The position numbers and the translations under genes were made by a program. The notes below the pieces were generated by a model that saw only the letters and a program-made list of their open reading frames with translations, did not search any database and had not been told where the DNA came from. A DNA stretch of 64,000 nt. Origin: Bradyrhizobium sp. CER78 (lineage in GTDB: Bacteria; Pseudomonadota; Alphaproteobacteria; Rhizobiales; Xanthobacteraceae). Location of the stretch: positions 434,001 to 498,000 of the forward strand of contig NZ_JARVWP010000004.1 in the NCBI RefSeq assembly GCF_029846235.1. The letters run 5' to 3'. Positions 1-64,000 of the stretch are shown here, one piece after another. Positions within the stretch are counted from its first letter, which is position 1. Each line of letters opens with the position of its first letter.

Positions 1-2
1 TA

Positions 3-1208
3 TTCTTCGCCGGCATGGCCGCCGGCATTACATTGGTCGTTCTGGCGGCCGGATGGATCGGCTGGCCGGTCAAGTTCCCGGCCACGACGCAGGAAACTGC
101 GACCGCGAGTCCAGAGAAAGCCGAGGCCGAGCATGAGGCCCCCGGACATATCGAGCTGAGCGAAGATCAGATTCGCGAGGCCGGCATCACGCTGACGCAG
201 GCCGGCGGCGGCATGCTGAAGCGGCATTTCCTTGCGCCGGGATCGCTGATCCCCGACGCCGACCATATCGGCCGCGTCTCGGTGCGCGTGCTTGCGACCG
301 TCACGGAACTGCGCAAGCGCCTCGGCGACGTCGTCGAGAAGGGCGAAATCGTCGCAGCGATCGAGAGCCGCGAGGTCGCCGACGCCAAGAGCGAATACCT
401 CGCCGCACGACTCACCAACGATCTGCAGCAGACCCTCTACGCGCGGCAAAAGACGCTGGTCGAGACCCGCATCGTGTCAGAAAACGAATTCCTGCGCACG
501 CGGCTGACCGCGAACGACGCCCAGATCAAGCTCGACGGCGCGCGGCAGAAACTGTTCGCGCTCGGCCTGTCGGAAAGCGAGATCGCCGACCTGCCCAACC
601 AGCCCCCCGAAAGCCTGCGAACCCAGTTCCTGCGTGCGCCGATCAGCGGCCGGGTCTCCGAACGCCGTGTCGATCTCGGCGGATTGATCGGACGCGAGGG
701 CCAGGAAAGCGAGCTCTATGTCATCGTCAATCTCGACGATATCTGGGTCGAACTGGCGGTTTCACCCGAGGACATCAACGCAGTCCGCGAAGGTGTTTCG
801 GTGAAGATCCGCGCCATCGGCACCGAGGATGAAGCCAGCGCCGGCGTGATCTTCGTCAGCCCCCTGCTCGACCGCGAGACCCGCAACGCCCGGGTGATCG
901 CCACCATGCCCAACAGGGATCACCGCTGGAAGCCGGGCACCTTCGTCACCGCGGAGGTGCCGCTGTCCGGCGCGCCGTCGACCGTCATCGTGTCGAAGAA
1001 GGCGCTTCAAACCATCAAGGGAACGCCGACCGTGTTCGTGCGCGATGCCGACGGCTTCGAGGCAAGGTCCGTGCGGACCGGCCGCGAGGACGACGACGAT
1101 ATCGAGATCGTTTCGGGTCTCGCCGCCGGCGAGACCATCGCGGTGCAGAACACCTTCACGCTGAAGGCGGAGGTCGAAAAGGACGAGGCGGAGCACGGCC
1201 ATGATTGA
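3..1208 (+). CDS. HlyD/CzcB-family RND efflux periplasmic adaptor (5' partial)
   Basis: This is the membrane-fusion subunit of a tripartite heavy-metal efflux pump; it joins the inner-membrane RND pump to an outer-membrane channel. The reading frame is open to the window edge (F-F-A-G before the first ATG at 15), so the true start is probably upstream. A hydrophobic segment (ITLVVLAAGWIGW) anchors it in the inner membrane. A lipoyl/barrel-sandwich half lies around residues 90-130 (TVTELRKRLGDVVEKGEIVA), followed by a helical hairpin, a beta-barrel (FLRAPISGRVSERRVDLGG) and a C-terminal domain. The tail is acidic and His-containing (EKDEAEHGHD), as in metal-efflux adaptors. The stop overlaps the start of the pump gene by 8 bases, which implies translational coupling. 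The metal cannot be told from sequence. Confidence 0.9.
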   Translation, partial: FFAGMAAGITLVVLAAGWIGWPVKFPATTQETATASPEKAEAEHEAPGHIELSEDQIREAGITLTQAGGGMLKRHFLAPGSLIPDADHIGRVSVRVLATVTELRKRLGDVVEKGEIVAAIESREVADAKSEYLAARLTNDLQQTLYARQKTLVETRIVSENEFLRTRLTANDAQIKLDGARQKLFALGLSESEIADLPNQPPESLRTQFLRAPISGRVSERRVDLGGLIGREGQESELYVIVNLDDIWVELAVSPEDINAVREGVSVKIRAIGTEDEASAGVIFVSPLLDRETRNARVIATMPNRDHRWKPGTFVTAEVPLSGAPSTVIVSKKALQTIKGTPTVFVRDADGFEARSVRTGREDDDDIEIVSGLAAGETIAVQNTFTLKAEVEKDEAEHGHD

Positions 1209-4200
1209 GCGCATCATCGGTCTTGCGATCCAGCGGCGCTGGGTTGTCGTCACCCTGGCGGCAATCCTGATGTTCCTCGGCGGCCTCGCATTGACGAAGC
1301 TGCCGATCGACGCGGTGCCCGACATCACCAACAAGCAGGTCCAGATCAACACCGTGGCGCCGGCGCTGTCGCCGGCCGAGATCGAGAAGCAGATCACCTT
1401 CCCGATCGAAACGGCGCTTGCCGGCGCGCCGGGGCTGGAGAGCACGCGCTCGCTCTCCCGTAACGGCTTCTCGCAGATCACGGCGGTGTTCAGCGAAGCA
1501 ACCGACATCTATTTCGCCCGCCAGCAGGTCGGCGAGCGCCTGACCGAAGTCCGCGCGCGCCTGCCGCAGGGCATCGAGCCGCGGATCGGGCCGACCTCGA
1601 CCGGTCTTGGCGAAATCTACATGTGGACCGTGCATTACTCCGGCGAGACCGTGCAGAGCGACGGCGCGCCGGGCCTGCAAAGCGACGGCCGTTTCCTCAC
1701 GGCGGACGGCCAAACGTTGCAAAGCGAGGTCGAGAAGGACGCCTATCTGCGCACGGTGCAGGACTGGATCATCAAGCCGCAGATCAAGATGGTGCCCGGT
1801 GTCGCCGGCGTCGATTCAATCGGCGGCTACCTCAAGCAGTACCAGGTGCATCCCGATGCGGCGAAACTGATCGCGCTGGGTCTGACCTTTGCCGACGTTG
1901 CCAAGGCGATCGAAACCAACAATGTCAGCCGCGGTGCGCGCTATATCGAGCGCAACGGCGAAGGCTTCGTGGTCCGCTCCGGCGGCCGCCTGGAGAACAT
2001 CGAGGAGTTAGGTGCCGTCGTCGTCACCACCCGCGGCGGCGTCCCGGTCCGGATCCGCGACCTCGCGACGCTCTCGATCGGCGGCGAAACGCGCACCGGC
2101 AGCGCCAGCGAGAACGGCCGCGAGGTCGTGGTCGGCACCGCGCTGATGCTGATCGGCGCCAACAGCCGCACCGTGTCGGCCGCGGTCGACGCCAAGCTGC
2201 GGGCGATCACGCCGTCCCTGCCGGCCGGCGTCAAGGTCGAGACGGTGCTGGATCGTACCCAGCTGGTTGATGCGACCATCGGCACGGTGGCGCGGAACCT
2301 CTCCGAAGGCGCGCTGCTCGTGATCGCAGTGCTGTTCGTGCTGCTCGGCAATTTCCGGGCGGCATTGATCACGGCGCTGGTGATCCCGATAGCGATGCTG
2401 ATGACCGCGATCGGCATGTGGCAAGGCCGCATCAGCGCCAATCTGATGAGCCTCGGTGCGCTGGACTTCGGCCTGATCGTCGACGGCGCCGTCATCATCA
2501 CCGAGAACAGCCTGCGTCATCTCGCCGAGAAGCAGCACGCGCTCGGCCGCGTGCTGACGCGCGACGAACGGCTGGCGACGGTGCGGGCGTCCGCTGTCGA
2601 GATGGTACAGCCGAGCCTTTACGGCCAGGCCATCATCCTGCTGGTCTATCTGCCGCTGCTCACCTTCACCGGCGTCGAAGGCAAGATGTTCGAGCCGATG
2701 GCGCTGACCGTGATCCTCGCGCTCGCCTCAGCCTTCGTGCTGTCGCTGACGCTGGTCCCCGCGCTGATCGCGATCGGCATCACCGGTCGGGTCCAGGAAA
2801 AGGAGAACTGGCTCGTTGCCGCGTTGAAGCGCTGGTACAGCCCGCTACTCCGGCGCGCGGTTGCAACGCCCCTGCCCGTTATCGCGGCGGCGGTCGTGCT
2901 GTTCGCCGCCGCCCTGTTCGGGTTCTTCCGCCTCGGCCAGGAGTTCATCCCCTCGCTCGACGAGAAGAACATCGCCATGCATGCGCTCCGGATTCCGAGC
3001 ACGGCGCTGTCGCAGTCCCAGGCGATGCAGCTGTCGGTCGAGAAGGCGGTCAGCCACTTTCCGCAGGTGTCGTTCGTATTCTCCAAGACCGGCACCGCCG
3101 AGGTGGCAAGCGACCCGATGCCGCCGAACGCGTCCGACACCTTCATCATCCTCAAGCCCCGCGCGCGGTGGCCGGATCCATCGCTGACCAAGGAGCAGCT
3201 GATCGAGGACATCTCGAAGGCGGTCGGCCGGCTGCCCGGCAACGTCTATGAATTCACCCAGCCGATCCAGATGCGCTTCAACGAACTCCTCGCCGGCGTT
3301 CGCGGCGACATCGCGGTGAAGGTGTTCGGCGACGAGTTCGAGCCGATGCAGAAGGCCGCCAACCAGATCGCAGCCGTGCTGCGCGGCGTACGCGGCGCGA
3401 CCGACGTCAAGGTCGAGCAGGCCGGCGGGCTGCCCGTGCTCGAGATCAAGGTCGACAAGGCGGCGATCGCCCGGCGCGGCCTCAGTGTCTCCGAGGTCCA
3501 GGACGTGATCGGTGCCGCGGTCGGCGGCCAGGACGCCGGTGTCGTCTACGAGGGCGATCGCAGCTTCGACATCGTGGTGCGGTTACCGGAGAGCGTGCGC
3601 TCCGATCTCGAGGCGCTGAGCAATTTGCCGGTCGCCTTGCCGAAGGCAACGCCGAGTTCGCCGGTGCAGAGCTTGCCGCTCAACCGCGTCGCGCAATTCT
3701 CCTTCACCGAAGGGCCGAACCAGATCAGCCGCGAGAACGGCAAGCGTCGCATCGTGGTGACCGCCAATGTCCGCGGCCGCGATCTCGGCTCTGTGGTCGA
3801 GGAAGCGCAGGCCAAGGTCGTGCAATCCGTGGCGCTGCCGCCCGGCTACTGGATGACCTGGGGCGGCCAGTCCGAGAATCTCGCCGCGGCGCGCCAGCGC
3901 CTTGCCGTCGTGGTGCCGGCCTGTTTTGCGATGATCTTCCTGTTGCTGCTGGCGGCGATGGGCGCGGTGCGCGATGCGCTATTGGTGTTCAGCGCCGTGC
4001 CGCTGGCGCTGACTGGCGGCATCGCGACGCTATGGCTGCGCGGCATGCCGTTCTCGATCTCGGCCGCAGTCGGCTTCATTGCGCTGTCCGGCGTTGCGGT
4101 GCTGAACGGGCTCGTGATGCTGAGTTTCGTCAGGCAATTGCGCGAGCAAGGCGTACCGATGCGGGAAGCCATCGAGCAAGGCGCCCTCACCCGCTTCCGG

Positions 4201-4425
4201 CCCGTGGTGATGACCGCGCTGGTGGCTTCACTCGGTTTCGTACCGATGGCATTCGCCACCGGTACCGGCGCCGAGGTGCAGAAGCCGCTCGCCACCGTCG
4301 TGATCGGCGGCCTGATCAGCGCGACCCTGCTGACGCTTGCCGTGCTGCCCGCGCTCTATGCAAGGTACGGGCATGCCGGCAGCGCTGCGCGCAACGAGAC
4401 ATCAGCGATTCAGCCTGCGGAATGA
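1201..4425 (+). CDS. CusA/CzcA-family heavy-metal RND efflux pump
   Basis: This is an inner-membrane proton-driven pump of the heavy-metal RND class (HME-RND). At 1074 residues it is the usual length. It starts IERIIGLAIQRRWVVV with the first membrane helix, then has the large periplasmic loop, a TM4 block near residues 420-435 (LDFGLIVDGAVIITEN, with the acidic residues typical of metal pumps), a second periplasmic loop and a C-terminal helix bundle (SGVAVLNGLVML). The upstream adaptor overlaps its start, so the two form one operon. No outer-membrane channel gene follows; it may lie upstream of the window. CzcA-like (Co/Zn/Cd) and CusA-like (Cu/Ag) members cannot be separated with certainty. 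Confidence 0.95.
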   Translation: MIERIIGLAIQRRWVVVTLAAILMFLGGLALTKLPIDAVPDITNKQVQINTVAPALSPAEIEKQITFPIETALAGAPGLESTRSLSRNGFSQITAVFSEATDIYFARQQVGERLTEVRARLPQGIEPRIGPTSTGLGEIYMWTVHYSGETVQSDGAPGLQSDGRFLTADGQTLQSEVEKDAYLRTVQDWIIKPQIKMVPGVAGVDSIGGYLKQYQVHPDAAKLIALGLTFADVAKAIETNNVSRGARYIERNGEGFVVRSGGRLENIEELGAVVVTTRGGVPVRIRDLATLSIGGETRTGSASENGREVVVGTALMLIGANSRTVSAAVDAKLRAITPSLPAGVKVETVLDRTQLVDATIGTVARNLSEGALLVIAVLFVLLGNFRAALITALVIPIAMLMTAIGMWQGRISANLMSLGALDFGLIVDGAVIITENSLRHLAEKQHALGRVLTRDERLATVRASAVEMVQPSLYGQAIILLVYLPLLTFTGVEGKMFEPMALTVILALASAFVLSLTLVPALIAIGITGRVQEKENWLVAALKRWYSPLLRRAVATPLPVIAAAVVLFAAALFGFFRLGQEFIPSLDEKNIAMHALRIPSTALSQSQAMQLSVEKAVSHFPQVSFVFSKTGTAEVASDPMPPNASDTFIILKPRARWPDPSLTKEQLIEDISKAVGRLPGNVYEFTQPIQMRFNELLAGVRGDIAVKVFGDEFEPMQKAANQIAAVLRGVRGATDVKVEQAGGLPVLEIKVDKAAIARRGLSVSEVQDVIGAAVGGQDAGVVYEGDRSFDIVVRLPESVRSDLEALSNLPVALPKATPSSPVQSLPLNRVAQFSFTEGPNQISRENGKRRIVVTANVRGRDLGSVVEEAQAKVVQSVALPPGYWMTWGGQSENLAAARQRLAVVVPACFAMIFLLLLAAMGAVRDALLVFSAVPLALTGGIATLWLRGMPFSISAAVGFIALSGVAVLNGLVMLSFVRQLREQGVPMREAIEQGALTRFRPVVMTALVASLGFVPMAFATGTGAEVQKPLATVVIGGLISATLLTLAVLPALYARYGHAGSAARNETSAIQPAE

Positions 4426-4462
4426 CCGCGCGCTGGCCGGCAGTCCGCGCGAAAAAACGGCA

Positions 4463-4489
4463 GTTACAGCGCCGAACCAGCGCTGTAAC
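4463..4489. other. 10-bp perfect inverted repeat between the RND operon and the phosphatase gene
   Basis: GTTACAGCGC and GCGCTGTAAC form a perfect 10-bp stem around a 7-base spacer. No T-run follows, so it is not a classical intrinsic terminator. The right arm contains the first half-site of the PHO box. It could be a weak terminator, an operator dyad or both. Confidence 0.6.
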
Positions 4490-4500
4490 ATTTCTGTCAT
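4483..4500 (+). promoter_or_regulatory. PHO box (PhoB binding site) upstream of the phosphatase gene
   Basis: Two 7-base direct repeats, CTGTAAC and CTGTCAT, are separated by 4 bases (ATTT). This is the spacing and consensus known for PhoB sites (two CTGTNAT-like repeats, 11-bp period). The second repeat is an exact consensus match. The site lies 63 bases before the start of an exported phosphatase-family gene, as expected for a gene induced by phosphate starvation. Binding is inferred. Confidence 0.7.
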
Positions 4501-4563
4501 ATGGCAAAACTAAACGAAGGCAGCGGCGGGCTGCCGCAGGGCTTCATCAGGGGGAGTAACAAA

Positions 4564-6405
4564 ATGCGCCGTGCCATTACATTGTTGTCCGCGAGCATGA
4601 TCGCGCTTTCAGCCGGCGCCGCCTCCGCGCAAAATGCAAAACCCCGCAACCTGATCCTGTTCGTCCCCGACGGCTTGCGCGGCGGCATCGTGACGCCGCA
4701 GACGGCCCCCGCGATGGCCCAGATCCGCGACAAGGGCGTCCACTTCAAGAACTCGCACTCGCTGTTCCCGACCTTCACGATGGCGAACAGCTCGGCGCTG
4801 TCGACCGGCCACTATCTCGGCGACACCGGCACGTTCTCCAACACGATCTTTACCGGCTACACCTCGGTGCCCGCCGGCGACACCGTGGTGCCATTCATCG
4901 AGAACGACGCCGTGCTCGCCGACATCGACGATCACTTCAATGGCGACTACCTCAACGAGGAGACGCTGCTGAAGATGGCTCGCGGCCAGGGTTTTAGCAC
5001 CGCCGCCATCGGCAAGGTCGGCCCGACCCTGCTGTTCGATCACACCGATCGTGGCAAGAACACGATCGTGGTCGACGATTCCACCGGCGGCAAGACCGGC
5101 GTGCCGCTCTCCGACGAGATGAAGGACGCGCTGACCAAGGCCGGCCTGCCGCTCGCGACGCCGAGCCGCGGCGACAACGCCAAGGCAGGCGATGCCAAGA
5201 CGCCCGGCACCACGGTCGCCAACATCGCGCAACAGGCCTACATGGCCGATGTCGCGACCAAGGTCGTGCTGCCGATGTTCAAGGCGCGCAACAAACCGTT
5301 CGTGCTGGTGTTCTGGTCGCGCGATCCGGACGGCAGCCAGCACAACACCGGCGACAGCCTCAACACCATCACCCCCGGCATCAACGGCCCGACCTCGATG
5401 GCCGGCATCAAGAATGCCGACAACAACCTCGCCCAGCTCCGCAAGGCGCTCGACGAGCTCGGGCTGTCCGCCACCACCAACATCATGGTCTCCTCCGATC
5501 ACGGCTTCTCGACGATCTCGAAGGAGAGCAAGACCAGCTCCTCGGCCAAGATCGCCTACGACGACACGCCGAAGGATTTCCTGCCGATGGGCTTCCTGGC
5601 GATCGATCTCGCCAAGGCGCTGAACCTGCCGCTGTTCGACCCCAACGACAAGAATGCCAAGGTCGCCGACAACGCCCATCCGAAGGCCGGCAACGGCGTG
5701 CTCGGCCAGGACCCGGCCAAGCCTGACGTCGTGGTCGCGACCAATGGCGGCTCGGACCTGATCTACCTGCCGAACCGCGACAAGAAGCTCGCCGACCGCG
5801 TGATCAAGGCGCTGCTCGAGCAGGACTATGTCAGCGGCCTGTTCGTCGATGACAAGCTCGGCACCTTCCCCGGCACGCTGCCGATGTCGAATCTCAACCT
5901 GAAGGGCAAGGCAGTGACGCCGAACCCGTCGATCGTGGTCAACTTCCGCTCCTGGTCGAGCGGCTGCGAGATCCCGACCAACTGCTCGGTGCAGATCGCC
6001 GACACCGTGCTGCGTCAGGGCCAGGGCATGCATGGCAGCTTCAGCCGTGGCGACACCTACAACTTCACCGCGGCGATCGGCCCCGACTTCAAGGCGGGCT
6101 ATGTCGATCCGCTGCCGGTCAGCAATGCCGATGTCGGCATGACCGCCGCCCAGCTGCTCGGCCTGCGCACCCCGAACAATGGCGGGTTGATCGGCCGGGT
6201 GATGTCGGAAGCGCTGCCGAACGGCATCGTGCCGAAGATGGCCGAGGGCACCCTCATGTCGAAAAAGCCGTCCGCCAACGGCCTGCGCACCGTGCTGAAA
6301 TTCCAGCGCGTGCTCTCGACCCGCTATTTCGACGTCGCCGGGTTCCCGGGGCGGACGCTCGGGCTCGAGGAGACCGACGGCAAACAGAAAACGGCGGGGA
6401 AGTGA
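4564..6405 (+). CDS. Exported alkaline phosphatase / phosphodiesterase family protein
   Basis: A 613-residue secreted hydrolase of the alkaline phosphatase superfamily, nucleotide pyrophosphatase/phosphodiesterase type. I chose the ATG at 4564 over the upstream in-frame start at 4501 because it follows a GGGGG purine run and opens a clear signal peptide (MRRAITLLSASMIALSAG, cleavage near ASA-Q). The first metal Asp is in LILFVPDG. The FPTFTMANSSALSTGHYLGD block carries the likely Thr nucleophile, as in NPP enzymes. SSDHGFS supplies further metal ligands, and a late HGSFSRGDTYNF block completes the site. It probably releases phosphate from phosphoesters in the periplasm. The PHO box upstream suggests control by PhoB. 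The exact substrate is unknown. Confidence 0.88.
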   Translation: MRRAITLLSASMIALSAGAASAQNAKPRNLILFVPDGLRGGIVTPQTAPAMAQIRDKGVHFKNSHSLFPTFTMANSSALSTGHYLGDTGTFSNTIFTGYTSVPAGDTVVPFIENDAVLADIDDHFNGDYLNEETLLKMARGQGFSTAAIGKVGPTLLFDHTDRGKNTIVVDDSTGGKTGVPLSDEMKDALTKAGLPLATPSRGDNAKAGDAKTPGTTVANIAQQAYMADVATKVVLPMFKARNKPFVLVFWSRDPDGSQHNTGDSLNTITPGINGPTSMAGIKNADNNLAQLRKALDELGLSATTNIMVSSDHGFSTISKESKTSSSAKIAYDDTPKDFLPMGFLAIDLAKALNLPLFDPNDKNAKVADNAHPKAGNGVLGQDPAKPDVVVATNGGSDLIYLPNRDKKLADRVIKALLEQDYVSGLFVDDKLGTFPGTLPMSNLNLKGKAVTPNPSIVVNFRSWSSGCEIPTNCSVQIADTVLRQGQGMHGSFSRGDTYNFTAAIGPDFKAGYVDPLPVSNADVGMTAAQLLGLRTPNNGGLIGRVMSEALPNGIVPKMAEGTLMSKKPSANGLRTVLKFQRVLSTRYFDVAGFPGRTLGLEETDGKQKTAGK

Positions 6406-6414
6406 TCCCCGCCG
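6392..6414. other. GC stem-loop spanning the phosphatase stop codon
   Basis: CGGCGGGGA pairs perfectly with TCCCCGCCG across a 5-base loop that contains the TGA stop. There is no T-run, so it may stabilise the 3' end or help Rho-dependent termination rather than act as an intrinsic terminator. Confidence 0.5.
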
Positions 6415-6487
6415 CTCTCGCCTGAAGCCTTTTCGTTCGGGACGATGCACGCATCATCCCCGGTGATCACATCACCTGGGATGAAGG

Positions 6488-7069
6488 TCACATCATCCCG
6501 ATGTCGAACACGTTGGGCAGCTGGGTCGCGAGCGGCAGCGCGGCCGCGCCGACCAGCGTCGCCACCATCGCCGCGAGCGCACGGCCGGTGCGGCGCTGAC
6601 CGCGCATCCGGCCGGCGATCCACTCCAGAACCTTGGTGTCGATCTTCGTTCCCTGGGTCGGCGCCCAGCGATCGATCTCGGTGTCCGCCGACAGCGCCAC
6701 CGTGCGCGGCGGCACCGGCAGGCCGGACTCGGACGCGGCGTGGTGGGCGATCGCCTTGGCGAGCAGATCGTCGAACCGGCCGCCATCGCTGCGCTCGGCA
6801 GCCGCCTCGTTGATCGCGAGCAGCGCCTCGATCTCGGCCCGGCTGACCGGCTGATGCTCGACCGCGGCCGCCGTCAGGATGCGCGCGCACCAGGCAGCGT
6901 CATCGGCATCGAGTGACCGGGAGAAATGGATACGGCCCTTGGTGGTCGGGCCTTCGCCTGTGATGACCCCGTCGCGCACGATGGTCAGCGCATGGGCGGC
7001 GGTCTTGCGGCAGGACGGATGCAACGCACCGCTGAGAGCCTCAGCGGTCTTGGTACTTGGGGTAGACAT
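6488..7069 (-). CDS. Hypothetical protein with C-terminal membrane segment
   Basis: I do not recognise the family. The 193-residue product (from the ATG at 7069; a TTG at 7084 is an alternative) has a mostly charged soluble region with a Cys pair (HPSCRKTAAHA near the N-terminus and WCARIL further on). One hydrophobic segment lies near the C-terminus (ALAAMVATLVGAAALPLA), preceded by a basic stretch (MRGQRRTGR), which suggests a single-pass or tail-anchored protein. G/C third-position bias supports real coding. It is convergent with the phosphatase gene and has no obvious functional partner. Confidence 0.6.
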   Translation of the reverse strand: MSTPSTKTAEALSGALHPSCRKTAAHALTIVRDGVITGEGPTTKGRIHFSRSLDADDAAWCARILTAAAVEHQPVSRAEIEALLAINEAAAERSDGGRFDDLLAKAIAHHAASESGLPVPPRTVALSADTEIDRWAPTQGTKIDTKVLEWIAGRMRGQRRTGRALAAMVATLVGAAALPLATQLPNVFDIGMM

Positions 7070-7084
7070 TGTGGGAGCTTTCAA

Positions 7085-7457
7085 TTCCTATCTCAGGCCA
7101 GCTTTTCCATGCGGGCGTAAACGAGTGGTTAATGATTCGGAACTTGAGTTCCGAGATTTTTAGATGGTTGCTATTTGGTCGCTTTGGAAGCTGTCACGGT
7201 TCAGTCCTATAGCAGCCGGGGCCGGCGTGATGACGGCGATAAGCGGCTTTATCTGGGCATTTCCAAGCTTTTGTGCCGCATCTGATATTTCGTCGCACAG
7301 GATTGGATCAAAACAAGTTGCATGGAATTCCGCGCTCAAGGAGAAATGTTTCACCTTTTTTCAGAACCCGTTCACTTAAGCCTTTTCCAGTCCTATACTG
7401 GAACAGACCACCTCAAATACAAATTTTGCAGCAACTTCAAAGCGATGAGGTAAAATC
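7085..7457. other. Intergenic region without a convincing gene
   Basis: This stretch is lower in GC than the genes on either side and holds the divergent promoters of the hypothetical gene and the peroxiredoxin. A palindrome, TCGGAACT-TG-AGTTCCGA, lies at 7137-7154 and is followed by five T residues (7157-7161). The short open frames here lack the codon bias of the neighbours. No OxyR site could be assigned by eye. Confidence 0.5.
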
Positions 7458-8117
7458 ATGGCACTTCAGATTGGCGCCGTCGCCCCCGACTTCGAAGCCG
7501 AGACCACCGAAGGAAAGATCAAGTTCCACGACTGGATCGGCAGCAGCTGGGTGCTTTTATTCTCCCATCCCAAGGACTTCACCCCCGTCTGCACCACCGA
7601 GCTCGGCGCACTCGCCCGCCTGAAGCCGGAATTCGACAAACGCGGCGTCAAGCTGATGGGCCTGTCGGTCGATCCGGTCGACCGCCACGCCAAATGGTCG
7701 GAGGACATCAAGGAAACCCAGGGCGCCGCGCCGAACTATCCGATGATCGGCGATACCGACTTCAACGTGTCGAAGCTGTACGACATGCTGCCGGCCTCGA
7801 CCTCGGGCGATCCCCTCACCCGCACCGCCGCCGACAACCAGACCGTCCGCAACGTGTTCGTGATCGGACCGGACAAGAAGATCAAGCTCGTGATGGTCTA
7901 TCCGATGACCACCGGCCGGAACTTTCAGGAGATCCTGCGCTCGATCGACTCGCTGCAGATGACCGCCAAGCATCGCGTCGCCACGCCTGCCGACTGGAAG
8001 CAGGGCGAGGACGTGATCATCGCGGGCTCGGTCAGCGACGACGAGGCCAAGACGATCTACCCGCAGGGCTGGAAGGCGCCGAAGCCCTACATCCGCATCG
8101 TGCCGCAGCCGAAGTAA
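7458..8117 (+). CDS. 1-Cys peroxiredoxin (Prx6-type AhpC/TSA family)
   Basis: This cytoplasmic thiol peroxidase reduces hydrogen peroxide and organic hydroperoxides. The 219-residue length and long C-terminal extension (KTIYPQGWKAPKPYIR) fit the Prx6/1-Cys class. The active-site block HPKDFTPVCTTE places the peroxidatic Cys near residue 45, with the conserved Pro and Thr. No resolving CxxC motif is visible. The start follows GCGATGAGGTAAAATC, with an AGGT ribosome site. It stands alone, with a photolyase gene 21 bases downstream in the same direction. Peroxide defence next to DNA photorepair would make a sensible co-regulated pair, but co-transcription is inferred from spacing only. Confidence 0.93.
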   Translation: MALQIGAVAPDFEAETTEGKIKFHDWIGSSWVLLFSHPKDFTPVCTTELGALARLKPEFDKRGVKLMGLSVDPVDRHAKWSEDIKETQGAAPNYPMIGDTDFNVSKLYDMLPASTSGDPLTRTAADNQTVRNVFVIGPDKKIKLVMVYPMTTGRNFQEILRSIDSLQMTAKHRVATPADWKQGEDVIIAGSVSDDEAKTIYPQGWKAPKPYIRIVPQPK

Positions 8118-8138
8118 CGGCAGGTACGCAGCGTCCGG

Positions 8139-9602
8139 GTGGCCAACGCGCAGCCTGTCATCGTCTGGTTCCGCGACGATCTGCGGCTGTCGGATCACCC
8201 GGCTTTGCATGAAGCGGCCAGCCGCGGCGCGCCAGTGGTTGGCCTTTATGTCCGCGACGAACAGAGCCACGCCCTGAAACCTCCAGCCGCGCGCCCCCTC
8301 GGGGGCGCGACGCGCTGGTGGCTTGCGCAATCGCTGCGCGCGTTCGGCAAGAGTCTCAATGCCATCGGTGGAACGCTGGTGCTGCGCACCGGGCCCGCCG
8401 CCGCCGTGATCGCCACCCTGGCGCGCGAGACCAATGCGCAGGCCGTGTTCTGGAACGACATTGCGCAGGCGCCGTATCAAGCTGTCGCTGAAGAGGTTGA
8501 ATCCGCGCTCGCAAATGACGGCATAGCTTCGCAGATTTTCCCCAGCGACCTCCTGGCCGAACCCAAGGCAATCCGCAACAAGGACAACCGCGGTCTGCGC
8601 GTGTTCACGCCGTTCTGGCGGCGTGTGCAGGGCCTCGGCGATCCGCCAAAACTTTTACCGGCTCCGAAGAAGCTTGCTTCGGTCAGCGGCGTCGCGAGCG
8701 AAGCCCTCAGCGATTGGAAGCTCGAGCCGACGCGGCCGGATTGGGCCGGCGGCCTGCGCGAGAGCTGGACACCCGGTGAAGCCGCGGCGCAGGTCCGGCT
8801 GAGGGCGTTCCTCGATGAGACCATTCGCGGCTATTCCGACGACCGCGACCGGCCCGACCGCGACGGCACCTCGCGCCTGTCGCCGCATCTGCGCTTCGGC
8901 GAGATCAGCCCGCGGCAGGTCTGGCACGCGGCCCGCTTCGCCGCCGCCGAGCACCCGCGCCTCGCCGGCGACATCGAAAAATTCCTGAGCGAACTCGGTT
9001 GGCGCGAATTCTGCCGCCATCTGCTGTTCGACGTTCCTGATCTGGCTGAGCGGAATTTGCAGGCGCAGTTCGACGCCTTTCCGTGGCAGCGTGATGCGCG
9101 TGCGCTGAAGGCCTGGCAGCGCGGCCTCACCGGCTATCCGATCGTCGATGCCGGCATGCGCGAGCTCTGGCACACCGGCGTGATGCACAACCGGGTGCGC
9201 ATGGTGGTCGCCTCGTTCCTGGTCAAGCACCTGCTGATCGATTGGCGCGCCGGCGAACGATGGTTCTGGGACACGCTGGTCGATGCCGATGCCGGCTCCA
9301 ATCCGGCGAACTGGCAATGGGTCGCCGGCTCCGGCGCCGATGCCGCGCCCTATTTCCGCGTGTTCAATCCGATCCTGCAGGGCGAGAAGTTCGATCCCGA
9401 CGGCGCCTATGTCCGGCGCTGGGTGCCGGAGTTGGCGCGGCTCTCCAACAATGTGATCCATCAGCCCTGGACCGCGACGCCGATCGAGCTCGCCAGCGCC
9501 GGCGTCGAGCTCGGCAAGACCTATCCGCAGCCGATCGTCGATCACAAGCAAGGCCGCGAACGCGCGCTCGCGGCCTACGCCAAGATCCGTGGCAAGGACT
9601 AA
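8139..9602 (+). CDS. phrB: Deoxyribodipyrimidine photolyase (cryptochrome/photolyase family)
   Basis: A 487-residue FAD enzyme that uses blue light to split cyclobutane pyrimidine dimers. The N-terminal alpha/beta antenna domain starts PVIVWFRDDLRLSDHPAL, the hallmark of class I photolyases. The C-terminal FAD/DNA-binding domain contains SRLSPHLRFGEISPRQVW, GYPIVDAGMRELWHTG, HNRVRMVVASFLVKHLL and WQWVAGSGADAAPYFR. The start is GTG; no strong ribosome site precedes it. The stop overlaps the 3' end of the convergent EamA gene by 4 bases. A cryptochrome role cannot be excluded, but length and motifs fit a CPD photolyase best. Confidence 0.94.
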   Translation: MANAQPVIVWFRDDLRLSDHPALHEAASRGAPVVGLYVRDEQSHALKPPAARPLGGATRWWLAQSLRAFGKSLNAIGGTLVLRTGPAAAVIATLARETNAQAVFWNDIAQAPYQAVAEEVESALANDGIASQIFPSDLLAEPKAIRNKDNRGLRVFTPFWRRVQGLGDPPKLLPAPKKLASVSGVASEALSDWKLEPTRPDWAGGLRESWTPGEAAAQVRLRAFLDETIRGYSDDRDRPDRDGTSRLSPHLRFGEISPRQVWHAARFAAAEHPRLAGDIEKFLSELGWREFCRHLLFDVPDLAERNLQAQFDAFPWQRDARALKAWQRGLTGYPIVDAGMRELWHTGVMHNRVRMVVASFLVKHLLIDWRAGERWFWDTLVDADAGSNPANWQWVAGSGADAAPYFRVFNPILQGEKFDPDGAYVRRWVPELARLSNNVIHQPWTATPIELASAGVELGKTYPQPIVDHKQGRERALAAYAKIRGKD

Positions 9603-10471
9603 GCGCGGCGGTTGACCAGCAGCACCGCGGCGGCACAGGCCGCCATGCCGGCAATCGCGACGGTGTCGAGCTTCTCGCCGAACAGCATATAGGCCATCAG
9701 CGCGGTCGTTGCCGGCACGAGATAGAACAGGCTCGCGACCGAGGTCGCGGCATGGTGACGGATCAACCAGTACAACAGCCCGATCGAGCCGATCGAGAGT
9801 GCGAACACCAGCCAGGCGATCGCCAGCACGAACTCGGTGGTCCAGTGCACGACATTGGTTTCGAACAGCCAGGCGCCGATGCCGAAGAAGATCGTCACCG
9901 CGACGTACTGCACCAGATTGCCGGCGCGCCAGTCGATCCGGTTGCAGTAGCGGCGCTGATAGAGCGTGCCGAGCGTGATGCTGATCAGCGAGACGCCGGA
10001 GGCAAGCCAGCCCCATCCGGCGTCGCCGGTCATCGGCCGCTCGTGCAGGATCAGGACGACGCCGGCGAGGCCGAGCACCAGCCCGCCCCATTGCAGCGGC
10101 GTGACACGCTCCCCTAACCAGCGGTTGGCGATGGTCGAGGTCAGGATCGGCTGCAGCCCCGGGATCAACGCCGACAAGCCTGCGGGAATCGAATGCGCGA
10201 TCGCGATCGCGGTGCCGCCGAGATAGAAACCGTGCACCAGGATGCCGGCCACCGCGCTGTGAAAGACGCCGGTGCGGTCCGGCCATTTCGGCCGCGTCAC
10301 CGCGGCGATGACCGCCATCACCACCACAACGAACGCCATCCGGATCGCCAGATAGGTCAGCGGCTCCGCACTGTTGATGACGTATTTGGTGCCGATGAAT
10401 CCCGTGCTCCACAGCACGACAAAGATCGCCGGCGCCAGACGAGCGGCAGTTTCCTCGAAGCTCTTGTTCAT
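9599..10471 (-). CDS. EamA/DMT-family transporter
   Basis: A 290-residue inner-membrane protein of the drug/metabolite transporter superfamily, with about ten hydrophobic helices arranged as two EamA repeats. Visible features include FVVLWSTGFIGTKYVI in helix 1, LGGTAIAIAHSIPAGLSALI, and the second-repeat blocks LYWLIRHHAATSVASLFYLVP and LFGEKL. Members export amino acids, nucleosides or other small metabolites; the substrate cannot be read from sequence. It is convergent with the photolyase gene and has a weak ribosome site (GGCCTGCA). Another family member lies at 42448-43356. Confidence 0.9.
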   Translation of the reverse strand: MNKSFEETAARLAPAIFVVLWSTGFIGTKYVINSAEPLTYLAIRMAFVVVVMAVIAAVTRPKWPDRTGVFHSAVAGILVHGFYLGGTAIAIAHSIPAGLSALIPGLQPILTSTIANRWLGERVTPLQWGGLVLGLAGVVLILHERPMTGDAGWGWLASGVSLISITLGTLYQRRYCNRIDWRAGNLVQYVAVTIFFGIGAWLFETNVVHWTTEFVLAIAWLVFALSIGSIGLLYWLIRHHAATSVASLFYLVPATTALMAYMLFGEKLDTVAIAGMAACAAAVLLVNRRA

Positions 10472-10554
10472 TGCAGGCCGTCATTGCCTGAAGATGCGGC
10501 AGCCGGCAATCGCGATTTTCGCCGGGGTTGCTAAGGCGATGCTTCATCTACGCT

Positions 10555-10823
10555 GTCGTCCCTGCAAAAGTAGGGACCCATAACCACAAGCGTTGATTGT
10601 TACGCACCACCGCAACGACGAGCCCCGTTGGCGACATCGGCCGCGGAGTATGGGTCCCTGCTTTCGCAGGGACGACACCGAGGATGGCTCTCGATTCAAG
10701 ATGCCAGACAACCGGTGTCATCGCCCGGCGAAAGCGGGTGATCCAGTATTCCAGAGGCAGCAGTGCGTGAATCGAGAGGCCGCGGCGCACTGGATCGCCC
10801 GGTCGAGCCGGGCGATGACAGCT
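10555..10823. repeat. Composite palindromic repeat element, copy 1
   Basis: About 269 bases built from three palindromic blocks: GTCGTCCCTGCAAAAGTAGG at the left, its near reverse complement CCCTGCTTTCGCAGGGACGAC at 10655-10675, and a right block from GTCATCGCCCGGCGAAAGCG through ATCCAGTATTCCAGAGGCAG to GGGCGATGACAGCT. The same order of blocks occurs at 59765-60032. The rest of 10472-11073 holds no gene I can support. Confidence 0.85.
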
Positions 10824-11073
10824 TTAGTGGGGACGCAGCTTCGCGTGGTCGCGAAGGAGCTGCATCGCCGCAATCACGGCGATTTGTCCTCAACGATGCC
10901 ATGCAGGTTTGTCGGATGCGGCATCCAGTCCTCGCGGATACGCTTCAACGCAACTTCGCAGCCGCCGGTTGCGGCGTGTTCCGGCTCGCGCCGGGATCTG
11001 CCGTCGCCGAATACCGGCGGCCAAAAAACACTGCACAAGAAGAGCCGGCCACGAGCCGGACAAGAAAAAGAAA

Positions 11074-11901
11074 ATGGACCAGGTGACATCGGTCGTCGTT
11101 CGGGCCGTCGAGAGCGGCGCGACGACGACAAAGGAAATCATCGGCGCGACCGGATTGTCCCGTCTCAAGGTCGAGCGCGCGCTTGGCACGCTGGAGAAGC
11201 AGAAGTTGGTGTTCCGCGAACGCCAGGGCTCGTGGACCCTCGGTATTCCAGTGGCACCGACGGTCCGGCAATGCGGATCATGCACCCTGTGCTGCAAGGT
11301 GCTTGAGGTGACCGATCTCGGCAAACCGGTGAACACCGTCTGCAACCACATCCTGGCGGGCGGCGGATGCGAAATCTACCACGAGCGTCCCCGGCAATGC
11401 CGATCCTTCAGTTGCGCCTGGCTGCAAGGCCATCTCGATGATGACTGGTTTCCCGAGGCCGCGGGCATGGTGCCGCATTTCGGGCTCGACGCGCTGAATG
11501 TGCAGGTCGACCTCGATGATCCCGACCGCTGGCGCAAGGAGCCCTGGTTCAGCAGGCTGTGCGAACTCTCGCTGAAGGGCCTCAGGGTCAGTGCGGGACG
11601 CCCCTATCCCACCCTCGTCATCGTCGGCGACGAGCGCTACTTGCTGCTCGGGCGGACCATCGTGCCCGATCCAACGCTGTTCGGCACTGCCTTCGTGCCG
11701 ATCACCCATGACACCTTCCGCTACTGGAAGGCCAGATCGCTCGAGCATCTGCAGCGGTTGAACGATCGCGTGAGGGAGATCCAGCGCGTCCAGCAGGAGT
11801 TCGGCCATTGCGCCATCCCCGACGACGACGACCCCTCCCCGCCTTACCGGCCGACGCTTCTCGAGCTGTCGAAGGAAATCGGCGTGATACGCACGACGTG
11901 A
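11074..11901 (+). CDS. Cysteine-cluster (YkgJ-like) protein with N-terminal winged-helix-like domain
   Basis: A 275-residue cytoplasmic protein. Residues 1-60 (VVVRAVESGATTTKEIIGAT then LSRLKVERALGTLEKQKLVF) look like a small helix-turn-helix domain. Next comes a CxxCxxCC block (CGSCTLCCKVLEV), a further Cys in VCNHILAGGGCEIY and RPRQCRSFSCAW, matching the zinc/iron-chelating Cys-cluster family (UPF0153/YkgJ). The C-terminal half has no recognised domain. I chose the ATG at 11074 because the open frame before it (from 10909) has no coding character. The metal and any DNA target are unknown. Confidence 0.72.
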   Translation: MDQVTSVVVRAVESGATTTKEIIGATGLSRLKVERALGTLEKQKLVFRERQGSWTLGIPVAPTVRQCGSCTLCCKVLEVTDLGKPVNTVCNHILAGGGCEIYHERPRQCRSFSCAWLQGHLDDDWFPEAAGMVPHFGLDALNVQVDLDDPDRWRKEPWFSRLCELSLKGLRVSAGRPYPTLVIVGDERYLLLGRTIVPDPTLFGTAFVPITHDTFRYWKARSLEHLQRLNDRVREIQRVQQEFGHCAIPDDDDPSPPYRPTLLELSKEIGVIRTT

Positions 11902-11961
11902 CTGTAACCGGACACAACGCACGTCGACTCGCGGGTTCAAGGAGCAAGCGGCCGTGATCCG

Positions 11962-13527
11962 TCAACCGGTGAGACCCGCCTTGCGCAATCCGTCGAGGAA
12001 ATGTTCGCGATCGCAGGGATTGCGATATCGGTCGGCCCTGGCCTGCGCGAGCTCGAGGGTACTCGCGGGCACGGCGCGGCCATTCGCCTTCAATTCGCGA
12101 CATCGCTGGCTGACGAACGCGTCGGCCTCGGCCTGCGCCTCGTCGATCCGTCCGATCTGCGCATAACAGGCTGCAAGGAGGCCGTGCGACCACCTGTCGA
12201 ACGACCGCGCTTCCATCACCGCCCTGACCGCCTGCTCGTACTCGCGCCCCGAATAGAGGGCGAGCGCGTGATACCAATGGTACAAATTGGGCGGAAACGG
12301 ATTAAGCCGCTTGGCTGTCCCGATCCACGTCAGCGCCTCGCGCCAGCGTCCCCAGTAGACCAGGATGTTGGCGAAGACCGCAGCGACGTCGGCATCGTTT
12401 GGATTGAGCGCAAGCGCGCGGCCGAAATGGATTTCGGCCTTGGCGTCATCCCTGCTCAGGAACAGCAGCTGCGCAAACACGCCATGGGACCAGGCGTCGC
12501 CATCCTCGATATCGAGCGCGGTCTCGATCTCGCTCCGCGCCTCTTCGAGCGTCGCAGTGGTGGGCGATTCGAGAAACACGTCACAGACGATGGTCCACGC
12601 GATGTTGACGTGGGCGCGGGCATAGTGCGGGTCGAGCGCGACGGCGCTTCGAAAATAGTCCCTGGCCTGCGCCATCGCCGTCACGGTCAGCTGACGCCAT
12701 CGCTCGTTGCCGAGCAGGACCAGATCGTAGGCGGTAATGCTGGAGGTCGGCTTGCGCCTTGCGATCTCGCGACCGGCGTCCTCCATCCTACCCGGCAGCG
12801 CCGCGACGATCGCCCGGACAATCTCGTCCTGCAGGGCGAAGATGTCCTCGAGATCGCGGTCGTAGCGCTCGGTCCAGAGACTGTAGCCGCTCGCGGCATC
12901 GAGCAGCTGGATGACAACCCGCATACGGCTGCCGATCGTGCGCACGCTGCCTTCGGCCACGTAGCGGACCCCGAGCTCGCGCCCGACCCGTTTGATCTCG
13001 GGTGTCCTGCCCTTGTAGGCGAAGCTGGAGTGACGGGCGACGACGAACAGCGACCTGAAGCGCGACAGTTCGGCGATGATGTCTCCCGTGATCCCGTCGG
13101 AAAAATAATCCTGCGCGGGATCGCCGCTCAGATTCGACAACGGCAGCACCGCGAGCGACGGCTTGTCGGACAGCGCCGGCGCTGACGATACGGGCGAGCC
13201 CGGATCGGACACGCTCGCAACCGGCGGCCCGACATAGCGATAGCCGCGGCGCGGCAGCGTCTCGATCCAGGTCGCGCCGCCGTCGAGGTCAGCAAATGCC
13301 CGCCGCAGCGCGGCGATCTGCACCGTCAGATTACTCTCCTCGATCACAAGCCCCGGCCAGGCCGCCTCCATCAACGCGTCCTTGGAAACGGGCGATCCGG
13401 CCCGCTCGACGAGCAGCCGAAGCAGCACCACCGCGCGTCGTCCGAGCGCCACCGGTTCGGACTCCCTGAACAGCGTCTCGGCCCCTGCGTCGAGGCGGAA
13501 AGGACCGAACTGGTGGATCGTCGCCAT
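11962..13527 (-). CDS. CadC-like winged-helix regulator with TolB-N-like and TPR domains
   Basis: A 521-residue regulator. Residues 1-100 form an OmpR/PhoB-type winged helix (FGPFRLDAGAETLF, ending TLPRRGYRYVGPP). A region from about 120 to 230 (SLAVLPLSNLSGDPAQDYFS, RYVAEGSVRTIGSRMRVVIQ) matches the TolB-N/FlgO-like domain of the 'adenylate cyclase-like' regulators common in rhizobia. The rest is TPR-like helices (AVALDPHYARAHVNIAW, ALALNPNDADVAAVFANI). Despite annotations of some relatives, there is no cyclase domain. It is divergent from the flavoprotein gene at 13630, about 100 bases away, and may regulate it. The signal is unknown. Confidence 0.88.
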   Translation of the reverse strand: MATIHQFGPFRLDAGAETLFRESEPVALGRRAVVLLRLLVERAGSPVSKDALMEAAWPGLVIEESNLTVQIAALRRAFADLDGGATWIETLPRRGYRYVGPPVASVSDPGSPVSSAPALSDKPSLAVLPLSNLSGDPAQDYFSDGITGDIIAELSRFRSLFVVARHSSFAYKGRTPEIKRVGRELGVRYVAEGSVRTIGSRMRVVIQLLDAASGYSLWTERYDRDLEDIFALQDEIVRAIVAALPGRMEDAGREIARRKPTSSITAYDLVLLGNERWRQLTVTAMAQARDYFRSAVALDPHYARAHVNIAWTIVCDVFLESPTTATLEEARSEIETALDIEDGDAWSHGVFAQLLFLSRDDAKAEIHFGRALALNPNDADVAAVFANILVYWGRWREALTWIGTAKRLNPFPPNLYHWYHALALYSGREYEQAVRAVMEARSFDRWSHGLLAACYAQIGRIDEAQAEADAFVSQRCRELKANGRAVPASTLELAQARADRYRNPCDREHFLDGLRKAGLTG

Positions 13528-13629
13528 GGCTCTGCAGACTACATTTTTTGCAACTTTTTCGGAACGGATTCAGGACCTGCGGAAAGCGGACGATCATGCT
13601 GCGGGTCGAACAATGTCGAGGATTGCACG

Positions 13630-14838
13630 ATGCGCGATTCATCCCATGCGGTGGAGACGGACGAGCCGACGGCTCGTTCCGGTTCGAACGTGATGGCCGG
13701 TGCCCCGGACCGGGGGCACCGCGAGCTTGAAGCCGTCCAGGCGCTGGCCCCGCTGATCGCTGCGCAGCGCAACGCGTGCGACCGCGAACGGCGGTTGCCG
13801 GACGCGGTTTTCGCCGCGCTGGCTGATGCCGGCCTGTTCCGCCTGTGGCTGCCGCAAGCCCTCGGCGGACCTGAGCTATCTCCCTTCGCGTTCGTGCGCG
13901 TCGTCGAAGCCGCCTCGGCGGTCGATGGCTCGGTCGGCTGGCTGGTCGGCAACGGCGCCGGCATGAGCCGGATTGGAGGTTACCTCGACCAGTCCGTCGT
14001 GCGCGAGTGGTATGCCGACCCGCGCGCCTTTGTCGCAAGCGCGACCGGTGCGGTCGGCACCGCGACCGCCGTCGCAGGCGGCTATCGCCTGTCCGGGCAC
14101 TGGCCGTTCGGCAGCGGCGCGCATCACGCGACGCGCTTCATGGTGCTGGCGAGCGTCAAACCCGACGATCCGGCTTCGCCGCTTCTCTGCTGCTATCCCG
14201 GGCGGGAGGATGCGACCATCCTCGACAATTGGCACGTGTCCGGACTGCGCGGCACCGGCAGCTGCGATTTCGAGGTTCGGGACATCTTCGTCCCGGCCGC
14301 GCACGTCCATCCCTTTCTCGGACTGCGACCGACCCAACCCGGACTGCTCTATCGCATGCCGCCGTCATCGGTGTTCGCCTGGAGCATTTCCGGGGTGCCG
14401 CTCGGCATCGCGTCCGGCGCCATTACCTCGTTCGCGGAGCTCGCCACAGGCCGGCCCGGAAGCCGAGCCGCGCTCCGCGATCGCGAAATCGTTCAGGCGA
14501 TGGTCGGGCGGACTCGCGCGATGCTTCGCGGCGCCCACGCCTTTCTGATCGATGCCATGACCGAATTGATGGCGGCCACCGACACGGGCGGCCAACGGCT
14601 GGTGCAGGCACGTGCGGACATCCGGATCGCCAACGCCCATGCCGCGGAGACTGCGACGTCGATCACCGAGATGCTGGCCGCCAGCGCGGGCGCCGTCGCC
14701 ATCTTCGAGACCTGCGCCCTCGAGCGGACGGTCGGCGATGTGCGCGCCGCGGCGAAGCATATCGCGATGAGCCCGAACAATTACGTCACCGCCGGCCGGC
14801 TGGCGCTCGGGCTCGATCCCGACACCGCGAGGTTCTGA
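13630..14838 (+). CDS. Acyl-CoA dehydrogenase-like flavoprotein / flavin-dependent monooxygenase
   Basis: A 402-residue protein with the acyl-CoA dehydrogenase fold: helical N-terminal domain (RNACDRERRLPDAVFAALAD), central beta domain (GGYRLSGHWPFGSGAHHATR, GLRGTGSCDFEVRDIFVPA) and C-terminal helical domain. The G-T-G-S...V-P pattern is shared with two-component flavin hydroxylases such as HsaA and the DszC/HpaB-like group, so a reduced-flavin-dependent hydroxylase is as likely as a dehydrogenase. The start at 13630 has GAGG before it; the longer frame to 13513 overlaps the promoter. A GNAT gene follows 28 bases later. Substrate unknown. Confidence 0.85.
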   Translation: MRDSSHAVETDEPTARSGSNVMAGAPDRGHRELEAVQALAPLIAAQRNACDRERRLPDAVFAALADAGLFRLWLPQALGGPELSPFAFVRVVEAASAVDGSVGWLVGNGAGMSRIGGYLDQSVVREWYADPRAFVASATGAVGTATAVAGGYRLSGHWPFGSGAHHATRFMVLASVKPDDPASPLLCCYPGREDATILDNWHVSGLRGTGSCDFEVRDIFVPAAHVHPFLGLRPTQPGLLYRMPPSSVFAWSISGVPLGIASGAITSFAELATGRPGSRAALRDREIVQAMVGRTRAMLRGAHAFLIDAMTELMAATDTGGQRLVQARADIRIANAHAAETATSITEMLAASAGAVAIFETCALERTVGDVRAAAKHIAMSPNNYVTAGRLALGLDPDTARF

Positions 14839-14866
14839 AAATACCCGGCCAGCTACGGAGTTACCG

Positions 14867-15769
14867 ATGTCAGTGGTTTGCCGGCCGGCGCGTCCGGATG
14901 ATCTGGAATTCGCCGACGCCCTCGTCGTCGCCAGCATCAACGATCTGACCGAACGGCACGGCTTCGGCCCGATGGCGGCTCCGTCTCCGCCCAAATTCCA
15001 GCTGTTCTCCATGAAGGAGGATCCCGATGGTCTCTGGGTGGCGGAGGAGAACGGGCGGATCCTCGGCTTCGCCTGGAGCTGGGTGTGCGGCGACATCTGG
15101 TTCCTGGCGCAACTGTTCGTGTCGCCCGATCAGCAGGGGCGAAACATCGGGAACGAACTGATCAAGCGAACCATCGCGCACGCCGAGAAATCAGGCGCAT
15201 TCAACCGCGTGCTCATCACCTTCAGCTTCAACACGGTCTCGCAAGGGCTCTACATCCGTCACGGACTGCTTCCGCGATTTCCGATCTACAGCGTCGGTGC
15301 ATCGCGCGAACAGCTGCTCGCTCACTTGCACGGTCCGCGATATGCCGTCACGCCGCTCACGCTGGAGGCCGCGACCTTGCGCCGCCTCGTGCAAGCGGAC
15401 GAACGGATCCTCGGCGTCTCGCGCGAAAAGCATCATCGCTATCTGATCGGTGGCGGCGCGGCGACCGGGTTCAGTCTCCACGATGGAAACGATTGGATCG
15501 CTTACGCCTACGTGGATGCCGGCGGTCATATCGGACCGCTCGCAGTCGCGGAGCCGCATGCCATGGCTCCCGCCCTGAGAACAGCGCTGTACCTGGCGGC
15601 CGAGAGCGGCGCGTCACGGATATCGGCATTCCTGCCCGGCGCAGGCAAGACGGCGCTCGATACCGCGATGGCGCTGGGAATGCGGATCAAATGTCCGATG
15701 CTGCTGATGTCGTCACAGGAGTTCGGCAATTGGGGGCAGTATCTGCCGCGCAACCCGGGCTTCATGTGA
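14867..15769 (+). CDS. GNAT-family N-acetyltransferase, apparently two-domain
   Basis: A 300-residue protein. The N-terminal half carries the acetyl-CoA-binding block LFVSPDQQGRNIGNELIKRT (variant of Q/RxxGxG/A) and GLYIRHGL, typical of GNAT enzymes. The C-terminal half (from about residue 165; LAVAEPHAMAPALRTALYLA, LDTAMALGMRIKCPMLLMSS) resembles a second, degenerate GNAT domain. The ATG follows GGAG at good spacing. It lies directly downstream of the flavoprotein gene and is probably co-transcribed. The acceptor molecule is unknown. Confidence 0.85.
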   Translation: MSVVCRPARPDDLEFADALVVASINDLTERHGFGPMAAPSPPKFQLFSMKEDPDGLWVAEENGRILGFAWSWVCGDIWFLAQLFVSPDQQGRNIGNELIKRTIAHAEKSGAFNRVLITFSFNTVSQGLYIRHGLLPRFPIYSVGASREQLLAHLHGPRYAVTPLTLEAATLRRLVQADERILGVSREKHHRYLIGGGAATGFSLHDGNDWIAYAYVDAGGHIGPLAVAEPHAMAPALRTALYLAAESGASRISAFLPGAGKTALDTAMALGMRIKCPMLLMSSQEFGNWGQYLPRNPGFM

Positions 15770-15810
15770 CCGGCGCGGGCCTCGATTCGACCGCCACGCA
15801 GCGCCGATCG

Positions 15811-16200
15811 TCATCTGAGGTGATACTTCCTGCCGTTCGTGTTCGGATCGGTATTGTCGCTTGTCGAGAACAGCAGGACGGGACCGAAAAAGCTCTTGTT
15901 GTCCCGGAAAAGCTGGAATCGGCCGCCGCCCTTGGTGGCGATCTCCTGCCGTTCGCTGTTTGCCGGGCCGAGCAGCTTGTCATCTTCATACAGCCGGGCA
16001 GCACCGAGCTCGCCGTCCAGAAATTTGACGGGAATTTGGTACGCATGCCCCTCCAAGAAATAGAAGGTACCGCGGAGCAGGTTCCTGTCGATCGGACTTG
16101 GCGGAAGCAGATAAAGGAACGCACTCGACGCCAAGGCAAAAAGAGTCGATCCCATCACGATGCCGGTATTGGCGGATATCCTCAACGACGTGTGTCCCAT
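15811..16200 (-). CDS. Hypothetical protein with N-terminal membrane helix
   Basis: Not recognised. About 129 residues from the ATG at 16200: a hydrophobic segment (GIVMGSTLFALASSAFLYLL) then a soluble part with regular strands (GTFYFLEGHAYQIPVKFLDG, FQLFRDNKSFFGPVLLF). The frame stays open upstream to 16359, but that part is Arg-rich and looks non-coding. Orientation suggests a signal-anchored periplasmic protein. It is convergent with the GNAT gene. Confidence 0.55.
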   Translation of the reverse strand: MGHTSLRISANTGIVMGSTLFALASSAFLYLLPPSPIDRNLLRGTFYFLEGHAYQIPVKFLDGELGAARLYEDDKLLGPANSERQEIATKGGGRFQLFRDNKSFFGPVLLFSTSDNTDPNTNGRKYHLR

Positions 16201-16541
16201 GTTCTTGCTTGCGAGGCGTCTCTGTAGCGCGCGTCTTCGTCGCATACAACCGACGGGCATCCGCCAAGCACCGTTCACAGCCGGCGACAGCCGCGGGACC
16301 GATGCGGCAGGGACGCGGATCCGCCTGCGGCATCTCTCAGCGACTTCGTGCAAGGCCACGGCCCGGCTTTCGCGGCGTGATGCATACCGGCGCAGCCCTC
16401 CGATGATAGGAACGCCTGCCCGGCACAGGCGTTTCCAAATGATCGGAGGCGCACCGCATGCGAGCCCAATGCGGGGTCATCGCGACGTCACACAGCGAGC
16501 TGGCGCGTCACCGAACCAGACCAACAATTTGGGATGAGCGC

Positions 16542-16757
16542 ATGGTCGAAACCGGCAAGATCTTTCGTGTTCGCTGCGTCGACAACACCTTGCAGCGGGA
16601 CACGCTCTCGCTCGGCCATGTCTACGACGTGACGCAGGATAACGAACGTGACGGCTATTACGAGCTCAGTGGACTGGGTCGCTTCAGCCGGTCCAGATTC
16701 GAGGTCGTAGAGGCGCCAAACGCTACCGAGACCCGCGGGAAGTCAGGGTCGAGATAG
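16542..16757 (+). CDS. Small hypothetical protein
   Basis: A 71-residue soluble product starting METGKIFRVRCVDNT-like after an initial Met-Val (ATG at 16542, with GGGATGAG before it). The strand-rich sequence (GHVYDVTQDNERDGYYELSG, FSRSRFEVVEAP) resembles a small SH3-like or beta-barrel fold, but no family is assigned. The longer frame from 16458 has no coding character upstream. Confidence 0.55.
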   Translation: MVETGKIFRVRCVDNTLQRDTLSLGHVYDVTQDNERDGYYELSGLGRFSRSRFEVVEAPNATETRGKSGSR

Positions 16758-16934
16758 CCTGGGAGTCTGTGCCGGGCATCGTCACACCAGCCGGAAGGCA
16801 TGACCGGGCGTCTGAGGCGGCGCCTCGCGAACGCGTGATCGGGCGCCGCCCCCGGTTGCCTTCATTTGGGCACCGATCGGGAACAGGCTTGCCGGGCGAG
16901 AAGCAAAAGCGGCCGCCGCAGGGGGTGCCTGCAA

Positions 16935-17063
16935 TTGACCTATCGATCCCAGAGCAGCTGGCAGGACGTGGATCTGCGCAATCTCGTCCGGGTCATCTCG
17001 GCCTGTACCCTCGGTCTTTGGGCATTTGCGGCCGGCCTGCTGATCGGGACCTTCCTGTTTTGA
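16935..17063 (+). CDS. Possible 42-residue small membrane protein (TTG start)
   Basis: A TTG at 16935 preceded by AGGGGGTG at suitable spacing opens a frame with a charged N-terminus (YRSQSSWQDVDLRNLVR) and one hydrophobic helix ending at the stop (ISACTLGLWAFAAGLLIGTF). The composition fits a small single-pass protein. It could be chance; the unusual start lowers confidence. Confidence 0.35.
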   Translation: MTYRSQSSWQDVDLRNLVRVISACTLGLWAFAAGLLIGTFLF

Positions 17064-17090
17064 CGGTTGGTCCGGCGACACTCGCCGGCC

Positions 17091-17213
17091 CTACCCGCCG
17101 CTCAGATGATGGGCGGCGACGAACAAAGCGAGCGCGCTCAGCACCAGCGCTGACGTAGCGCCGGCGACGCTGCGCGCAAGTTCAGCCTTCGAAAGATTGG
17201 ATCTGGTTGCCAT
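17091..17213 (-). CDS. 40-residue small membrane protein
   Basis: A short gene with a perfect AGGAGG ribosome site 6 bases before its ATG at 17213. The product has a basic N-terminus (MATRSNLSKAELARSVAGAT) and a hydrophobic helix (SALVLSALALFVAAHHLSGG), ending at the stop. It looks like a single-pass small membrane protein. It is antisense-oriented and convergent with the possible 42-residue gene, and diverges from the antiporter gene. Function unknown. Confidence 0.6.
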   Translation of the reverse strand: MATRSNLSKAELARSVAGATSALVLSALALFVAAHHLSGG

Positions 17214-17446
17214 CACAACCTCCTGTGCGTGCGAGTCGAGGCCTGACCGCCTCGGCGGTGAGGCTCGCGCTCGGGCTCACTCTTGGGACCACAATCGCAT
17301 CACGAGGATGAACGCATCATGAGTGAAACGAACGGCCGGAGCCCCGGTTCCAAAATCTGACCGTGTGGATCGCTTTCGGAACCCGGGCGTTGACCGCTTG
17401 CGGCAAACGGGCCGGGCCGCGCTGGAATTTGGCAATCGGAGACGCA

Positions 17447-19720
17447 ATGCTGATCCGCTGGGGGCGGCTTCAACCGACGATCTGGGCGGTCGTCATGCTG
17501 CTTGCGACCGTCACCGCAGCCGACGCCGCCGGCGACGAGGCAGCGAAACCTTCCGAGTTCATCCTGCTCGCCCAGATCGCGCTGCTGATCGCGGTCGGAC
17601 GCGGCCTCGGCGAGGTGATGCAACGGATCGGCCAGCCCTCAGTGATCGGTGAACTGCTCGCTGGCCTGCTGCTCGGCCCGTCGCTGTTCGGCTGGCTGTG
17701 GCCGTCGGCGCACAGTGTCGTCTTTCCGCCGTCCAGTGAGCAGAAGGCACTGATCGACGGAATCGCGCAGTTCGGCATCCTGCTGCTGTTGCTGTTGACC
17801 GGCATGGAGACCGACCTCAAGCTGGTGCGCAAGGTCGGCCGCGCCGCGGCGACGATCTCGGTTGTGGGCATCGCGGTGCCGTTCGCCTGCGGCTTTGCGC
17901 TCGGCGAATTCTTGCCCAACAGCCTGTTGCCGCATCCCGAAGCGCGGCTGATCGCATCGCTGTTCCTCGGCACCGCGCTGTCGATCTCGTCGGTGAAGAT
18001 CGTCGCGGTCGTGGTGCGCGAGATGAACTTCATGCGCCGCAATGTCGGCCAGATCATCGTCGCCTCCGCGATCATCGACGACACCATCGGCTGGATCATC
18101 ATCGCTGTGATCTTCAGCCTCGCCTCGCGCGGCACCCTGGATGTCGCCTCGGTCGCCCAGGCGCTGTTCGGCACGCTGGCTTTCCTCGTGGTCAGCTTCA
18201 CGATCGGCCGCCGGCTGGTGTTCCGGCTGATCCGCTGGGCCAACGATAATCTGGTCTCGCCAGCCGCTGTGATCACCGTGATTCTGCTGCTGATGAGCGC
18301 GATGGCTGGCATCACGCATCTGATCGGCGTGCATACCGTGCTCGGTGCCTTCATCGCCGGCGTGCTGGTCGGGGAGTCCCCGATCCTGACCCGGCAGATT
18401 GACGAGCGGCTGCGCGGGCTGATCTCCAGCCTGTTCATGCCCGTGTTCTTCGGCCTCGCCGGCCTCGCCGCCGACCTCACCGTGCTCAGGGATACTCAAC
18501 TCCTGCTGCTGACCGCGGCGCTGATCCTGATCGCGAGCATTGGCAAGTTCGGCGGCGCCTTCGTCGGCGGCGCGCTCGGCGGGCTGACGAGGCCGGAATC
18601 CTATGCGCTGGCGAGCGGCATGAACGCACGCGGCTCGACCGAGGTGATCATCGCCACCATCGGCCTCTCGATGGGCGTGCTGAGCCAGACCATGTTCTCG
18701 ATGATCGTGACCATGGCGATCCTGACCACGATGGCGATGCCGCCGATGCTGCGCAGCGCGCTGGCGCGGCTGCCGCTCGGCAAGGACGAGAAGGAGCGGC
18801 TGGAGCGCGAGGAAGTCGAGCAGCGCGGCTTCGTCGCCAATATCGAGCGATTGCTGCTCGCGGTCGACGAGAGCAACAACGCGAAATTCGCCGCCCATGT
18901 CGCTGGCCTGCTCGCCGGTGGACGCGGCCTGCCCATCACGGTGCTGCATGTCGGCGCCAATGCCAAGCTGCAGGAAAAGAACCGCGCCGACGAGGAGAGC
19001 CCCGAGGCCGCAGTCATCAAGGCCGCCAAGGCGAGTGCAAGGGCCGAGGCCGACGGCGGCGGCGGCGGCGACAATGTCGACGTCATCAGCCGCGCCCGCG
19101 AGGAGACGGCGGCGGAGGCGATCGTGGAGGAAGCCAGGAAAGGCTTCGACCTGCTCGTGGTCGGCATGGACAAGGTCGCCGGCCCCGACGGCGGCTTCGA
19201 CCGGCGGATCGACGAGCTGACCTCCGGCTTCGACGGTCCGCTGGCGATCGCGGCCGCCAAGGGTGTGCATGAGAAGGAGCCGACGGCGAATGCGCGGAAG
19301 ATCCTGGTGCCGGTCTCGGGCAGCAACGTCTCGCGGCGCGGCGCCGAGGTCGCGATCGCGCTGGCCCGCCTCAGTGCCGAGCCGCTGCAGGTGGTCTACG
19401 TCTCGACCACACGCGACAAGGGCGCCCGCCGCTCCAGCCCGAGCATGTCGCTGGCGAGGGAGGAAGCGATCCTGAAGGACATCGCGGCAACCGCCGCGCG
19501 CTATGACATCAATGTCGCGACGCGGCTGCGCGCCAGCACCGCCCCTGAGGTCGCCATCCTGCAGGAGATCACGGCAAGCCGGGCCGATCTCGTCGTGGTC
19601 GGCGTCGACCGCATCCAGGGCGACAGCCTGAATTTCGGCAGCGTCGCGGCCGCCGTGCTCGGCAAGTCGACGGCGTCGGTATTGCTGGTGTCGGATGGCG
19701 ACGTCAGACCGAAAACCTGA
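17447..19720 (+). CDS. Kef/CPA2-type cation:proton antiporter with C-terminal USP domains
   Basis: A 757-residue protein. A short leader-like segment (TIWAVVMLLATVTAADAAG) precedes about twelve membrane helices of the Na+/H+ exchanger fold (VIGELLAGLLLGPSLFGWLW, LLLLLTGMETDLKLVRKVGR, SVKIVAVVVREM, IDDTIGWIIIAVI, MNARGSTEVIIATIGLSMGV). From about residue 465, two universal-stress-protein-like domains follow (NIERLLLAVDESNNAKFAAH; ARKILVPVSGSNVSRRGAEV then DLVVVGVDRI). USP domains often bind nucleotides and may gate transport. The start at 17447 follows GGAG; the frame to 17363 is ignored. It exports K+ or Na+ in exchange for protons by family analogy; the ion is not known. Confidence 0.92.
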   Translation: MLIRWGRLQPTIWAVVMLLATVTAADAAGDEAAKPSEFILLAQIALLIAVGRGLGEVMQRIGQPSVIGELLAGLLLGPSLFGWLWPSAHSVVFPPSSEQKALIDGIAQFGILLLLLLTGMETDLKLVRKVGRAAATISVVGIAVPFACGFALGEFLPNSLLPHPEARLIASLFLGTALSISSVKIVAVVVREMNFMRRNVGQIIVASAIIDDTIGWIIIAVIFSLASRGTLDVASVAQALFGTLAFLVVSFTIGRRLVFRLIRWANDNLVSPAAVITVILLLMSAMAGITHLIGVHTVLGAFIAGVLVGESPILTRQIDERLRGLISSLFMPVFFGLAGLAADLTVLRDTQLLLLTAALILIASIGKFGGAFVGGALGGLTRPESYALASGMNARGSTEVIIATIGLSMGVLSQTMFSMIVTMAILTTMAMPPMLRSALARLPLGKDEKERLEREEVEQRGFVANIERLLLAVDESNNAKFAAHVAGLLAGGRGLPITVLHVGANAKLQEKNRADEESPEAAVIKAAKASARAEADGGGGGDNVDVISRAREETAAEAIVEEARKGFDLLVVGMDKVAGPDGGFDRRIDELTSGFDGPLAIAAAKGVHEKEPTANARKILVPVSGSNVSRRGAEVAIALARLSAEPLQVVYVSTTRDKGARRSSPSMSLAREEAILKDIAATAARYDINVATRLRASTAPEVAILQEITASRADLVVVGVDRIQGDSLNFGSVAAAVLGKSTASVLLVSDGDVRPKT

Positions 19721-19751
19721 CGACAGGACCTGAGGCGGGAACGGCTCGCGC

Positions 19752-20198
19752 CTACCACTCTTCCGGACAGGGATCGACGATCTTCCAGAGATCGACCCCG
19801 TTCTTGATCTTCTTCATTTCGGTGGTCAGCCCGCCATTGCGGCGGATCCAGTCCTTCACCGTATCGGGGTAATAGGACATCAGGTCGGAGGTGCCCTCGA
19901 GGCTGGTGACCTTGATGCCGAAGGTGAAGGCCTTGTCGTAGTAGGCCTGGTGGAAGCCGATGCTGGCCTTCGGCGTCACGCAGATCTTGTTCAGCGGCAC
20001 GATGCCGAACACCAGCGTGCAGGCCGAGTTGCAGATGCCGTCGATCACGACGCGCTCGCGGCGGTCGCGGATCAGCTTGTACTTGGCCTTGTACTCCTCC
20101 ACATAGCCGCCATGGTCGCGCGTGATGTGCAGCACGGCCCGCGCTGGCGTGACCGCCAGGACCGAGAGCAGCGAGGCGACAAGGGGCGTGATGCGCAT
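19752..20198 (-). CDS. Exported ClpP-like (COG3904-type) protein
   Basis: A 148-residue protein with a signal peptide (MRITPLVASLLSVLAVTPARA). The core contains RVVIDGICNSACTLVFGIVP and ASIGFHQAYYD, which match the periplasmic crotonase/ClpP-like family widespread in rhizobia. The Ser in NSACT is in the position of the ClpP nucleophile and the His in GFHQ in that of the catalytic His. Whether it is a protease is unproven. It is convergent with the antiporter gene. Confidence 0.75.
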   Translation of the reverse strand: MRITPLVASLLSVLAVTPARAVLHITRDHGGYVEEYKAKYKLIRDRRERVVIDGICNSACTLVFGIVPLNKICVTPKASIGFHQAYYDKAFTFGIKVTSLEGTSDLMSYYPDTVKDWIRRNGGLTTEMKKIKNGVDLWKIVDPCPEEW

Positions 20199-20420
20199 GA
20201 AATGTTCTAAACCGAGGGAAAGGCGGCCCGGGCGGACCTGACCGCAAGACTCTGGCCGGACTGTGTTGGCAATCCGTTAAGCATCCGCAAAAAGGCAAAA
20301 TTTGGCGCGCTGTGACTGAATTCCCGCAGCTTTTGGCCGGATTCCGGGTTAAATGAGTCGCTACAGGACCTTGGAGCGGCCGGTGACGCCGATTCCAGCG
20401 TGAATGCCCGGAGGCCGCCA

Positions 20421-20696
20421 ATGACCAAGACCAAGCTTTTCGCCGCCCTCGCCCTGACGATTTCCTTGGCCGTCCCGGCCGCTGCGGCCGATCTCACGGC
20501 CACCCCGCACCACCGGCATCACCATCACCGGCACGCCTATTGGGGCCTGCCCTACCACATCAGCTATCTGCACAATTACGGCCCGGGCTCGGCGGCCGGC
20601 AGCTTCGCCTATTACGACGGCCCCTCGACCAACAAGTGCTACCAGAGCTCGGCCGCCTATATCGGCCAGGACCGCCGCCGGCATCCCTGCTTCTGA
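20421..20696 (+). CDS. Small exported histidine-rich protein
   Basis: A 91-residue product with a clear signal peptide (MTKTKLFAALALTISLAVPA, cleavage near AAA-D) after GGAGG. Mature part: a His/Arg cluster (HHRHHHHRHAYWGLPYH), then a Tyr/Ser-rich stretch with two Cys (NKCYQSS and HPCF at the end). The His cluster could bind metal. Family unknown; similar small proteins are common in Bradyrhizobium. Confidence 0.72.
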   Translation: MTKTKLFAALALTISLAVPAAAADLTATPHHRHHHHRHAYWGLPYHISYLHNYGPGSAAGSFAYYDGPSTNKCYQSSAAYIGQDRRRHPCF

Positions 20697-20795
20697 AGGC
20701 CGGCGGGCCAACGGCCGGCGCTCGGCGCCGACACCTCCCGGTGCCGCGCAAGGCTGCTGGCCCTGTCCGCCCAAGTCTGATAATCGACCCCCGCG

Positions 20796-20872
20796 GCGCT
20801 CGTAGCTCAGCTGGATAGAGCATCGGATTTCGATTCCGAGGGTCGGGAGTTCGAATCTCTCCGAGCGCGCCA
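20796..20872 (+). tRNA. tRNA-Arg, anticodon UCG
   Basis: The 77-base sequence folds as a standard tRNA: acceptor arms GCGCTCG/CGAGCGC, D-arm GCTC...GAGC, anticodon stem TCGGA/TCCGA around loop TTTCGAT (anticodon TCG, reads CGA), T-loop TTCGAAT, discriminator G and an encoded CCA. No integrase is next to it, so there is no sign of use as an attachment site here. Confidence 0.96.
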
Positions 20873-21072
20873 CTGGCACACCACCCAGACAGTTTTGACC
20901 TGTCGCGTGGACTTGCTTCGTCTCCTGCCCCGGCCGGCGAGCTGGAGCGTGCCGGTTCGTGTTCCCGCTTAACTGTCCCGTTTAACGCCGCCGCCGTTTG
21001 GGCTTTCCTTCCTATTGACGCCGTCCGGAGCCGAGGTGATAGGCTACCGGCATTTCAGGGCGGCCATTTTGA

Positions 21073-21930
21073 ATGCGCGATCTATTGGGATTGAACCAGC
21101 TCTTGCTGGCGGTTTTGATCTTCGTGCCTTTCGAGCGACTGTTCGCTGCGAGGCCTCAGAAGATTCTCAGGCGTGGCCTGCTGACTGATATGGCCTTCCT
21201 GTTCATCAACGGGTGGCTGGTGCTGGCCGGCGTGATCGCCATCACGACGGTGGCCATTCTGGTCAATCGGTCGGTCCTGCCTGCGGCGGTGACGCAGACG
21301 ATCGGTAATCTTCCGTATCTGGTCCAGGTGCCGATCGTGATCCTGCTCGCGGACCTCGGCATCTATTGGACGCACCGCATCCTGCACATCGTTCCCGCCA
21401 TGTGGCAGATCCATTCGGTTCATCATGCGGTCGAGGAACTGGACTGGCTCGCTGCCATTCACCAGCACCCGCTCGACGTGATCTTCATGAAGGCCGGCGC
21501 GCTGTTTCCGCTCTACGCGCTCGGCTTCTCCACGGAAGCGATCGGCACTTACCTCCTCGTCTATTTCTGGCAGACCTGGCTGGTCCACGCCAATGTGCGC
21601 CTGAGCTACGGACCACTGCGCTACATCCTGGTGTCGCCGGAATTTCACCACTGGCACCACAGCAGTGAAGCCGAAGCCAGGGACAAGAACTTCGCCGGAT
21701 TCATCTCGTTCTACGATGTGCTGTTCGGGAGCGCCTACCTTCCGACGGCGCAGAAGCCGAAGACGTTCGGCGTCGATCATCCAATGCCGTCAAACTACCT
21801 GGCGCTGCTTGCCTACCCGTTCATCGCGTGGGCCTCGAAGCGAAAGCGCAACGATCCCTCGGTCGTCCAACCTCAGTTGTCGAACGGCAGCGAGCCTGCG
21901 CAGGCGCGCCACAGTGCGCCGCTGCGCTAA
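21073..21930 (+). CDS. Sterol desaturase / fatty acid hydroxylase family protein
   Basis: A 285-residue integral membrane di-iron oxygenase. Histidine boxes are HRILH, HSVHH, HQH and HHWHH (in SPEFHHWHHSSEAEA), spaced as in the family; four or more hydrophobic helices precede and separate them. Members hydroxylate or desaturate lipids such as sterols, hopanoid-related lipids or carotenoids. The 3' end overlaps the convergent AraC-type gene by 4 bases. The substrate is unknown; the position near alkB hints at hydrocarbon or lipid oxidation, which is inference. Confidence 0.9.
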   Translation: MRDLLGLNQLLLAVLIFVPFERLFAARPQKILRRGLLTDMAFLFINGWLVLAGVIAITTVAILVNRSVLPAAVTQTIGNLPYLVQVPIVILLADLGIYWTHRILHIVPAMWQIHSVHHAVEELDWLAAIHQHPLDVIFMKAGALFPLYALGFSTEAIGTYLLVYFWQTWLVHANVRLSYGPLRYILVSPEFHHWHHSSEAEARDKNFAGFISFYDVLFGSAYLPTAQKPKTFGVDHPMPSNYLALLAYPFIAWASKRKRNDPSVVQPQLSNGSEPAQARHSAPLR

Positions 21931-22937
21931 CCCCGCATCCCCTTCGCGCCGAACCAGCGCCGGCAGGCCCGGCTGAAGCTCGTCGCATCGGTGTAGCCGA
22001 GCGCGGCCGCCATCTCGTCGCGCGACTGCGTGCGTTCCGCGAGCATGGCCCGCGCCCGCTCGCGCAGCACGCCATCGAGCAGCGGGCGGAAGGCGCAGCC
22101 CGCCTCCGCCAGCCGCCGCACCAGCGTCCGCCGCGAGGTGCCGACGAGGCGCGCGGCTTCCTCCTCAGCCAGGCGATGCGGCAGCCGCGCCGCGATCAGG
22201 CTCTCGACCATCCGCGCCAGCGCCGCAGTGTCCGAGCGCGGCCTCTCGACCGCGTCTAGGGCTTCGATCGCCTTGGCGTGCAATTCCGGATCGGCAAACG
22301 GCGAAGGCCGCGCGCACAGCTCGTTCGGCACGTCGAAGATGAAGGCCGCCGCGTTGAACTCCACGGCGCATGAATAATGCTGCACGAGCCGCTCCGCGCC
22401 CGCAGGCGGCCGCCAGGGAAACTTCAGCGTCGCCTGTCCGATCGCATCCTCGAGCAGCTGCGCATAGGCGGCGTGGATGTTGAGACTGACGGCCAGCGCC
22501 ACGGCGCGCCACAACGCGCCTTCCATGGGCACAGCCGGAGCGATTTCAATCTGGATCGAGCGCGCGGTCTTGCGCAGCTGGTTGCGGATGAAGGGTGCGC
22601 GGGTCGACCCGAAGCGCGCGCCGATGTTCAGCGCATCCGCGATGGTCGGCGCCGTCCTGGTCGCGACATCGAGCGCACCTTGCAGCGACGTCGACCAGAC
22701 TGCCGCAGCCGACAGCGGCCACAGCTCGCCATGCGCCCGGGTGATGTTGGCGGCCAGCATCACCAGCGCGGAGACCGGCATGTGGGCACCCGGCTGGTCG
22801 AGCAGCTCCTGTTCGACGCCGGTGCCCTTGAGCAGTTCGTCGCGCTCGCCCCGCGTCTTGCCGAACGCCCGCACCAGCGCCCGCGCATAGCTCGCGGACA
22901 CCGGCACGCGAAGGGCATCCGTCTCCGATCCCTGCAT
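21927..22937 (-). CDS. AraC-family transcriptional regulator, divergent from alkB
   Basis: A 336-residue regulator of the type with an N-terminal 'arabinose-binding-like' effector domain (residues 30-210) and a C-terminal double HTH (LAEEEAARLVGTSRRTLVRR; RDEMAAALGYTDATSFSRAC). I chose the ATG at 22937 because it gives the usual family length and has GGGAGG upstream; the frame to 23132 would run through the alkB start. It is divergently oriented to alkB across 154 bases, the classical layout for a local activator such as AlkS-like or OruR-like regulators. Alkane sensing is inferred. Confidence 0.88.
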   Translation of the reverse strand: MQGSETDALRVPVSASYARALVRAFGKTRGERDELLKGTGVEQELLDQPGAHMPVSALVMLAANITRAHGELWPLSAAAVWSTSLQGALDVATRTAPTIADALNIGARFGSTRAPFIRNQLRKTARSIQIEIAPAVPMEGALWRAVALAVSLNIHAAYAQLLEDAIGQATLKFPWRPPAGAERLVQHYSCAVEFNAAAFIFDVPNELCARPSPFADPELHAKAIEALDAVERPRSDTAALARMVESLIAARLPHRLAEEEAARLVGTSRRTLVRRLAEAGCAFRPLLDGVLRERARAMLAERTQSRDEMAAALGYTDATSFSRACRRWFGAKGMRG

Positions 22938-23091
22938 GGCGTTGGCGCCCTCCCGAGCGTCCGGCCGAATGGCTTGGCGCAAAATGCCACAAAATTGGCC
23001 TATTGGGAACTGGCGGCGCAGGCTCGCCTCGCGGCATTCTTGGCGAAACAACGGCGAATGCCGCCTCGAAAGAGCAGCTGGAGGGAATGCG

Positions 23092-24237
23092 ATGATCTTC
23101 ACGGGCACCAACGCCGCTGGCGAAACCATCACCTATAAGGACGGCAAGCGCTATCTCTGGATGCTCTCGTTCATCCCGCCGATGATCCCGCTGTTGTCCT
23201 ATTGGCTCTTCCTGCGGACGCACAATCCGCTGGTGACGCTGATCCCCTTCGTCTTCATCTTCATCCTGATCCCGCTGCTCGACGTCCTTATCGGCGAAGA
23301 TACCCACAATCCGCCGGCGGAAGTGGTCGCGGCGATGGAGGCCGATCCGTATTACCTGCGACTTGCACGCATCACCGTGGCGTTTCCCTGGATCAACTAC
23401 GTCGCGCTGATCGCCTTCTTCGGCACGCAAGAGCTGCCGTGGTGGTCCTATGTCGCGCTGCTGCTCGGCGTCGGCACCATCAATGGCGGCGCGCTGTTGA
23501 TCGGGCACGAGCTCGGCCACAAGTCCGATCGGCTCAACATCTTGTTCGGCATGCTCGCCAATTGCGCGGTCGGCTACGCGCATTTCCGCGTCGAGCACAA
23601 TCGCGGCCACCATACCTGGGTCGCAACGCCCGAGGATCCCGCCAGCGCGCGGTTCGGTGAATCGATCTATGCGTTCGCAACGCGCGAGCTCCCCGGCGCC
23701 TTCAAGCGCGGCTGGCGCAATGAGGCCGAACGGCTGACCCGGCGCGGCGAGCCGGTCTGGTCGGTCAACAACGAGATCCTGCAGGGCTTTGCACTGACGC
23801 TGGTCGTCGCGGCCATCCTGATTGCAGCGTTCGGCTGGAAGGTCGCACCGTTCATCGTCGCGCATCACTTCCTCGGCTGGTACGCGCTGACCCAGGCCAA
23901 TTATGTCGAACACTACGGCCTGCTGCGCGAGAAGTTGCCGAATGGCCGCTACCAGGCGGTCGAGCCGCGCCACTCCTGGAACACCAACCATATCGTCTCG
24001 AACCTGATGACGTTCCACCTGCAGCGTCACTCGGATCACCACGCCAATCCCATGCGCCCCTACCAGTCGCTGCGCGATTTCGACGACATCCCGCGGCTGC
24101 CGAACGGCTACACCGGCATGTTCGGGCTGGCCGCGATCCCGCCGCTCTGGTTCCGCGTGATGGACCCGAAGACATTGGCGTGGGCCGGTGGCGACAAGAG
24201 CAAGCTGAACCTGGGCGAGCGGCCGGCGGATGCGTGA
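23092..24237 (+). CDS. alkB: Alkane 1-monooxygenase
   Basis: A 381-residue integral membrane non-haem di-iron enzyme that hydroxylates the terminal carbon of medium-chain n-alkanes using rubredoxin-supplied electrons. The histidine motifs are all present: HELGHK, HNRGHH, NYVEHYG and LQRHSDHH. About six membrane helices are visible (MLSFIPPMIPLLSYWLFL, LVTLIPFVFIFILIPLLDVL). The ATG at 23092 follows GGAGGG at good spacing. No rubredoxin or rubredoxin reductase gene is adjacent, so electron donors must be elsewhere. A local AraC-type regulator is divergent. Confidence 0.94.
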   Translation: MIFTGTNAAGETITYKDGKRYLWMLSFIPPMIPLLSYWLFLRTHNPLVTLIPFVFIFILIPLLDVLIGEDTHNPPAEVVAAMEADPYYLRLARITVAFPWINYVALIAFFGTQELPWWSYVALLLGVGTINGGALLIGHELGHKSDRLNILFGMLANCAVGYAHFRVEHNRGHHTWVATPEDPASARFGESIYAFATRELPGAFKRGWRNEAERLTRRGEPVWSVNNEILQGFALTLVVAAILIAAFGWKVAPFIVAHHFLGWYALTQANYVEHYGLLREKLPNGRYQAVEPRHSWNTNHIVSNLMTFHLQRHSDHHANPMRPYQSLRDFDDIPRLPNGYTGMFGLAAIPPLWFRVMDPKTLAWAGGDKSKLNLGERPADA

Positions 24238-24262
24238 TCGCGACAAGCGCCGGCGTCCGTTC

Positions 24263-25031
24263 CTACGCCTGCGCTGACCGCCGCTTCATCGCGCCGATGC
24301 CGAGGAACGAGCCGTTGACGGACGGATACTGGCTGGTGAATTCGAACGCATCGAAGCTCGGTGCTTCGAATTCCCTGAGCGCCTTCCAGAGCCATGTCGT
24401 ATCCGGACAGGCTTGGGAGTGGATGTCGTGATGAACGATGATGCTGGCATTGGCGCGCACCAGGAGGTGATCCTGCATCGCACCGCGCAGGCTGTGATCG
24501 CCGTCGATGAAGACGAAGTCGGGCTTCAGCCGGTCGACATGCGCGGCGACCCGCGGCGAGGTTGAAAACGCCTGCATGTAGATCGGCTCGATCCGAGCCT
24601 GCTCCTGCAGCAGTTCGAAATAGGTCGCGATGAACGGCGTCGGCGCGATCGGATCGAGGGCAATCACCCTCTTGAGGTCGGCGCCGCCGGTCCTGAGCCA
24701 CTCCGCGACCAGGATGAACATGCCGCCCCAGCGACAGCCGATTTCCATGTACGAGGTGATGCCGGCCGCGTTGCGCGCAAGCCAGGCGAGATAGGGCGCG
24801 AGCTGGTTCGGATACCGCCAAAGGTGCAGGCCCTTGCCACAGCTCGGCGCCAGCTCCGGCGGCTGCTCGTGCAGCAGCTCGTCATTAAGTCCCAGCCCGT
24901 TCGAGGAAGTCCACATCGACCCGCTGGGCCGGGCTCAACGCGGCGATGGTGTCGATCGCTTCACGGACGAACGGCGCAAGATCGGCGAAACGCTGGTATC
25001 GGTCGTCTGGAGCCTGCCGGGCGTTGAGCAT
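24263..25031 (-). pseudogene. SAM-dependent methyltransferase gene, apparently frameshifted
   Basis: The main frame (24263-24916, 217 residues) carries a Rossmann methyltransferase of the CmcI/Methyltransf_24 type: SYMEIGCRWGGMFILVAEW (SAM motif I), VIALDPIAP, DFVFIDGDHSLRGAMQDHLL and HDIH. Upstream, a second frame (ATG 25031 to stop 24885) reads MLNARQAPDDRYQRFADLAP then RVDVDFLERAGT, with good codon bias. Removing one base from the CCC at 24891-24893 would join them as ERAG-LNDELLHEQPPE, giving one protein of about 255 residues. So it is either a pseudogene, or a sequencing error in an intact gene, or a shorter gene starting at 24916. Substrate unknown. Confidence 0.6.
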
Positions 25032-25192
25032 CGGTGCGATCGGGCCGGCCGGTTGGACACGCCGGAGACCTGCCGGCTGTCAGTGTCCCCGATGCTTCAA
25101 CGGCGCAAGCGCCCGTCTCGGGCGCTGAATCTTGCTTTCCGCGGCAGTTGCTGTGTCCGTCCGCCGCGCGCCGTCCGCCGTGTTGCCTGCCT

Positions 25193-25564
25193 TCAGCCGC
25201 TCGGGATCTTCCGGCGCACCGCCTCCATGCCGGCATCGGTGACGCGATATCGCCGCCCCAGCTCGGGGACGATCCAGCCCTTGTCGATCATTCCGGCAAT
25301 GGTGCTCGGGCCGACGCCCGCGGGAAACGAGCGGCGGTTTCGGATCGCGTCGATCGCCACTCTTTCGAGATGGGTGGCGACATGCGAGGGGCGCGCGCGA
25401 AACGCCTTCGCCATGATGAGCACCGACAGGACCTCGGCGCGTCGCCGCACCGCCGAAGCGCTGCGGGTCAGTTCGTTGCTGATCTCGAGAGCATTCTTGC
25501 CGGCCCTGGCGAGTTCTCTGAGCTTCTCGTCCTCGTCAGAGCTCCAGCGCCGTACGATCCCCAT
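25193..25564 (-). CDS. Hypothetical protein with Myb/SANT-like N-terminal helix-turn-helix
   Basis: A 123-residue protein. The first 45 residues (RRWSSDEDEKLRELARAGKN, ALEISNELTRSASAVRRRAE) have the spacing of a Myb/SANT or GcrA-like HTH. A second helical part ends IDKGWIVPELGRRYRVTDAG, which looks like a winged helix recognition region. The ATG follows GAGGGGC. Likely DNA-binding, but target and family are not known. Confidence 0.62.
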   Translation of the reverse strand: MGIVRRWSSDEDEKLRELARAGKNALEISNELTRSASAVRRRAEVLSVLIMAKAFRARPSHVATHLERVAIDAIRNRRSFPAGVGPSTIAGMIDKGWIVPELGRRYRVTDAGMEAVRRKIPSG

Positions 25565-25716
25565 CTGCCCCTCACCGCCTGGATACCCATCTCTAACGAT
25601 CGATGCATACGCAGGCGGCGCTGATTTGCCATGTGACTTTTGGCACCTCTTGATGTGACGTTGGAGACTGTCGCCATCAGGAAAGGCCGATGCGGTGCCG
25701 CCCGGTGCGGCACTCG

Positions 25717-25747
25717 GAGCATGGTCCGATCGAATCGGATCATGCTC
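25717..25747. repeat. 14-bp hairpin repeat
   Basis: GAGCATGGTCCGAT and ATCGGATCATGCTC pair with a single G-T wobble around a CGA loop. Palindromes of this GATCATGCTC kind are familiar intergenic repeats in Bradyrhizobium. It lies downstream of the 97-residue gene, so it may also act as a transcript-end stem-loop. Confidence 0.6.
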
Positions 25748-25795
25748 TCAATCCCCTGATCCGGTCGCATTCTCCTTGCGCGAACCCGAAGCGCT

Positions 25796-26089
25796 TCAGT
25801 GCTTGCTGGGTTCAAGCATGATGAGCACGCCGGTCGGCTCGGGCTCGTGCGGCCGAAGCGAGGTCAGCTCCGGATCGCTCCATTCGGCAAGGCTCACCAC
25901 CTCGCCGGTCTGTCCCGGCATGTCGGAGCTCTGCGCCGGTTCGAGGACCTTGAGTCCGCTGGTATCGACGAAGAATGTGTGCTCGCCAAACACGCTGTTC
26001 AGTTGCGCCACCGCCGGATGATCGTCCGGAAGCACCTGGGCGTTCATTTGCGACATGGTCTGTTTGACTTGCGTGGAATTAAGCTTCAT
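25796..26089 (-). CDS. Small acidic hypothetical protein
   Basis: A 97-residue soluble protein (MKLNSTQVKQTMSQMNAQVL, then DDHPAVAQLNSVFGEHTFFV). The ATG at 26089 has AAGGAG before it; the frame extends upstream to 26476 but that part is Arg/Pro-rich and lacks coding character. No family recognised. Confidence 0.65.
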   Translation of the reverse strand: MKLNSTQVKQTMSQMNAQVLPDDHPAVAQLNSVFGEHTFFVDTSGLKVLEPAQSSDMPGQTGEVVSLAEWSDPELTSLRPHEPEPTGVLIMLEPSKH

Positions 26090-26291
26090 CCGCTGCTCCT
26101 TCTTGTTGGTTCCGGCCGTGACCGCTTCCCTGGCTGGTTCCTCCCCGCCCGCACCTCTCGCCGGGGGCTTCAAAGTCTCGAACCGATCAGGCAACGAAAC
26201 GTTCCGCGCGCGCGACGCATTGACCGCCCGCGCGCGGGTTCCACATCCACATCTCTGCGTGAAGGAGCCGCGCGGCGTCGCGCGCACCCGC

Positions 26292-26747
26292 TCATGACGC
26301 GGCGGAAGGCTTCTTCTTCCTGACGAGCCCTTCAAGATGCACGCGGCGCGCGGCGGATTTACGCACGCGTTCCCTGGTGCGGCAGGCGCGGCAGCGCGCG
26401 GCCTTGGTGAACACGTCGCCCTTCGCGGCCTCGTACCACCATTTCTGCTGCAACGGTGTCCAGACCTCGGCGACACCGCAATCCTTGCAGACGAAAGGCT
26501 CGGGCCGATAGGTTCCGCGTTCGACGAAATCAGGAATCGAATAACTGTTCGAGGGTGCGAGCCGGCTCGTCACCACCGGAACCTCGTCGCGCGCCAGCGC
26601 GATCTTGTAGTCGCGCAGGCGTTGTCGCTCGGCGGCGCGTTGCGCCAGCGTGTGGTGCCATGCCGCAGCCTTGCGCTGCTTGGCCTCCATCTCCCGGCGT
26701 GTCTGCTTGCTGCGCTTCACGTCCGCACCATCCGCCCTGCACCTCAT
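26292..26747 (-). CDS. Zinc-ribbon domain protein
   Basis: A 151-residue basic protein. The central block FVCKDCGVAEVWTPLQQKWW followed 15 residues later by CRACRTRERVRK gives two CxxC pairs with a WWYE motif between them, matching the 'probable zinc-ribbon' family. The N-terminal half is a charged helix (EMEAKQRKAAAWHHTLAQRA). Start uncertain: ATG at 26747 or a GTG shortly inside. Likely binds one zinc; role unknown. Confidence 0.7.
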   Translation of the reverse strand: MRCRADGADVKRSKQTRREMEAKQRKAAAWHHTLAQRAAERQRLRDYKIALARDEVPVVTSRLAPSNSYSIPDFVERGTYRPEPFVCKDCGVAEVWTPLQQKWWYEAAKGDVFTKAARCRACRTRERVRKSAARRVHLEGLVRKKKPSAAS

Positions 26748-26870
26748 CGGCGAACTTGCTGCCCGTTCAAGGACGATGTCATTGATGCGCTGCAGTTCGG
26801 CCGCAGGCTCGCCATACTAGCTGCGGCATTGCGCGGCGACCAGATCGACGACCAGCGATCGGTGCGGCGC

Positions 26871-27323
26871 CTATGTCCGCGCCTGCTCCACGGGGCGCAT
26901 GTGGATCAGCGCGTCGAGCACGAGGACGAGCACGGGACGCTGCTCGTCGTTGACGAGCTCGGTCTTGAAGATCACGACGGCGTCGCGCCGCTCCGGCCTG
27001 ATGGTGATCTTCTGGATCTGGGATTGGCCGGTCAGCGTCGTTCCCGGGCGGACCGGGCTCGGCAGACGGATCTCGAAGCTTCGCCCGACAATGCCCGCCA
27101 CCTTGCTCCAGATCGCCTCCACGACGAGCCGCTGATAGATCGCAATGGTGTTGAAGCCGCTTGCGATCAGCCCTCCGAACGGGCCCGCCGCAGCGGCGAC
27201 GGGATCGGTATGGATCGGCACCGGATCATACTTTCCGGCGAACTCCAGGATCTCGGCCTCGCCGATCGTGTAAGTCCCGAGCTTGAATGTCTGGCCCTCG
27301 GTGAGATCTTCCGCATACAGCAT
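26871..27323 (-). CDS. MaoC-family hotdog dehydratase
   Basis: A 150-residue single-hotdog protein of the MaoC/R-hydratase family, which hydrates trans-2-enoyl-CoA. The catalytic block is YDPVPIHTDPVAAAAGPFGG (D...H pair), followed by GLIASGFNTIAIYQRLVVEA. The ATG follows GGAGG. The neighbouring genes do not point to a pathway, so the acyl-CoA substrate is unknown. Confidence 0.87.
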   Translation of the reverse strand: MLYAEDLTEGQTFKLGTYTIGEAEILEFAGKYDPVPIHTDPVAAAAGPFGGLIASGFNTIAIYQRLVVEAIWSKVAGIVGRSFEIRLPSPVRPGTTLTGQSQIQKITIRPERRDAVVIFKTELVNDEQRPVLVLVLDALIHMRPVEQART

Positions 27324-27452
27324 CGCACGCCTCCGTCTGTCGCAAGACGATAGCCGAACGCTGCGGGCTTTCCATTACCTCCGAGGTCATGAACTTCGCG
27401 CACCGCACGCGAGCGGCACCGGCCGCTCGCATCTCGCCGCGGGCGTCCCGCG

Positions 27453-28316
27453 CTATTGCAGCCGGGCCGCCCTCGCCTTGGCGGCCTTCACGGTGTTCTC
27501 CATCAGGCAGGCGATCGTCATCGGTCCGACGCCGCGCGGCACCGGCGTGATCGCGCCGGCAACGTGCACCGCCTCGTCGAAGGAGACATCGCCGCATACC
27601 GCGTAGCCGCCTTCCGGCTTCTCGACGCGCGTGGTGCCGACATCGATCACGATCGCCTGCGGCTTGATCCAGTCACCGCGCACGAGGCCCGCCTTGCCCA
27701 CCGCGCTGACCAGGATGTCGGCCTGACGGCAGAGGTTGCTGATGTCGCGGGTGTGGATGTGGGTCTGCGTCACGGTCGCCTGCTCCTGCAGCAGCAGCGC
27801 GGCCATCGGCTTGCCGACGATGTTGGAACTGCCGATCACCACGGCATGCGCGCCGGTGAGATCCGATCGGATCGACTTGATTAGCCTGAGACAGCCGAGC
27901 GGCGTGCATGGCACCAAAGCATCGTCGCCGTGAAACAGCCGGCCGGCATTGAGCGCGTGCAGGCCGTCGACATCCTTGGCAGGATCCACCGCCGCCATCA
28001 CGCGCAGGGCGTCGATATGCGCCGGCAGCGGCAGCTGGATCAGGATGCCGTCGATATCGTCGCGCGCGTTGAGCGCCGCGATCCTGGCAAGCAGATCGGC
28101 CTCGCTGGCGTCGTCCGGCAGGCGCTCGACCTCGCCGCGCAAGCCAAGCCGCTCGGCCATCCTGACCTTGCTCTGCACATAGATCTGGCTGGCCGGGTCG
28201 TCACCGACCAGCACGACCGTAAGCCCGGGCGCGCGGGGCAACCGGTCCAGTTCACTTGCAACCTTGTCGATGACAATTTGGGCATGTGCATGCCCATCAA
28301 GAATGTTCGCCGTCAT
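27453..28316 (-). CDS. folD: Bifunctional methylene-THF dehydrogenase / methenyl-THF cyclohydrolase
   Basis: A 287-residue cytoplasmic enzyme of one-carbon metabolism. It oxidises 5,10-methylene-THF with NADP and then opens the methenyl ring. Visible motifs: YVQSKVRMAERLGL (Tyr and catalytic Lys), IDGILIQLPLPAHIDA, DPAKDVDGLHALNAGRL, VPCTPLGCLRLI, the nucleotide loop VVIGSSNIVGKPMAALLL and the C-terminal PVPRGVGPMTIACLMENTV. The ATG follows GGAGGTG. Length and motifs fit the family without gaps. Confidence 0.97.
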   Translation of the reverse strand: MTANILDGHAHAQIVIDKVASELDRLPRAPGLTVVLVGDDPASQIYVQSKVRMAERLGLRGEVERLPDDASEADLLARIAALNARDDIDGILIQLPLPAHIDALRVMAAVDPAKDVDGLHALNAGRLFHGDDALVPCTPLGCLRLIKSIRSDLTGAHAVVIGSSNIVGKPMAALLLQEQATVTQTHIHTRDISNLCRQADILVSAVGKAGLVRGDWIKPQAIVIDVGTTRVEKPEGGYAVCGDVSFDEAVHVAGAITPVPRGVGPMTIACLMENTVKAAKARAARLQ

Positions 28317-28628
28317 GGCACCTCCGTTTCGAAGCGGTGCCCAGGCGCGCGGCGTTCAGTCTCTGCGCTCCCCGATGGTGGTCCATCCAAGCGCCAGTCG
28401 CGCAGATGGCGCCGTGATAGCCGGTGGGCCCCGCAAAGGCAAATCACGCTCGGTTGCGGTCGAACCGGCGACGAATTGCCCCTGTTTTTGCCGGTGGATC
28501 GGTGTCGGGTGGGTCGTCTCTGGGGGTAGGATTCGGGCAGAACTTGCGATAAGCCTCGGCGCTTGCCGGGCTTTTCCGATCCCCGGCGCCATCCTTCCGG
28601 TCATCACGCCATTTCGGACAATTTCAAC
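28317..28628. other. Intergenic region upstream of folD and the exported Cys-motif gene
   Basis: A divergent promoter region of 312 bases. Short open frames on both strands lack sustained coding bias. I see no repeat or clear operator in it. Confidence 0.45.
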
Positions 28629-29045
28629 ATGAGACATATCATCATCGCGCTGGCGCTCCTCTGCCCGGCTGCCGCGCTTGCCCAGGGCACGGCTCCAGCC
28701 ACCACGCCACCGCCGGCGGCCGACAAGCCGGCGGCGGCCTCACAGCCGATGGTCGGCGACAAGCCGCTGGTCCAGGTCGGCAAGAAGTCGGCGGCCAAGA
28801 AGGGCGAGAAGGCTGCCGCTCCCGGCAAGCCGCAATCGGTCGCGCAGAAGCTCCAGGCCTGCCAGGACATCGACGACGCCACCAAGGAGCGGCTGATGTG
28901 CTACGACGAGATCTTCAAGCCGCAGCCGAAGCCGAAGGCCGCCCCTGCCAAGGGCGTCAACGAATGCCGGTTCGTGAAGGAAGAGGACGAGCGGCTGACC
29001 TGCTACAACGGCTTCGCCGACAAGATTCCGCGCCTGCCGCGCTAA
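28629..29045 (+). CDS. Exported protein with two Cys-x-x-(I)-D...CY motifs
   Basis: A 138-residue product with a signal peptide (MRHIIIALALLCPAAALAQ), a Pro/Ala/Lys-rich linker and a C-terminal part with two similar motifs: LQACQDIDDATKERLMCYDE and NECRFVKEEDERLTCYNGFA. The CxxI...RLxCYD pattern occurs in several small periplasmic proteins, including VasI-like ones, but the function is not known. Four Cys could form two disulfides. Confidence 0.72.
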   Translation: MRHIIIALALLCPAAALAQGTAPATTPPPAADKPAAASQPMVGDKPLVQVGKKSAAKKGEKAAAPGKPQSVAQKLQACQDIDDATKERLMCYDEIFKPQPKPKAAPAKGVNECRFVKEEDERLTCYNGFADKIPRLPR

Positions 29046-29106
29046 CCGGCGTGAATGGCCCGTACGACTATTTGCGTCCGGTTGCCGGCTGATCTCGCGG
29101 ACATGA

Positions 29107-29134
29107 AAATGCCGCCGCAAGCATTTGCGGCGGC
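29107..29134 (-). terminator. Terminator stem-loop between convergent genes
   Basis: GCCGCCGCAA and TTGCGGCGGC form a perfect 10-bp stem with a 4-base loop. On the minus strand it is followed by ATTTTC, so it fits an intrinsic terminator for the gene at 29166-29690; it may also end the plus-strand gene. Confidence 0.65.
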
Positions 29135-29165
29135 GTGCTGGTTGCCGGCTGCGTCGCGACCCTGC

Positions 29166-29690
29166 CTACCAGGTGCCGAAACCGCCGAAGAAGCCCATGC
29201 GCGGCTGCTGCTGCGCGACGCGATAGGGCTGATACATGCCGGGCTGCGCCAGCCGCATCGGCTGCTGCGGATGGGCATGGTAACGCGCAACCTTGTGCTT
29301 CTTCGGAGCCGGCGGCTGAGCCTGGGCCGGCTGGTCGGCCGGTTTCGCCTCGGCCACGGCCTTCTGCGCGTCAGCCTTCTCGGGAATGAACTGGGCAAAC
29401 GTGTTGCGGACGCGGGCCTGTGCCGACGCGTCGCCCGTTGCCGGCGGGACGGCCGCGGCAACCGCGTTCACCTGCGCCGGAACGATGATCGGCTGGCTGG
29501 TATCGTATACCACCCGCTCCGGCAATTTCTGCGTCGACCTGATGCGGACCATGGTCTTGTCGGCGCCCGGCGATGAGATGGCCTGGCTTTGGCCGGGAAC
29601 CGGGGCCTCCTGCGGCACGATGGCACTGACGACGAAGAGCAGCGCGAGCAGCACTCCACCAACGAACAGGAAATAACGCGCCACAGGCAT
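29166..29690 (-). CDS. Membrane-anchored hypothetical protein
   Basis: A 174-residue protein with one N-terminal helix (ARYFLFVGGVLLALLFVVSA) and a periplasmic Pro/Ala/Gln-rich part (AKPADQPAQAQPPAPKKHKV). Its end is His/Gln/Arg-rich (HAHPQQPMRLAQPGMYQP) with a glycine-aromatic tail. The ATG at 29690 follows GGGGGGAG. Low-complexity composition limits interpretation; no family assigned. Confidence 0.65.
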   Translation of the reverse strand: MPVARYFLFVGGVLLALLFVVSAIVPQEAPVPGQSQAISSPGADKTMVRIRSTQKLPERVVYDTSQPIIVPAQVNAVAAAVPPATGDASAQARVRNTFAQFIPEKADAQKAVAEAKPADQPAQAQPPAPKKHKVARYHAHPQQPMRLAQPGMYQPYRVAQQQPRMGFFGGFGTW

Positions 29691-29906
29691 TTTGGTAGCT
29701 CCCCCCGCGCACGGGCGCGGTTCATCTCGGCGCGACGACATCAGTCATCGCGCAGCGAATTCATCGTCTGCGCATGATCACCCGGACAGTCGCCATCCCG
29801 CGCTTCCGGGTCGTTCTCTAACGGTCGGCTTATTAGTTAGTTCCTGCCTGGCCGTTACGGTTCACCCGGCAAGTCAATTCCTGCTCACTTTTTCGAGATG
29901 CAGGGT

Positions 29907-30536
29907 TTAGGCGCGGCTGGCGGTCACGACAGAGCATTTCGCCTTGTTTGCGTTAACATTTACGAAGCCGATCAGCATCTGCGAGTAGGTCTTGCGGCTC
30001 TTCATGGCGATGGTGTCCGGGATCAGGCGCTTGCGCTCGGTCATCGGGCTGCCGTCGCGGCGGATGAAGGCGCAGGCGATCTCGATATCCTTGACCGCGA
30101 AATCATTGGCGTTGCGCAGCGTCAGGGTGACCAGCACCTTGGACCCGAGCCCGCCGCGGCGCCACGATTGCGAGGCGATCCGCACCCGGTCCAGCGGCGA
30201 TCGTTCGGCGCCCGGCTGGGACGACCTGGCCTCCTCGGCCGGCTGCGGGGCGGTGGCCATGCCAACCGTGGCCGGCTCGTCTGCCGGTGCGGCCAGCGCC
30301 TCCTTCCTAGGGGCCTGGGCAGGCTGCACCCCGGTCGGCACATCCTGCGCGGTGCGGATGACGGCCGAAGACACCGGCCAGATATCCTGGTCTCCGGCGT
30401 CGCTCGGCTCGGGGAGCATGAACCAGGCGGCGATCCCGGCGATTGCGATCAACGACAGCAGCAGGCTGGCGTAGAAGCCGCCGTCACCGAGACGTCCGGC
30501 GGCAACATTTCGAAACGACGCCAAGCCGATCCGCAT
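29907..30536 (-). CDS. Single-pass membrane hypothetical protein
   Basis: A 209-residue protein: one membrane helix near residue 25 (YASLLLSLIAIAGIAAWFML), a disordered Pro/Ala/Glu linker, then a compact domain (KVLVTLTLRNANDFAVKDIE, CAFIRRDGSPMTERKRLIPD) with the look of an Ig-like or FxLYD-type beta-sandwich. I chose the ATG at 30536; the frame upstream to 30704 is not coding-like. Role unknown. Confidence 0.65.
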   Translation of the reverse strand: MRIGLASFRNVAAGRLGDGGFYASLLLSLIAIAGIAAWFMLPEPSDAGDQDIWPVSSAVIRTAQDVPTGVQPAQAPRKEALAAPADEPATVGMATAPQPAEEARSSQPGAERSPLDRVRIASQSWRRGGLGSKVLVTLTLRNANDFAVKDIEIACAFIRRDGSPMTERKRLIPDTIAMKSRKTYSQMLIGFVNVNANKAKCSVVTASRA

Positions 30537-30798
30537 CGTCGTGCCCTCACCCTCAACGCCCGACCAGATCCCGCCAGCACAGAGACCGCAGCCATCGCCG
30601 CATGCGGCATCCGGGACGACCGCAGGTCGAGCGGCCACGCGAGAACAATCGCCATCGGCCGGAATGGTTTCATTCCGGGACGACAATCTTGCGACGTGCA
30701 GCACGGGATGGCATCACAGCCGGCCGATCGCTAGATTTGCACCGCGCGAGAGCGAGTGCCGCGCGCCGACGCGGCGCGAGAACAACAAGGAGATCGCA

Positions 30799-31182
30799 AT
30801 GCCTGTCGTCACCTGGGACCACGTCCATCTGCGCAGTCCCGATCCGGAAGCCACCGCGACCTGGCTGCGCGACATTCTCGGCGGCGAGATCATCCGTGGC
30901 CCAGGCCGCATCGACGTCCAGCTCGGCGGCGCCAAGGTGTTCATCGCGGAGGTGACGCAGGGCGACGGCGTCAACGCACCGCCGGCGACGCCGTATCAGG
31001 GGCTCGACCATTTCGGACTAACGGTGAAGGACATCGATGCGGTTGCGGCCGAAATCAAGGCCAAGGGCGTCGAGTTCACCAAGGAGCCGACCACGATCCG
31101 CCCGGGCGTGCGGATCTGCTTCATCCGCGGCCCGCAGGGCATCTCGATCGAACTGCTCGAGCGCGACAAGAAATACGTGTGA
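30799..31182 (+). CDS. VOC-family (glyoxalase/dioxygenase fold) protein
   Basis: A 127-residue single-domain vicinal-oxygen-chelate protein. It has the paired beta-alpha-beta pattern: TWDHVHLRSPDPEATATWLR, then GLDHFGLTVKDIDAVAAEIK and a C-terminal GPQGISIELLER with the usual Glu metal ligand; the His in DHVHL and DHFGL are the other probable ligands. The ATG follows AAGGAGATC. Substrate unknown: lyase, dioxygenase and resistance-protein members share this fold. Confidence 0.88.
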   Translation: MPVVTWDHVHLRSPDPEATATWLRDILGGEIIRGPGRIDVQLGGAKVFIAEVTQGDGVNAPPATPYQGLDHFGLTVKDIDAVAAEIKAKGVEFTKEPTTIRPGVRICFIRGPQGISIELLERDKKYV

Positions 31183-31194
31183 GCGACTGTCGCG

Positions 31195-31551
31195 CTACGT
31201 CATGCTGCCGGGCATGAAGCAGCGGATCGTCACGCCCATGTAGCTCTTGATCGGCCACACCATCGCGCGGCCGGCCCGGTTGGGCTCAGTGACCACGGCC
31301 TCGTCGGGGACGTCGATCCAGATCCCCTCGAGGCGCACACGGTAGTGCCCGTCCTTCGACTCCCAATCGACATCGCTGACCGCAGTGCCGTCGGCATCGG
31401 AGCAGCACGGCCCCTTGCCGCTGCGCAGACCGTCGAACCACTCCTTCAGCGGCGAATTAGCGTAGCGGCCGTCGGGATCGCGGGCCTGCGCTAGCTGCGC
31501 AGCCGCCACCGACACGAGCACGACGAGGCCGAGCGGCAGGTACACCCGCAT
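31195..31551 (-). CDS. Exported hypothetical protein
   Basis: A 118-residue product from the ATG at 31551 (AGGAG upstream) with a signal peptide (MRVYLPLGLVVLVSVAAAQ, cleavage near AQA-R). An alternative start at 31635 also has GGAG and would add 28 residues before the helix. The mature part contains SPLKEWFDGLRSGKGPCCSD with a Cys pair, and ends GVTIRCFMPGSMT. This looks like a conserved small secreted family in rhizobia; function not known. Confidence 0.68.
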   Translation of the reverse strand: MRVYLPLGLVVLVSVAAAQLAQARDPDGRYANSPLKEWFDGLRSGKGPCCSDADGTAVSDVDWESKDGHYRVRLEGIWIDVPDEAVVTEPNRAGRAMVWPIKSYMGVTIRCFMPGSMT

Positions 31552-31872
31552 CCGGCTCCTGCGATGGCCGGCCAAGGTTTCGGAATCGTCGTCGGGGCCC
31601 GCCAAGCGGCCGCCAGCTTCTATCCTGTCTGTCATGTGTGTTGCTCCAGCACTCACCGGCCAGTGCAACCAGAGCTATGCATTTCGCGGGCCAGTTCGAG
31701 TCGCGCGCACGGTCCGCTGTCATCGCGCCGTCACACCGCCTGGCAGGAACCGAGGGTTCACGGCCACTCCGGACACCCGGAATCAACCTGCCGCATTGCA
31801 CGAGGTTGCTCGCTTTGGCATAAAAAACCAATCCGGATTGCTGCGGGCGCGGCAGCCGGTCCATGGGACGTT
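31552..31872. other. Intergenic region between divergent small genes
   Basis: About 320 bases without a supported gene (shorter if the upstream gene starts at 31635). It must carry the promoters of both the exported protein and the GrlR-like gene. No operator or repeat is evident. Confidence 0.4.
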
Positions 31873-32223
31873 ATGAAGAACGGGCTGTACTCAATCCACG
31901 TCACCCTGCTGGACGGACGCGTCGGCAAGGGCAGCGGAGTGATTCTCTTCCGCGACGGACAGATTCTCGGCGGCGATGCCTATCTCTATTACACCGGCAG
32001 CTACACGGTGAAGGGTGACGCATTCAAGGGCGAGGTCCTTGTGCAACGCCACACCACGCCGCGCGACACCGACAACCCGCTGTTCGGCGGGCCCGCGCCG
32101 GTCGGCATCGGCGTCTCCGGCACCTTCACCGACACCCGCGGCACCATGAGTGGAACCGCGCTGGTCGGCAAGGCGAGCCTGATCTTCGGCGCCACGCTGC
32201 ACAAGCTCGCGGATATCAATTAG
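31873..32223 (+). CDS. GrlR-like regulatory protein
   Basis: A 116-residue beta-rich protein: MKNGLYSIHVTLLDGRVGKG, then GVILFRDGQILGGDAYLYYT and GSYTVKGDAFKGEVLVQRHT. This matches the GrlR family, whose founder in attaching-effacing E. coli binds GrlA and represses LEE type III secretion genes. Rhizobial members occur away from type III loci and their partners are unknown. Upstream ATG codons give other frames without coding character. No secretion genes are nearby, so a role here is open. Confidence 0.72.
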   Translation: MKNGLYSIHVTLLDGRVGKGSGVILFRDGQILGGDAYLYYTGSYTVKGDAFKGEVLVQRHTTPRDTDNPLFGGPAPVGIGVSGTFTDTRGTMSGTALVGKASLIFGATLHKLADIN

Positions 32224-32268
32224 CGCACGATAAGGTTGCGCTTGAATCGTGTTTGAGCGCTTTCGGAC

Positions 32269-32399
32269 CGTCATACTGAGGTGCGAGCGCAGCGAGCCTC
32301 GAAGGATCGACGGCCACCAGCCGGGCCGTGCACCCTTCGAGACGCGGCTTCGCCGCTCCTCCAGCGACAAAGGCGAAGCCTTTGCGCGGGGATGACGGT
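32269..32399. repeat. Intergenic palindromic repeat (CGTCAT...ATGACGG type)
   Basis: About 131 bases bounded by CGTCATACTGAGGTGCGAGC and GCGGGGATGACGG, with inner inverted pieces (GAGCGCAGCGAGCCTCGAAG, CACCCTTCGAGACGCGGCTT). It resembles widespread intergenic repeats of Bradyrhizobiaceae. A degenerate fragment of similar sequence is visible near 33665-33745. Confidence 0.7.
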
Positions 32400-32429
32400 G
32401 CTGGCACATGTTTCTGCCGTTCTCCCTAT

Positions 32430-33515
32430 TCACGTCGCGCCGTGCGCGTCGACGTAGAGCGCGTAGATCGAATGGCAGGACGCCATGTAGAGGCGGTTGT
32501 TCTTGGGTCCGCCGAAGGTCAGGTTCTCGCAGCGCTCCGGCAGGCGGATGAAGCCGAGCGGCTTGCCCTGCGGGTTGAACACCATCACGCCGTCGAGATC
32601 CTCAGACCGGCCCTTGAGCTGATAGACCTTGCGGCCGTTGACATCCACAGGCTCCGATTGCAGCGCGCCGTTGCTGCCCCAGCCGCACCACAGATTGCCG
32701 TCGCGATCGACGCGGAAGCCGTCGAGCGATCCCTGGTCGGCGGCGTCGATCAGCTTGCTCTTGTTGCGGACGCTGCCGTCGGGATTGACGTCGTAGCTCC
32801 AGATGCTGCGGCTCGGCGTGCCCTTCCACTCGACGACGTAGAGCTTCTTCTCGTCCGGCGAGAACGCCAGCCCGTTCGGATTGACCAGATCGGTGATGAC
32901 GGCCGTCAGCTTGCCGTCGGTGCCGATGCGGAACACGTTGGTGTTGTCCTGCTCGCGCTTGGCCTTGAAGCCCTCCCACTCGCCGGCGATGCCGAACACC
33001 GGATCGGTGAACCAGATGGTGTCGTCGGACTTCACCACGATGTCGTTCGGCGCATTGAGCCGTTTGCCCTCGAAATTGTCGGCGAGCACGGTGATCTTGC
33101 CGTTCTTCTCGGTGCGCGTGATCCGCCGCGTCACCGAATGCTCGCAGGTGACGAGCCGGCCCTGGCGGTCGCGGGTATTGCCGTTGGCGAAATTGGCGGG
33201 GCTTCTGAAGACGCTGAGGCTACCGTCCTTCTCGCTGTACTTCATGATGCGGTTATTGGGGATGTCGCTGAACAGCAAATAGCCGCCCTCGGGGAAATAG
33301 GCCGGCCCTTCCGCCCAGCGCAGGCCGGTCGCGACCTGCTCGAGCGTAGAACTGTAGAGCCGGTACTTGGCAAAGCTCGGGTCGAGGATTTCGACCGCCG
33401 GATCCGGATAGCGCTGATTGGGCTTGAACGGGAACGACTGCGCCATGGCGCGGCTGGCCGCTGCGCTCGCCATGCCCGCGCCGATGCCGGCCACCAGATT
33501 GCGCCGTGAGATCAT
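32430..33515 (-). CDS. Tat-exported SMP-30/gluconolactonase-family protein
   Basis: A 361-residue protein with a twin-arginine leader (MISRRNLVAGIGAGMASAAA, then SRAMAQ) followed by a six-bladed propeller of the SMP-30/gluconolactonase family. Visible blade motifs: GLRWAEGPAYFPEGGYLLFS, RLNAPNDIVVKSDDTIWFTD, LVNPNGLAFSPDEKKLYVVE and SLDGFRVDRDGNLWCGWGSN, with the Glu, Asn and Asp metal ligands of lactonases. It probably hydrolyses a sugar lactone in the periplasm. The ATG at 33515 follows GGAGGA. Substrate not determined. Confidence 0.9.
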   Translation of the reverse strand: MISRRNLVAGIGAGMASAAASRAMAQSFPFKPNQRYPDPAVEILDPSFAKYRLYSSTLEQVATGLRWAEGPAYFPEGGYLLFSDIPNNRIMKYSEKDGSLSVFRSPANFANGNTRDRQGRLVTCEHSVTRRITRTEKNGKITVLADNFEGKRLNAPNDIVVKSDDTIWFTDPVFGIAGEWEGFKAKREQDNTNVFRIGTDGKLTAVITDLVNPNGLAFSPDEKKLYVVEWKGTPSRSIWSYDVNPDGSVRNKSKLIDAADQGSLDGFRVDRDGNLWCGWGSNGALQSEPVDVNGRKVYQLKGRSEDLDGVMVFNPQGKPLGFIRLPERCENLTFGGPKNNRLYMASCHSIYALYVDAHGAT

Positions 33516-33757
33516 GTCTTCCTCCCCTGCTCGCACCGCCCGCTGATCGCTGGATCGGTTGAGCGAGCCGTAGGAGCGTTGTCGCGGACGGTCCAATGCC
33601 GTTCGCGCATCGATCGATACTGATCGAATATCGATCGTCGGGCCCGTGATCGCGAGGGCGCAACACGACCGTCTCGAAGAATCGACGGCCGCCATCGGGG
33701 CCATTGATCCTCAAGGCTCGCTTCGCAAGCGCCGCAGGAGACGCCGATGCAGCCCGG

Positions 33758-33961
33758 CTATCCGGGCTGCTGATTTCGTCTCATGATCTTGAGCACGAGC
33801 AAGACGGCACCCAGCACCAGAAGCAGGATGCCGATAACGGTCGTATCGGTAGACTCGAACGTCACACCCACCGCTGTCAGCAGGCATCCGGCTATGATCG
33901 CGAACAGGCCGCCAAGCTTCTTGAACAGGAACAGATGTCCGTCACTTGTTTGCGCCACCAT
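33758..33961 (-). CDS. Small two-helix membrane protein
   Basis: A 67-residue product starting MVAQTSDGHLFLFKKLGG, with two hydrophobic helices (LFAIIAGCLLTAVGVTF and TVIGILLLVLGAVLLVLKIM) and a basic tail. Start could be the Met four codons upstream (33973). The frame to 34177 upstream lacks coding bias. Function unknown. Confidence 0.6.
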   Translation of the reverse strand: MVAQTSDGHLFLFKKLGGLFAIIAGCLLTAVGVTFESTDTTVIGILLLVLGAVLLVLKIMRRNQQPG

Positions 33962-34333
33962 GGTACATCTCATTGCTACGGTTGATGCCCCGCGCCTCCC
34001 ACACTCACTTCGGCTCGCACGCACGCGCCGCAATCGTACTCCCTCAAACGAAAACGTTGCAATCGGTCGTTGATTGCGCGCCGCAGCGACGTCCGCCGTT
34101 TGATTCAAACTGAAGCGATTGCGGATGCGTCGGCAGTTGAAAAGAAATCGCGTCAGCCTCACTGACTTGAACATCACCTCAGGTGAATTGTTCGCAAATG
34201 TTGATAGCTGGATTGCAGCACCAGGCTCCGGTTGTAGGTTGACTCAACTAAAACTTTGGCGCTGACTGTCCGGACGCATCGTGTTCTAGAATGGAACCGG
34301 CCACCGTTGGGTCCGTTCGGACGGAGAGATGCG
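33962..34333. other. AT-richer intergenic region upstream of the glutaminase gene
   Basis: 372 bases with no supported gene. It contains two perfect dyads: TCACCTCAGGTGA at 34174-34186, with outer arms GAACA/TGTTC-like, and GTTGACTCAAC at 34238-34248. They lie 90-160 bases before the glutaminase start and could be operators. Confidence 0.45.
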
Positions 34334-35329
34334 ATGGCGTCGCCTTCGGTCGATCAGCGAGAGCAGGCCTACATCTCGACCGGTCATCTACCCGGTCCGG
34401 AGATGGTGCAGGCGCTTGTCGAAGACGCGTACCGGCGATTCAAGTCGAACACCGATGGAGCGACGTCGCAGGTTTACCCGGCACTCGCACGGGTTCCGGC
34501 GGAGCTGTTCGGTGTTTGTGTCGTCGGAACCGGTGGCCGTGTCTATGGCGCTGGAGACGTCGACCACGAATTCTCGATCATGAGCGTCTCGAAGCCGTTC
34601 CTGTTTGCGCTGATCTGCGAGACGATCGGCCCGGAGGCAGCACGCGAAAAGCTTGGCGCCAACGCCACCGGTCTTCCCTTCAACTCGCTCGGTGCGATCG
34701 AGCAGGGAAACGGGCGCACCAATCCGATGGTCAACGCCGGCGCCATTGCTGCGACCAGCCTCGCGCCGGGCCGGTCCGTCGAGGACCGCTGGCAATTCAT
34801 CCACGACGGGTTATCACGCTTCGCCGGCCGGCCTCTCTCGCTCAACGAGGAGGTCTATGCATCCGCCTCCGAGACCAATTTCCGCAATCGAAGCATCGCG
34901 CGTTTGCTGGAGAGCTACGAGCGGATCTACAGCGACGCCAGGCAGGCGACTGATCTTTACACGCGGCAATGTTCGCTGAATGTCAGCGCCAGGGATCTGG
35001 CCGTAATGGGCGCGACCTTGGCCGACGGCGGCGTGAACCCGGTGACCAGGCAACGGGTGGTCGACGCAGCCGTATGCCACTACACCCTGGCAGTGATGGT
35101 CACCGCCGGATTGTACGAGACATCGGGCGATTGGCTCTACGATATCGGCCTGCCGGGAAAGAGCGGCATCGGCGGCGGCATCGTCGCGGTATCCCCGGGC
35201 AAAGGGGGCTTCGGCACGTTCGCCCCGCCGCTGGATGCCGCCGGCAACAGCGTGAGGGGCCAACTCGCCGCAAAATTCCTGTCACAGCGACTCGGGATGG
35301 ATCTGCTCGTGTCGCAGCCGGACGGCTGA
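34334..35329 (+). CDS. glsA: Glutaminase
   Basis: A 331-residue serine-dependent beta-lactamase-fold glutaminase that converts glutamine to glutamate and ammonia in the cytoplasm. The catalytic SxxK is in IMSVSKPFLFAL; other hallmarks are QGNGRTNPMVNAGAIAATSL, SETNFRNRSIARLLESYERI, YTRQCSLNVSARDLAVMGAT and LPGKSGIGGGIVAV. The ATG at 34334 follows GGAG. In enterobacteria glutaminase supports acid resistance by releasing ammonia; the HdeD-family gene four genes on fits that, but acid response is inferred. An MFS transporter gene follows 69 bases later on the same strand. Confidence 0.95.
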   Translation: MASPSVDQREQAYISTGHLPGPEMVQALVEDAYRRFKSNTDGATSQVYPALARVPAELFGVCVVGTGGRVYGAGDVDHEFSIMSVSKPFLFALICETIGPEAAREKLGANATGLPFNSLGAIEQGNGRTNPMVNAGAIAATSLAPGRSVEDRWQFIHDGLSRFAGRPLSLNEEVYASASETNFRNRSIARLLESYERIYSDARQATDLYTRQCSLNVSARDLAVMGATLADGGVNPVTRQRVVDAAVCHYTLAVMVTAGLYETSGDWLYDIGLPGKSGIGGGIVAVSPGKGGFGTFAPPLDAAGNSVRGQLAAKFLSQRLGMDLLVSQPDG

Positions 35330-35398
35330 GCGGTCGTCGCAAGATCGGCATTGCCGCGGGCGGGCCGATCGTAGAAGCCGAGAAGATCGGAGGACGCC

Positions 35399-37048
35399 AT
35401 GGCGCAGACAATATCGATCGGCGGCATCCACCAGGAGGAGCGCGCATCTTGGGTTCCGATGATTGCGATTGCGCTCGGCCAGATGATCATGTCGTTCAAT
35501 GTCGCATCGCTCCCGGTTGCCATGGGCGGCATGGTGACAAGCTTCGGCGTGCCCCCCACCACGGTGGCGACCGGCATAGTGGCCTATTCGATGCTCGTGG
35601 CCGGCTTCGTCATGCTTGGCGCGAAACTCGCGCAAAGATTTGGCGCGCTGCAGGTGTTCCGCCTTGCAGTTGTCCTGTTCTTCGCATCGCAGCTCCTGAT
35701 GACATTCAGCCCCACGGCCACCACCATGATCTCGGCGCAGGCGCTTTGCGGTGCCGCCGGAGCGGTGATCGTGCCTTCGCTCGTCGCCCTGATCGCCGAG
35801 AATTATGCCGGGCGCCAGCAGGCCACGGCCCTCGGCGCGCTGGGCTCGGCGCGTGCCGCTGCCGGCGTGCTCGCATTCGTGATCGGCGGAGTGTTCGGAA
35901 CCTATATCGGCTGGCGGCCGGCGTTCGGAATCCTGATCGCGGTGTCGGCGATCGTCTTCCTGCTGAGTTTTCGCTTGAAGCCCGACCGCGGCCGCCCCGA
36001 CATCGAGATCGATCTGGTTGGCGTTGCCCTCGCCGCCAGCGCGATCATTCTGATCAGCTTCGGATTCAACAATCTCAACGGCTGGGGGCTGGCCCTCGCC
36101 CGTCCCAACGCGCCGTTCGATCTGTTGGGCGTTTCGCCGGCGCCGATCATGATCGTGATCGGCATCGTGCTCGGACAGGCATTTCTGAGCTGGACGCACC
36201 GGCAGCAGGCCGCGGGAAAAACCCCGCTGCTGGCACTGGAGGTGATCGACTCGCCCGAGGAGCGCTGCGCGGTCTATGCGCTGTTCGCGGTGGTCGCGCT
36301 GGAGGCTGCACTGAACTTCACGGTGCCGCTCTACATCCAGATCGTGCAGGGACGCTCGCCGATCGCCACCGCGATCGCGATGATGCCGTTCAACCTCACG
36401 GTCTTCTTCTCGGCGATGCTGATCGTCAATCTCTACGACAGATTGACACCTCGCCAGATCGGACGTTTCGGCTTTGCGCTCTGCACCGTCGCGCTGCTGT
36501 GGCTCGCCTTCGTCGTACGCAACGATTGGAGCGAGATTCCCGTTCTGCTTGGTCTCGTCCTGTTCGGCATCGGCCAGGGCTCCCTGGTGACGCTGCTGTT
36601 CAACGTCCTGGTGACGGCCTCGCCCAAGGTGCTGGCGGGAGACGTCGGGTCCTTGCGCGGGACCACGCAAAACCTCGCGGCCGCGGTAGGTACGGCGGTC
36701 GCCGGCGCCCTTCTCGTTGGTCTGCTGAGCACTATCGCCCTCGGCAAGATCACGGCCAGCCCGGTGCTGACGAAGGAGCTGCAAAGCCAGGTTGACCTCA
36801 ACAACATCACTTTCGTCAGCAATGACCGGCTGCGCAGCGTGCTCGAAGCCACGAGCGGCACGCCACAGCAGGTCGAGGAAGCGGTCCGGGTCAACACCGA
36901 AGCCCGGCTGCGGGCACTGAAGATCGGGCTGTTGATCATGGCGGGCCTCGCCCTCCTCGCGGTCATTCCGGCGGGGCAGCTGCCGAACTACCGGCCGGGA
37001 GAGATTCCGGATGACAACGCGGCGGACAACCGCGAACGAACCAGCTGA
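35399..37048 (+). CDS. MFS transporter, EmrB/QacA-like
   Basis: A 549-residue inner-membrane protein with about fourteen helices. It shows the DHA2-type features ALGQMIMSFNVASLPVAMGG (helix 1), MLGAKLAQRFGALQVFR (loop 2-3 motif A variant) and GSARAAAGVLAFVIGGVFGT (motif C-like). The late periplasmic region after TVAGALLV carries a soluble insert (VDLNNITFVSNDRLRSVLEA). GGAGG precedes the ATG. Members export drugs or other amphiphiles. It follows glsA closely and is likely in the same operon, but it is not a glutamate/GABA antiporter of the GadC type. Confidence 0.9.
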   Translation: MAQTISIGGIHQEERASWVPMIAIALGQMIMSFNVASLPVAMGGMVTSFGVPPTTVATGIVAYSMLVAGFVMLGAKLAQRFGALQVFRLAVVLFFASQLLMTFSPTATTMISAQALCGAAGAVIVPSLVALIAENYAGRQQATALGALGSARAAAGVLAFVIGGVFGTYIGWRPAFGILIAVSAIVFLLSFRLKPDRGRPDIEIDLVGVALAASAIILISFGFNNLNGWGLALARPNAPFDLLGVSPAPIMIVIGIVLGQAFLSWTHRQQAAGKTPLLALEVIDSPEERCAVYALFAVVALEAALNFTVPLYIQIVQGRSPIATAIAMMPFNLTVFFSAMLIVNLYDRLTPRQIGRFGFALCTVALLWLAFVVRNDWSEIPVLLGLVLFGIGQGSLVTLLFNVLVTASPKVLAGDVGSLRGTTQNLAAAVGTAVAGALLVGLLSTIALGKITASPVLTKELQSQVDLNNITFVSNDRLRSVLEATSGTPQQVEEAVRVNTEARLRALKIGLLIMAGLALLAVIPAGQLPNYRPGEIPDDNAADNRERTS

Positions 37049-37134
37049 TCCGCGCCGGCCGGACCGGCCGATCCATGCGCATCACCCGCTGGAGCAAGAC
37101 AACGACGTCCCGGCAACAACGGAAGGAGCAAGCC

Positions 37135-37428
37135 ATGCATGACATCGATCGCCGGACGGCACTGCGGAGCATACTCGGCGGTGTCGTTGTCGCAGGCCTG
37201 GGTACAAGTCTGTTGGCAGAGAGCGCGAAGGCGCTGCCGCTCGCGCTGGAAAAGGACCTCGTCACCAGGGCGGACGATGCCGGGCCGAATGTGCATAGAG
37301 TTGCCACCAGCCGGCGACCGCGGCCACGGCCGCCACCGCGACCACCCCACCGCCGTCATTGGCATCGCCGGCGACGCTGGTCCTGCTGGTGGCACCGCGG
37401 CCGTCGTCGCTGCGGGTGGCGCTGGTAA
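37135..37428 (+). CDS. Twin-arginine-leader small protein with Arg/Trp/His-rich tail
   Basis: A 97-residue product: leader DRRTALRSILGGVVVAGLGT (twin-Arg then hydrophobic core and a cleavage-like AKA), an Asp-containing spacer, a Pro/Arg tract and a tail of Arg, Trp and His (RRHWHRRRRWSCWWHRGRR). The ATG follows GGAAGGAG. The same architecture appears at 58832-59131. These proteins are common in Bradyrhizobium, but no function is known. Confidence 0.7.
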   Translation: MHDIDRRTALRSILGGVVVAGLGTSLLAESAKALPLALEKDLVTRADDAGPNVHRVATSRRPRPRPPPRPPHRRHWHRRRRWSCWWHRGRRRCGWRW

Positions 37429-37524
37429 TCCCAGGCGCGGCTTCCCGCTCCGCTCGAACGGCACGGATCGCCGCGCCGGCCAATCCGCGACGCGTTTCCC
37501 GGCCCGGGAATTGAGGAGGATAAC

Positions 37525-38087
37525 ATGGCGACCACCGACAACAGTTCCGCGTTAGGTCTCACCGGCATCGCGCCGCCGCCGCTATGGATGTGCGTCCTGC
37601 TCGGGATCGCCATGATCGTCGCGGGCGTCCTCGTCCTCGGCGATGTCGTGCTCTTCACCGTGGTCAGCGCGATCTTCATCGGCTGGACGGCGATTTTCGC
37701 TGGCGGCTTCGAGATCGTGCACGCCTTCTGGACCAAGGGGTGGGAGGTTTCCTGTGGCAGCTGCTGCTCGGAGCCCTCTACATTGCATCCGGAATCGTGC
37801 TGTTGAGCCAGCCGGTGACCGGCGCGCTGATCCTGACCTACGTCCTCGGCCTGATGCTCCTGGTGTCCGGGCTCGTCCGCGTGACGATCGGCATCGGCCA
37901 TTGGCGGCAGTCCGGCTGGGTCCTGGCGGCCTCCGGGGTGTTCGGCGTCCTCGCGGGCCTCATCATTTTGAGCGGATTTCCGGCAACCGGGCTCTGGGTG
38001 CTTGGACTATTACTGGGCATCGACCTGATGTCCCACGGCATCGGCTGGTTGACCTATGCCTTGCGGCCCGCCGACCGGCCGGCGTAG
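37525..38087 (+). pseudogene. HdeD-family membrane protein gene, apparently frameshifted
   Basis: Two overlapping frames together encode one HdeD-type protein. The first (from ATG 37525, preceded by GAGGA) reads LLGIAMIVAGVLVLGDVVLF and EIVHAFWTKGW, then goes off-frame. The second continues GGFLWQLLLGALYIASGIVL, SQPVTGALILTYVLGLMLL and LAASGVFGVLAGLIILSG to the stop at 38087. Adding one G in the run at 37738-37744 would give KGWGGFLW and an intact protein of about 187 residues with six helices. HdeD proteins support acid resistance in enterobacteria. Either the gene is inactive or the base is missing from the sequence. Confidence 0.75.
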
Positions 38088-38111
38088 CAGCATTTTGGGG
38101 GGAGACCGAAC

Positions 38112-39479
38112 GTGTCAGGTGTGAGAATAAAGAGCGGGATCGTCCGGATTTCCGTGCTGCTTGCGGCGATCGGCATGAGCCTCGGCGTTTTGCCGGCGGC
38201 GCAGGCACAGGATTCCGCGGTCCTGTTCCAGAACGTCCGCATCTTCGACGGCAACAACAGCACACTGTCCGCGCCATCGAATGTGCTGGTCCGCAACAAC
38301 AAGATCGAGACGATCTCGACCTCGGCGATCACGGCCGATGCGCAGGTGATCAATGGCGGCGAGCGCGTCCTGATGCCCGGGCTGATCGACGCGCATTGGC
38401 ATGCGATGCTGGTGCGCCCGACGCCGGCGGCTGCGATCGCGGGTGACGTCGGCTACAACAATCTGCTCGCCGCGGCGGAAGCGACCGACACATTGATGCG
38501 GGGCTTCACCACCGTTCGCGACATGGGCGGGCCCACCTTCGGGCTCAAGCGGGCCATCGACGACGGACTCGTGGCCGGGCCCCGCATCTACCCGTCAGGC
38601 GCTGTAATCACCATCACGGGCGGCCATGGCGATTTCCGGCAGCTGTCCGATCTGCCGCGAACGATCGGCGGCATGCTCAGCCGCATGGAGAAAATCGGCG
38701 GCAGCATGATCGCGGACAGTCCAGACGAGGTTCGCGTGCGCGCGCGCGAGCAGCTCATGCAGGGGGCCTCGCAGGTCAAGCTCACCGCGGGCGGTGGTGT
38801 CGCATCGCCGTTCAGTCCGCTCGACGTATCGACATTCACCGAACCGGAGCTGCGTGCCGCCGTCGAAGCCGCCGCGAATTGGGGCACCTACGTTGCCGTG
38901 CACGCCTATACGCCGGTTGCGATCCAGCGGTCGATCGCGGCGGGCGTCAAGTGTATCGAGCACGGTCATCTCATGGACGACGCAACGGCCCGCCTGATGG
39001 CCGAGAAGGGAATTTGGCTGAGCACGCAGCCCTTCCTCGATCTGGCGGGCGCCAGCGCACTGGGGCCCGCGGAACAGGACAAGATGCGGCAAGTGGTTGC
39101 CGGGACCGAACGGGTCTATGCGCTGGCGAGGAAATACCGGATCAAGACGGCATTCGGCACCGATGTCCTGTTCTCGAAGGCGCTGGCCGATCGGCAAGGC
39201 ACTATGCTGGCCGACCTCACCCGCTGGTACACGGCGGCCGAAGCGCTGACGATGGCGACATCGACCAACGCTGAACTGCTCAGTCTGTCCGGGCCGCGAA
39301 ATCCATATCCCGGCAAGCTTGGCATGGTCCAGGAAGGCGCGCTGGCCGACCTGCTGCTGGTCGACGGCAATCCGATCGAGAACATCAGGCTGATCGAAGA
39401 TCCCGCAAAGAACTTCCTGGTCATCATGAAGAACGGCAAGATCTACAAGAACCTGCTTGCCGGCGAGATGAAGAAGTAA
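38112..39479 (+). CDS. Exported amidohydrolase-family protein
   Basis: A 455-residue metal-dependent hydrolase with a signal peptide (GIVRISVLLAAIGMSLGVLP, cleavage near AQA-Q). The metal-binding block LMPGLIDAHWHAML has His-x-His; GGHGDF, AVHAYTPVAIQRSIAAGVKC, IEHGHLMD and AFGTDVLF carry the later His and Asp ligands. It resembles imidazolonepropionase-like and prolidase-like exported amidohydrolases. GTG start after a GGGGGGAG ribosome site. Substrate unknown; could be a peptide, lactam or similar amide. It closes the co-directional run that begins with glsA. Confidence 0.9.
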   Translation: MSGVRIKSGIVRISVLLAAIGMSLGVLPAAQAQDSAVLFQNVRIFDGNNSTLSAPSNVLVRNNKIETISTSAITADAQVINGGERVLMPGLIDAHWHAMLVRPTPAAAIAGDVGYNNLLAAAEATDTLMRGFTTVRDMGGPTFGLKRAIDDGLVAGPRIYPSGAVITITGGHGDFRQLSDLPRTIGGMLSRMEKIGGSMIADSPDEVRVRAREQLMQGASQVKLTAGGGVASPFSPLDVSTFTEPELRAAVEAAANWGTYVAVHAYTPVAIQRSIAAGVKCIEHGHLMDDATARLMAEKGIWLSTQPFLDLAGASALGPAEQDKMRQVVAGTERVYALARKYRIKTAFGTDVLFSKALADRQGTMLADLTRWYTAAEALTMATSTNAELLSLSGPRNPYPGKLGMVQEGALADLLLVDGNPIENIRLIEDPAKNFLVIMKNGKIYKNLLAGEMKK

Positions 39480-39519
39480 CGGCAGTCCTCGAGATGACGA
39501 AGCCCGAGCCGGAGCCCGC

Positions 39520-42201
39520 CTACTCCGCCGCCTGCTCCAGCGGGGCGACGCGCGGCAGGATCATCTGGATGCGCGTGCCGTTGCCCGGCGCGGAATCGAG
39601 CGAGAGCCGGCCGCCGAGCCGCGTGGTGACGATGCTGTAGACGATGTGCAGCCCGAGCCCGGTGCCGCCCTGGTCGCGCCGCGTCGTGAAGAACGGATCG
39701 AAAGCGCGGCGTCGCACGTCGAGGCTCATGCCGCAGCCGTTGTCGGCGAAGATCACCTCGACATAGTCATTGCCTGAGGCGTGGACCTGAATCTCGACCT
39801 CGCCGGCCTTGCCGTCCGGGAAGGCATGCGCGACCGCGTTGAGGAACAGATTGGTCAGCACCTGGCCATACGGTCCGGGATAGGAATTCATCATCAGGTT
39901 CGGCTCGCAATCGACGTTGAGCGTCAGATTGTGCTTGCGCAGGCCCGGCCGCAGACTCATCACCACCTGCTCGGTGAGATCGCCGAGATCGAAGGTGCGC
40001 TGGTCGGAATAGTTGCGGTCGGCTGCGACCTGCTTGAACGACTGGATCAGCTCCGCGGCGCGGTTCAGATTGGCGACGAGCTGCGAGGAGGCATCCCGCG
40101 CCGTGCTCAGGAAATCGTTGAGGCTGGAGCGGCGCAAATCTCCGCGCTCGACCTGGGCCTCGAAGTTCGCGGTCTTGCGCTCCAGCGCGGAGGCCACCGT
40201 GAGGCTGATGCCGACGGGATTGTTGACCTCGTGGGCGACGCCGGCCACCAGGCGGCCGAGCGCGGCGAGCTTCTCGGCCTCGATCAGCGAATTCTGGGTT
40301 TCCCGCAGGTTGCGCAGCGCGGCCTCGGCGGAATCCCTCGCCTTGCGCATCTCCTGCTCGGACCGCTTGCGCTCGCCGATGTCGAGCGCCACCGTGACGA
40401 TGTTCTCGATGTCGCCCTGCGCATCGAGGATCGGCAGCTTGTTGACAAGCCATTGCCGCATGTTGCCGGCTGCGTCCTTGTACTCTTCCTCATAGAAGCC
40501 GAGCTCGCGCCGCACCGACAGCACGCGCTTGTCGTTCTCGTCGGTCTTGGCGGCGCCATAGCGCTGCATCAGCTCCGCGGTGGTCCGTCCGATCGCGTCC
40601 TGCGGCTCGACGCCGAAGATGCCCGCCATGTAGCGGTTCATCAGCACGTAGCGCAGATTGCGCTCCTTGACGTTGATGACGGCGGGCACCGTGTCGATCA
40701 CCATCTGCAACATACGGCGGCCTTCGGCGACGGCATCTTCGGCGCGCTTCTGGTCGGTGATGTCGCGCACCGTGCCCTCGTAGCGGATCACCTCGCCCTC
40801 GTCGTTGCGCACCACGGTCGCGGAATCGGACAGCCACAGCACGGTGCCGTCGCGCGAGCGCACCTGGTACTCGTAGTCACGCACCGTGCCGTCGCGCGCC
40901 ATCAATTGCTGGTACTGCTCCCGCGCCGCCGGATCGACATAGACGGTGGAGGCGATGTCGCCGATGCCGTTGATCAGGTCCTGCGGCGTGGCATAGCCCA
41001 TCATCCGCGCCAGCGCCGGATTGGCGTTGAGCAGCGTGCCGCCCGGCGTCGTGACGTAGATCCCGTCGACCGATGCCTCGAACAGCTTGTGGTAGCTCTC
41101 CTCGGCGAGCCGCTGCTCGGCGAGCGCGCGCAGTGCGGCCTCGCGCGCGCTGTCGGCGTCGACCAGGGTCTGGCGGAATACCTCGGCGGCGCGCGCGATG
41201 TCGCCGATCTCATTGTCGAGGTCGGCGCCGGGGATGAACGCGCTCTTCTCGCCGCCCGCGACCTTGCGGATCGAGCCCGCGATCCTGGCCAGCGGGCGGA
41301 CGGTGCGGCGCACCACCAGCACGGAGGCGAACAGGCCGATCAGCACGCCCGCCGTTCCGAGCACGATGCTCTGCCATTTTGCCTCAGCCAGCGTCCGGGC
41401 AAAATCGCGCGACAGCACATGGCCGCGGCGCGAGCTGAGCTCGCGCAACAGCTCGGTGACCTTCTGGATCAGGCGGCCTTCGGCGCCGAGCACCTCGCGG
41501 TCGATGTCGGCGATCTGGCCCTCGCGCACCGAAATCGCGCTGATCGCCTCGGCATAATTGTCGACCGCGCTGCGCAGGCTGGGATCGGCGATCGTCATCG
41601 CCCGCATGCTTTGCGCGGCCTGCTCGGCGGCCGACGTGTTGTGCGCCAGCAGCGCGGTGGCGATGCGGCTCTGGATCTGCGACAGCGTGTTCGCAAGCGT
41701 GGCGTCGTTGCTCTCGGCGACCGCCTTGTCGAAGGCATCGCGCAGCGGCGGCAGCCCGGCGACGATCTCGGCGCGGCGGCTGAGCAGCGCCGAGATGCGC
41801 TCGATCCCGCTGCGATAGGTCGCCAGCCGCTGGGTGACGCCGTCGATCATGTCCTGCTGCTCAGGCGCCAGCTCGATCCGGGTCTTCTTCAGGATCTCGC
41901 TCAGCGACTGGGCCGCCTGCGCGACCTGGGCGGACTGGTTGCCTGGCTCGGTGACGAAGTCCCGCGCCGCCAGCCGCAGCTCGTTGGTGCGGCGGTCGAT
42001 ATCCTCGGCGATGTCGCCGACGCTTTGCAGTCGCTGCAGCTCGGCAAAGGTCGTATCGATGTGCCGGATCGCGATCACGCTGGCCGTGGATGTGATGATG
42101 ATAACAGCCAGAACCAACAGGAAGCTGCCGAACGTGAGCTGGCCAATCGAGAGGGAGAACGCACGCGGCGCTTGCGAATTCGGCGGCAATTCAGCGGTCA
42201 T
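39520..42201 (-). CDS. PAS-domain sensor histidine kinase
   Basis: An 893-residue membrane sensor. A first membrane helix (FGSFLLVLAVIIITSTASVI) and a second near residue 290 (GTAGVLIGLFASVLVV) flank a long helical periplasmic domain. Next: HAMP (RRTVRPLARIAGSIRKVAGG), PAS 1 (EASVDGIYVTTPGGTLLNAN), PAS 2 (DTVPAVINVKERNLRYVLMN), a HisKA-like block with GVAHEVNNPVGISLTVASAL (His near residue 655) and an HATPase with LFLNAVAHAFPDGKA, FADNGCGM and DQGGTGLGLHIVY. No response regulator gene is adjacent. The TTG seven codons upstream (42222) is an alternative start. Signal unknown. Confidence 0.93.
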   Translation of the reverse strand: MTAELPPNSQAPRAFSLSIGQLTFGSFLLVLAVIIITSTASVIAIRHIDTTFAELQRLQSVGDIAEDIDRRTNELRLAARDFVTEPGNQSAQVAQAAQSLSEILKKTRIELAPEQQDMIDGVTQRLATYRSGIERISALLSRRAEIVAGLPPLRDAFDKAVAESNDATLANTLSQIQSRIATALLAHNTSAAEQAAQSMRAMTIADPSLRSAVDNYAEAISAISVREGQIADIDREVLGAEGRLIQKVTELLRELSSRRGHVLSRDFARTLAEAKWQSIVLGTAGVLIGLFASVLVVRRTVRPLARIAGSIRKVAGGEKSAFIPGADLDNEIGDIARAAEVFRQTLVDADSAREAALRALAEQRLAEESYHKLFEASVDGIYVTTPGGTLLNANPALARMMGYATPQDLINGIGDIASTVYVDPAAREQYQQLMARDGTVRDYEYQVRSRDGTVLWLSDSATVVRNDEGEVIRYEGTVRDITDQKRAEDAVAEGRRMLQMVIDTVPAVINVKERNLRYVLMNRYMAGIFGVEPQDAIGRTTAELMQRYGAAKTDENDKRVLSVRRELGFYEEEYKDAAGNMRQWLVNKLPILDAQGDIENIVTVALDIGERKRSEQEMRKARDSAEAALRNLRETQNSLIEAEKLAALGRLVAGVAHEVNNPVGISLTVASALERKTANFEAQVERGDLRRSSLNDFLSTARDASSQLVANLNRAAELIQSFKQVAADRNYSDQRTFDLGDLTEQVVMSLRPGLRKHNLTLNVDCEPNLMMNSYPGPYGQVLTNLFLNAVAHAFPDGKAGEVEIQVHASGNDYVEVIFADNGCGMSLDVRRRAFDPFFTTRRDQGGTGLGLHIVYSIVTTRLGGRLSLDSAPGNGTRIQMILPRVAPLEQAAE

Positions 42202-42447
42202 GTCATCAAGGCCGGGGTCCAATGCACCCCAATATACGAGAAATTACGGGCGTTGGGGAAACATGCTGCGGGCTTGGGCGTGCCGGCGGTGTGACCTCTG
42301 TCACCCGGCCAGGCACAGGTGGCCGATTCCGGTACAAGGCAGCGCCGGGCCAGTCCGGCGGGATGCCGGCCCCCTCCACCGCCCTGGCCCGGATCGCGCA
42401 AGCCATGGCGGTCTTTCGTGCCGGAATCGTCATCCCGGGCGATGGCC

Positions 42448-43356
42448 TCAGGCCGTGGCGATCTTTCGCGCCGGCATCGTCATGGCGGCGACGCCGATCA
42501 CGACGCAGGCGAGCCCGACCCACGCCGTCGGGCTCAGCCGTTCGCCGAGGAATGCGACGCTGAGCGCAACCCCGATCGGTACCCGCAGGTAAGCCTGCGC
42601 GGTGGTGCCGACCGAACCGAGGGTCTGAATCAGGCGGAAGTAGATCACGAACGCGATTGCGGTCGAGAACACCGCAAGCGCCAGCAACGCCAGCAGCGAC
42701 GTCGTCGACGGTGTCAGCGTCCATGGCCGTTCGACGGCGAGGCTGAGCGGGATCAGGATCGCAGCGCCCGCGAGCAGCGAGCCCGCCGCCGGCGCCATCG
42801 GATCGAGGCCCTTGAAGCCGCGGCTGAAGATCGCGGCGCAGGCGTAGCAGATCGTAGCGACGACAATCGCCACCTCGGCCACGATGCCCTGCCCGAGATC
42901 GCGGAAGGCATCGACGCCGACGATCAGGCAGATGCCCGCCATCCCGGCAATCACCCCGACCAGCTTGCGCGGGCTCGCGGCCTCATGGCGGGTGATCGCG
43001 GCGGTGAACAGGAAGGTGAAGATCGGCGAAGCCGAATTGAGGATGGTGGCGAGCCCGGCGTCGACGAAGCGCTCGCCCCAGGCGATCAGGGTCCACGGGA
43101 TCACGCTGTTGAGGCAGGCCTGGAAGATAAAGCGCCGCCAGGTCGCCCCGTCCGCCGGCATCGTCACGCCGCGCATCCGCATGATGACGAGCAGCAGCAG
43201 GCCCGCGATCGCGGTGCGCGCCGCGATCAGCGTGATCGGCGGAATGGTGGCGACGCCGAACTTGATGAAGGTGTAGGAGCCGCCCCAGAGGGTGGCGAGC
43301 GCCAGCAGCAAGGCGAGCTCGAAGGCCATGTTGGGCTGGTGCGAGGTGGTGGTCAT
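42448..43356 (-). CDS. EamA/DMT-family transporter (second copy)
   Basis: A 302-residue inner-membrane protein with ten helices in two EamA repeats (LLLALATLWGGSYTFIKFGV; SLLALLALAVFSTAIAFVIY then LRVPIGVALSVAFLGERLSP). I chose the ATG at 43356; the frame continues upstream into a repeat-derived sequence. Exporter of a small metabolite by family; substrate unknown. The gene at 9599-10471 is a related member. Confidence 0.9.
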   Translation of the reverse strand: MTTTSHQPNMAFELALLLALATLWGGSYTFIKFGVATIPPITLIAARTAIAGLLLLVIMRMRGVTMPADGATWRRFIFQACLNSVIPWTLIAWGERFVDAGLATILNSASPIFTFLFTAAITRHEAASPRKLVGVIAGMAGICLIVGVDAFRDLGQGIVAEVAIVVATICYACAAIFSRGFKGLDPMAPAAGSLLAGAAILIPLSLAVERPWTLTPSTTSLLALLALAVFSTAIAFVIYFRLIQTLGSVGTTAQAYLRVPIGVALSVAFLGERLSPTAWVGLACVVIGVAAMTMPARKIATA

Positions 43357-43454
43357 GGGCTGGGATTCCGTCTCGAAGATCGAGCCGGAAGCTACCTTGG
43401 CGAGAGGCAATGATACTTCGCTACAGGCCGAAGTATGGAGAAGCGTTTCTCCCT

Positions 43455-43577
43455 CGTCGTCCCGGCGAAAGCCGGGACCCATTGCCACAGGGTTGTGTTG
43501 TTGGAAAAATGTGCGGCCCCGGCGTCGCGCAACAATGAAGATCGGTGGTTATGGGTCCCGGCTTTCGCCGGGACGAC
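43455..43577. repeat. Paired palindromic repeat (CGTCGTCCCGGCGAAAGCCGGGAC type)
   Basis: Two inverted blocks: CGTCGTCCCGGCGAAAGCCG at the left and GGCTTTCGCCGGGACGAC at the right, each self-complementary and flanked by ACCCATTGCCAC or GTTATGGGTC. It equals the outer part of the composite element at 10555 and 59765, without the third block. Confidence 0.8.
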
Positions 43578-43636
43578 ATCGAGTGTGTTTGCGCCACTCG
43601 TAGATCGTGCACCCTCGACATCCCGGGGTGATGGAA

Positions 43637-44434
43637 TCACCCCATCGCGCCGACGTCGAACACTTCGCCGTCGTAGCCCGCTTCCTTGGGGATGCGGAGC
43701 TGGCGGCCGGTGGCGGTCTTGGTCATCACGGGCATCACCGTGACGATCGACTTGCCACGGCTGTCGGCGAGCGCGGCGCCGACATTCGGCTGCTTGCCGA
43801 GCCGGATCAGATTGCGCGTGGTCGGGAACGGCAGCTTGAAGCGCCCGGTCTCGCCGCCCTCCAGCGCCTCGCGCGTCGAGACCCAGATCGAGTCGGTCGA
43901 TTCCTTGCCGTCATGGGCACCGAGCTGTTCGGGCGGCGCGGCCGCCAGGAAGAACCAGGTGTCGAAGCGCTTCGGCATGCCCTCCGGCGTGATCCAGTGC
44001 GCATACGGCACGAGCTCGTCAAGCGCGAGCACCATGCCGTTGTCCGTGAGCACCTTGAGGAACGTGATCTTGCCTTCGTTCAGCGCCGCACGATGCGCGG
44101 TCGCGATCTCGTTCGCACGCTTCGCATCGACCAGCTCCTTCGAGCCTTGCGGCCGCGCCAGCAGGATGCCGCTCTCTTCAAACGTCTCGCGGATCGCCGC
44201 GATCCTAAAACCCAGCGCGTCGCCATCGAGCTCTGCCCCGCCCGAATAGAGCGCGGGGTCGGCGGCGATCTCCTTGTCGTTCTTGTCGACACTGCCGCCG
44301 GGAAACACCAGCGCGCCCGAGTTGAACTCGATCTGGTGATGGCGGACCATCATGAAGACTTCGATCTCGCGGCTGCTGCCGTCACGCAGCAGCAGCACGG
44401 TCGAGGCAAGGCGCGGAGCAACGATCTCGGTCAT
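43637..44434 (-). CDS. NUDIX hydrolase (NUDT7/NUDT19-like)
   Basis: A 265-residue protein with a Nudix box in the long-spacing form of the CoA-diphosphatase group: GALVFPGGSVDKND, then 30 residues, and FRIAAIRETFEESGILLARP (RExxEExG). PHRXXLN-like loops are not evident. It is the last gene of the run from 49186 down, two bases after the DapA-like gene, with AGGA upstream. In that context a CoA-ester or nucleotide-diphosphate role is plausible, but the substrate is inferred. Confidence 0.88.
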   Translation of the reverse strand: MTEIVAPRLASTVLLLRDGSSREIEVFMMVRHHQIEFNSGALVFPGGSVDKNDKEIAADPALYSGGAELDGDALGFRIAAIRETFEESGILLARPQGSKELVDAKRANEIATAHRAALNEGKITFLKVLTDNGMVLALDELVPYAHWITPEGMPKRFDTWFFLAAAPPEQLGAHDGKESTDSIWVSTREALEGGETGRFKLPFPTTRNLIRLGKQPNVGAALADSRGKSIVTVMPVMTKTATGRQLRIPKEAGYDGEVFDVGAMG

Positions 44435-44436
44435 TA

Positions 44437-45393
44437 TTATCCTGCTGCACTGGATTGCGGTTGCAGATTGGCGCGGCGGTCGACGCGCGCCACGCGGGAG
44501 AGCAGATAGTCGACCTCCGCCTTCGCCTGCGCCGTGATGACCGCACCGGGCTTGCGCTGGGCGCTGGAGGAGATGATGCCGCGCTTCTGCAGCACGTATT
44601 TGCGCACGGTGAGACCAACGCCCGGCTGCTGCTCGTAGCGGATCAGCGGCAGGTGCGCGTCGAACAGATCATGCGCGGCGTCGCGCTTGCCCGCCTTCGA
44701 CAGATTGACGACGTCGATCAGGAGTTCGGGGAATGCGTAACCCGTCATCGCGCCATCGGCACCGCGCTCCATCTCGAAATCGAGGAACAGGCCACCATTG
44801 CCGACCAGGATCGACAGCGGCCGCAACGAGCCGTCCTTCTGGAAGTTGCGCAAGGTCGAGATCTTCTCCAGGCCCGGCCAATCCTCGTGCTTGAGCATCA
44901 CGCAGGACGGCGAATCCATCACGATCTTGCGGATCACCGCGGGCGTGAACACGACGGTGAGCGTCAGCGGATAGTCCTGCAGCACCCACGGAATATCGTC
45001 GCCGATGGCTTCCTGCGCCTGCTTGAAATAGCCTGTTATCTGGTCGTCGGTGCGCAGATGCGGCGGCGGTGCGATCATGACGCCGGCGGCGCCCGCATCC
45101 ATCGACTTCTTCGCCAGCGAGCGCATGGTGGCAAAGCCCGGCGCCGAGACGCCGACGATCACCTGCAGCTTCTTGGCGCGCTTGACGAAGCGCAGCGCGA
45201 CTTGCTCCGCCTCGGCGGCATCGAGCTTCGGCGCCTCGCCGAGAATGCCCAGCACCGTGACGCCGTCGCAGCCGACCTCGGTGTAGAAATCGGTCAGCCG
45301 GTCGATCGATGCTTCGTCGATCCGGCCGTCCTCATGGAACGGGGTCGGTGCGATCGCAAAGGTTCCTGCGGCCTGGGCGGTGAGTTTGGTCAT
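44437..45393 (-). CDS. Dihydrodipicolinate synthase-family aldolase/lyase
   Basis: A 318-residue class I aldolase of the DapA/N-acetylneuraminate lyase family. TPFHEDGRIDEASIDRLTDF opens the barrel; GCDGVTVLGILGEAPKLDAA replaces the usual GTTGE loop with GILGE; the Tyr is in WVLQDYPLT and the Schiff-base Lys in CVMLKHEDWPG. The altered loop suggests a substrate other than pyruvate plus aspartate semialdehyde, so it is probably not the lysine-pathway enzyme. It is followed by the NUDIX gene and preceded by the SDR gene on the same strand. Confidence 0.88.
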   Translation of the reverse strand: MTKLTAQAAGTFAIAPTPFHEDGRIDEASIDRLTDFYTEVGCDGVTVLGILGEAPKLDAAEAEQVALRFVKRAKKLQVIVGVSAPGFATMRSLAKKSMDAGAAGVMIAPPPHLRTDDQITGYFKQAQEAIGDDIPWVLQDYPLTLTVVFTPAVIRKIVMDSPSCVMLKHEDWPGLEKISTLRNFQKDGSLRPLSILVGNGGLFLDFEMERGADGAMTGYAFPELLIDVVNLSKAGKRDAAHDLFDAHLPLIRYEQQPGVGLTVRKYVLQKRGIISSSAQRKPGAVITAQAKAEVDYLLSRVARVDRRANLQPQSSAAG

Positions 45394-45533
45394 TTGTGCC
45401 TCATCTGTTTCCGCCCTCTATACAGCGTCATTCCCCGGTGCGCCATTGCGCACCGGGAAGCTCCGCCCCCGGGGGGCGGCTCATCAATTCCGGTCCGATG
45501 ACGCACTTCGCATCGAAGCGGCATTTGCCAGGC

Positions 45534-46415
45534 CTACTTGAACCGCCGCGCCGACTTCTTGATCTCTTCTTCGGAGAAGAAGATCTCCTTGGCGTGGGTC
45601 ACGATATCCTCCGCCTTCCATCCCGTGAACGGGGGCGTCCAGCCCTCCATTTCCATCATCCGCATCTCGCGGACGCCGCGCGGACCGGAGACGCCGAGCA
45701 CCTTGCCGGTCTGGTCGCCCGAGAGATCGCTGACCATGTAGAGCACGGCCGGCGCGATGCCGTCAGGACCGAGCGCCGCACCGGGGTTCTCCTTGTAGCG
45801 GGGCAGGTCCGCTGTCATGCGGGTCAACGCACCCGGCGCCAGCGTCCAGATCCGGATGTTGTACTTGCGGCCCTCGATCGCCAGCACGTTGGAGAGGCCC
45901 CAGATGCCGCCCTTGGCCGCGCCGTAATTGGTCTGGCCGAAATTGCCGATCAGGCCTGAGGTCGAGGAGGTGTTGACGATAACGCCGCCGCCATTGTCGC
46001 GCATCCATTTGAACACCGGCTGGGTGCAGCAGAAGGTGCCTTTGAGATGCACCTTCATCACCTTGTCCCAGTTCTCTTCCTTGGCCTTGTGGAAGGTCTC
46101 GTCGAGCAGGATGCCGGCATTGTTGACCAGGATGTCGGCGCTGCCGAAATGCTTGATGGCGTCGTCGAACACCGACTGGCCGCCGGCCAGTGTCGAAATG
46201 TCGGCGCCGTTGGCGACCGCACGGCCGCCCTCGGCCTTGATCGCGTCGACCACCTTGTCGGCCATCGACTTGTCGGAGCCCGAGCCATCGCGCGGGCCGC
46301 CAAGATCGTTCACCACCACAGCCGCGCCCTCGCGCGCGAACAGTTTTGCGTAGGCCTCACCCAGTCCGCCGCCCGCGCCCGTGATCAGCGCCACCTTGCC
46401 GTCGAGTAATCCCAT
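45534..46415 (-). CDS. Short-chain dehydrogenase/reductase (MFE-2-like)
   Basis: A 293-residue NAD(P)-dependent SDR. The cofactor loop is TGAGGGLGEAYAKLF, with NDLGG after it (an Asp that favours NAD). The active site is NTSSTSGLIGNFGQTNYGAAKG (Ser, Tyr, Lys). The sequence is closest in look to the (3R)-hydroxyacyl-CoA dehydrogenase domain of peroxisomal multifunctional enzyme type 2. ATG after GGAG at 46415. With the MaoC gene upstream it could form a split MFE-2-like pair. Confidence 0.9.
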   Translation of the reverse strand: MGLLDGKVALITGAGGGLGEAYAKLFAREGAAVVVNDLGGPRDGSGSDKSMADKVVDAIKAEGGRAVANGADISTLAGGQSVFDDAIKHFGSADILVNNAGILLDETFHKAKEENWDKVMKVHLKGTFCCTQPVFKWMRDNGGGVIVNTSSTSGLIGNFGQTNYGAAKGGIWGLSNVLAIEGRKYNIRIWTLAPGALTRMTADLPRYKENPGAALGPDGIAPAVLYMVSDLSGDQTGKVLGVSGPRGVREMRMMEMEGWTPPFTGWKAEDIVTHAKEIFFSEEEIKKSARRFK

Positions 46416-46442
46416 GGTTGTTTCTCCGTTGTTATTGATTGC

Positions 46443-46521
46443 CGTCATTCCGGGCCGCGCGCAGCGCGAACCCGGAATCTCGAGATTCCGGGTTCGATGC
46501 TCCGCATCGCCCGGAATGACG
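46443..46521. repeat. Short palindromic repeat (CGTCATTCCGGG type)
   Basis: CGTCATTCCGGGCCGCGCGC at one end and GCATCGCCCGGAATGACG at the other are reverse complements with inner dyad GAATCTCGAGATTC. It sits between the SDR and MaoC genes in the same operon. A related fragment (CGTCATTCCCCGGTGCGCCA) lies at 45428-45487. Confidence 0.7.
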
Positions 46522-46526
46522 GAGTA

Positions 46527-47387
46527 TTACGCCAGCACCGTCCTGCCGCTCTTGATCACGGTGACGCCGCGCGACTTCACCTTGGCTTCGAACGACACCA
46601 CATTGCCGTCCTTCCACAGCTCCATCGTCACTGTCTCGCCGGGAAACACCGGCGAGGAGAACCGCGCCGCGTGCTGCTTGAAGGCCGTGGGGTCATAGTC
46701 GGCATAGGTCTGCAACACACCGCGGCAGGTGATGCCGTAGGTGCACATGCCGTGCAGGATCGGCCGCGGGAAGCCGGCCTTCTTGGCGAATTCCGGATCC
46801 GAGTGCAGCGGGTTGCGGTCGCCGCACAAGCGGTAGATCAGCGCCTGGTCGGGCCGCGTCGTGATGTCGACCACCTTGTCCGGCGCGCGCTCCGGCACCT
46901 TGTGCGGCTCGGGCTGGCCGTCGGACGGGCCGCCGAAGCCGCCATCGCCGCGAGCGAAGCGCGAGGCGACGAGCGTTGCAAGCTTGTCGCCCTTCTCATC
47001 CCTGAGCACGGTCTGGTGGCGGATCACCGCGCCCTTGTCCTTGCCCTTGTCGAACACGTCGAGCACGGTGGAGTCGGCCGTGATGTGGGCCGCGGTCGCG
47101 AACGGCTTGTGGAAGGTGATGTCGCGCTCGCCGTCGACCACCATCACGCGGTTGAGGTTCATCTCGCCGGGACCGGCGCCCCAGGCCGCGACCGACGCGA
47201 AGGTCGGCACCACCTTCAAGGGGCGAGGCGTCAGCACGCCCTCATTGACGAAGGCGAGCTCCTTCTCGTCCATCGGATCGGCGCCGAGACCGATGCCGTA
47301 GGCATAGAGCATCACGTCGCGGTCGCCGTAGCTGTATTTCTGGCCGAGATTCTTCAGGGCCATCAGCTGTTCGTACACGATTGGCAT
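46527..47387 (-). CDS. Double-hotdog MaoC-family (2-enoyl-CoA hydratase 2-like) protein
   Basis: A 286-residue protein with an N-terminal hotdog-like half and a C-terminal half holding the hydratase-2 motif YRLCGDRNPLHSDPEFAKKA (Asp and His) and GFPRPILHGMCTYG. This is the architecture of (3R)-specific enoyl-CoA hydratase 2 as in MFE-2. ATG at 47387 with GGAG before it. It sits just upstream of the SDR gene, so together they could do the hydration and (3R)-dehydrogenation steps of fatty-acyl or sterol side-chain oxidation. Confidence 0.92.
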   Translation of the reverse strand: MPIVYEQLMALKNLGQKYSYGDRDVMLYAYGIGLGADPMDEKELAFVNEGVLTPRPLKVVPTFASVAAWGAGPGEMNLNRVMVVDGERDITFHKPFATAAHITADSTVLDVFDKGKDKGAVIRHQTVLRDEKGDKLATLVASRFARGDGGFGGPSDGQPEPHKVPERAPDKVVDITTRPDQALIYRLCGDRNPLHSDPEFAKKAGFPRPILHGMCTYGITCRGVLQTYADYDPTAFKQHAARFSSPVFPGETVTMELWKDGNVVSFEAKVKSRGVTVIKSGRTVLA

Positions 47388-47435
47388 TGTTGTTTTCTCC
47401 CCAAACATCTTCTCTGGCACGGTGCCCATTGCAGC

Positions 47436-47640
47436 GCCCTCTCCCCTTGTGGGAGAGGGCTACACCGGCATCAGTCACAAACTCACTTGGGAGAGGGATT
47501 GCCTCCGCAGGGAGACTCGATCCGTGGAGAGACACCCCTCTTCCGGCAGCTTCCATAGCCGATGCAGGGCATCGGCGTTAGTTGAACGGCGGCCGAAGGC
47601 CGCCTACGCACCTTCCCCCGCAAGGGGGGAAGGTACTTTT
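47436..47640. repeat. GC-rich inverted repeats between the MaoC and DUF35 genes
   Basis: Contains CTCTCCCCTTGTGGGAGAGG at 47440-47459 and, near 47601-47632, CACCTTCCCCC with GGGGGGAAGGT, which form hairpins. The second is directly after the stop of the DUF35 gene (minus strand) and could be a transcript-end stem-loop, although no T-run follows on that strand. Confidence 0.5.
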
Positions 47641-48029
47641 TAGGCCGGCGTGAAGAACGGCAGCGGAGCGCCGTCGGTCGGCTTCCACACCACCTTGACC
47701 TTCTGGCCGATCTTCACCGTCTCCAGGTCGCAATCGACGATGTTGGTCTGCAGCGACGGGCCTTCCTTCAGCGTCACATAGGCGATCGCATAGGGACCGG
47801 TCGGCGACTTCCGCATCAGGCTGAAGGTGTAGACCGTGGCCTCGCCGCTCGACTCTTCCCACACCGTCTTGTCGGAGAAGCAGAACGGGCAGATCGCGCG
47901 CGGGAAGTAATGCGCCTCGCCGCAGGTGGTGCAGCGCTTGATCATGAACTTGCCGGCTTTCGCCGCTTCCCAGAACGGCGCGGTCTCCGGATTGGTCACC
48001 GGGGCATTGTACTTCTTGGCTTCAGACAT
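47640..48029 (-). CDS. DUF35 OB-fold zinc-ribbon protein (thiolase partner)
   Basis: A 129-residue protein with a rubredoxin-like zinc ribbon (KRCTTCGEAHYFPRAICPFC; CxxC...CxxC) and a C-terminal OB-fold (GEATVYTFSLMRKSPTGPYA, GQKVKVVWKPTDGAPLPFFT). Members of this family pair with thiolase-like proteins in lipid metabolism. Its ATG overlaps the stop of the thiolase gene by one base (TGATG), so the two are translationally coupled, which supports a complex. Confidence 0.92.
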   Translation of the reverse strand: MSEAKKYNAPVTNPETAPFWEAAKAGKFMIKRCTTCGEAHYFPRAICPFCFSDKTVWEESSGEATVYTFSLMRKSPTGPYAIAYVTLKEGPSLQTNIVDCDLETVKIGQKVKVVWKPTDGAPLPFFTPA

Positions 48030-49186
48030 CACGCACGCTCCAGAATACAGGTTGACGCGGCGTGGCGAACGCCGAGCAGGCCGCCGGTGCCGTGGGCGAT
48101 CGCGAGGTCGCAGTTCTTCACCTGCACCTTCGGATGCGCTTCGCCGCGCAACTGGCGGACGGCCTCGAGGATCTTGGTCATGCCGCCGCGATTGACGGGA
48201 TGGTTGCTGCACAGGCCGCCGCCATCGGTATTGAACGGCAGCTTGCCGACACCCGAGATCAGATTGCCGTCGGCGACGAACTTGCCGCCCTCGCCCTTCT
48301 TGCAGAAGCCGAGATCCTCGAGTTGCATCAGCACCGTGATGGTGAAGCTGTCATAGATCGAGGCGTATTTGATATCCTTCGGCGTCACGCCCGCCTCTTC
48401 GAAGGCGCGCGGGCCGGACCACACGCCGGCGGAATAGGTCAGATCGAGATCCTTGCCGCCGCGCGGGCCCTTCGCCGCCTCGCCATGGCCGATCAGGCGC
48501 ACCAGCGGCTTCTTCAGGCTCTTGGCGATCTCCGGCGTCGTGACGATCATCGCGCCGCCGCCGTCGGTGACGACGCAGCAATCCATCCGGTGCAACGGTT
48601 CCGAGATCATCGGCGAGTTCAGCACGTCCTCGACGGTGACGACCTCCTTCAGCATCGCATGCGGATTGTATTGCGCGTGATGCGAGGCGGCGACCTTGAT
48701 CCAGGCAAGCTGCTCGGAGGTGGTGCCGTAGTCGTGCATATGGCGCATGGCACACATGCCATAGGCATTGTGCGTGGTAGCCCCGTAGGCCAGTTCGAAA
48801 TCGGCCTCGGCGCCGGAGGCGCGCGGCGGCATCGGACCGGTGCGCGGCTTGCCTGCCAACGTCACGAGAGCGACCGAGCACTTGCCCGCGGCGATCGCCT
48901 CGGCGGCGTGGCCGAGATGGATCAGGTAGGAACAGCCGCCGGTCTCGGTGGAGTCGACGTGACGCAGCTTCTTGGTGTTCAGGCCGAGATAATCGACCAT
49001 CGGCCACAGCCCGCCCGGCGCATCGCCGGCGCAGAAATAGCCGTCGATGTCGTCCTTGGTGAGCCCGGCGTCCTCGATCGCGCCCTTGGCGACCTCGGCG
49101 TGAAGCTGTGCTGTTGATTTATCGGGTGCATGCCGGGTGGGATGCTCGTAGATCCCGGCAATGTAGGCCTTGCCCTTGATGGTCAA
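48029..49186 (-). CDS. Thiolase-family (SCP-x-like) acyl-CoA thiolase
   Basis: A 385-residue thiolase-superfamily protein, with the lipid-transfer-protein type pattern: STETGGCSYLIHLGHAAEAI (nucleophile-Cys region), AYGATTHNAYGMCAMRHMHD, HRMDCCVVTDGGGAMIV and the C-terminal NTDGGGLCSNHPVNRGGMTK then LAIAHGTGGLLGVRHAAS. It starts at a TTG (49186) after GGAG; the longer frame upstream includes repeat sequence and lacks coding sense. It probably cleaves or condenses acyl-CoA with its DUF35 partner. Substrate unknown. Confidence 0.9.
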   Translation of the reverse strand: MTIKGKAYIAGIYEHPTRHAPDKSTAQLHAEVAKGAIEDAGLTKDDIDGYFCAGDAPGGLWPMVDYLGLNTKKLRHVDSTETGGCSYLIHLGHAAEAIAAGKCSVALVTLAGKPRTGPMPPRASGAEADFELAYGATTHNAYGMCAMRHMHDYGTTSEQLAWIKVAASHHAQYNPHAMLKEVVTVEDVLNSPMISEPLHRMDCCVVTDGGGAMIVTTPEIAKSLKKPLVRLIGHGEAAKGPRGGKDLDLTYSAGVWSGPRAFEEAGVTPKDIKYASIYDSFTITVLMQLEDLGFCKKGEGGKFVADGNLISGVGKLPFNTDGGGLCSNHPVNRGGMTKILEAVRQLRGEAHPKVQVKNCDLAIAHGTGGLLGVRHAASTCILERA

Positions 49187-49314
49187 ATCGCTCTCCGCTG
49201 GCGTTTTTCGCTCCAGCGTTTTTCTGAACCGGCGACGCGACCTTGGCAAGCGCGGAAATATTCCGTCAGGCGAGACTGCAATTGATGCGCGATATGCGCG
49301 CCCCAAAAACCGGT

Positions 49315-49446
49315 GTCGTCCCGGCGAACGCCGGGACCCATAACCACCGCTGTTCATCGTAGCGCGACGCTGGGACCGCAGCTCGATCCAACAACTCGAC
49401 CCTGTGGTTATGGGTCCCGGGTCGCGCTTCGCTTGCCCGGGACGAC
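49315..49446. repeat. Paired palindromic repeat, upstream of the thiolase gene
   Basis: GTCGTCCCGGCGAACGCCGG and GGTTATGGGTCCCGGGTCGC, with GCCCGGGACGAC at the end, form the same inverted pair as at 43455-43577, separated here by about 75 bases. It lies between the IOR and thiolase genes. Confidence 0.75.
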
Positions 49447-49465
49447 GTTGAATTTGCGACGACGC

Positions 49466-52400
49466 TTACTCCGCCGCCATCTGCCGCGGCGCGGGCGGCG
49501 GGTTGGCGAGGTCGGCGGCGAGTTGCGCGTAGCGAACCTTTGCCTGCTTGATCGCCTGCTCCTTCACCGGGCCGTAGCCGCGGATGCGCTCCGGCAGCGA
49601 CAGCAGTTCGACCGCGATGTCGTGATTGAGCGGCGACAGCACGCTGAGCACCGTCGCGACATCCTTCTCGTAGCCCGCGATCAGATCGCGCTCGAGCCTG
49701 CGGTCGGCGTTGTAGCCGAAGATGTCGAGCGGCGTGCCGCGCAGGAAGCGGAATCGCGCTATCACCTTGAACACAGACATCATCCACGAGCCGAAGGCGC
49801 GCTTCTTCGGACGGCCCTGCGCGTCGAGCCCGCCGCCGAGGATCGGCGGCGCCAGATTGAAATTGAACTTGAAATCGCCCTCGAATTGGTCGCGCAGCTG
49901 CTTCTCGAAGCGGCCATCGGAGAACAGCCGCGCCACCTCGTACTCGTCCTTGTAGGCGAGCAGTTTTGCGTAGTTGATCGCAACGGCGCGCGGCAGCGCT
50001 TCGCCATAGCCACCCTTGGTGGCGGCATCGCGGACCTGGTCAACAAGCTTGCGATAACGTTTAGCCAGACGCGTGTTCTGATAGTCGGTCAGAAGCCCCA
50101 TTCGGTGGGTGATGATCTCGTCGAGCGACATCGCATCCAGCAACTTGACCGGGGCAGCGTCGTCATCCTGCCCCTTCATCATCGCGGCAAGTCGCGCCGG
50201 ATCGGCCGCGGCCAGGCGCCCGAGCTGGAATGCCTGCGTGTTCATCTTGATCGAGACGCCGTTGACCTCGATCGCCTGCTGGATCGATTCCGCCGACAGC
50301 GGCAGCAGCCCGCGCTGATAGGCAAAGCCCATCATCATGATGTTGGTGGCGATGGAGTCGCCGAGCAGCGCCTCGGCCGGCTTGGTGAAGTCGAAGAAAG
50401 CGGAGTCCTTGCGCAGCTCGGTCTCCAGCACGCCGGTGACCTTGCGGCTCTGGAAATTGAAGTCGCGGTTCAGGATGAAGTCCGCGGTCGGGATGATGTG
50501 GCTGTTGATGATGCCCACCGTGCGGCTCGCCTCGCACAGCGTCATGGTATCCTTCGACACCGCCACGACCTCGTCGGCTGCGAGCACGAGATCGGCCGTT
50601 CCGGTGACGATGCGTGAGCAAGTCACGTCGGCAGTATGCTCGGAGAGCCGAACATGACTAAGTACCGCGCCGCCCTTTTGCGCGAGGCCGGACATGTCGA
50701 GGATCATCGAGGCCTTGCCCTCGATATGCGCGGCCATGCCGAGCAGCGCGCCGATCGTCAAGACGCCGGTGCCGCCGACACCGCCGACCGCGATGTTGTA
50801 GGGCCGGTCGAGCGCGGGTTTCGAAGCCGGCTCCGGCAAGGCGCCGATGTCGCCAAGTTCAGTCGGCGCGCGACGCTTGAGGGTGCCGCCATCAACCGTG
50901 ACGAAGGACGGGCAAAAGCCCTTCACGCAGGAATAATCCTTGTTGCAGGTCGACTGGTTGATGGTGCGCTTGCGTCCCAGTTCCGTCTCCAGCGGCTCGA
51001 CCGAGATGCAGTTCGACTGCACCGAGCAATCGCCGCAGCCTTCGCAGACGGCCGGATTGATCAGCACGCGGCGCGCCGGATCCTCCATCAGGCCGCGCTT
51101 GCGGCGACGGCGCTTTTCAGCGGCGCAGGTTTGCACGAACACGATCGCCGAGGTGCCCTTGGTGTCGCGGCACATCTTCTGGACGTTCTCGAGCTCGTCG
51201 CGATGGAACAGCTTGACGCCGGGCGCGATGGTGTCGGCCGGATAGGCGCCGGGATTTTCCGAGACCAGATAGATCTCGCGAATGCCTTCGGCGTGGAGCT
51301 GGAAGGTGATCTGCTGCGGCGACAGATCGCCGTCGTGGCGCTGGCCGCCGGTCATCGCGACCGCGTCGTTGTAGAGGATCTTGTAGGTGATGTTGGCCTT
51401 CGAGGCGATCGACTGGCGGATCGCGAGAATGCCGGAGTGGAAGTAGGTGCCGTCGCCGAGATTGGCGAAGATGTGGTTCTCGTTGGTGAACGGCGCGATG
51501 CCGACCCACGGCACGCCCTCGCCGCCCATATGGGTGAAGGTCTCGGTCGAGCGGTTCATCCACAGCGCCATGAAGTGGCAGCCGATGCCGCCGAGTGCAC
51601 GGCTGCCTTCCGGCACCTTGGTCGAGGTGTTGTGCGGGCAGCCCGAGCAGAAATACGGAGTGCGGCTGACCGGCGCCGTCGCCTGCATCTGGGTCGACTG
51701 GCGGCCGTTGAACCAGTCGGCCTTGGCGCGCAGCATCTCGGCGATTTCAGGATTGAGATTAAGTCGAAGCAGCCGCTCGGTCAGCGAGCTCGCAAGCGAG
51801 GCCACGCTGAGCTCGGCGGCGAAGGTCAGAAAGCGCTTGTCGTGATCATCCATCTTGCCGACGATGCGCGGGCGCACGTCGTCGCGCCAGTTGAACAGCT
51901 CCTGCTTGACCTGGTTCTCGACGATCTCGCGGCGTTCTTCGACGATGAAGATCTCCTCGAGGCCAACAGCGAAGTTGCGCACGCCCTCCGGCTCCAGCGG
52001 CCAGGGCATGCCGATCTTGTAGAGGCGGATGCCGATCTTGGCGGCGATCTCCGGCGTGATGCCGAGTTCGCGCAGTGCCTGGCGGATGTCCTCGTAGCTC
52101 TTGCCCGAAGCCATGATGCCGTAGCGCGCGTTCGGCGAATCCATGGTGACGCGGTTGACCTTGTTGGCGCGGGCAAAGGCGATCGCGGCAAAGCCCTTGT
52201 AGTCCTGCAACCTGCGGTCCTGCTCGAAACGGTCGTCGGGCCAGCGGATGTTCAGCCCGCCCGGCGGCAGCTCGAAATCGGCCGGGATGATGAACGGCGT
52301 CATCTCATCGGTGAGGTCGATCTCGGCCGTGGTCTCGACCGTCTCGGTGATCACCTTCATGCCGACCCAGCAGCCGGAGTAGCGCGACATCGCGATACCC

Positions 52401-52960
52401 AACAGGCCCATCTCGATCATTTCGTGGATGCTGGAGGGATAGAGGTAGGGCATCAGCGCGGAGATGAAGGCGTGGTCGGACTGATGCGGGACGGTGGAGG
52501 ACTTTGCGCCGTGGTCGTCGCCGGCAAGACAGAGTACGCCGCCATGTTTGGCGGAGCCCGCCGCATTGCCGTGGCGGAACACGTCGCCGCAGCGGTCGAC
52601 GCCGGGGCCCTTGCCGTACCAGATGCCGACCGCGCCATCATATTTGGCGCCGGCCGACAGCCCGAGCTGCTGCGAGCCCCAGATCGCGGTGGCCGCGAGG
52701 TCCTCGTTCACGCCGGGCTGGAATTTAATGTTGTACTGCTCGAGATGCTTGCGGGCGGCGAACAGCTGCTGGTCGTAGCCGCCGAGGGGGGAACCGCGAT
52801 AGCCGGAGATGAAGCCTGCCGTATTGAGGCCTGCGGCGCGGTCGCGTCTGATCTGCGCCATCGGCAGGCGGACCAGCGCCTGGATGCCGGTCATGAAGAC
52901 GTGGCCGGTGCCTTGGGTGTATTTCTGGTCGAGGCTGATAGGCCCTTGGTTGATTCCCAT
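49466..52960 (-). CDS. Indolepyruvate:ferredoxin oxidoreductase family protein (fused subunits)
   Basis: A 1164-residue fusion of the alpha/beta and gamma parts of 2-oxoacid:ferredoxin oxidoreductase, the form found in aerobic proteobacteria. The N-terminal half has the pyrimidine-domain blocks (TQGTGHVFMTGIQALVRLPM, GKGPGVDRCGDVFRHGN), then YFCSGCPHNTST, GVGIGCHFMA-like ALGGIGCHFMALWMN and the TPP-binding GDGTYFHSGILAIRQSIASK. An iron-sulfur region carries CEGCGDCSVQSNC and CNKDYSCVKGFCP. The gamma part has VGGVGGTGVLTIGALLGMAA. It decarboxylates an aryl or branched 2-oxoacid to an acyl-CoA. It is on the strand of the acyl-CoA genes but 280 bases upstream of them. Confidence 0.94.
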   Translation of the reverse strand: MGINQGPISLDQKYTQGTGHVFMTGIQALVRLPMAQIRRDRAAGLNTAGFISGYRGSPLGGYDQQLFAARKHLEQYNIKFQPGVNEDLAATAIWGSQQLGLSAGAKYDGAVGIWYGKGPGVDRCGDVFRHGNAAGSAKHGGVLCLAGDDHGAKSSTVPHQSDHAFISALMPYLYPSSIHEMIEMGLLGIAMSRYSGCWVGMKVITETVETTAEIDLTDEMTPFIIPADFELPPGGLNIRWPDDRFEQDRRLQDYKGFAAIAFARANKVNRVTMDSPNARYGIMASGKSYEDIRQALRELGITPEIAAKIGIRLYKIGMPWPLEPEGVRNFAVGLEEIFIVEERREIVENQVKQELFNWRDDVRPRIVGKMDDHDKRFLTFAAELSVASLASSLTERLLRLNLNPEIAEMLRAKADWFNGRQSTQMQATAPVSRTPYFCSGCPHNTSTKVPEGSRALGGIGCHFMALWMNRSTETFTHMGGEGVPWVGIAPFTNENHIFANLGDGTYFHSGILAIRQSIASKANITYKILYNDAVAMTGGQRHDGDLSPQQITFQLHAEGIREIYLVSENPGAYPADTIAPGVKLFHRDELENVQKMCRDTKGTSAIVFVQTCAAEKRRRRKRGLMEDPARRVLINPAVCEGCGDCSVQSNCISVEPLETELGRKRTINQSTCNKDYSCVKGFCPSFVTVDGGTLKRRAPTELGDIGALPEPASKPALDRPYNIAVGGVGGTGVLTIGALLGMAAHIEGKASMILDMSGLAQKGGAVLSHVRLSEHTADVTCSRIVTGTADLVLAADEVVAVSKDTMTLCEASRTVGIINSHIIPTADFILNRDFNFQSRKVTGVLETELRKDSAFFDFTKPAEALLGDSIATNIMMMGFAYQRGLLPLSAESIQQAIEVNGVSIKMNTQAFQLGRLAAADPARLAAMMKGQDDDAAPVKLLDAMSLDEIITHRMGLLTDYQNTRLAKRYRKLVDQVRDAATKGGYGEALPRAVAINYAKLLAYKDEYEVARLFSDGRFEKQLRDQFEGDFKFNFNLAPPILGGGLDAQGRPKKRAFGSWMMSVFKVIARFRFLRGTPLDIFGYNADRRLERDLIAGYEKDVATVLSVLSPLNHDIAVELLSLPERIRGYGPVKEQAIKQAKVRYAQLAADLANPPPAPRQMAAE

Positions 52961-53203
52961 TTAGCCCTCTTTTCGCTGGTCGCGACGGCTGCTTTTTAGC
53001 TAGTCATCCGAACTTGTTAGAACCAGTCTATGTCGGATTTTCCGGCCCGCGCAGCACAATTCTGGGCGACCGAGCCCGTCGCTCAAAAATCGCAATATCG
53101 TGCCGGGAATATCAGAGGGCCGTTTCGGTTTCTGTCGCAGGATCGGCTCGCGGCGAAATGGCGTAACGCGTCTTGTGGACCGGAAGGTGCGGAAGGTGAA
53201 TGG

Positions 53204-54430
53204 ATGCGGCGACGATTTCGAACGACCGGTGCGATTCTGGTCGTAGCGCTGTTGTGCAGTGCGTTCGCGGCCCGCGAATGCTCCGCTGCGCCGACCGACG
53301 ACATCATCGCCCGCGGCAAGGCGCTCACGATCGCCGGCGACTGCGCGAGCTGCCACACGGCCGATCCGGCAAAGCCCTTCGCCGGAGGCAAGCGGATCGA
53401 CACGCCGTTCGGTACGGTGTTCTCTGCGAATCTCACGCCCGACCGCGATACCGGCATCGGCGGCTGGAGCGACGACGATTTCCTCCGCGCGCTACGCAGC
53501 GGCGTCTCGCCGAACGGCAAGCATTATTATCCCGCCTTCCCGTACCCCTCCTTCACGAAACTGATCCGCGACGACATCCTGGCGATCCGCGCCTATCTCG
53601 CGACGCTGGCGCCGGTCAGCGACAGGGCGCCGCCAGCGCAGCTGCGCTGGCCGTATTGCTACCGCGTGCTGATGCGGGCGTGGAATGCGCTGTTCTTCAC
53701 GCCGGGCATCATCCAGCCGGACCAGAGCAAGGGCGCGGACTGGAATCGCGGCCGCTATCTGGTCGAGGCGCTCGCCCATTGCGGCGCCTGCCACACGCCG
53801 AAGAATGCCTTCGGCGCCGACAGGCGCGACCGGGCCTTCGAGGGCAGCATGGTCCAGGGCATGTTCGCACCACGGCTCGATGGCGCCGCGCGCGGCGGGC
53901 TGAAGTCATGGAGCGCTGACGACATCGCCGAATATCTGCAGAGCGGCCGCAATGGGCACAGTCATGCCGGCCCGCTGATGTCCGAGGTGGTGGTCAACTC
54001 GACCTCGAAGATGAGCGATGCCGATGTGCGCGCTATCGCCACCTATCTGAAGAGCCTGCCAGCCGGCGCACCGGAGCCGCAGGTCACCCCGCCCTCGCCG
54101 GCACAGATGAGCAACGGCGAGCGGATCTATCGCGGCGCCTGCGTCGCCTGCCATGAACTCGACGGCACAGGCAGCCCGCGAATTTATCCGCCGCTGCCCG
54201 GCAACGCCAATCTGCAATCGGCCAATCCGGCGAGCACGCTGCGCATCATCCTCGACGGCGCGCAGACCTTGACCACGCCGCGCGCGCCCAACGCCGGCTC
54301 GATGCCGGCCTACCCGAAACTGACCGATCAGGAGATCGCGGACGTTGCGACCTATATCCGCAATTCCTGGGGCAATGCGGCGCCGGCCGTGACCGCGGAC
54401 GAGGTCGCCGAAGCGCGGACGGCGAAATAG
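53204..54430 (+). CDS. Exported tri-haem cytochrome c (dehydrogenase cytochrome subunit)
   Basis: A 408-residue periplasmic or membrane-linked cytochrome with three CxxCH sites: CASCH near residue 46, CGACH near 194 and CVACH near 313. The leader (MRRRFRTTGAILVVALLCSA) is a signal peptide; I chose this ATG (53204, after GGAAGG). Domain pattern (LTPDRDTGIGGWSDDDFLRA, HYYPAFPYPSFTKLIRDDIL, GRYLVEALAHCGACHTPKN) matches the cytochrome subunits of gluconate, alcohol and isoquinoline-type dehydrogenases. No catalytic flavin or molybdenum subunit is adjacent, so it is a lone member or its partner is elsewhere. Confidence 0.9.
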   Translation: MRRRFRTTGAILVVALLCSAFAARECSAAPTDDIIARGKALTIAGDCASCHTADPAKPFAGGKRIDTPFGTVFSANLTPDRDTGIGGWSDDDFLRALRSGVSPNGKHYYPAFPYPSFTKLIRDDILAIRAYLATLAPVSDRAPPAQLRWPYCYRVLMRAWNALFFTPGIIQPDQSKGADWNRGRYLVEALAHCGACHTPKNAFGADRRDRAFEGSMVQGMFAPRLDGAARGGLKSWSADDIAEYLQSGRNGHSHAGPLMSEVVVNSTSKMSDADVRAIATYLKSLPAGAPEPQVTPPSPAQMSNGERIYRGACVACHELDGTGSPRIYPPLPGNANLQSANPASTLRIILDGAQTLTTPRAPNAGSMPAYPKLTDQEIADVATYIRNSWGNAAPAVTADEVAEARTAK

Positions 54431-54433
54431 CGC

Positions 54434-55075
54434 TCACCGCTCCTCGTCAGAGAACACGAATTTCGGCATCTCCCATCTGTAGCGGATCGCGAGCATCCGG
54501 AAGCTCAGGCCGAGCGCGAAGGTCAGCAGGGTCCAGACCGGTGGGTTGAGGTTCAGTCCGAACGCGGTCGCATAGAACAGCCCTGTCACCACGGAGACGC
54601 TGGCGTAGAGCTCGCTGCGAAACAGCAGCGGCACCTCGTTGCAGAGGATGTCGCGCAACACGCCGCCGGCGCAGCCGGTGATCATGCCGGAGACGATCAC
54701 GATCGGCAGCGAGGCGTCGACCTGCCAGGCCACGTCGCAGCCGGCCATGGTGAACACCACGAGCCCGATCGCATCGAGCACGAGGAATGCGAGATTGAGC
54801 CTGACCACCAGCCGCGCCAGCAGGATGGTCGCGAAGGCGCCGGCCGCCGCGACCGCAAGGTAGATCGGGTTCGCGACCCAGAGCAGCGGATAATGCCCGA
54901 GCAGCACGTCGCGGATGGTGCCGCCGCCGAGCGCGGTGATCGCGCCTAACATGCAGACGCCGGCCCAATCCATGCTGCGCCGGCCGGCCGCCAGCGCCGC
55001 CGTCATCGATTGCGCCGCAACGGCAATGAACGAGAGCACGTGCAGCACCGAATCGGTGGGCGGCATGGTCCACAT
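54434..55075 (-). CDS. TRIC/UPF0126-family membrane protein
   Basis: A 213-residue integral membrane protein with about seven helices in two repeats, each with a glycine-rich loop (GAITALGGGTIRDVLLGHYP and GMITGCAGGVLRDILCNEVP), the signature of the bacterial TRIC cation-channel/UPF0126 family. The ATG at 55075 has GAGG upstream (an alternative is 55066). It is convergent with the cytochrome gene by 4 bases of spacer. Probable ion channel; ion not known. Confidence 0.9.
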   Translation of the reverse strand: MWTMPPTDSVLHVLSFIAVAAQSMTAALAAGRRSMDWAGVCMLGAITALGGGTIRDVLLGHYPLLWVANPIYLAVAAAGAFATILLARLVVRLNLAFLVLDAIGLVVFTMAGCDVAWQVDASLPIVIVSGMITGCAGGVLRDILCNEVPLLFRSELYASVSVVTGLFYATAFGLNLNPPVWTLLTFALGLSFRMLAIRYRWEMPKFVFSDEER

Positions 55076-55221
55076 TGAAAAGGCCTCATGGAACAGGTTT
55101 GGAACCGCTGGGAATCGCCGGTTCCTGGATGGACTGGTTGCAACATTGGCGCGGAACATCCGAACGCGCCAGCCATTGTCCCCTGTGTTTAGCTTTGAGG
55201 TGCTAACGGAGGAACTTTGCA

Positions 55222-55653
55222 ATGGCTTACAACCCTGACGATCCGTATCGCGCCAACCTGACCGATGACGAAATCCGCCGTCAGGCGCGCTTCAACAGCC
55301 TGGACAACGAGTTGCAGCCGGACCCGGAACTGCGGGAGGGATCGGCAAGCAGCACCAAGATCGCGATGTTCGCAGTTGCGGTGGCCGTGGTGCTCGGCGC
55401 GCTGTTCTACGGGTTGAACAACACGTCGGTCCACGAGGCGGGCACGACGCCGTCGACGCAGACAGCCCAGCAACAGCCGGCCAATCCGGCCGGGGCGCCT
55501 CCGGGCATGCGCGACGTGACGCCGAAGCCCAACAGCCAGCCCGGCGTGACCACGGGCGCGGCACCGGCGCAGCCGGCCAGCCCGCCGTCGGACATGAACA
55601 AGTCTGACATGAACAAGCCGGCCGCCCCGCCGGCCGAGAATTCGAAGCAATAA
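55222..55653 (+). CDS. Membrane-anchored hypothetical protein
   Basis: A 143-residue product with a charged N-terminus (MAYNPDDPYRANLTDDEIRR), one membrane helix near residue 55 (IAMFAVAVAVVLGALFYGL) and a low-complexity Pro/Ala/Thr/Gln-rich tail, including a short duplication (SDMNKSDMNKP). GGAGG before the ATG. Likely a small inner-membrane protein with an extracytoplasmic tail. Function unknown. Confidence 0.75.
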   Translation: MAYNPDDPYRANLTDDEIRRQARFNSLDNELQPDPELREGSASSTKIAMFAVAVAVVLGALFYGLNNTSVHEAGTTPSTQTAQQQPANPAGAPPGMRDVTPKPNSQPGVTTGAAPAQPASPPSDMNKSDMNKPAAPPAENSKQ

Positions 55654-55675
55654 CTGACGACACTGACCAGGCGCG

Positions 55676-55707
55676 AGCAGCGGGCCCAAGCGGTCCGCTG
55701 CTTTTTT
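55676..55707 (+). terminator. Intrinsic terminator
   Basis: AGCAGCGG and CCGCTGCT form an 8-bp stem with a GC-rich loop, followed by five T residues (55703-55707). It ends the plus-strand gene at 55222-55653. Confidence 0.8.
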
Positions 55708-55718
55708 GCACGCAAGGT

Positions 55719-56537
55719 CTACTTGAACATCTTGTTGAGCTCACCGCCGGGATAGCCGTTGGCGAATTCGGTGAAGGTGCCTTTCTCGGCCATTTCCTTC
55801 GCCGCCTTCATGACGCCGGTCCAGGCCATCCGCGCCAGCGCGCCGCCGACACTGATCCGCCGTACGCCGAGATCGGCCACCACTTGCAACGTCAGCTCCG
55901 ACGCGCCGCCGATCAGGAGATTGACCGGCTTCGGCGCCACCGCCTTCACGACTGCGGTAATTTCCTCTTTCGTCGAAATGCCCGGCGAATACAAAACATC
56001 CGCGCCGGCTTCCGAGTAGGCCTGCAGCCGTTCGATCACCAGGTTGAGGTCCCTCTTCCCCCACAGGAACGCCTCGCAGCGGCCGGTGAGCAGCACGCCG
56101 CTGTTGTCGGCATCGATCGCCTTGCGCGCCGCTTTGATCCGCTCGACCGCGAGCTTGTGCTCGAACAGCGGATTGGCCGCATCACCGGTGGAGTCCTCGA
56201 TCGACAGCCCGGCGACGCCGGTCTTGACGCCGCGCGCGACATTGATCGCGACCTTCTCGGGCTCGACGGCGAAGCCGCCCTCGAAATCCGCATTGACGGG
56301 AATATCGACGGCCGCGCAGATCGCCGTCAGGTGATCGCAGACGTCGTCGACGGTAACGCGGTTATCGGCCTTGGCGATGGTCCAGGCGAAGCCCGCGCTG
56401 GTCGAGGCCAGCGCCTTGAAGCCGAGATGTTGCAAGGCGCGCGCGCTGCCGGCATCGAACGGGTTCGGAATGATGAAGCACCCGCTCTCGTGCAGCTTCT
56501 TGAAGGCGGCTCGTTTGTCAGCAGTTGTCAGTGGCAT
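55719..56537 (-). CDS. Isocitrate lyase/PEP mutase-family protein
   Basis: A 272-residue barrel enzyme of the PEP mutase/isocitrate lyase superfamily: FDAGSARALQHLGFKALAST, VDIPVNADFEGGFA (metal Asp), GVAGLSIEDSTGDAANPLFE and TGRCEAFLWGKRDL, with the Glu/Asp metal site. The lyase KKCGH-type loop is altered, so it is probably a C-C lyase or mutase of other 2-oxo- or phosphonate-type acids rather than isocitrate lyase. GGGAGCG precedes the ATG. It ends a minus-strand run after the NIPSNAP and ABM genes. Confidence 0.88.
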   Translation of the reverse strand: MPLTTADKRAAFKKLHESGCFIIPNPFDAGSARALQHLGFKALASTSAGFAWTIAKADNRVTVDDVCDHLTAICAAVDIPVNADFEGGFAVEPEKVAINVARGVKTGVAGLSIEDSTGDAANPLFEHKLAVERIKAARKAIDADNSGVLLTGRCEAFLWGKRDLNLVIERLQAYSEAGADVLYSPGISTKEEITAVVKAVAPKPVNLLIGGASELTLQVVADLGVRRISVGGALARMAWTGVMKAAKEMAEKGTFTEFANGYPGGELNKMFK

Positions 56538-56593
56538 GGTTCGCTCCCTGGCGTCGTTGGCCGCGCACAGATAGGCACGCAGGCTGCGCGGTG

Positions 56594-56944
56594 CTAGTGC
56601 GGCTCATGCACCGCGCGACTATCTTTCGGTGCCTGCTCGCGCTCGTTCAGTCCGTAATCCCGGATCACGCTTGCCACACGCAGGCGATAGTCGTCAAAAA
56701 TCCGCGCGCGCCCCTTGGCCTGGGTGCGACGGTGCTCGATGGTGTTGCGCCAGGCTTCCACCGCGGCCTCGTCGCGGAAGAATGACAGCGACACGAACTT
56801 GCCCGGCTCGGTGAGGCTCTCGAACCGCTCGACCGAAATGAAGCCGTCGATCTCCTGCAGGATCGGCTTCAGCTCGGCGGCGAGGTCGAAATACAGATTC
56901 CGGTGCTCCGGCTTCGGCCAGACTTCGAAGATCACGGCGATCAT
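56594..56944 (-). CDS. Antibiotic biosynthesis monooxygenase (ABM) family protein
   Basis: A 116-residue dimeric alpha+beta barrel protein: MIAVIFEVWPKPEHRNLYFD, GFISVERFESLTEPGKFVSL and ESAWRNTIEHRR-like VEAWRNTIEHRRTQAKGRAR. ABM proteins oxidise quinones or polyketides, or act as stress proteins. GGAGG precedes the ATG. It is downstream of the NIPSNAP gene by 32 bases, with a related fold; the pair may work together. Substrate unknown. Confidence 0.85.
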   Translation of the reverse strand: MIAVIFEVWPKPEHRNLYFDLAAELKPILQEIDGFISVERFESLTEPGKFVSLSFFRDEAAVEAWRNTIEHRRTQAKGRARIFDDYRLRVASVIRDYGLNEREQAPKDSRAVHEPH

Positions 56945-56976
56945 GGGCGCCTCCGCTCATTGTTGTCGTCGAGCGA

Positions 56977-57285
56977 CTATAGCTCGACTTTGCGCAGAAA
57001 TGTGCGCTCCTCGGCAAGGATGAAGCGGTTTTGTTCGGCGAAGTTGAAGTTCGCCACGCCCTCGCTGTCCTGGCGCAGCCGCGCGCGATAGGCCTCGTAG
57101 GCGGCAAGGCTCTCGAACGAGATCAGCGCGAAGCCGATGTTGTTGGTGCCCTCATGGGGCATCCAGTAGCCGAGCAGATCGCCGCCGCAGCGCGGGATGA
57201 TCGACAGCCAGTTCCGCGAATACTCCTCGAACATCGCGCGCTTGAACGGATCGAGCTGGTAGCGGATGAAGACGGTGATGGTCAT
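56977..57285 (-). CDS. NIPSNAP-family protein
   Basis: A 102-residue protein of the NIPSNAP fold, again a ferredoxin-like dimeric barrel: [40 protein letters not shown] and [26 protein letters not shown] precedes the ATG. It is the first gene of the probable operon with the ABM and PEP-mutase genes, divergent from the ArsR-type regulator. Biochemical role of bacterial NIPSNAPs is largely unknown. Confidence 0.87.
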
Positions 57286-57305
57286 TTATGGCCTCCTGCT
57301 GGTTC

Positions 57306-57423
57306 CGTCATTGCGAGCGTCAGCGAAGCAATCCATCGCTCCGCATATGCGGGAAGATGGATTGCTTCGTCGCTTCAGCGCAAAATTGCTTCGCAATTTT
57401 GTCGCGAGCTCCTCGCAATGACG
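57306..57423. repeat. Palindromic repeat (CGTCATTGCGAG type)
   Basis: About 118 bases with CGTCATTGCGAGCGTCAGCG at one end and GCTCCTCGCAATGACG at the other, inverted. Inner dyads: AAGCAATCCATC/GATGGATTGCTT and AAAATTGCTTCGCAATTTT. It sits in the divergent promoter region between the NIPSNAP gene and the ArsR-type gene. Confidence 0.75.
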
Positions 57424-57479
57424 AGGTGGTGAGACACTATCGCCTTGCCCGACCTCGATGCTTCGGCTATCATCGAACT

Positions 57480-58175
57480 ATGAAAGCAGGACCCGACATC
57501 TCCCGGATCGCCGCCCTGGTCGGCGATCCCGCACGCTGCAACATGCTGACCGCGCTGATGACCGGCCGCGCGCTGACCGCGAGCGAGCTGGCGCAGGAAG
57601 CCGGCATCACGCCGCAGACGGCGAGTTCGCATCTCGCCAAGCTCGAGGCCGGCGGGCTGATCGAGCCCGAGAAGCAGGGCCGCCACCGCTACTATCGCCT
57701 CAGTGATCCCGACGTCGCCGACGTGCTGGAAGGCCTGCAGGGCATCGCCGCCCGCGCCGGCCACATGCGCGTGCGCACCGGGCCGAAGGATCCGGCACTG
57801 CGCCGCGCCCGCATCTGCTACGACCATCTCGCCGGCGATCTCGGTGTGCAGATGCTCGACAGCATGAAGCGACAGAAGCTGGTGCGCCAGAGCAAGCAGG
57901 CGATCGAGCTGACCGGCGAAGGCAAGCGCTTCATGGCCGAGGAGCTGCAGATCGACGCCGATGCGCTGACCCATCCGCGCCGTCCGGTGTGCAAGGCCTG
58001 CCTCGACTGGAGCGAGCGGCGGCACCACCTCGCCGGCACGCTGGGCGCTGCGATGATGGACCGCTTCACCGAATTGAAATGGGCCGCGCGCGACGCGACG
58101 CCCGGCAGCCGCGTCGTCAATTTCTCGCGCAACGGCGAGAAGCGGTTCGCGGCGCTGTTCGGCGCAGGCGAGTAA
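57480..58175 (+). CDS. ArsR/SmtB-family transcriptional regulator
   Basis: A 231-residue regulator. The winged helix is in residues 1-85: GDPARCNMLTALMTGRALTA, SELAQEAGITPQTASSHLAK, LEAGGLIEPEKQGRHRYYRL. The C-terminal half ends with VCKACLDWSERRHHLAGTLG, a Cys/His pair motif common in this long ArsR subfamily. No CVC metal box is seen in the DNA-binding helix, so the inducer need not be a metal. The divergent NIPSNAP-ABM-PEP mutase operon is the likely target. Confidence 0.9.
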   Translation: MKAGPDISRIAALVGDPARCNMLTALMTGRALTASELAQEAGITPQTASSHLAKLEAGGLIEPEKQGRHRYYRLSDPDVADVLEGLQGIAARAGHMRVRTGPKDPALRRARICYDHLAGDLGVQMLDSMKRQKLVRQSKQAIELTGEGKRFMAEELQIDADALTHPRRPVCKACLDWSERRHHLAGTLGAAMMDRFTELKWAARDATPGSRVVNFSRNGEKRFAALFGAGE

Positions 58176-58491
58176 CATCGCGCGTTCAAGTCAGCCGTGG
58201 CGCGGTCATTCGCGAAGCCCCGGTCTCGCTTGTCTCGCTCTCCGATACATTTGGCACCCTCGCCGCTGCGCGCTTCGTGCTGCTCGCGCCCTTGCGAAAT
58301 ATTTTGAAACGATACTGAGCATGCTTGCGACGCACTGACGCAGCTGTGACGCGCAACATTCATGTCGCATTCAGTCCGCAACATTATGGTCGACGACATC
58401 GGGCACGGCTTCTGCAATGATCCCGCCGGGCGAATCGGTAATCTAAACGTTTGTTGCGGTGCCGCAGCGCGGCCCAAATAAAGGAGAAGTC
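58176..58491. other. Intergenic region upstream of a small exported protein gene
   Basis: About 316 bases with no supported gene. The last 60 bases become AT-richer ahead of the ribosome site, as expected for a promoter. No operator is evident. Confidence 0.4.
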
Positions 58492-58761
58492 ATGAAGTAT
58501 CTTTTTGCAGCAGCAGTTTTGGTGACGACCGCATTCGCCGGCATCAGCGCCGCTGACGCGGCTGGTGGCTGCGGCCCCGGCTGGCATCGTGGTCCCTATG
58601 GCGGCTGCGTCAGGAATCGTGGTCCCGTCGTCGTTGCCCCCGGCCCGGTCGTGGTTGAGCGCCCCGTCGTCGTCGCGCCCGGCGCGGTCGTGGTGGCGCC
58701 GCGCGTCCGCGCCTGCCCCTATGGCTTCGCCTGGCGTTACGGCCGTTGCCGCCCGATCTGA
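58492..58761 (+). CDS. Small exported Gly/Val/Pro-rich protein
   Basis: An 89-residue secreted product: signal peptide MKYLFAAAVLVTTAFAGISA (cleavage near ADA-A), then GGCGPGWHRGPYGGCVRNRG with two Cys, a Pro/Val repeat region (VVVAPGPVVVERPVVVAPGA) and a C-terminal CPYGFAWRYGRCRP with two more Cys. AAGGAG before the ATG. Probable disulfide-stabilised surface or periplasmic protein; function unknown. Confidence 0.8.
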   Translation: MKYLFAAAVLVTTAFAGISAADAAGGCGPGWHRGPYGGCVRNRGPVVVAPGPVVVERPVVVAPGAVVVAPRVRACPYGFAWRYGRCRPI

Positions 58762-58784
58762 TCGCGGCGCATCTCGAGTAAACA

Positions 58785-58809
58785 AAACCCCGCCTCGCGC
58801 GGGGTTTTT
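58785..58809 (+). terminator. Intrinsic terminator
   Basis: CCCCGC and GCGGGG (58788-58804) form a stem with a short loop, flanked by AAA before and five T residues after. It is directly downstream of the small exported protein gene. Confidence 0.85.
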
Positions 58810-58831
58810 CTTTTTCGACATGGAGTCGATA

Positions 58832-59131
58832 TCACCAGCGGCGCCAGTGATGACGGCGCCAGTGACGGCGCCAATGACGGCGGCGCCAACCCCAATGCCT
58901 GTGGTGCCAGCGCCGATGATGCCAACCGCGATGCCAACGCACCTGCTCGGGCTTCAGGCGATTGACCTCGTCGCCCGTGGTCACGGCGGGATGCGCATCG
59001 TTGGTCGCCGGCGAGCGTGCATCCTGGTTGAGGGGAAGCGGCGCGAGCGGCGCCGCCTGGGCCGTCGCTGCGAAAGCGGCTGCACCGGCGGCCGCACCGA
59101 AGGCGATCTTCAGAAAATCCCTGCGTTCCAT
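58832..59131 (-). CDS. Twin-arginine-leader small protein with His/Arg/Trp-rich tail
   Basis: A 99-residue product. The leader MERRDFLKIAFGAAAGAAAF then AATAQA is a good Tat signal (RRDFLK). After an Asp/Asn-containing spacer, the C-terminal 40 residues alternate His, Arg and Trp (WHRGWHHRRWHHRHWGWRR). The ATG at 59131 follows AGGGA. The design matches the gene at 37135-37428, without evident sequence identity outside the leader and tail style. The tail may bind metal or anionic polymer; this is speculation. Confidence 0.72.
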   Translation of the reverse strand: MERRDFLKIAFGAAAGAAAFAATAQAAPLAPLPLNQDARSPATNDAHPAVTTGDEVNRLKPEQVRWHRGWHHRRWHHRHWGWRRRHWRRHWRRHHWRRW

Positions 59132-59390
59132 GAGCGTTTCCCTTTGTTGCTGAGTTGGACCAACCGCCCCCCTTGAGTTTTTGCGCCCCGACCTGAACGT
59201 TCGCTGAACCGCACGATCACGTTTCGCGGAACTCGACGTCTCGCTGCGGCATCCACAACGCCGTGACGTCACGCAACAATCACGATCCGACGGCCTCGTC
59301 CGCGCGCATCGGTCATGCTCGTTCCGCCGGTTTCGTGAAACGTCGAACCGAACTAGCATCGCAGCACAACGACATCTCCGGGAGGCCGCC

Positions 59391-59741
59391 ATGAAGTCAG
59401 GACAACCGCTCAAGGATGCCAGCCACCTCTACGAAGTCGAACGCCGTGCCCTGCACGCCGCCCGCCCCGGCTTTCGCATCATGGAGTTGCAGCTCTCGCC
59501 GACCCAGAAAGTGCCGTGGCACACCCACAGCAACATCTCCGACACGTTCTACGTGCTGGAGGGCCAGATGCGGCTGTTCCTGCAGGAGCCGAAGGAGGAG
59601 CTGAACCTGAAGGTCGGCGAAGTCTACGCCGTGCGCCCCACCCGCCCGCACCTCGTCACCAACGCCGGCACGACGTCGCTGACGTTCCTGATCCTCCAAG
59701 GCGTCGGAGAGTACGACTACGTGCCGCTGGCGTCTGAGTAA
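59391..59741 (+). CDS. Cupin-domain protein
   Basis: A 116-residue single-cupin protein. The first cupin motif is WHTHSNISDTFYVLEGQMRL (His-x-His, Glu in the usual spacing) and the second PTRPHLVTNAG (His). A metal site is therefore intact. GGGAGG precedes the ATG. It could be a small dioxygenase, isomerase or ligand-binding protein; the substrate is not known. Confidence 0.9.
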   Translation: MKSGQPLKDASHLYEVERRALHAARPGFRIMELQLSPTQKVPWHTHSNISDTFYVLEGQMRLFLQEPKEELNLKVGEVYAVRPTRPHLVTNAGTTSLTFLILQGVGEYDYVPLASE

Positions 59742-59764
59742 GGAGCGCGTGACTTTCTCCGATT

Positions 59765-60032
59765 GTCGTCCCTGCGAAAGCAGGGACCCGTAACCACGGA
59801 TGCATGTTGCGAGAGGGATCGTCGCTCCAGCGTCGTGCAAAAATCGGCAATTGGGGTAATGGGTCCTGGCTTTCGCCAGGACGACGAGGAGGATGGCTTT
59901 CGATTCAAGATGTCGAAGAGCGCGGTGTCATCACCCGCGAAAGCGGGTGATCCAGTATTCCAGAGGCAGCAGTGCTTGAGCCGAGAAGCCGCGGCGTACT
60001 GGATCGCCCGGTCGAGCCGGGCGATGACAGCT
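59765..60032. repeat. Composite palindromic repeat element, copy 2
   Basis: The same block order as at 10555-10823: GTCGTCCCTGCGAAAGCAGG, the inverse CCTGGCTTTCGCCAGGACGA, then GTCATCACCCGCGAAAGCGG, ATCCAGTATTCCAGAGGCAG and the closing GGGCGATGACAGCT. The inner spacers differ, while blocks and even ATTCAAGATG between them are kept. The rest of 59742-60174 holds no supported gene. Confidence 0.85.
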
Positions 60033-60174
60033 GTAGGTGCGGATCGAGCTTCGCGTTCTCGCGACATGAATCGTCCGAGCTTTGCTCTTCGTTTCCGCCC
60101 GCTTGAAGAGAGCGCGGCAAAAGCCGGGTGCCGATTGACTTGCACGCCCCCAAATCAGCGCGCGGCTGAGCGCC

Positions 60175-60522
60175 TCACATCAGCTTCAGCGGCGCATCGT
60201 GCACCAGGCGCAGGTCGATATTGCCAATCAGCCGCGCACGGCGCGCCTCGGCGGTGCTGATGGCGGCCTCGGTTTGCCGCAAGGTGCTGACGTTCGATCC
60301 GAGCGACACGATGCCGCCGAGCACCAGCGCAATCGACCCGAGCGCCGCGGTTTCTCCTGAGCCCAACAGGCCGAGCAGCGTGACGAGCAGCAGCACGAAC
60401 CCGCCGGCGATTGCCACCTTCGATCCGAGAATGATCCGCCGCGACCGTTCGGCGCTCTCGGCAAGCTCCTCGATCTGCGCCTCGATCTCGGAGATCTCGT
60501 CGGCCGGCTCGTCTTCGGTCAT
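60175..60522 (-). CDS. Small membrane hypothetical protein
   Basis: A 115-residue product: an acidic coiled N-terminus (DEISEIEAQIEELAESAERS), two adjacent membrane helices (VAIAGGFVLLLVTLLGLLG; TAALGSIALVLGGIVSLGS) and a charged C-terminal helix (LRQTEAAISTAEARRARLIG). No family recognised. It is the last gene with the typical high-GC bias before the composition changes. Confidence 0.65.
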   Translation of the reverse strand: MTEDEPADEISEIEAQIEELAESAERSRRIILGSKVAIAGGFVLLLVTLLGLLGSGETAALGSIALVLGGIVSLGSNVSTLRQTEAAISTAEARRARLIGNIDLRLVHDAPLKLM

Positions 60523-60782
60523 GACTTCTAACTCTAGAGAGGATTAGGCGACTGCGTCCTCCGTAGCTCAACGAGCGAACGCGGACGCCGTGACGCGCCG
60601 CCGATCGTGCCGGAGGTGGTGGATTACGCTTGGGCTAACCGTCTCGCTCGCTACTCGCTCGCTCATCACGGGGAATATCCGGGCCTTCGTTCTTACGCTT
60701 CTTAACGAATTCGGACGAAATTGAGAGCGGCATTCGATCAATTCCTGGCTTCCCACAATACTTCTCCCGCAGCTCCGCACTC
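60523..60782. other. Intergenic region at the composition boundary
   Basis: 260 bases with no supported gene between the high-GC membrane protein gene and the AT-richer genes to the right. No tRNA, integrase or direct repeat is visible that would mark an insertion point. Confidence 0.4.
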
Positions 60783-61430
60783 TCACGCTCCGAAACAAGG
60801 CTGTACTTTAGTAAAGGCGGTGATCATGGCCCGCGAGTGGAAATTGCGAATCGCGCGAATGGATCGAACGATGAAGCGCGCAACAGCGTCCATCCCCTCA
60901 CCTATATCACCCCGCCGCGCACGCTCGAAGATTGGTCGACTTAGTATCTCCTCCGAGAACTCAAACAACGTCACACCGGACATCCGGCCCAAAATCATGC
61001 GGAGCGGATGACTTCCGTCCAACTTGTCTAGTGATTCTGCAGCAAATTTCGCGTCATAGTGAAACGACATCGTGTTTCTCTGTATGCGGGCCCAATCTCC
61101 GGCTTTTAGGCTCGTGGCAATCTGCTCGTATTCCTTCTTCAAATCTCTATGAAACTCGTCAGACATCATATCCTGCCGAAAGAACTTTTGGCAAAGATCA
61201 TGGTATTCGACGATCTTCGACACAATAATCCGATCAATAGTATATCTCCGCGCCAAAATAAGAGCTGACTCGACATCATTTGTGCTCTCAAGCGACTGCT
61301 CAAAAACGATGTAGGGCATTAGCGACACGAGCTCGTTGCAACAATGACTGGACGCGACTAGAAATCCGAGAGCTTGGCGCTCAATCTTTCTCAGATCGCC
61401 GGCAGTGAAGCGGAAGACGAATACCTCCAT
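60783..61430 (-). CDS. Helical hypothetical protein of the terminal accessory region
   Basis: I do not recognise the family. The 215-residue product is mostly helical (EVFVFRFTAGDLRKIERQAL; EYEQIATSLKAGDWARIQRN; FEFSEEILSRPIFERARRGD) with no signal peptide. The ATG follows GAGGAATCG. Codon use is AT-richer than in the rest of the window (AGA, TTA, ATA). It lies downstream of the PLD-like gene on the same strand with a 124-base gap, so it may belong to the same unit. Confidence 0.7.
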   Translation of the reverse strand: MEVFVFRFTAGDLRKIERQALGFLVASSHCCNELVSLMPYIVFEQSLESTNDVESALILARRYTIDRIIVSKIVEYHDLCQKFFRQDMMSDEFHRDLKKEYEQIATSLKAGDWARIQRNTMSFHYDAKFAAESLDKLDGSHPLRMILGRMSGVTLFEFSEEILSRPIFERARRGDIGEGMDAVARFIVRSIRAIRNFHSRAMITAFTKVQPCFGA

Positions 61431-61554
61431 CGATTCCTCACAATGGCAAATGTTGCACGCAATCCGGCGTCTAGACCTACTTACCTTTCACCCATCAGCT
61501 TCGAAATTGCGAGACTCTTGATCGCGTCGGGACTTCTGCCATCCCGCCCGCGTG

Positions 61555-62568
61555 TCACCTGGAAGCGGACTTCTTGGCATGCCGCAGCAAAATTGGGACC
61601 GCGTCCTCTAACCTTAGTAAGCGCCCATCTGCGGAGCCCTTTGCCTTTCGCCACAAGTCTTGGGCTGCAGACTTCAGTACGCGCCTATCTCGTGCCGACA
61701 GTCTGTAGCCGAAGCCATCATCCCTCGAACCCAGCACATAGGTTATGCTCGTCTTCTCACCGTCTGCAATGATTGGCCACGCCTTCTTCGTGTTGAAAGT
61801 CCGACAATGGTAGATGTCGGTGAACGTACGGCCCTTGATACGACAGCTAATGAGGAAGGTGTCTGCGGGCAATTCCGGCCAGTTCGAAAACCAATCCAGC
61901 CTTCGAAAATCCCTCCTATCGATCTTGAGGGTCTCCTCTAGCGTCTCCGCGCTCTCCCTGAAATGGCGCCGCGCTTCTCCATTCTCAGCCTGCGAAGTGT
62001 AGTCAGTCCAAAGTGCGAAGGATATCTTCTGCTGCTTAAATTCCTGGGCGGCATTGTCCTCCAGGGCCTCGATGAAGCTACGCCGAACCCTCGGCTTTCC
62101 CCATACTTTCACTAATCGAGCTTCTCTGGCCTTGCGAAGATCCGTAGCGCTAATTCGCTTGGCAGCTTTGTACTGCCGATCGAACCAAGCCGCGATCTGA
62201 ACAAGCTGACCAGCGTCAGTAACCATGAGGCCGGCCTCAATAAGACCACCGGCGCCTTCCTCTTCCTCTGGCAAACCGTTCGAGGAGATATTGGCCGAGC
62301 TCACGATGGCTTGCCGCTCGGTCCAAATTACCTTGGCGTGCAAGAAATCATTCTGACGGGCTCGAGCACCAAATTTCCTGATGACATCGGGATCGGAAGC
62401 TCCACCGCTTAAGCAGCAGATAAGCCTTACGCTGCGCTGCTGAGGTCTGAGCCGAGTGAGCTTGAGGGCATCCTTTCCCCAATATGCGACCGCGAGATTT
62501 ATTCGACCCTTAGTGCTACAAATTTTCTGGATTTCGCGAGTTAGAGCTCTTCCGTGCAAAAACTTCAT
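61555..62568 (-). CDS. Phospholipase D-like (HKD) domain protein
   Basis: A 337-residue soluble protein. The N-terminal half has the PLD-like fold of the single-motif nuclease type: INLAVAYWGKDALK, CCLSGGASDP, then FLHAKVIWTERQAIVSSANI SSNGLPE-type continuation, with His77 and Lys79 of HxK and Ser/Asn at 90-93. The usual Asp of HKD is Glu or shifted (WTE). The C-terminal half (from about residue 150) is unassigned and contains FALWTDYTS and WPELPADTFLISCRIKGRTF. PLD-family members include nucleases and are frequent in restriction and defence loci. Function here is inferred. Confidence 0.78.
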   Translation of the reverse strand: MKFLHGRALTREIQKICSTKGRINLAVAYWGKDALKLTRLRPQQRSVRLICCLSGGASDPDVIRKFGARARQNDFLHAKVIWTERQAIVSSANISSNGLPEEEEGAGGLIEAGLMVTDAGQLVQIAAWFDRQYKAAKRISATDLRKAREARLVKVWGKPRVRRSFIEALEDNAAQEFKQQKISFALWTDYTSQAENGEARRHFRESAETLEETLKIDRRDFRRLDWFSNWPELPADTFLISCRIKGRTFTDIYHCRTFNTKKAWPIIADGEKTSITYVLGSRDDGFGYRLSARDRRVLKSAAQDLWRKAKGSADGRLLRLEDAVPILLRHAKKSASR

Positions 62569-62754
62569 GGCTTTGGTTCACCTTGGAAATTGGCAGCAAG
62601 ACAACCCGCCACAACCGCCAAATCGGTTGGTCGACCAGGCATTGTGCAGCGCAGCAAACGTCATTATTGCCCACCACTTCAATTTCGACCAAGGGTAGCA
62701 TGGTCACTGATTCTCGCACTTTCATTTTGGGAATTTTGGTCATAAGGGTAAGAG
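62569..62754. promoter_or_regulatory. Divergent promoter region of the PLD-like and ATPase genes
   Basis: 186 bases separate the starts of the PLD-like gene (minus) and the GHKL-ATPase gene (plus). The region is AT-richer than average. No specific operator or promoter consensus could be fixed by eye. Confidence 0.35.
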
Positions 62755-64000
62755 ATGCCACCTACCTCGAAGTCGTCAGACCGTAGCTGCGAGCTGTCGA
62801 CATTCGGACCGCGCATCGAGATAAACGGACATTACGACATCACTCAGTTCCGCCGGTTGGTGGGAGCGATCCGCGAACTAGCCGTTGATCGCGGATATAT
62901 GGATATAATTCTAGACTTCTCAAACTGCACCTTCACGCACGCGCCACCGATGTTAGCGTTGGCGGCCGCTACCGAATACTATCGAGATAATAAGATCGAC
63001 TTTGAACTCCGGTTACCGACAGACGATAATCTCGGCAGACTTTTTCGTAATTCGAATTGGGCTCATATCATAGAACCGGACAAGTACGCTCACTCTGAGT
63101 TTACGAGTCCGATCCACTTACCGGCGCTGCGATACCGCACTTCGGACGAACAACATCGGATCGTAGACGACATCCTGAACAAGATACTCGCAAGCATAAC
63201 CGATTTTAATCGCTCTCATTTCAAGGCGATCGAGTGGTCCATCAATGAAATAACCGACAATGTATTGGTTCATTCTGAATCGCAGCGGGGAGGCTTGATC
63301 CAACTCACCTCACTTAGAAGTAAGAAGCGAGTTGAGTTTGTGGTCTGCGACAGCGGCATTCCAAAGTCTTTGAAATCGTCCGGCCTCAGGATCGGTTCTG
63401 ACGTAGACGCTCTAGCAAAGGCGATCGAGCAAGGCGTTACGAGAGACAAGTCAATCGGTCAGGGCAATGGGCTCTATGGAAGCTATCAGATTGCCGTACG
63501 GAGCGGCGCAAACTTCAGCCTCCACTCCGGGAATGCTACACTCTACTACGCTCCGAAAACCGGTATGCACACGCGAAAAGAGCCCGTCTACTTGCCGGGG
63601 GCAGTTGTTGTTTGCGCCATCGACTATACTCAACCGCTGCTTCTCGAAGAGGCTCTCAACATACGGTCACGCGGCCATACGCCGGTAGACATGATTGAAC
63701 TAAAGTACGAGTCAACAGCAGATGGAAATATCCTGTTTGTGTTGAGGAATGAAAGCGCTTCATTTGGCTCGCGGCCGGCCGGAACTCCGGTTAGGAATAA
63801 GCTCAAAAATCTGATCAGCTTCCTCGAAGGAAACAAAGTTGTCGTTGACTTCGCGGACATTCACCTCGTATCGAGTAGTTTCGCCGATGAGGTCTTCGGA
63901 AAGCTTTTTTTGGAGCTTGGGCCTGTCGAGTTCTCCACTAAGCTCGAGCTCAAGAGCATTGACCCAACGGTCAAGCTCCTAATCGAAAAGGCGATCGTCC
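62755..64000 (+). CDS. STAS-like / GHKL ATPase / STAS-like protein (3' partial)
   Basis: The frame opens at the ATG at 62755 and is still open at the right edge (415 codons seen). Residues 15-100 (IEINGHYDITQFRRLVGAIR, DIILDFSNCTFTHAPPMLAL) look like a STAS-type domain. Residues 150-265 form an anti-sigma-factor-type GHKL ATPase: IEWSINEITDNVLVHSES (N box, Glu160 and Asn169), VVCDSGIPK (G1) and GQGNGLYG (G2). Residues 330-415 (KVVVDFADIHLVSSSFADEV) resemble a STAS-like DUF4325 domain. No kinase His or membrane segment is seen. Codons are AT-rich. Likely a signalling or regulatory ATPase. Confidence 0.85.
   Translation, partial: MPPTSKSSDRSCELSTFGPRIEINGHYDITQFRRLVGAIRELAVDRGYMDIILDFSNCTFTHAPPMLALAAATEYYRDNKIDFELRLPTDDNLGRLFRNSNWAHIIEPDKYAHSEFTSPIHLPALRYRTSDEQHRIVDDILNKILASITDFNRSHFKAIEWSINEITDNVLVHSESQRGGLIQLTSLRSKKRVEFVVCDSGIPKSLKSSGLRIGSDVDALAKAIEQGVTRDKSIGQGNGLYGSYQIAVRSGANFSLHSGNATLYYAPKTGMHTRKEPVYLPGAVVVCAIDYTQPLLLEEALNIRSRGHTPVDMIELKYESTADGNILFVLRNESASFGSRPAGTPVRNKLKNLISFLEGNKVVVDFADIHLVSSSFADEVFGKLFLELGPVEFSTKLELKSIDPTVKLLIEKAIV

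What the first reader, a model, noticed from the sequence alone, without database searches (positions are those of the whole stretch)
60783..64000. Candidate undescribed accessory system: helical protein, PLD-like protein and divergent STAS-GHKL-STAS ATPase
From about 60.8 kb codon use becomes AT-rich and the genes stop resembling housekeeping ones. A PLD-like HxK...SxN protein is followed on the same strand by a helical protein of no known family. Divergently, across 186 bases, lies a soluble protein joining STAS-like, GHKL ATPase and second STAS-like domains. PLD-family nucleases and GHKL ATPases are both recurrent in phage-defence loci, and the composition suggests transfer. That they form one system is inference; the rest of the locus is beyond the right edge.
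Basis: partly seen in the sequence, partly recalled or inferred. Interest (0 to 1): 0.78.

Follow-up and report, generated by a model that had tools for sequence, protein, structure and literature searches.

The report
Mobile kinase fused to its switch
An AT-rich three-gene insert beside a housekeeping gene is probably not one defence system: its most telling gene is a lone mobile gene, found in many bacterial phyla, that joins in one protein a kinase and a target domain which known bacterial immune switches keep as two proteins.

Summary
In detail: three AT-rich genes encode a PLD-like protein, an orphan protein and, divergently, a STAS-GHKL-STAS protein. Nothing more lies beyond the edge: the last gene ends at 64023 and pccB follows. 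'One system' is not supported. In L032 the STAS-GHKL-STAS gene (89% identical) lies in the same spacer without the other two; 0 of 88 loci fetched by likeness to it carry a relative of either. The spacer is a small hotspot: 46-162 bp in 39 of 67 related genomes, 408-1944 bp in 28.

The STAS-GHKL-STAS model is confident (pLDDT 90.7): RsbV-like STAS, SpoIIAB-like kinase, VapS-like STAS. It resembles the kinase-substrate pairs CapK-CapS and VapK-VapS (PMC13373217), but in one chain and without wHTH or toxin. The acceptor serine aligns with S374, invariant in 65 of 65. Relatives occur under 12 phylum labels, without a recurrent partner beyond syntenic genomes and one common enzyme family; the gene is AT-richer than its surroundings in 84 of 88 loci. 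The window copy alone of 83 lacks two residues of the G1 ATP-binding box. Function is inferred.

The parts
60175..60522 (-). g115: 115-aa gene of the genus, left flank of the insertion site
   Evidence: found in 136 of 146 genus genomes, own included; next to pccB in the 67 other genomes where the pair was resolved
60587..60640 (.). left copy of a degenerate direct repeat of about 55 bp; the right copy lies past the window at 64158-64216 (window numbering carried on). Both match the palindromic intergenic repeat that fills the short spacers of relatives
   Evidence: the right copy has 25 other partial matches in the own genome
60783..61430 (-). P0001, orphan protein of 215 aa
   Evidence: no relative in 396 other order genomes, 145 other genus genomes, plasmids, phages, viral contigs or the loci; codon-position GC 0.53/0.39/0.58, like its two neighbours in the insert
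61555..62568 (-). P0002, PLD-like protein of 337 aa with one HxK...SxN motif; DrmC-like
   Evidence: PLDc_2 E 0.011; DrmC models E 1.3e-4 and E 6.7e-4, far below cut-off
62755..64000 (+). P0003, STAS-GHKL-STAS protein of 422 aa (gene ends at 64023, past the window): STAS about 11-110, kinase about 118-293, DUF4325 STAS about 326-417; acceptor-serine candidate S374

Best explanation
The stretch is a composite accessory insert in a small hotspot between pccB and g115, not one system. Its informative gene is a solitary, horizontally moving, single-protein partner switch: a CapK/VapK-like STAS-GHKL serine kinase fused to a CapS/VapS-like STAS substrate. Most likely mechanism: a stress signal (by analogy single-stranded DNA from DNA damage or phage infection, bound between the first STAS and the kinase) activates the kinase; it phosphorylates S374 of the C-terminal STAS in the same chain or in a partner subunit; this changes what that STAS binds and so releases or captures a host target. 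Shown here: the architecture, the likeness to VapK/VapS and to SpoIIAB and RsbV folds, the invariance of the acceptor serine and of N-box and G2 residues, the AT-rich occurrence without a recurrent partner under 12 phylum labels. Inferred: kinase activity, the signal, the target, a role in phage defence. The PLD gene is a separate DrmC-like nuclease candidate with varied neighbours; the 215-aa gene is an orphan. In this genome the switch may be impaired, because two residues of the ATP-binding G1 box are missing.
For: Model pLDDT 90.7, pTM 0.87. VIA-align: 118-293 on SpoIIAB 1til Z 14.7, rmsd 2.5, 135 aligned; 11-108 on RsbV 6m36 Z 11.5, rmsd 2.2, 95 aligned. Profile against PDB sequences: best hit VapS 9z7o, E 8.5e-5 at 334-409. 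hhalign: VapK of Deinococcus 96.9%, E 1.7e-10 over columns 42-287; VapS of the same operon 90.5%, E 1.4e-6 over columns 331-407. S374 invariant in 65 of 65. No P0001 or P0002 relative in 88 loci fetched by P0003 likeness. L032 carries P0003 alone at the same site. Gene AT-richer than the rest of its locus in 84 of 88, by 5 points or more in 73. Hotspot: 67 genomes. No PADLOC model in more than 2 of 117 near or 2 of 120 far neighbour proteins. 103 relatives in genome contigs; six viral contigs.
Against: No activity, signal or target was measured. By sequence two histidine kinases (E 0.0023, 0.0026) rank before SpoIIAB (E 0.0064), and Foldseek alone ranks topoisomerase and Hsp90 chains first. 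The fold comparison gave no row for the C-terminal STAS among those shown. The residue proposed to stack on ssDNA in CapK/VapK cannot be placed with certainty: Deinococcus VapK has W53 opposite F60, but column 60 is not conserved; an aromatic residue stands somewhere in 56-67 in 54 of 65. Many loci are short contigs, so partners further off would be missed. Near-identical loci (L036/L037, L026/L092) are counted apart. The window copy may be defective, though L062 and L080 also lack the second G1 glycine, by substitution.
Confidence: 0.6

Rival explanations
1. The three genes are one three-component system: the STAS-GHKL-STAS switch controls the divergent PLD nuclease and the orphan protein, as VapK-VapS controls VapC.
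For: Adjacent, divergent, alike in composition; one same-genus operon has a P0002-type PLD gene beside a related STAS-GHKL kinase and a helicase (L017); G146 holds relatives of P0002 and P0003 at distant sites.
Against: No P0001 or P0002 relative in 88 P0003-type loci; L032 has P0003 alone at the same site; no P0001 or P0003 relative by tblastn around 12 of 14 other PLD places of the genus; 7 of 11 plasmid records with a PLD relative viewed, no neighbour annotated as GHKL or STAS in the six that are annotated.
Confidence: 0.1
2. P0003 is a regulator of host partner switching or lysogeny, carried by prophages and islands, that acts on host sigma-factor or STAS networks and has nothing to do with defence.
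For: SpoIIAB and RsbV folds; six viral contigs carry relatives, in L026 between ORFs that I read as lysis and baseplate genes; no recurrent defence partner.
Against: By sequence its best solved relative is VapS of an anti-phage operon, and the VapK kinase aligns along the whole STAS-GHKL part.
Confidence: 0.2
3. The insert is a remnant of DISARM (DrmA, DrmC).
For: PADLOC labels: P0003 to a 'DrmA' model E 1.1e-29, P0002 to DrmC models E 1.3e-4.
Against: The 'DrmA' match is to positions 116-385 of a 1750-position model; a VapK kinase matches the same part, E 1.4e-10; P0003 has no helicase part and no helicase, DUF1998 or methylase gene lies in the insert.
Confidence: 0.03

Closest known systems
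VapK-VapS of VapKSC (PMC13373217)
   Same: STAS-GHKL kinase and STAS substrate of the same families; acceptor serine kept
   Different: Fused in one chain; no VapC-like gene downstream (pccB follows); no C-terminal tail after the STAS as in VapS
CapK-CapS (PMC13373217)
   Same: Kinase-STAS logic; the paper describes STAS and GHKL domains and a phosphorylated serine
   Different: No N-terminal HTH, no wHTH, not before an immune operon; the paper reports 443 capK, all followed by a separate capS
SpoIIAB-SpoIIAA and RsbW-RsbV partner switches
   Same: Folds of kinase and first STAS
   Different: Separate proteins and without the extra N-terminal STAS (recalled); no sigma factor gene beside P0003
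DrmC-type PLD proteins (for P0002)
   Same: Short match round the HxK...SxN motif
   Different: Score 19.2 bits against a cut-off of 133; no DrmA or DrmB partner

Membership tests
VapKSC | STAS-GHKL kinase of the VapK family | tested here: met
   hhalign 96.9%, E 1.7e-10 over columns 42-287
VapKSC | VapS-like STAS with the conserved Ser/Thr | tested here: met
   E 8.5e-5 to VapS 9z7o; S48, if the tag of the chain has 18 residues, faces S374, invariant 65 of 65
VapKSC | VapK, VapS and VapC encoded by three adjacent genes | tested here: not met
   kinase and STAS are one ORF and pccB follows
CapKS | CapK with N-terminal HTH and CapS with wHTH | tested here: not met
   model runs from STAS to STAS without an HTH or wHTH domain (fold of the first domain)
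CapKS | upstream of an immune operon | tested here: not met
   pccB follows on the other strand; no PADLOC model in more than 2 of 117 near neighbour proteins of the family
CapKS/VapKSC | kinase activated by ssDNA | not testable with these tools
   needs a kinase assay
DISARM | DrmA helicase and DrmB (DUF1998) | tested here: not met
   insert holds three genes, none a helicase; the 'DrmA' match covers only the kinase-STAS part of that model
Two-component sensor kinase | local response regulator | tested here: not met
   neighbouring ORFs are P0002, P0001, g115 and pccB

The most novel reading that the evidence does not exclude
A widespread single-gene immune or stress switch that I did not find described: sensor, kinase and substrate of the CapK-CapS/VapK-VapS type fused into one mobile protein that needs no dedicated effector gene and acts on a conserved host target, spreading alone through at least 12 phyla and in prophages.
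Probability: 0.35. Interest if true: 0.75.

Novelty: new variant of a known kind. Interest (0 to 1): 0.52.

Why it matters
Kinase-STAS switches were shown in 2026 to arm bacterial immune operons and a toxin after DNA damage, with kinase and substrate as separate genes (PMC13373217). A solitary fused form without an effector gene makes a question testable: what does the switch act on when no toxin or operon comes with it? A universal host target would be a new kind of single-gene stress or defence device. It also shows that one PADLOC 'DrmA' model marks this kinase family.

Tried and rejected
One three-gene system: rejected. DISARM: rejected on gene content. A longer locus to the right: rejected by extending the contig. 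tRNA at the site: one in the window, at 20796, none in the 40 kb of L009 and L010. Rfam in 60100-64000: no match at gathering scores. Promoter and terminator patterns in 62300-63000: none. Viral scans with P0001 and P0002: no relative. P0001 against PDB sequences: best E 0.48; its model is useless. P0002 against PDB sequences: none. Whether P0003 reached the spacer once or twice (window and L032) is undecided: synonymous sites are saturated in P0003 while dS is 0.40 in pccB and 0.79 in g115, but codon bias differs between these genes. Enrichment of defence genes near the family: not seen; 103 PADLOC families among 117 near proteins against 138 among 120 far ones, none in more than 2 proteins (only 25 families of each are listed). 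That I found no description of a fused STAS-GHKL-STAS protein rests (one library of open-licence papers) and on the find calls in PMC13373217. VIA-align lists no row for the C-terminal STAS; that is inconclusive.

Full report
What is there. Three ORFs lie at 60783-61430 (-), 61555-62568 (-) and from 62755 (+), with 186 bp between the divergent starts. GC is 0.50-0.54 in them and 0.63-0.65 in the full 1-kb bins on either side; third-position GC is 0.58-0.61 against 0.84-0.92 in three nearby genes. The contig runs on beyond the window. The last gene ends at 64023 (422 aa) and is followed by a gene that I read as propionyl-CoA carboxylase beta subunit (pccB). The insert is thus three genes and nothing more. 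No call names the genus; I would guess Bradyrhizobium.

The site. The 115-aa gene g115 on the left was found in 136 of 146 genus genomes, own included. I resolved the pccB-g115 spacer in 67 of the 135 other genomes that have g115. It is 46-162 bp in 39 and 408-1944 bp in 28; in the window it is 3709 bp. The longer spacers hold different small ORFs, some of which I read as Fic, HD-domain and membrane proteins from their motifs, not from a search. The short spacer is a palindromic intergenic repeat; both ends of the window's insert match it and form a degenerate direct repeat of about 55 bp. The right copy has 25 other partial matches in the genome. How the insert arrived is not shown.

Are the three genes one system? 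A scan of genome contigs with a four-member alignment of the P0003 family gave 103 relatives among 204 candidate stretches; the best 80 were kept as L032-L111. Viral contigs gave L026, L027 and L112-L115, plasmid records L028 and L029. In these 88 loci tblastn found no relative of P0001 or P0002; many are short contigs and the flanks reach 10 kb at most. L032, a metagenome contig labelled Hyphomicrobium, has a P0003 gene 89% identical between relatives of the same two flanking genes, without the PLD and orphan genes. P0003 relatives were found in 3 of 397 order genomes and 2 of 242 genus genomes, one of these weak; P0002 relatives in 6 of 397 and 14 of 242; P0001 in 1 of 397 and 1 of 146; the own genome is counted each time. 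G146 has relatives of P0002 and of P0003 about 3 Mb apart.

The PLD gene. Of 14 other PLD places in the genus I fetched regions of 12 (and L017), and saw gene lists for 11: neighbours vary, and several I read as helicase, nuclease or restriction-like genes. By tblastn none of the 12 has a P0001 or P0003 relative. One, L017, has a STAS-GHKL kinase of the same wider family (hhalign 98.8%, E 1.2e-16) in a row with a helicase that I read as DUF1998-type; its PLD reading frame is broken after about 35 codons. Of the 11 plasmid records with a PLD relative I viewed 7, one without annotation; in the other six no neighbour is annotated as GHKL or STAS protein.

What P0003 is. The model from 65 sequences has pLDDT 90.7 and pTM 0.87. 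VIA-align places 118-293 on SpoIIAB (Z 14.7, rmsd 2.5, 135 aligned) and 11-108 on RsbV (Z 11.5, rmsd 2.2, 95 aligned); Foldseek alone ranks topoisomerase and Hsp90 chains first, with poor superposition, and SpoIIAA and SpoIIAB at ranks 19 and 21. Against PDB sequences the profile's best hit is Escherichia VapS, E 8.5e-5 at 334-409; two histidine kinases follow at E 0.0023 and 0.0026, then SpoIIAB at 0.0064 and TM1442 at 0.011. In the VapS alignment residue 66 of the chain, which is S48 if the tag has 18 residues, faces S374. A vapKSC operon turned up on a Deinococcus gobiensis plasmid; its kinase and STAS protein match the two parts of the family by hhalign, E 1.7e-10 and 1.4e-6. W161, E165, N169, H173, D199, G237, G239, G242, R340, S374, S375, A377, D378 and E379 are invariant in 65 of 65.

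Known biology. In PMC13373217 (abstract, sections 7, 11, 12, 13 and 14, and find passages) CapK, activated by ssDNA, phosphorylates the repressor CapS on a serine and so de-represses immune operons; VapK and VapS are proposed to act in the same way on a VapC toxin, and the vapKSC operon gave about 2 logs of protection against one phage. All 443 capK found there are followed by a separate capS. The find calls showed no mention of a fused form. The YprA preprint PMC12458937 was seen only as find passages; other papers only as listings.

Occurrence. Among 88 family loci (L024, L026-L028, L032-L115) the gene is AT-richer than the rest of the locus in 84, by 5 GC points or more in 73; two near-identical pairs are counted apart. 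Neighbour families shared by four or more loci come mainly from syntenic sister genomes (Gemmatimonadota, Chloroflexota, Nitrospira and one group of four); the widest, in 7 loci, looks like a short-chain dehydrogenase, a common family, and four of its loci are such sisters. PADLOC scans took 117 of 146 ORFs within 1.5 kb (62 loci; sampling, then three large ones left out) and 120 of 174 ORFs at 5 kb or more: no model matched more than 2 proteins in either set. The near ORFs include carboxyltransferase, aconitase, Cpn60 and cytochrome oxidase matches, and also HipA-like and restriction proteins. On the tree 74 of 83 rows carry a phylum, 12 phyla in all, with 17 label changes (least possible 11, shuffled mean 31.8): transfer between phyla, but also clustering. 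Phylum labels come from record titles, many of them metagenome bins.

The window copy. Alone of 83 sequences it lacks two residues in the G1 box; L032 keeps them. L062 and L080 lack the second glycine of that box by substitution. Against L032, codon positions 1, 2 and 3 are 88, 95 and 45% identical, dN is 0.07 and dS saturated, so the protein has been under selection. The deletion may weaken ATP binding; this was not tested.

Verdict.

Noticed in passing
L017:5565-10181 (genome G253, same genus): A row of a CapK/VapK-like STAS-GHKL kinase, a helicase that I read as DUF1998-type, and a P0002-type PLD gene with a broken reading frame.
   Followed up: partly
pccB-g115 spacer in genus genomes (L117-L185): A small hotspot: 28 of 67 genomes have 408-1944 bp of extra sequence with different small ORFs there.
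   Followed up: partly
PADLOC model PDLC02567 ('DrmA', 1750 positions): It matches 65 of 65 members of the P0003 family and a VapK kinase, so this label may misname STAS-GHKL kinases as DISARM.
   Followed up: partly
L191:2512-4864 (Deinococcus gobiensis plasmid P5): An HTH gene, an ATP-binding protein, a STAS-like protein and a PIN protein in a row: by content a vapKSC operon.
   Followed up: partly
window 60000-60136: A dispersed repeat: most of the 43 other matches in the own genome to the 4-kb query fall on its first 138 bases.
   Followed up: no
L027:7896-9214 and L029:540-1748: In a low-GC prophage and an Alicyclobacillus plasmid the STAS-GHKL part and the DUF4325 part lie in two reading frames or genes, the unfused state.
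   Followed up: partly
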